Shown here: in pieces, positions 1 to 9,565 of the stretch
How the letters are laid out: each line of letters opens with the position of its first letter
Numbering within the stretch: position 1 is the first letter of the stretch
Assembly (NCBI GenBank): GCA_026398575.1
Contig: JAPLSP010000697.1
Coordinates: 1-9,565 of the forward strand
DNA from: Candidatus Sumerlaeota bacterium
GTDB taxonomy: Bacteria; Sumerlaeota; Sumerlaeia; JADFCT01
Direction of reading: 5' to 3'
Length of the DNA: 9,565 bases
The notes under the pieces: model-generated
Database searches by the model: none
The model's input: only the letters and a program-made list of their open reading frames with translations
What the model was told of the DNA's origin: nothing
Position numbers and translations under genes: made by a program

Positions 1-1
1 G

Positions 2-793
2 CAGGTTTATGACTACGAAACGAGCAAGGTGGACAACGGCCGGTTTTCGCTTCGGGGCCGGTTTCGCGGAGAATACCAGATTCATGCTCTCATAAATGAA
101 CCGGCCATGCGAATTCCCGGAATTCTTGCCCTGGATAATTTGGCGGGCGATCAGGATTTGGGCGAGATTATATTGCCTGTGACCGGATGGCTGCGGGTTG
201 AACTATCTTACGCTTCGGTTCCCGCTTCGACAGAGCGGCCGAAGTGGGCGACGCTCTTCCTGGTTCCTCAGATTGACGCGCAGACAGACGCGGAGAAGGC
301 GTCAACCGCGTGTCCGTGCATAAATTTCCAGCTCGACCTGAGCAAACCGGAGCATGTTCTTGAATTCGTTCCAGAAAGGCGATACGACGCCTATTTGACG
401 GCGCAAGGCTGGAAGCCGGCGCCTTATAAGAAACAGGTCGCCGTCCAGTCCGGCACAACGGCGACGGTGTCGTTTGAGCTGCAGCCGCAATGCTGCCTGA
501 CGGGCTTTTATCACCTGCCCAACGGTTTCCCCAAAGGCGCAATGGCGCGCTCGATTTCTCTCACGGAAGCAGCCACCAGCGAAACGCGCAAGGCGTCGCT
601 CCAACAATGGAGCAAGAGCATCCATGAAGAAAATGGCAAGGGCGTGGACAGCATGACCGACAGATCTTTTTATTTTCAAAGCCTCAAGGAGGGGATATGG
701 CGTCTGATGATCGAGGCGGACGAGTGCGAGACCTTCACTCAGGATTGCGAAGTCAAACCGGGCAAGTGGGACATGATCCAGGCGCATTTGAAA
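2..793 (+). repeat. Intragenic duplicated module, copy A
   Basis: The protein segment encoded here aligns along its full length with the one encoded at about 2220-2992. Shared landmarks in the same order: RGRFRGEY, RIPG, LDNL, QDLG, an L/VRVxL strand, AxVP, a PYxxxVxVxSG strand, ATVxFxxQPQ, a FQxLKEGxWRLxIE block and VKPGK/IKPGK. Copy A ends at HLKKRG, where a Pro/Ala linker begins. Confidence 0.8.
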
Positions 794-2995
794 AAGCGCG
801 GATCGCTTTCTGACGCTGCCGCGACGTCGGATTCCAAACGCGCTGACGGCGCGGCTTCCCCTGCTGTAGCGCCCCCTGTCGCTGCTTCTCCCGCATCAAA
901 TCCATTCGCCGTTCCTACGACGCCCCCAAACTTGCCTGCCTCGGCTTATTCCGCGGATCAGGTCTCGCATACGAATAGCGGAACGGCGCCGGATACGACC
1001 TGCGTTGTGAAGGGGGTTGTGACTTTCACGGGCGCTCCTGTGGCTGGCGCGCGTGTTTCGCTTATAAGCAGCGGCGCCTCCGCCGGCAGGTATTATAGCA
1101 TTGAGCATGATACCAAAACAGACAGCAATGGCGCGTATCAAACCATGGGCTATGCTGAATCGTCCTGTTTTCTCAGCGTGAGTTTCGAGAGAGGAACAAG
1201 CTCCTATCTTAATCGTGATAGATTCCAAACATCTGCAGGAAGAGAGAGGATCAGGGATATTGCTATCATAGGAGGAGCGGGGGCGCTCCACGGGCGTGTT
1301 TTTAATGAGGGAGAACCGTTTTCGGGAGCAGCTGTTACCATCGCCATCTTAACAGATTGGAATCGCGAACGCAAGATATACACGAAGACCAGCCAAGAAG
1401 GGGAGTTCCGATTTGATGAGCTGGAGGAGTGTTCCTACAGTTGCACCATTAATGAGGAATCCCAACCAGGGATTAGAGTTGATGGCGATACCCGGCATGA
1501 TATCGTGCTCAGAAAAAATCATACTCTCAAGATGGAGATTGTTTTCGATGACGCGCCGGATGGCAAAGAGCCGCTCGTGATTACTTCTGCCCATTTCTGG
1601 CCTAACATCAATTCCGTCGTAGTGAAAGGAAATCAGTTGGAATTCCGGGGTCTGTTCAAACGCTTATATTCATTGGAACTAACCTGCGAAACGACTGGTG
1701 GGATACCGGTCAGCGTCAAATATGCCGGCCTTTTGGATGTTGACAGTATGGATAAGGATCAGGACCTGGGCAAGATTCACATCTCGCTCAAAGGCGCGTC
1801 GCTCAAGGGAGTTATTTGCATGCCCGATGGCAAGCCTGCCCAGGGCGCATCCATCAGCTTATATCGCTACTTGTATGGGAATATTGGCGTCGTGGGGAAT
1901 TTCTCCGCAAACAAACGGGGGGAGTATGAATTCCTGGGACTGCGAGATGATAGATATCGCTCTTATGTCTTGTGGAGCGATTATTCCGATTGGACTACTA
2001 CTCTTACCAGCTTCCGCATGGCAGAATATGTTGAAGTCAAAGGCGCCACCCAGCGCGATTTCAAGTTTCCTCCCCGTCTGCCGGTCCATGATGTGACGGG
2101 GCGCATGACGCTGGGGCGCAATGAAACCCGCCTGAATCTTACGGATATCAGACGCCTTCAAATAAAGCTGCTGGGTACCGAGGAAAGTTTTTTTCCCAAT
2201 GGTCCGCTGCAAATCAGCGCCGAGGAATCGGCTTCGTATGACGGCAATGAGCCATTCCTAATTCGTGGCCGGTTCCGGGGCGAATATATTCTCTTCGCCG
2301 AGATCGGAACGCAATCTATCCGGATTCCGGGAGCCATCAGATTGGATAATCTGGAGCGCAATCAAGATCTGGGCGCCATCCGAATGCCGCCGCTGGGCGC
2401 CGTGCGCGTTCAGCTTGCATCCGCTGCTGTTCCCGACGATTCATCCATAGATACCTTGCTCAGTCTTGAATTCAAGGAAATAGGTAGAGATAACAGCTCG
2501 ACCATGAGTTCTAGTCTGCGGTTCAGCATCAACCGAAGGAAATCCGAACACGAAATTTTTCCCGTGCCGGCAGGCAGATACAATGCGTCATTCGACTGGG
2601 GCGCCTGGAGGACGGAACCTTATCAGGCGGCAGTAACTGTTGAATCCGGCAAACCGGCGACGGTGAAGTTCGCGATCCAGCCTCAGGGCTTGCTGCAAGG
2701 ATTCGCCATCATGCTCGGAAGCCCAACCATGGAAGCGAAGCCGCGCCTCATCACCCTGACGGGCTTTGGCGAGACGCGCACGATCAAGCCTCGCAACATG
2801 AACGATGATATAGAAGAGGAATACGCCGCAGGCAGGGATGTTGGACAATGGAGGCTGTTCTGGTTCCAAAATCTCAAAGAAGGAACCTGGCGGCTGAAGA
2901 TCGAGACCGACGGGTGGGAGACTTATACAAAGGATTTCGATATAAAGCCCGGCAAGGGCGGGCAGAATAGATTTTATCTTAAGCAGAATCATTGA
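2..2995 (+). CDS. Giant repeat protein with carboxypeptidase-regulatory-like (CNA-B/TTR-type) beta-sandwich modules, 5' end missing
   Basis: The frame is open to the left edge (first visible codons give QVYDYETSK), so the GTG at 29 is internal and the gene is 5'-truncated; 997 residues are visible. Nothing enzymatic is recognised. Seen: an N-terminal module (~1-264) with RGRFRGEY, RIPG, QDLG, LKEGxWRL and VKPGK motifs; a Pro/Ala/Ser linker (~270-325, nt 805-965); several modules of the type xGVVxxxGxPVAGAxVSL...TDSNGAYQ (nt ~1000-1200, 1280-1500, 1790-1980), the signature of carboxypeptidase-regulatory-like domains; then a C-terminal module (nt ~2220-2992) repeating the first one. Such domains generally form stalks or binding modules of secreted or outer-surface proteins; in several phyla they are also appended to regulators or M56-type sensors, and the missing N-terminus would decide. 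No membrane anchor or sorting signal is visible at the C-terminus. The last codons and the TGA lie inside a palindromic repeat. Family-level call is good, function unknown. Confidence 0.8.
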   Translation, partial: QVYDYETSKVDNGRFSLRGRFRGEYQIHALINEPAMRIPGILALDNLAGDQDLGEIILPVTGWLRVELSYASVPASTERPKWATLFLVPQIDAQTDAEKASTACPCINFQLDLSKPEHVLEFVPERRYDAYLTAQGWKPAPYKKQVAVQSGTTATVSFELQPQCCLTGFYHLPNGFPKGAMARSISLTEAATSETRKASLQQWSKSIHEENGKGVDSMTDRSFYFQSLKEGIWRLMIEADECETFTQDCEVKPGKWDMIQAHLKKRGSLSDAAATSDSKRADGAASPAVAPPVAASPASNPFAVPTTPPNLPASAYSADQVSHTNSGTAPDTTCVVKGVVTFTGAPVAGARVSLISSGASAGRYYSIEHDTKTDSNGAYQTMGYAESSCFLSVSFERGTSSYLNRDRFQTSAGRERIRDIAIIGGAGALHGRVFNEGEPFSGAAVTIAILTDWNRERKIYTKTSQEGEFRFDELEECSYSCTINEESQPGIRVDGDTRHDIVLRKNHTLKMEIVFDDAPDGKEPLVITSAHFWPNINSVVVKGNQLEFRGLFKRLYSLELTCETTGGIPVSVKYAGLLDVDSMDKDQDLGKIHISLKGASLKGVICMPDGKPAQGASISLYRYLYGNIGVVGNFSANKRGEYEFLGLRDDRYRSYVLWSDYSDWTTTLTSFRMAEYVEVKGATQRDFKFPPRLPVHDVTGRMTLGRNETRLNLTDIRRLQIKLLGTEESFFPNGPLQISAEESASYDGNEPFLIRGRFRGEYILFAEIGTQSIRIPGAIRLDNLERNQDLGAIRMPPLGAVRVQLASAAVPDDSSIDTLLSLEFKEIGRDNSSTMSSSLRFSINRRKSEHEIFPVPAGRYNASFDWGAWRTEPYQAAVTVESGKPATVKFAIQPQGLLQGFAIMLGSPTMEAKPRLITLTGFGETRTIKPRNMNDDIEEEYAAGRDVGQWRLFWFQNLKEGTWRLKIETDGWETYTKDFDIKPGKGGQNRFYLKQNH
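2220..2992 (+). repeat. Intragenic duplicated module, copy B
   Basis: C-terminal copy of the module at 2-793. The RGRFRGEY block is identical; the remainder is diverged but collinear (FWFQNLKEGTWRLKIE here against FYFQSLKEGIWRLMIE in copy A). A third, weaker trace of the QDLG strand motif (MDKDQDLGKI) is encoded near 1750-1780, so the unit may have been repeated more than twice. Confidence 0.8.
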
Positions 2996-3033
2996 GGGCA
3001 GAATCATAATGATTCTGCCCTCAATGATTCTGC
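2983..3033. repeat. Perfect 51-nt palindrome at the 3' end of the repeat-protein gene
   Basis: Arms 2983-3007 and 3009-3033 are exact reverse complements around a single A at 3008. Each arm holds two copies of GCAGAATCAT separated by TGAGG. It overlaps the last three sense codons and the TGA of the upstream gene. It could end transcription, but the only T-run (3050-3056) begins 16 nt past the stem, too far for a classical intrinsic terminator, and the inner part recurs at 3795-3832. It is therefore called a repeat with possible terminator activity. Confidence 0.85.
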
Positions 3034-3080
3034 CTCTGGTGTTTGGACATTTTTTTCCCGAAGGGGAACTACAATCATAG

Positions 3081-3108
3081 CCGTGGGTGAAGCGAAGCGA
3101 ACCCACGG
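3081..3108. repeat. 28-nt palindrome CCGTGGGT...ACCCACGG, left copy
   Basis: Stem 3081-3088 pairs with 3101-3108; the loop carries GAAGCGAAGCGA. The exact inverse copy lies at 3719-3746, and both are joined to a similar flank (TCATAG on this copy, CTATGATAG on the other). The loop is itself a GAAGC tandem. Confidence 0.85.
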
Positions 3109-3260
3109 TGGCGGCACGCGGAAGTATGGCCCCCGAAGGCGGCCCTGGAGTTTGGACATTTCAACCTGCTTCAGCAGGTTCCTCCTTGCCCCCGGCTTTA
3201 GCCGGCGGGGACCAGGGGCAACATAAATCTTATGAGCGCGCTTCAGCGCGGCTTCTCGAC

Positions 3261-3471
3261 GGAGGCTTCAGCCATGCCTGCTGCTTCCACCCGTATCTTC
3301 CCAGTGATCTTCATTCACCATCATCAAGCAGGCTCGATTAATGAAAAAAATAGAGCGGCATGGGACATACATGGAAGATGAATGTGATGATACGAGCGCG
3401 GAAGCAAAGTTTGGGGTATGAGTGGCTGCTTGATAACGGATGCAGGTAATTTAGCGGAAATACTGAAGCGT
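3261..3471. other. Spacer between the arms of the composite inverted repeat
   Basis: About 210 nt of more AT-rich sequence without a convincing gene, with one further small hairpin of the same type (GGCTTCAGCC, 3264-3273). The short frames crossing it run into the palindromes and have low-complexity translations. If the block is a mobile or RNA-encoding element, this would be its unique core. Confidence 0.5.
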
Positions 3472-3832
3472 GTCGAGAAGCCGCGCTGAAGCGCGCTACA
3501 AAATAGAGAGAGCATCTCAACCCACCGGCTGAAGCCGGGGGCAAGGAGGAACCTGCTGAAGCAGGTTTTGCGCACTCAAATGTTCAAACTCCAGGGCCCC
3601 CGAAGGGGGCCAACGTCGTCACGGAAGCAATTCCGATTGGAAGCGCACAAACGAAATGCAGTAGGCTGTTCAATCCATGTTGGCCCCCTCCGGGGACCGG
3701 TTTTCGCGCTTATCGTTTCCGTGGGTTCGCTTCGCTTCACCCACGGCTATGATAGTTCGCCCCCTTCGGGGGATTCAAACGTCCAAATTCCAAAGGCAGA
3801 ATCATTGAGGGCAGAATCATAATGATTCTGCC
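3472..3832. repeat. Right arm of composite inverted repeat
   Basis: Mirror image of the left arm. GTCGAGAAG (3472-3480) and the CCGCGCTGAAGCGCGC unit (3481-3496) exactly mirror 3236-3260. Then follow CCGGCTGAAGCCGG (3525-3538), AACCTGCTGAAGCAGGTT (3550-3567), AAATGTTCAAAC (3578-3589), a perfect GGCCCCC-GAA-GGGGGCC (3595-3611), GGCCCCCTCCGGGGACC (3682-3698), the exact 28-nt mirror of the CCGTGGGT palindrome (3719-3746), CCCCC-TTC-GGGGG (3760-3772), AAACGTCCAAAT (3777-3788), and the GCAGAATCAT palindrome (3795-3832). It is longer than the left arm because of about 90 extra nt between 3612 and 3718. Confidence 0.85.
3719..3746. repeat. 28-nt palindrome CCGTGGGT...ACCCACGG, right copy
   Basis: Identical in inverse orientation to 3081-3108 over all 28 bases, loop included. 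Conservation of the loop shows that the whole unit was copied rather than the stem alone being maintained. Confidence 0.85.
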
Positions 3833-3849
3833 TGTAAAGCGTTACAAGC

Positions 3850-3994
3850 CTGATGGGTCTTATCGAAGTATTCCACCAGCCCATACGCCCGCTCGTTGAG
3901 TTCCTTCATCTGCTTCATTCATCTGCTTCATCTGCTCCAGTAGCGATTGACCGCGCCCGGTGTTTAACTGGATAGTGAGCGCGCCGCAATTAAT
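3850..3994 (-). pseudogene. Frameshifted remnant of an agarase-like glycoside hydrolase C-terminus
   Basis: Read on the minus strand, this stretch encodes QSLLEQMKQM and, after a frame change, KELNERAYGLVEYFDKT. The intact gene at 8477-9565 ends LLEQMKEINERAYTLTEYFDKRP. Just upstream, INCGALTIQLN aligns loosely with NKGIVNVEFK of the intact copy. The frame is broken by tandem copies of CTTCATCTG at 3904-3934, one enlarged to 13 nt, a net gain of about 22 nt over the intact gene. After DKT the frame runs through unrelated residues to a TGA (3817-3819) inside the neighbouring palindrome. No catalytic part is present, so this is a dead 3' fragment of a second, related gene. Confidence 0.75.
3904..3934. 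repeat. Short tandem repeat causing the frameshift in the remnant
   Basis: CTTCATCTG occurs at 3904-3912 and 3926-3934, with an enlarged middle copy CTTCATTCATCTG at 3913-3925. The intact paralogue near 8533-8541 has one copy of the corresponding CTTTCATTTG-like stretch. The pattern is typical of replication slippage. Confidence 0.7.
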
Positions 3995-4074
3995 CCGTGT
4001 GGCGATTCCAAAAATGCGCCCGATGCCCGGCCGAGCTCGTTTAATAGCCGGATACGCGGCGTATGAAAATTAGC

Positions 4075-4190
4075 AACCTTTTAGCGATGCGCCGTAGGCC
4101 GCTCGATCCGAGAGCGGCGTGAGGGATTTCAGAGCTTTTGTACCGGGCCGCTCTCGGATCGAGCAGCCTACGGCGCATCGCTAAAGGGTT
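4075..4190 (+). promoter_or_regulatory. Long hairpin in the leader of the synthase-hydrolase gene
   Basis: Arms 4075-4118 and 4147-4190 are complementary at 42 of 44 positions, with a 28-nt loop (4119-4146). One mismatch would be a G-U pair in RNA. The right arm contains AAAGGG (4183-4188), the likely Shine-Dalgarno for the GTG at 4195, so the folded leader RNA would mask ribosome binding. No T-run follows, which speaks against an intrinsic terminator. It could instead be another extragenic palindrome that landed in the leader. The inverted repeat is directly visible; the regulatory role is inferred. Confidence 0.6.
4183..4188 (+). promoter_or_regulatory. Shine-Dalgarno AAAGGG for the GTG start at 4195
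   Basis: AAAGGG ends 6 nt before GTG 4195. The ATG at 4191 is in another frame. The upstream in-frame TTG at 4138 lies in the hairpin loop, has no good ribosome binding site, and would translate the right arm of the hairpin. GTG 4195 is therefore preferred. Confidence 0.5.
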
Positions 4191-4194
4191 ATGT

Positions 4195-7100
4195 GTGGAA
4201 GCGGCGGACTCGCGACTGTCACAGACGCCTGTAACGCAGCTGGCGCCTTTCGAGGGCGCGCGGCATCCGTGGGGGGGATGGCAGCGGGGATTGCTTTTGG
4301 GGGTCGTGTTGGGATTGCTCGCGCTAGCGTTTCTGGATTTCAAGGGCTTTACGATTGTTTGGAATTTCGCGACGCTTGGAATTTTTTCCATCGTCATCGG
4401 CATAAAGGTGGCCGCTGTCTTTCTCGGTCAGTTCCGAAGGTTCACCGTCAAGGCCTCGCCGGGGGAACTCGCCCGCCTCTCGGATGAATCGCTTCCTGTT
4501 TATACAGTCCTCGTTCCGCTTTACAGGGAAAAAGACATTCTCAAAGGCATGATCGCGGCGCTGGAGAGGCTGGACTATCCCGCCGGCAAGCTCGACATCC
4601 AAATCCTGCTTGAAGAAAACGACGTCGAAACGCGGCAGGAACTTGCGCGCATGGATATCCCGGCGCATATCCGCGTGGTTGTGGTCCCCGACGGGCGGCC
4701 GCGCACCAAGCCCCGCGCGTGCAATTACGGGCTGGAACGCGCGCGCGGCGAGTACCTGGTCGTTTTCGACGCCGAGGACCGCCCGGAACCGGACCAGCTG
4801 AAAAAGGCGGTGGCGGCATTCCGCAAGCTGCCGCCGCGCGTCGGCTGCCTGCAGGCGCGGCTGAATTTTTACAATGGCTTTCAAAACCTGCTGACGCGCT
4901 GGTTCACGCTCGAGTATTCGGCGTGGTTCGACCTTTACCTGCCCGGGCTGCACGCGATGCGCTCGATCATTCCGCTCGGCGGAACCTCCAACCATTTCGT
5001 CACGGACGTCCTGCGGCGCGCCGGCGGATGGGATCCCTGGAACGTCACGGAGGACTGCGATCTGGGCGTCCGCATGAGCCTCGCGCGCTCGGATATCCGC
5101 ATCCTGGATTCCACGACGTGGGAGGAGGCACCCTGCCATACGCTGCCCTGGATACGGCAGCGTTCGCGATGGATCAAGGGCTACTGGCAGACGCTCCTCG
5201 TGCATACGCGTTCGCCGCTGCGGTCGCTGGCGCGCCTGGGGCCGTGGAAGTTTTTCATGATGCTGGCGGCGGTGGGCGGACAGGTGCTGACGCTGCTGTT
5301 GATGCCGGTCTGCTGGGCGATCCTGGGAGTTTGGTTCGTCAAGCGATGGAGCCTGTTCAACCCCAAAGAGTCGTGGTCGGTCCTGCTGCTCTATGCGACG
5401 GTCCTCATGGCGCTCTTCAATGGCTACTTTATCCTGATTCATCTGATCGCGGGATTGCGGCGGCGGTATTTCCGGCTGATGCCGGCGGGGCTTTTCATGC
5501 CCGTGTACTGGCTGTTGATGAGCCTGGGGGCATGGTTCGGATTTCTACAATACTTCCGTGCGCCGTTTGCCTGGCTCAAAACCCCTCACGGCCTGTTCCT
5601 GCGAACCGCGCGCGGACGCGAACTGGCCGCCGCGCCCGCCGTTTCCGCATCCCGGCCCATGCCCGGCGTCTATCTTACGGCGATACCGTTCGCGGCCGGT
5701 ATGCTGGCCTTGATCGCCATTGCTCTGACCATTCCCCATTATGTGAAAACGCAGAAGCAAATAACGCGGGCCACGGAATATCCGTCCGGCCCATACCTGG
5801 AAGATGAGAAGATCGTGAACGCCTCCTGGTTCAGCTATTCGAACATGGCGATAGATGTTTCACTCAAACGGGGGCGCAATCCGCAAATTACGACCACGAG
5901 CCTGCTCTCATCCACGGACCCGCTTTCATCCGGCATGCTGCGATCCATGGTTTATCTCAAAGTCATGGACGGCGAATGGTACCAGTCGCTGGCGAATGAA
6001 TGTCTGCTCACGTCGGACGGGGGCATGCAGATCCGCGCGCCGCTTTTGGCGGGGCAATGGACCGGCGCCCAATCCGGCGGCGAGTGGGGGCAATGGAATC
6101 TGCGGCGCGTGCGGGCAGTGGGCATCAAAGTTTTCGGCGCCGTTGACACGATCGCGGAGATGCGCATTCGGGGCGTAACGCCCTTCGGCGCGGCCACCAG
6201 CGGCGCCTTGCAGGCCGGCGTTGTCCAGGCCGGGGAGCGCGCCACGCAATTCAAGGTCTATGAAGCGCAGTTCGAGCTGGGGCGCGAATACGAGAATCCT
6301 TTTGACGCCAAGCAGATTGATTTATGGGGCGTCATTAAAACGCCCTCGGGCAAGACGCTCACCTATCCCGCGTTCTACGCGCAGGATTATTCGCGCAAGG
6401 CAACCACGGCAAGCGAGACTCTTACGCCTCAACGCAAGCCTTACTGGGCGATCCGCTTCATGCCATCGGAGGCGGGGGCCTATCGTTGGCGTCTGAGCGG
6501 CAAGGACCATACCGGCGCCCAGCTGGAGACTTCGGCGCGAACGCTCAAGGTGGCCGCCGCGCCGGGCCGTGGATATCTGAAGCCCGACAAAAATCAGGAA
6601 TACTTTGAGTTTGAGAACGGGGAGTTCTTCTACCCCATTTCGCTGAACGTGTGCTGGCCGCGCGACTCGCGCACCATCCGCCTGCGCGGCTTTGAATACA
6701 ATAATCCCAAGGATGGCACGTTGCTGTACGGCGATTTCTTCCGCCAGATGAGCGAGGCGCGCGTCACGATGGGACGCATCTGGATGTCGCCGTGGTGGTG
6801 CGGTCTGGAATGGCGCGATGACTATCCCGGCTTCCACGGCATTGGCCGCTACAACCTGCAGAACGCCTGGCGTCTGGATTATCTCATCCAGCAAGCCGAT
6901 AAAAACAACATCATGATCGAGCTCGCGCTCAATCCCCACGGCCCCTGGACCGACCGGTGGGATAAAAATTGGGCGGAAAGCCCCTTCAAGGCCAGCAATG
7001 GCGGTTTCCTCGAGGACCATCCCCATGCCTTTACGAATCCCAAATCCATCGAACTATTCAAGCAGCGCCACCGCTACGTCGCCGCCCGCTACGGCGCTTT

Positions 7101-7944
7101 CCCAAATCTTTTCGGCTACGTCCTGGCCATCGAGGTGGACGTGATCAACGAAGACGAAACCATCCGGGCCGCCTGGCACAAGGAGATCGGCGAGGATCTG
7201 CGCCGGATGGACGGCGGCCGGCACCTGATCTCGACGGAATTCTGCAACATTCTCCCTCAGGGCGATCCGCCAACCTGGAAGCTGGACCCGATTAGCTACA
7301 CACAGGCCGCGGCCTATACCGATGACAATTTTCTCACGACTCTGCGCCAGCGCGCCATGTTGCTCAAGCCGTTCAACAAACCAAACATCATCGAGGAATA
7401 CGGCGGCACTCCCGGCGGCGCGCCGCTGAATCAGCTGGCGCTGCAAATTCACAACGCTCCCTGGATTGGATGGAATATCCCGACAGCCTCGACGCCCATG
7501 CCATGGTGGTGGAACTTTATTTTCGATTGGAAGCTGGAGCGATATTGGACCATTTTCGCCGACTATATCCAGGGCGAGAATCTAAGCGGAAAGACGTGGA
7601 AGTTCGAGGAACTCGAGGTCGAAAACGCCCCGGGATTGCGGGCGCTCGCGCGCATCGGCGAAACGCGCGCATACGCCTGGGTTTATCATCAGCGCATCAC
7701 GGAACACCGCTACGGCAATTCCGAAATCCTCAATGACAGTCCGGACGCGCGGCTGTTTGATCCGGTCCAGGATACCGCGATCACAGTCGCCGGCTTGAAA
7801 GACGGCCGCTATACGGTCGAGTTGTGGAGCACATGGATCGCCGGCAAGGTTATCAAAACTGAAGCCACTGTGACGGGCGGGAAGGTCCGCATCCCGTTCC
7901 CGATCCTGTCCCGCGACATTGCCGTGAAGATGTACCTTATGTGA
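4195..7944 (+). CDS. Fusion: cellulose-synthase-like GT2 membrane synthase + DUF5060 + GH5-like glycosidase
   Basis: 1249 residues from GTG 4195. Order: two membrane helices (~30-80); GT2 domain (~98-330) with VPLYRE (~106-111), EEND (140-143), FDAED (D192), TED (E286/D287) and QRSRW (322-326), the D,D,D,QxxRW set of processive beta-glycan synthases; helices ~353-380, 393-418 and 428-455; KTPHG near 462; a last helix ~491-513. Then an exported part: an uncharacterised beta-rich region (~530-680), a DUF5060-like Ig domain (~684-785; FELGREYENPF, WAIRFMPSEAGAYRWRL), and a GH5-like clan GH-A barrel (~793-1190) with candidate acid/base E980 (LAIEVDV) and nucleophile E1068 (IIEEYGG), followed by a C-terminal beta domain. 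The family of the GT suggests a UDP-sugar donor and a beta-linked glycan; the sugar is not determined. The hydrolase probably trims or remodels the emerging chain. Synthases and hydrolases are usually separate genes, for example BcsA and BcsZ. Start uncertain; no stop interrupts the fusion. Confidence 0.85.
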   Translation: MEAADSRLSQTPVTQLAPFEGARHPWGGWQRGLLLGVVLGLLALAFLDFKGFTIVWNFATLGIFSIVIGIKVAAVFLGQFRRFTVKASPGELARLSDESLPVYTVLVPLYREKDILKGMIAALERLDYPAGKLDIQILLEENDVETRQELARMDIPAHIRVVVVPDGRPRTKPRACNYGLERARGEYLVVFDAEDRPEPDQLKKAVAAFRKLPPRVGCLQARLNFYNGFQNLLTRWFTLEYSAWFDLYLPGLHAMRSIIPLGGTSNHFVTDVLRRAGGWDPWNVTEDCDLGVRMSLARSDIRILDSTTWEEAPCHTLPWIRQRSRWIKGYWQTLLVHTRSPLRSLARLGPWKFFMMLAAVGGQVLTLLLMPVCWAILGVWFVKRWSLFNPKESWSVLLLYATVLMALFNGYFILIHLIAGLRRRYFRLMPAGLFMPVYWLLMSLGAWFGFLQYFRAPFAWLKTPHGLFLRTARGRELAAAPAVSASRPMPGVYLTAIPFAAGMLALIAIALTIPHYVKTQKQITRATEYPSGPYLEDEKIVNASWFSYSNMAIDVSLKRGRNPQITTTSLLSSTDPLSSGMLRSMVYLKVMDGEWYQSLANECLLTSDGGMQIRAPLLAGQWTGAQSGGEWGQWNLRRVRAVGIKVFGAVDTIAEMRIRGVTPFGAATSGALQAGVVQAGERATQFKVYEAQFELGREYENPFDAKQIDLWGVIKTPSGKTLTYPAFYAQDYSRKATTASETLTPQRKPYWAIRFMPSEAGAYRWRLSGKDHTGAQLETSARTLKVAAAPGRGYLKPDKNQEYFEFENGEFFYPISLNVCWPRDSRTIRLRGFEYNNPKDGTLLYGDFFRQMSEARVTMGRIWMSPWWCGLEWRDDYPGFHGIGRYNLQNAWRLDYLIQQADKNNIMIELALNPHGPWTDRWDKNWAESPFKASNGGFLEDHPHAFTNPKSIELFKQRHRYVAARYGAFPNLFGYVLAIEVDVINEDETIRAAWHKEIGEDLRRMDGGRHLISTEFCNILPQGDPPTWKLDPISYTQAAAYTDDNFLTTLRQRAMLLKPFNKPNIIEEYGGTPGGAPLNQLALQIHNAPWIGWNIPTASTPMPWWWNFIFDWKLERYWTIFADYIQGENLSGKTWKFEELEVENAPGLRALARIGETRAYAWVYHQRITEHRYGNSEILNDSPDARLFDPVQDTAITVAGLKDGRYTVELWSTWIAGKVIKTEATVTGGKVRIPFPILSRDIAVKMYLM

Positions 7945-8161
7945 GCGCGCGTGAGCAGATGCAGCGGTCTTGCATTGCCTCGGCTACAATCTGATCAAGA
8001 AGCTCGGCCTCGTCAGCCAATAGTCCCCACAATGGAACATCTGCATTTGCATGCGTTCCATTGCCATCAGCTATATCCACCAATACTTCCGTTCCATCCG
8101 GAAGAGATACAGGCTCGTCAAGAATAACGGCGCCCCTCCGAAGATGTCCGTGATAGATCAT
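7937..8161 (-). CDS. Small antitoxin-like protein (AF2212/DUF104-like N-terminus), orphan
   Basis: About 74 residues from ATG 8161, preceded by GGTGA at SD distance. ATG 8176 and 8173 are in frame upstream but lack an SD. The start MIYHGHLRRGAVILDEPVSLPDGTEV fits a family of small beta-rich antitoxin-like proteins (Y/HGxxRxGxVxLDxPxxLPxGTxV) that usually lie just upstream of a PIN-domain (VapC-type) toxin. The second half (ADEAELLDQIVAEAM) looks like the helical toxin-binding tail, but the last residues, CICSRALT, do not look like a family C-terminus. No PIN ORF follows: the next sequence is the convergent end of the synthase gene, overlapping by 8 nt. It is probably a solitary, perhaps 3'-truncated, antitoxin. 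It could also be an unrelated small protein with a similar N-terminus. Confidence 0.6.
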   Translation of the reverse strand: MIYHGHLRRGAVILDEPVSLPDGTEVLVDIADGNGTHANADVPLWGLLADEAELLDQIVAEAMQDRCICSRALT

Positions 8162-8176
8162 TTTGTCACCCATCAT

Positions 8177-8476
8177 TTTGCCAAGGCACGAATAGAATAT
8201 ACTACTCGCCGCTTTGAGCTCTGACTCATAAATTCAATGACGAATATTTGCCCATAGGACGAAAACAATGCGTTCAGAAGCGGCGCCAGCATTTGGAGTG
8301 CCAAAACGGAGATTCTCGCTTCGCTGCGAACTCCTGCTTGCTGCCTTCTTTGTGGCGATTCAATTGCGCCGCTTCGATCCGCATGAATATTTTTCCGGCA
8401 GGAGCATTCGCGATAATTCCATGTCATCGTATTTGCGAATATGAATACTTACGGATACGCGCGAGGCGCCTTGCCT
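8177..8476. other. Intergenic stretch without a convincing gene
   Basis: About 300 nt between two minus-strand genes. A minus-strand frame (8173-8427, 84 codons) ends in an ATGA overlap with the ATG at 8176, but its translation (RRQQAGVRSEARI, SQSSKRRVVYSI) resembles no family I know and has no clear SD. A weak hairpin is present at 8310-8336 (GGAGATTC...GAACTCC) around TCGCTTCGCT, a sequence also found in the loop of the 28-nt palindromes. TATATT near 8200 on the minus strand could be a -10 element for the antitoxin-like gene, with no good -35. No terminator was seen. Confidence 0.4.
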
Positions 8477-9565
8477 TTATGGCCGCTTGTCGAAATATTC
8501 TGTCAACGTATACGCCCGCTCGTTGATCTCTTTCATTTGCTCCAATAGCGGCGTGTAGGGCTTGAATTCCACGTTGACGATGCCTTTGTTGGAGTCGCGG
8601 TTCGAGGGGTCGGTCTTCAGGTTATTCGGGTCGTTGTCCTGATATTTGAACCACTGCCAGCCGATGCAATCTTTCGCTTCGAGCAGGCCCAGAACGTAAT
8701 TCTGATAAAACAGGCCGCGGTCTTTCTGCGTTTTGACGATCCAGCCGGCGCCGGTCGTGTTGGCCATGCCCGAATCCTCGCCCTTGGTGTACCACTCCGT
8801 CACCATGAACGGCTTGCCCGCCCACTCGCCCCAGTCCTTCATGAGCGCGGGATCGGGCGTCCAAGCGTTGTAGTAGTTGACCGAGACCACGTCCAGGTAA
8901 GGGCCTGCCGCTTCGAAAACCGGGCGCTGTTTCAGGACTCTGCCATTGAAACGCGGGCCAAGGTATATATGATTGGGGTCGGCCTTCTTGATCGCGGTTG
9001 CGACAACTTTGAAATAGCGCTCGGCCATGTGATTCAGGAATTTATCGCGATCCTCTTTCTTGATGTCGGCCTTGCCCGCGTTGGCGCCTTTGTGTTCGCG
9101 CAACCACTTCATCGCGGCCTGGTATCCGGCGTCGCTTTCGGGAAGGGAGAGATATTTGTCCAGCGCGTCATCGCGGAACGGCATTTCATTGTCCGAGAAA
9201 TATCCGAACAGATAGGGATCGTCTTTCAGCGCTTTGAGTTTTTCCCCCGCCTTCTCGCAATAGGTTTCGAATCCCGGATCGAACACAAAGATGCAGTCGT
9301 TCGGATAGCCCGTGTGTCCGGGCTGCTGGAAGGCGCCGCCGCGTTCTTTGCCATAGCCGCTCATCCAATTCAGGATGACAGTATAGGCCAGGGGCGCGGA
9401 GGCCTTGCGCAGGTTCTCATTGCTGCTCCAGGCGCCGGCGCTGTTGAAGCCGTTTTCGCGCAGCAGGCGCGTCGTGGCCTCGGCCCATCCAGCCACGTCC
9501 TTGAATTTATCGCGCAAGGCTTTTTGCGGGATCGGCGTGTTCTGCTCGGGCGTAATGCTGACGAT
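8477..9565 (-). CDS. Agarase-like (GH50-type, clan GH-A) glycoside hydrolase, N-terminus missing
   Basis: The frame is open to the right edge (first visible residues IVSITPEQNTPIPQ), so the TTG at 9517 is not the start. 362 residues are visible. GYFSDNEMPF supplies the candidate acid/base Glu (codon 9185-9187) after the Asn typical of clan GH-A, and FMVTEWYTKGEDSGM supplies the candidate nucleophile Glu (codon 8795-8797). YFKVVATAIKKADPNHIYLGPRF, VVSVNYYN and a late GWQWFKYQDNDPNN...KGIVNV block are in the order expected for GH50/agarase-like barrels. Such enzymes cut beta-linked galactans, but many family relatives in environmental genomes have untested substrates, so 'agarase' is a family label only. 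Secretion cannot be judged because the N-terminus is missing. Gene order gives no operon partner on the left; the next minus-strand gene is the antitoxin-like one 316 nt downstream. Confidence 0.75.
   Translation of the reverse strand: MVSITPEQNTPIPQKALRDKFKDVAGWAEATTRLLRENGFNSAGAWSSNENLRKASAPLAYTVILNWMSGYGKERGGAFQQPGHTGYPNDCIFVFDPGFETYCEKAGEKLKALKDDPYLFGYFSDNEMPFRDDALDKYLSLPESDAGYQAAMKWLREHKGANAGKADIKKEDRDKFLNHMAERYFKVVATAIKKADPNHIYLGPRFNGRVLKQRPVFEAAGPYLDVVSVNYYNAWTPDPALMKDWGEWAGKPFMVTEWYTKGEDSGMANTTGAGWIVKTQKDRGLFYQNYVLGLLEAKDCIGWQWFKYQDNDPNNLKTDPSNRDSNKGIVNVEFKPYTPLLEQMKEINERAYTLTEYFDKRP

What the first reader, a model, noticed from the sequence alone, without database searches (positions are those of the whole stretch)
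2983..3832. 850-bp mirror-ordered inverted repeat built from many small palindromes
About 280 nt on the left and 360 nt on the right are reverse complements, carrying at least seven different small palindromes in mirror order, with a 210-nt core. The mirror extends to non-palindromic connecting sequences (GTTTGGACATTT, CTCCTTGCCCCCGGC, GCTTCTCGAC), so it is a true inverted duplication and not only a cluster of self-complementary units. There is no transposase. It may be a non-autonomous mobile element, a structured RNA locus, a bidirectional insulator, or a hot spot where REP/MITE-like units accumulate.
Basis: seen in the sequence. Interest (0 to 1): 0.75.

Follow-up and report, generated by a model that had tools for sequence, protein, structure and literature searches.

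The report
Nested transposase-less hairpin mirror elements
The 850-base mirror image in this bacterial sequence is best read as two or three small gene-less mobile elements nested inside each other, each bordered by arms of three hairpins like those that, in other bacteria, often border a gene for an IS200-like transposase, an enzyme that cuts folded single-stranded DNA.

Summary
The mirror is real (local score 155, maximum 33 in 300 shuffles). The window's closest named protein relative is from Candidatus Sumerlaeota.

Single units recur in a few genomes of two other phyla. One led to a Y1 transposase gene flanked by the same kind of hairpins in mirror order. Of 44 such genes with full flanks, 31 have mirror-matched flanks; in 20 neighbourhoods 17 of 20 genes pass against 7 of 1209 control windows. 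The proteins carry the subclass 1.2 signature (59 of 60), a subclass that PMC6006769 lists without REPs.

One genome (G377) holds 17 arm copies: two gene-bearing pairs, three gene-less pairs, seven singles. The arm is hairpin 1, linker, hairpin 2, variable spacer, hairpin 3, tail. Gene-less units of this plan with small cores stand in two more genomes. The window fits the plan twice, one inside the other, and its mirror fails just in the two spacers.

I read the block as nested gene-less derivatives. Mobility in this host and the nesting are inferred; the host's genome and phylum could not be searched.

The parts
2983..3033 (.). A left: 51-nt palindrome (two 25-nt arms, 1 nt between) of GGCAGAATCAT type; it contains the stop codon (2993-2995) of ORF 29-2995
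   Evidence: (I7); related repeats in L004, L012, L013, L019, L020
3035..3052 (+). outer linker/tail TCTGGTGTTTGGACATTT, mirrored at 3773-3792 and similar to the tail of D
   Evidence: (D3, I1)
3057..3066 (.). B left: hairpin 1 of element 1 (CCCGAAGGGG)
   Evidence: (I2)
3067..3080 (+). linker of element 1 arm, ending in ATAG foot 3077-3080
   Evidence: the same linker position ends in TAGCC in several tnpA-flanking arms
3081..3108 (.). C left: hairpin 2 of element 1
   Evidence: (I2)
3109..3126 (.). variable spacer of element 1, left, 18 nt; no clear counterpart in the right arm
3128..3144 (.). D left: hairpin 3 of element 1; loop flipped relative to right arm
   Evidence: (I5)
3145..3161 (+). 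tail of element 1 arm, CTGGAGTTTGGACATTT
   Evidence: D plus tail recurs in L007 from another phylum
3163..3180 (.). E left: hairpin 1 of element 2
   Evidence: (I3)
3181..3188 (+). linker of element 2, CCTCCTTG, identical in both arms
3189..3209 (.). F left: hairpin 2 of element 2
   Evidence: (I3)
3210..3234 (.). variable spacer of element 2, left, 25 nt
3235..3252 (.). G left: hairpin 3 of element 2
   Evidence: I6
3253..3260 (+). tail of element 2, TTCTCGAC
   Evidence: (I6)
3261..3471 (.). core of element 2, 211 nt, no recognisable gene; stands where gene-bearing relatives carry a Y1 transposase gene
3472..3497 (.). tail' and G' right; GTAG on the minus strand at 3496-3499
   Evidence: I6
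3498..3520 (.). variable spacer of element 2, right, 23 nt, unrelated to the left one
3521..3567 (.). F', linker', E' right
   Evidence: I3
3578..3611 (.). tail' and D' right of element 1
   Evidence: I5
3612..3718 (.). spacer of element 1, right, 107 nt, longer than the left one and holding an extra palindrome at about 3680-3698
   Evidence: (I8)
3719..3772 (.). C', linker', B' right of element 1; ATAG on the minus strand at 3747-3750
   Evidence: (I2)
3773..3833 (.). outer linker' and A' right
   Evidence: (I1, I10)

Best explanation
The block is a nest of gene-less (non-autonomous) derivatives of a REPIN-like mobile element belonging to IS200-like Y1 transposases of subclass 1.2. Each element is a mirror pair of arms. 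Each arm is hairpin 1, a linker (ending in a TAG foot in a good part of the arms), hairpin 2, a spacer of variable sequence, hairpin 3, and a tail. Element 1 has arms B-C-D; element 2 has arms E-F-G and a 211-nt core and sits inside element 1 where its core should be; A with its linker is an outer, older or different element. Proposed mechanism: when the region is single-stranded, for example on the lagging-strand template, the mirror folds into one long branched hairpin. A Y1 transposase supplied in trans cuts and joins at the hairpin feet and moves the arms with whatever lies between them. An element whose core is very small presents its fold apex as a single-stranded target, so the next element enters at the centre and the palindromes end up in mirror order. 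Shown: the mirror, the arm anatomy, its association with transposase genes in other phyla, and gene-less pairs in the same genome as gene-bearing ones. Inferred: that the window's block belongs to this system, trans mobilisation, the cut sites, the nesting and apex targeting.
For: Mirror and its failure points. Single-strand DNA fold z -23.5 against 20 shuffles. B-C type composites in other genomes: L005, L009, L011, L014, L015, L016. L005: B-C-X, Y1_Tnp gene (PF01797, E 1.3e-26; NCBIfam IS200/IS605 77.8 bits against cut-off 55), X'-C'-B'. Mirror flanks in 31 of 44 genes with full flanks (16 of 60 fetched loci dropped for cut flanks); 17 of 20 genes against 7 of 1209 control windows, and the control hits in two of their three loci pair further hairpin units of the same plan; 17 of 20 further genes pass the same threshold (see against). 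Hairpins 8.03 against 3.03 per kb, TAG at a foot in 48 of 212 against 22 of 453. G377: 17 arms, 4 in gene-bearing pairs, 6 in three gene-less pairs with cores of 54, 95 and 96 nt, 7 single; sharp ends and a variable stretch between hairpins 2 and 3. Gene-less triple-hairpin mirror units with small cores and unmatched spacers in L097 and L102.
Against: No relative of the window's own species could be searched, so copy number in its genome, empty sites and a resident transposase are unknown. The full block or an E-F-G arm was found nowhere else: 392 genomes (only 2 first-look candidates per genome were scored, so weak evidence) and exact patterns in viral contigs (0 matches each). No nested pair was verified outside the window. 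In three further genomes (G122, G049, G024) the 14 matches of one arm family lie at the gene's own locus or in one tandem cluster at a contig end, with no dispersed gene-less pair; in G389 and G386 the G377 arm has no match. No clean empty site. 13 of 44 genes lack the signal, as do L173, L178 and L180; there, pairings between different loci, which share arm families, reach 56.5 in 11 of 400 with a 99th percentile of 131.6, which only 3 of 20 genes exceed, and L172 is a gappy alignment. Element 1's spacers differ (18 against 107). Only 15 of 31 positive arms show three or more perfect hairpins by my counter, 28 of 31 two or more.
Confidence: 0.65

Rival explanations
1. One inverted duplication of a 300-nt palindrome-rich stretch, for example by template switching at a fork, followed by divergence. 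The duplicated stretch itself would be an accumulation zone of REP-like units.
For: Linkers are mirrored as well as palindromes; A to G are all in mirror order.
Against: Spacers 3210-3234 and 3498-3520 are unrelated (shuffle level) while the blocks beside them match in 45 of 47 and 26 of 26; match differs between blocks (77 of 87 for B-C and D, 71 of 73 for E-F and G; counts). Copies in G377 and units in L097 and L102 show matched hairpins with unmatched spacers.
Confidence: 0.17
2. A cluster of ordinary REP/BIME repeats kept for a host role (transcription end, mRNA 3'-end protection, gyrase or insulator site); the order is a by-product of alternating orientations.
For: It starts at the stop codon of ORF 29-2995 and lies between that ORF and ORF 4138-7944; roles of this kind are described for REPs (introduction passage of PMC8266576 seen).
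Against: Does not explain the order A to G and back, nor the repeated three-hairpin arm. A role does not exclude the mobile origin.
Confidence: 0.1
3. A structured RNA locus.
For: Strong folding potential (computed with DNA parameters).
Against: No Rfam family at its gathering score, only weak microRNA-type matches. Any mirror folds well. Related units flank transposase genes and occur as single arms.
Confidence: 0.04
4. Assembly artefact of a metagenome contig.
For: Inverted repeats are a known trouble for assemblers (general knowledge); reads are not available here.
Against: The arms are only 86-100% alike, with different spacers, and the architecture recurs in other assemblies.
Confidence: 0.03

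Closest known systems
REPINs/BIMEs with REPtrons (TnpA_REP, RAYT)
   Same: Short palindromes, some with a tetranucleotide foot; inverted pairs; a Y1 transposase gene flanked by the same repeats; gene-less copies in the genome.
   Different: The linked transposase in L005 scores as IS200/IS605 (77.8 bits, cut-off 55) and not as RAYT (17.4 bits, cut-off 80). Each arm carries several different palindromes; feet seen are ATAG, TTAG and GTAG.
TIRtrons/TIRYTs (PMC3733652)
   Same: Y1 transposase between long terminal inverted repeats, some self-complementary ('double palindromic TIRs'), with TIR families elsewhere in some genomes (passages seen).
   Different: According to PMC6006769, 20 of 26 TIRYTs belong to subclass 2.1 and the other six to 2.2 and 2.5 (passage seen), none to 1.2. 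The passages seen do not describe arms of three different palindromes with a variable spacer, or nesting.
TnpA_Y1 subclass 1.2 (PMC6006769)
   Same: Signature Y...Q..HH in 59 of 60, WQ in 58 of 60, DHuH in 50 of 60.
   Different: [quoted passage not shown] Here it is in the phyla of a Planctomycetota and a Lentisphaera MAG and often flanked by mirror hairpin arrays.
IS200/IS605 insertion sequences
   Same: Y1 transposase and subterminal hairpins.
   Different: In IS200/IS605 the two ends are not inverted repeats of each other (recalled, from no call); here they are.

Membership tests
REP/REPIN with RAYT | palindrome with GTAG (or related) foot | tested here: inconclusive
   C has ATAG on both arms and G' has GTAG; no such foot noticed by eye at the others. 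In the related arms TAG at a foot in 48 of 212 hairpins against 22 of 453 in control.
REP/REPIN with RAYT | inverted pair | tested here: met
REP/REPIN with RAYT | linked class 2 RAYT transposase | tested here: not met
   In the relative L005 the gene fails the RAYT model (17.4 bits against 80). The window's Pfam scan covered three ORFs only and showed no transposase; the host genome could not be searched.
TIRtron/TIRYT | long inverted repeats flanking a Y1 gene | tested here: inconclusive
   Met by relatives: 31 of 44. The window has the repeats but no such gene.
TIRtron/TIRYT | GGGGWSAS motif and the TIRYT protein groups | not tested
   motif seen, not searched
Non-autonomous element of TnpA_Y1 subclass 1.2 | transposase with Y...Q..HH signature between arms of the same plan, in relatives | tested here: met
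   Signature in 59 of 60 loci (the reading frame was chosen to favour the motifs); mirror arms in 31 of 44; L005 has B and C type hairpins
Non-autonomous element of TnpA_Y1 subclass 1.2 | transposase gene in the same genome as the gene-less copy | not testable with these tools
   Shown in G377, but the window's genome is not held
MITE | many dispersed copies with discrete ends | tested here: inconclusive
   Seen for the G377 relative (17 arms), not for G122, G049, G024; not testable for the window's own genome
MITE | empty sites and target-site duplication | tested here: inconclusive
   One G377 pair is absent at the junction in the five relatives read, but without a clean empty site; a second pair gave nothing usable. 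Target duplications not tested.
Rfam RNA families | match at the gathering score | tested here: not met

The most novel reading that the evidence does not exclude
Subclass 1.2 Y1 transposases, described as lacking REPs, own a widespread class of mirror-array elements with a three-hairpin arm. These elements home to the single-stranded apex of each other's folded mirrors, so gene-less copies stack as nested Russian dolls; the window's A to G block is a record of successive insertions.
Probability: 0.28. Interest if true: 0.75.

Novelty: new variant of a known kind. Interest (0 to 1): 0.58.

Why it matters
It links a puzzling intergenic palindrome pile to a specific enzyme family, and shows that a transposase subclass described as lacking REPs (PMC6006769) is flanked by mirror-ordered hairpin arrays in 31 of the 44 loci tested here. 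If nesting at the fold apex is right, it gives a simple rule for how large composite palindromes grow in bacterial genomes and a testable substrate for single-strand transposition.

Tried and rejected
RNA family: Rfam at E up to 1 gave eight microRNA-type matches, all below gathering scores; rejected. Transposase remnant in the window: a first, badly oriented try gave scattered weak matches; the corrected one gave no profile match and no tblastn match at E 0.01.

Chance matches: the L003 match lies in the window's core part at E 0.0077 and was not read further; L008 (read) and L017 look like coding DNA by eye and were set aside, untested.

Viral collection: four exact patterns (tail of D, E plus linker, C with foot, A) gave 0 matches each.

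Empty site: tried for two gene-less G377 pairs; no clean case. A linker-against-spacer comparison over 21 of 31 arms was blurred because my rule picked hairpin 1 in several arms: linker higher in 14 of 21, mean 0.56 against 0.45. In the ten rows whose foot reads TAGC, chosen after seeing the table, linker is 90 of 120 and spacer 31 of 160; this is post hoc and carries little weight.

Limits of the flank test: the 60 loci are the best-scoring ones that the two searches returned; 16 were dropped for cut flanks. 18 of 44 loci also show direct repeats between the flanks; not explained. In one search, 19 of the 20 genes are also in the set, so that call adds a control rather than new genes. In one search, sixteen of the 20 further genes come from two genomes.
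Full report
What is there. The window's 2983-3833 holds a 278-nt left arm and a 362-nt right arm that are reverse complements in five blocks, with a 211-nt core at 3261-3471. Ungapped identity by block is 55/63, 47/52, 30/35, 45/47 and 26/26. The local score is 155, against a maximum of 33 in 300 shuffles, and the single DNA strand folds at -297 kcal/mol against a mean of -139 for 20 shuffles. The order is A B C D E F G, core, G' F' E' D' C' B' A'. Between the blocks the mirror clearly fails at two inner intervals: after C (18 nt against 107 nt) and after F (25 nt against 23 nt, no better than shuffles).

Host. The 1268-aa neighbour (glycosyltransferase 2 plus DUF5060) is 68% identical to a Candidatus Sumerlaeota protein; of its four closest listed relatives three bear the name Sumerlaeota or Sumerlaeia and one has no name. 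No genome is held for the window, and the one scan of genome contigs reached only a Lentisphaera and a Planctomycetota MAG.

Units elsewhere. BLAST of the block in 198 genomes of the Planctomycetota MAG's phylum and 194 of the Lentisphaera MAG's phylum found matches in 6 and 7 genomes at E 0.001. Only two first-look candidates per genome were scored, so these are lower bounds. By reading, the matches fall into A-type repeats (L004, L012, L013, L019, L020), B-C composites (L005, L009, L011, L014, L015, L016, L021), and D plus its tail (L007). L006 shows a GCTGAAGC hairpin in the same hairpin-linker-hairpin setting. L008 and L017 look like coding DNA and were set aside. L009 is itself a mirror-ordered array with other letters (two inverted pairs, 80% and 84%).

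The transposase. In L005 the array B-C-X stands before, and X'-C'-B' after, a Y1_Tnp gene. 43 of 198 and 37 of 194 genomes carry that protein at E 1e-10 or better. Of 60 fetched loci, 59 have the Y...Q..HH signature that PMC6006769 gives for subclass 1.2 (sections 17 and 18 read). That paper's table reports no REP for this subclass.

Flanks. For the 44 loci with full flanks, the upstream 650 nt matches the reverse complement of the downstream 650 nt above the 99th percentile (56.5) of 600 mismatched pairings in 31. In 20 neighbourhoods, 17 of 20 genes but 7 of 1209 control windows pass. The seven control hits lie in three loci. In L097 and L102 they pair whole hairpin units of the same plan; in L086 they are a weaker, shorter pair. 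Twenty further genes, sixteen of them from two genomes, gave 17 of 20 at the same threshold; loci of one genome share arm families there, so mismatched pairings also reach it in 11 of 400, and their 99th percentile is 131.6, exceeded by 3 of 20. Hairpins are 2.6 times denser next to these genes than in control, and the excess fades within about 500 nt.

Gene-less copies. In G377, one arm family has 17 copies: two pairs around a transposase gene, three inverted pairs around 54, 95 and 96 nt without a gene, and seven single arms, two of them partial. The alignment gives a unit of about 92 nt with sharp ends; it is conserved except for roughly 20-23 nt between hairpins 2 and 3. The other two genomes in that search had no match. 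By eye, a gene-less pair of the same family also stands in G394 (L152). Against generality, in G122, G049 and G024 the 14 matches of another arm family lie at the gene's locus or in one tandem cluster at a contig end. L097 (14262-14451) and L102 (14021-14220) hold gene-less mirror units with three hairpins per arm, matched hairpins and unmatched spacers, and cores of about 10 to 20 nt; by eye they recur in tandem nearby.

Reading of the window. B-linker-C-spacer-D-tail and E-linker-F-spacer-G-tail both match this arm, and the mirror fails just where the G377 arms vary and where the L097 and L102 units fail. Element 2 lies directly inside the tails of element 1 (1 nt on the left, 10 nt on the right), where L097 and L102 have a small core. 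I therefore read the block as nested gene-less elements, the inner pair (71 of 73 identical positions) being younger than the outer one (77 of 87). A and the TTTGGAC linker form a further outer layer whose type I cannot fix. The nesting is an inference; no second nested case was verified.

Function. The most likely activity is passive mobility by a Y1 transposase acting on the folded single strand. Side effects on the ends of transcripts are possible, since A contains the stop codon of ORF 29-2995, but were not tested.

Literature. Searches. Papers seen: PMC6006769 (abstract, outline, sections 13, 17, 18, 27 and passages), PMC3733652 (passages), PMC8266576 (passages); the others only as search listings. 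In what I saw there is no description of mirror arrays at subclass 1.2 genes; figures, supplements and papers outside the held library were not seen.

Noticed in passing
window 4075-4190: A second, smaller mirror: two 44-nt arms, 95% complementary, 28 nt apart (I4), each with GTAG at the foot of a short hairpin (GTAG at 4094-4097, CTAC at 4168-4171). It looks like a classical GTAG REP inverted pair (REPIN).
   Followed up: partly
window 3859-3917: A 59-nt copy (78%) of 8486-8544, the 3' end of the minus-strand ORF 8477-9517, suggesting that a decayed duplicate of that gene once stood beside the block.
   Followed up: no
window 2983-2995: The stop codon of ORF 29-2995 lies inside palindrome A, so the repeat forms the end of that gene.
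   Followed up: no
L004, L012, L013, L019, L020: The GGCAGAATCATTGAGGGCAGAATCAT-type repeat recurs in three genomes of two other phyla; by eye, in L013 and L019 it forms an inverted pair about 100 nt apart, like a small MITE of its own.
   Followed up: partly
L078, L073, L069, L079 and others (flanks of tnpA genes): 18 of 44 transposase genes have long direct repeats on both sides, as if the hairpin array had been amplified in tandem together with the gene.
   Followed up: partly
L097:14240-15470 and L102:14010-15740: Gene-less mirror triple-hairpin units with small cores, repeated in tandem several times.
   Followed up: partly
L011:1525-1660: Tandem array of a short unit at the end of a B-C composite, running to the end of the locus.
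   Followed up: no
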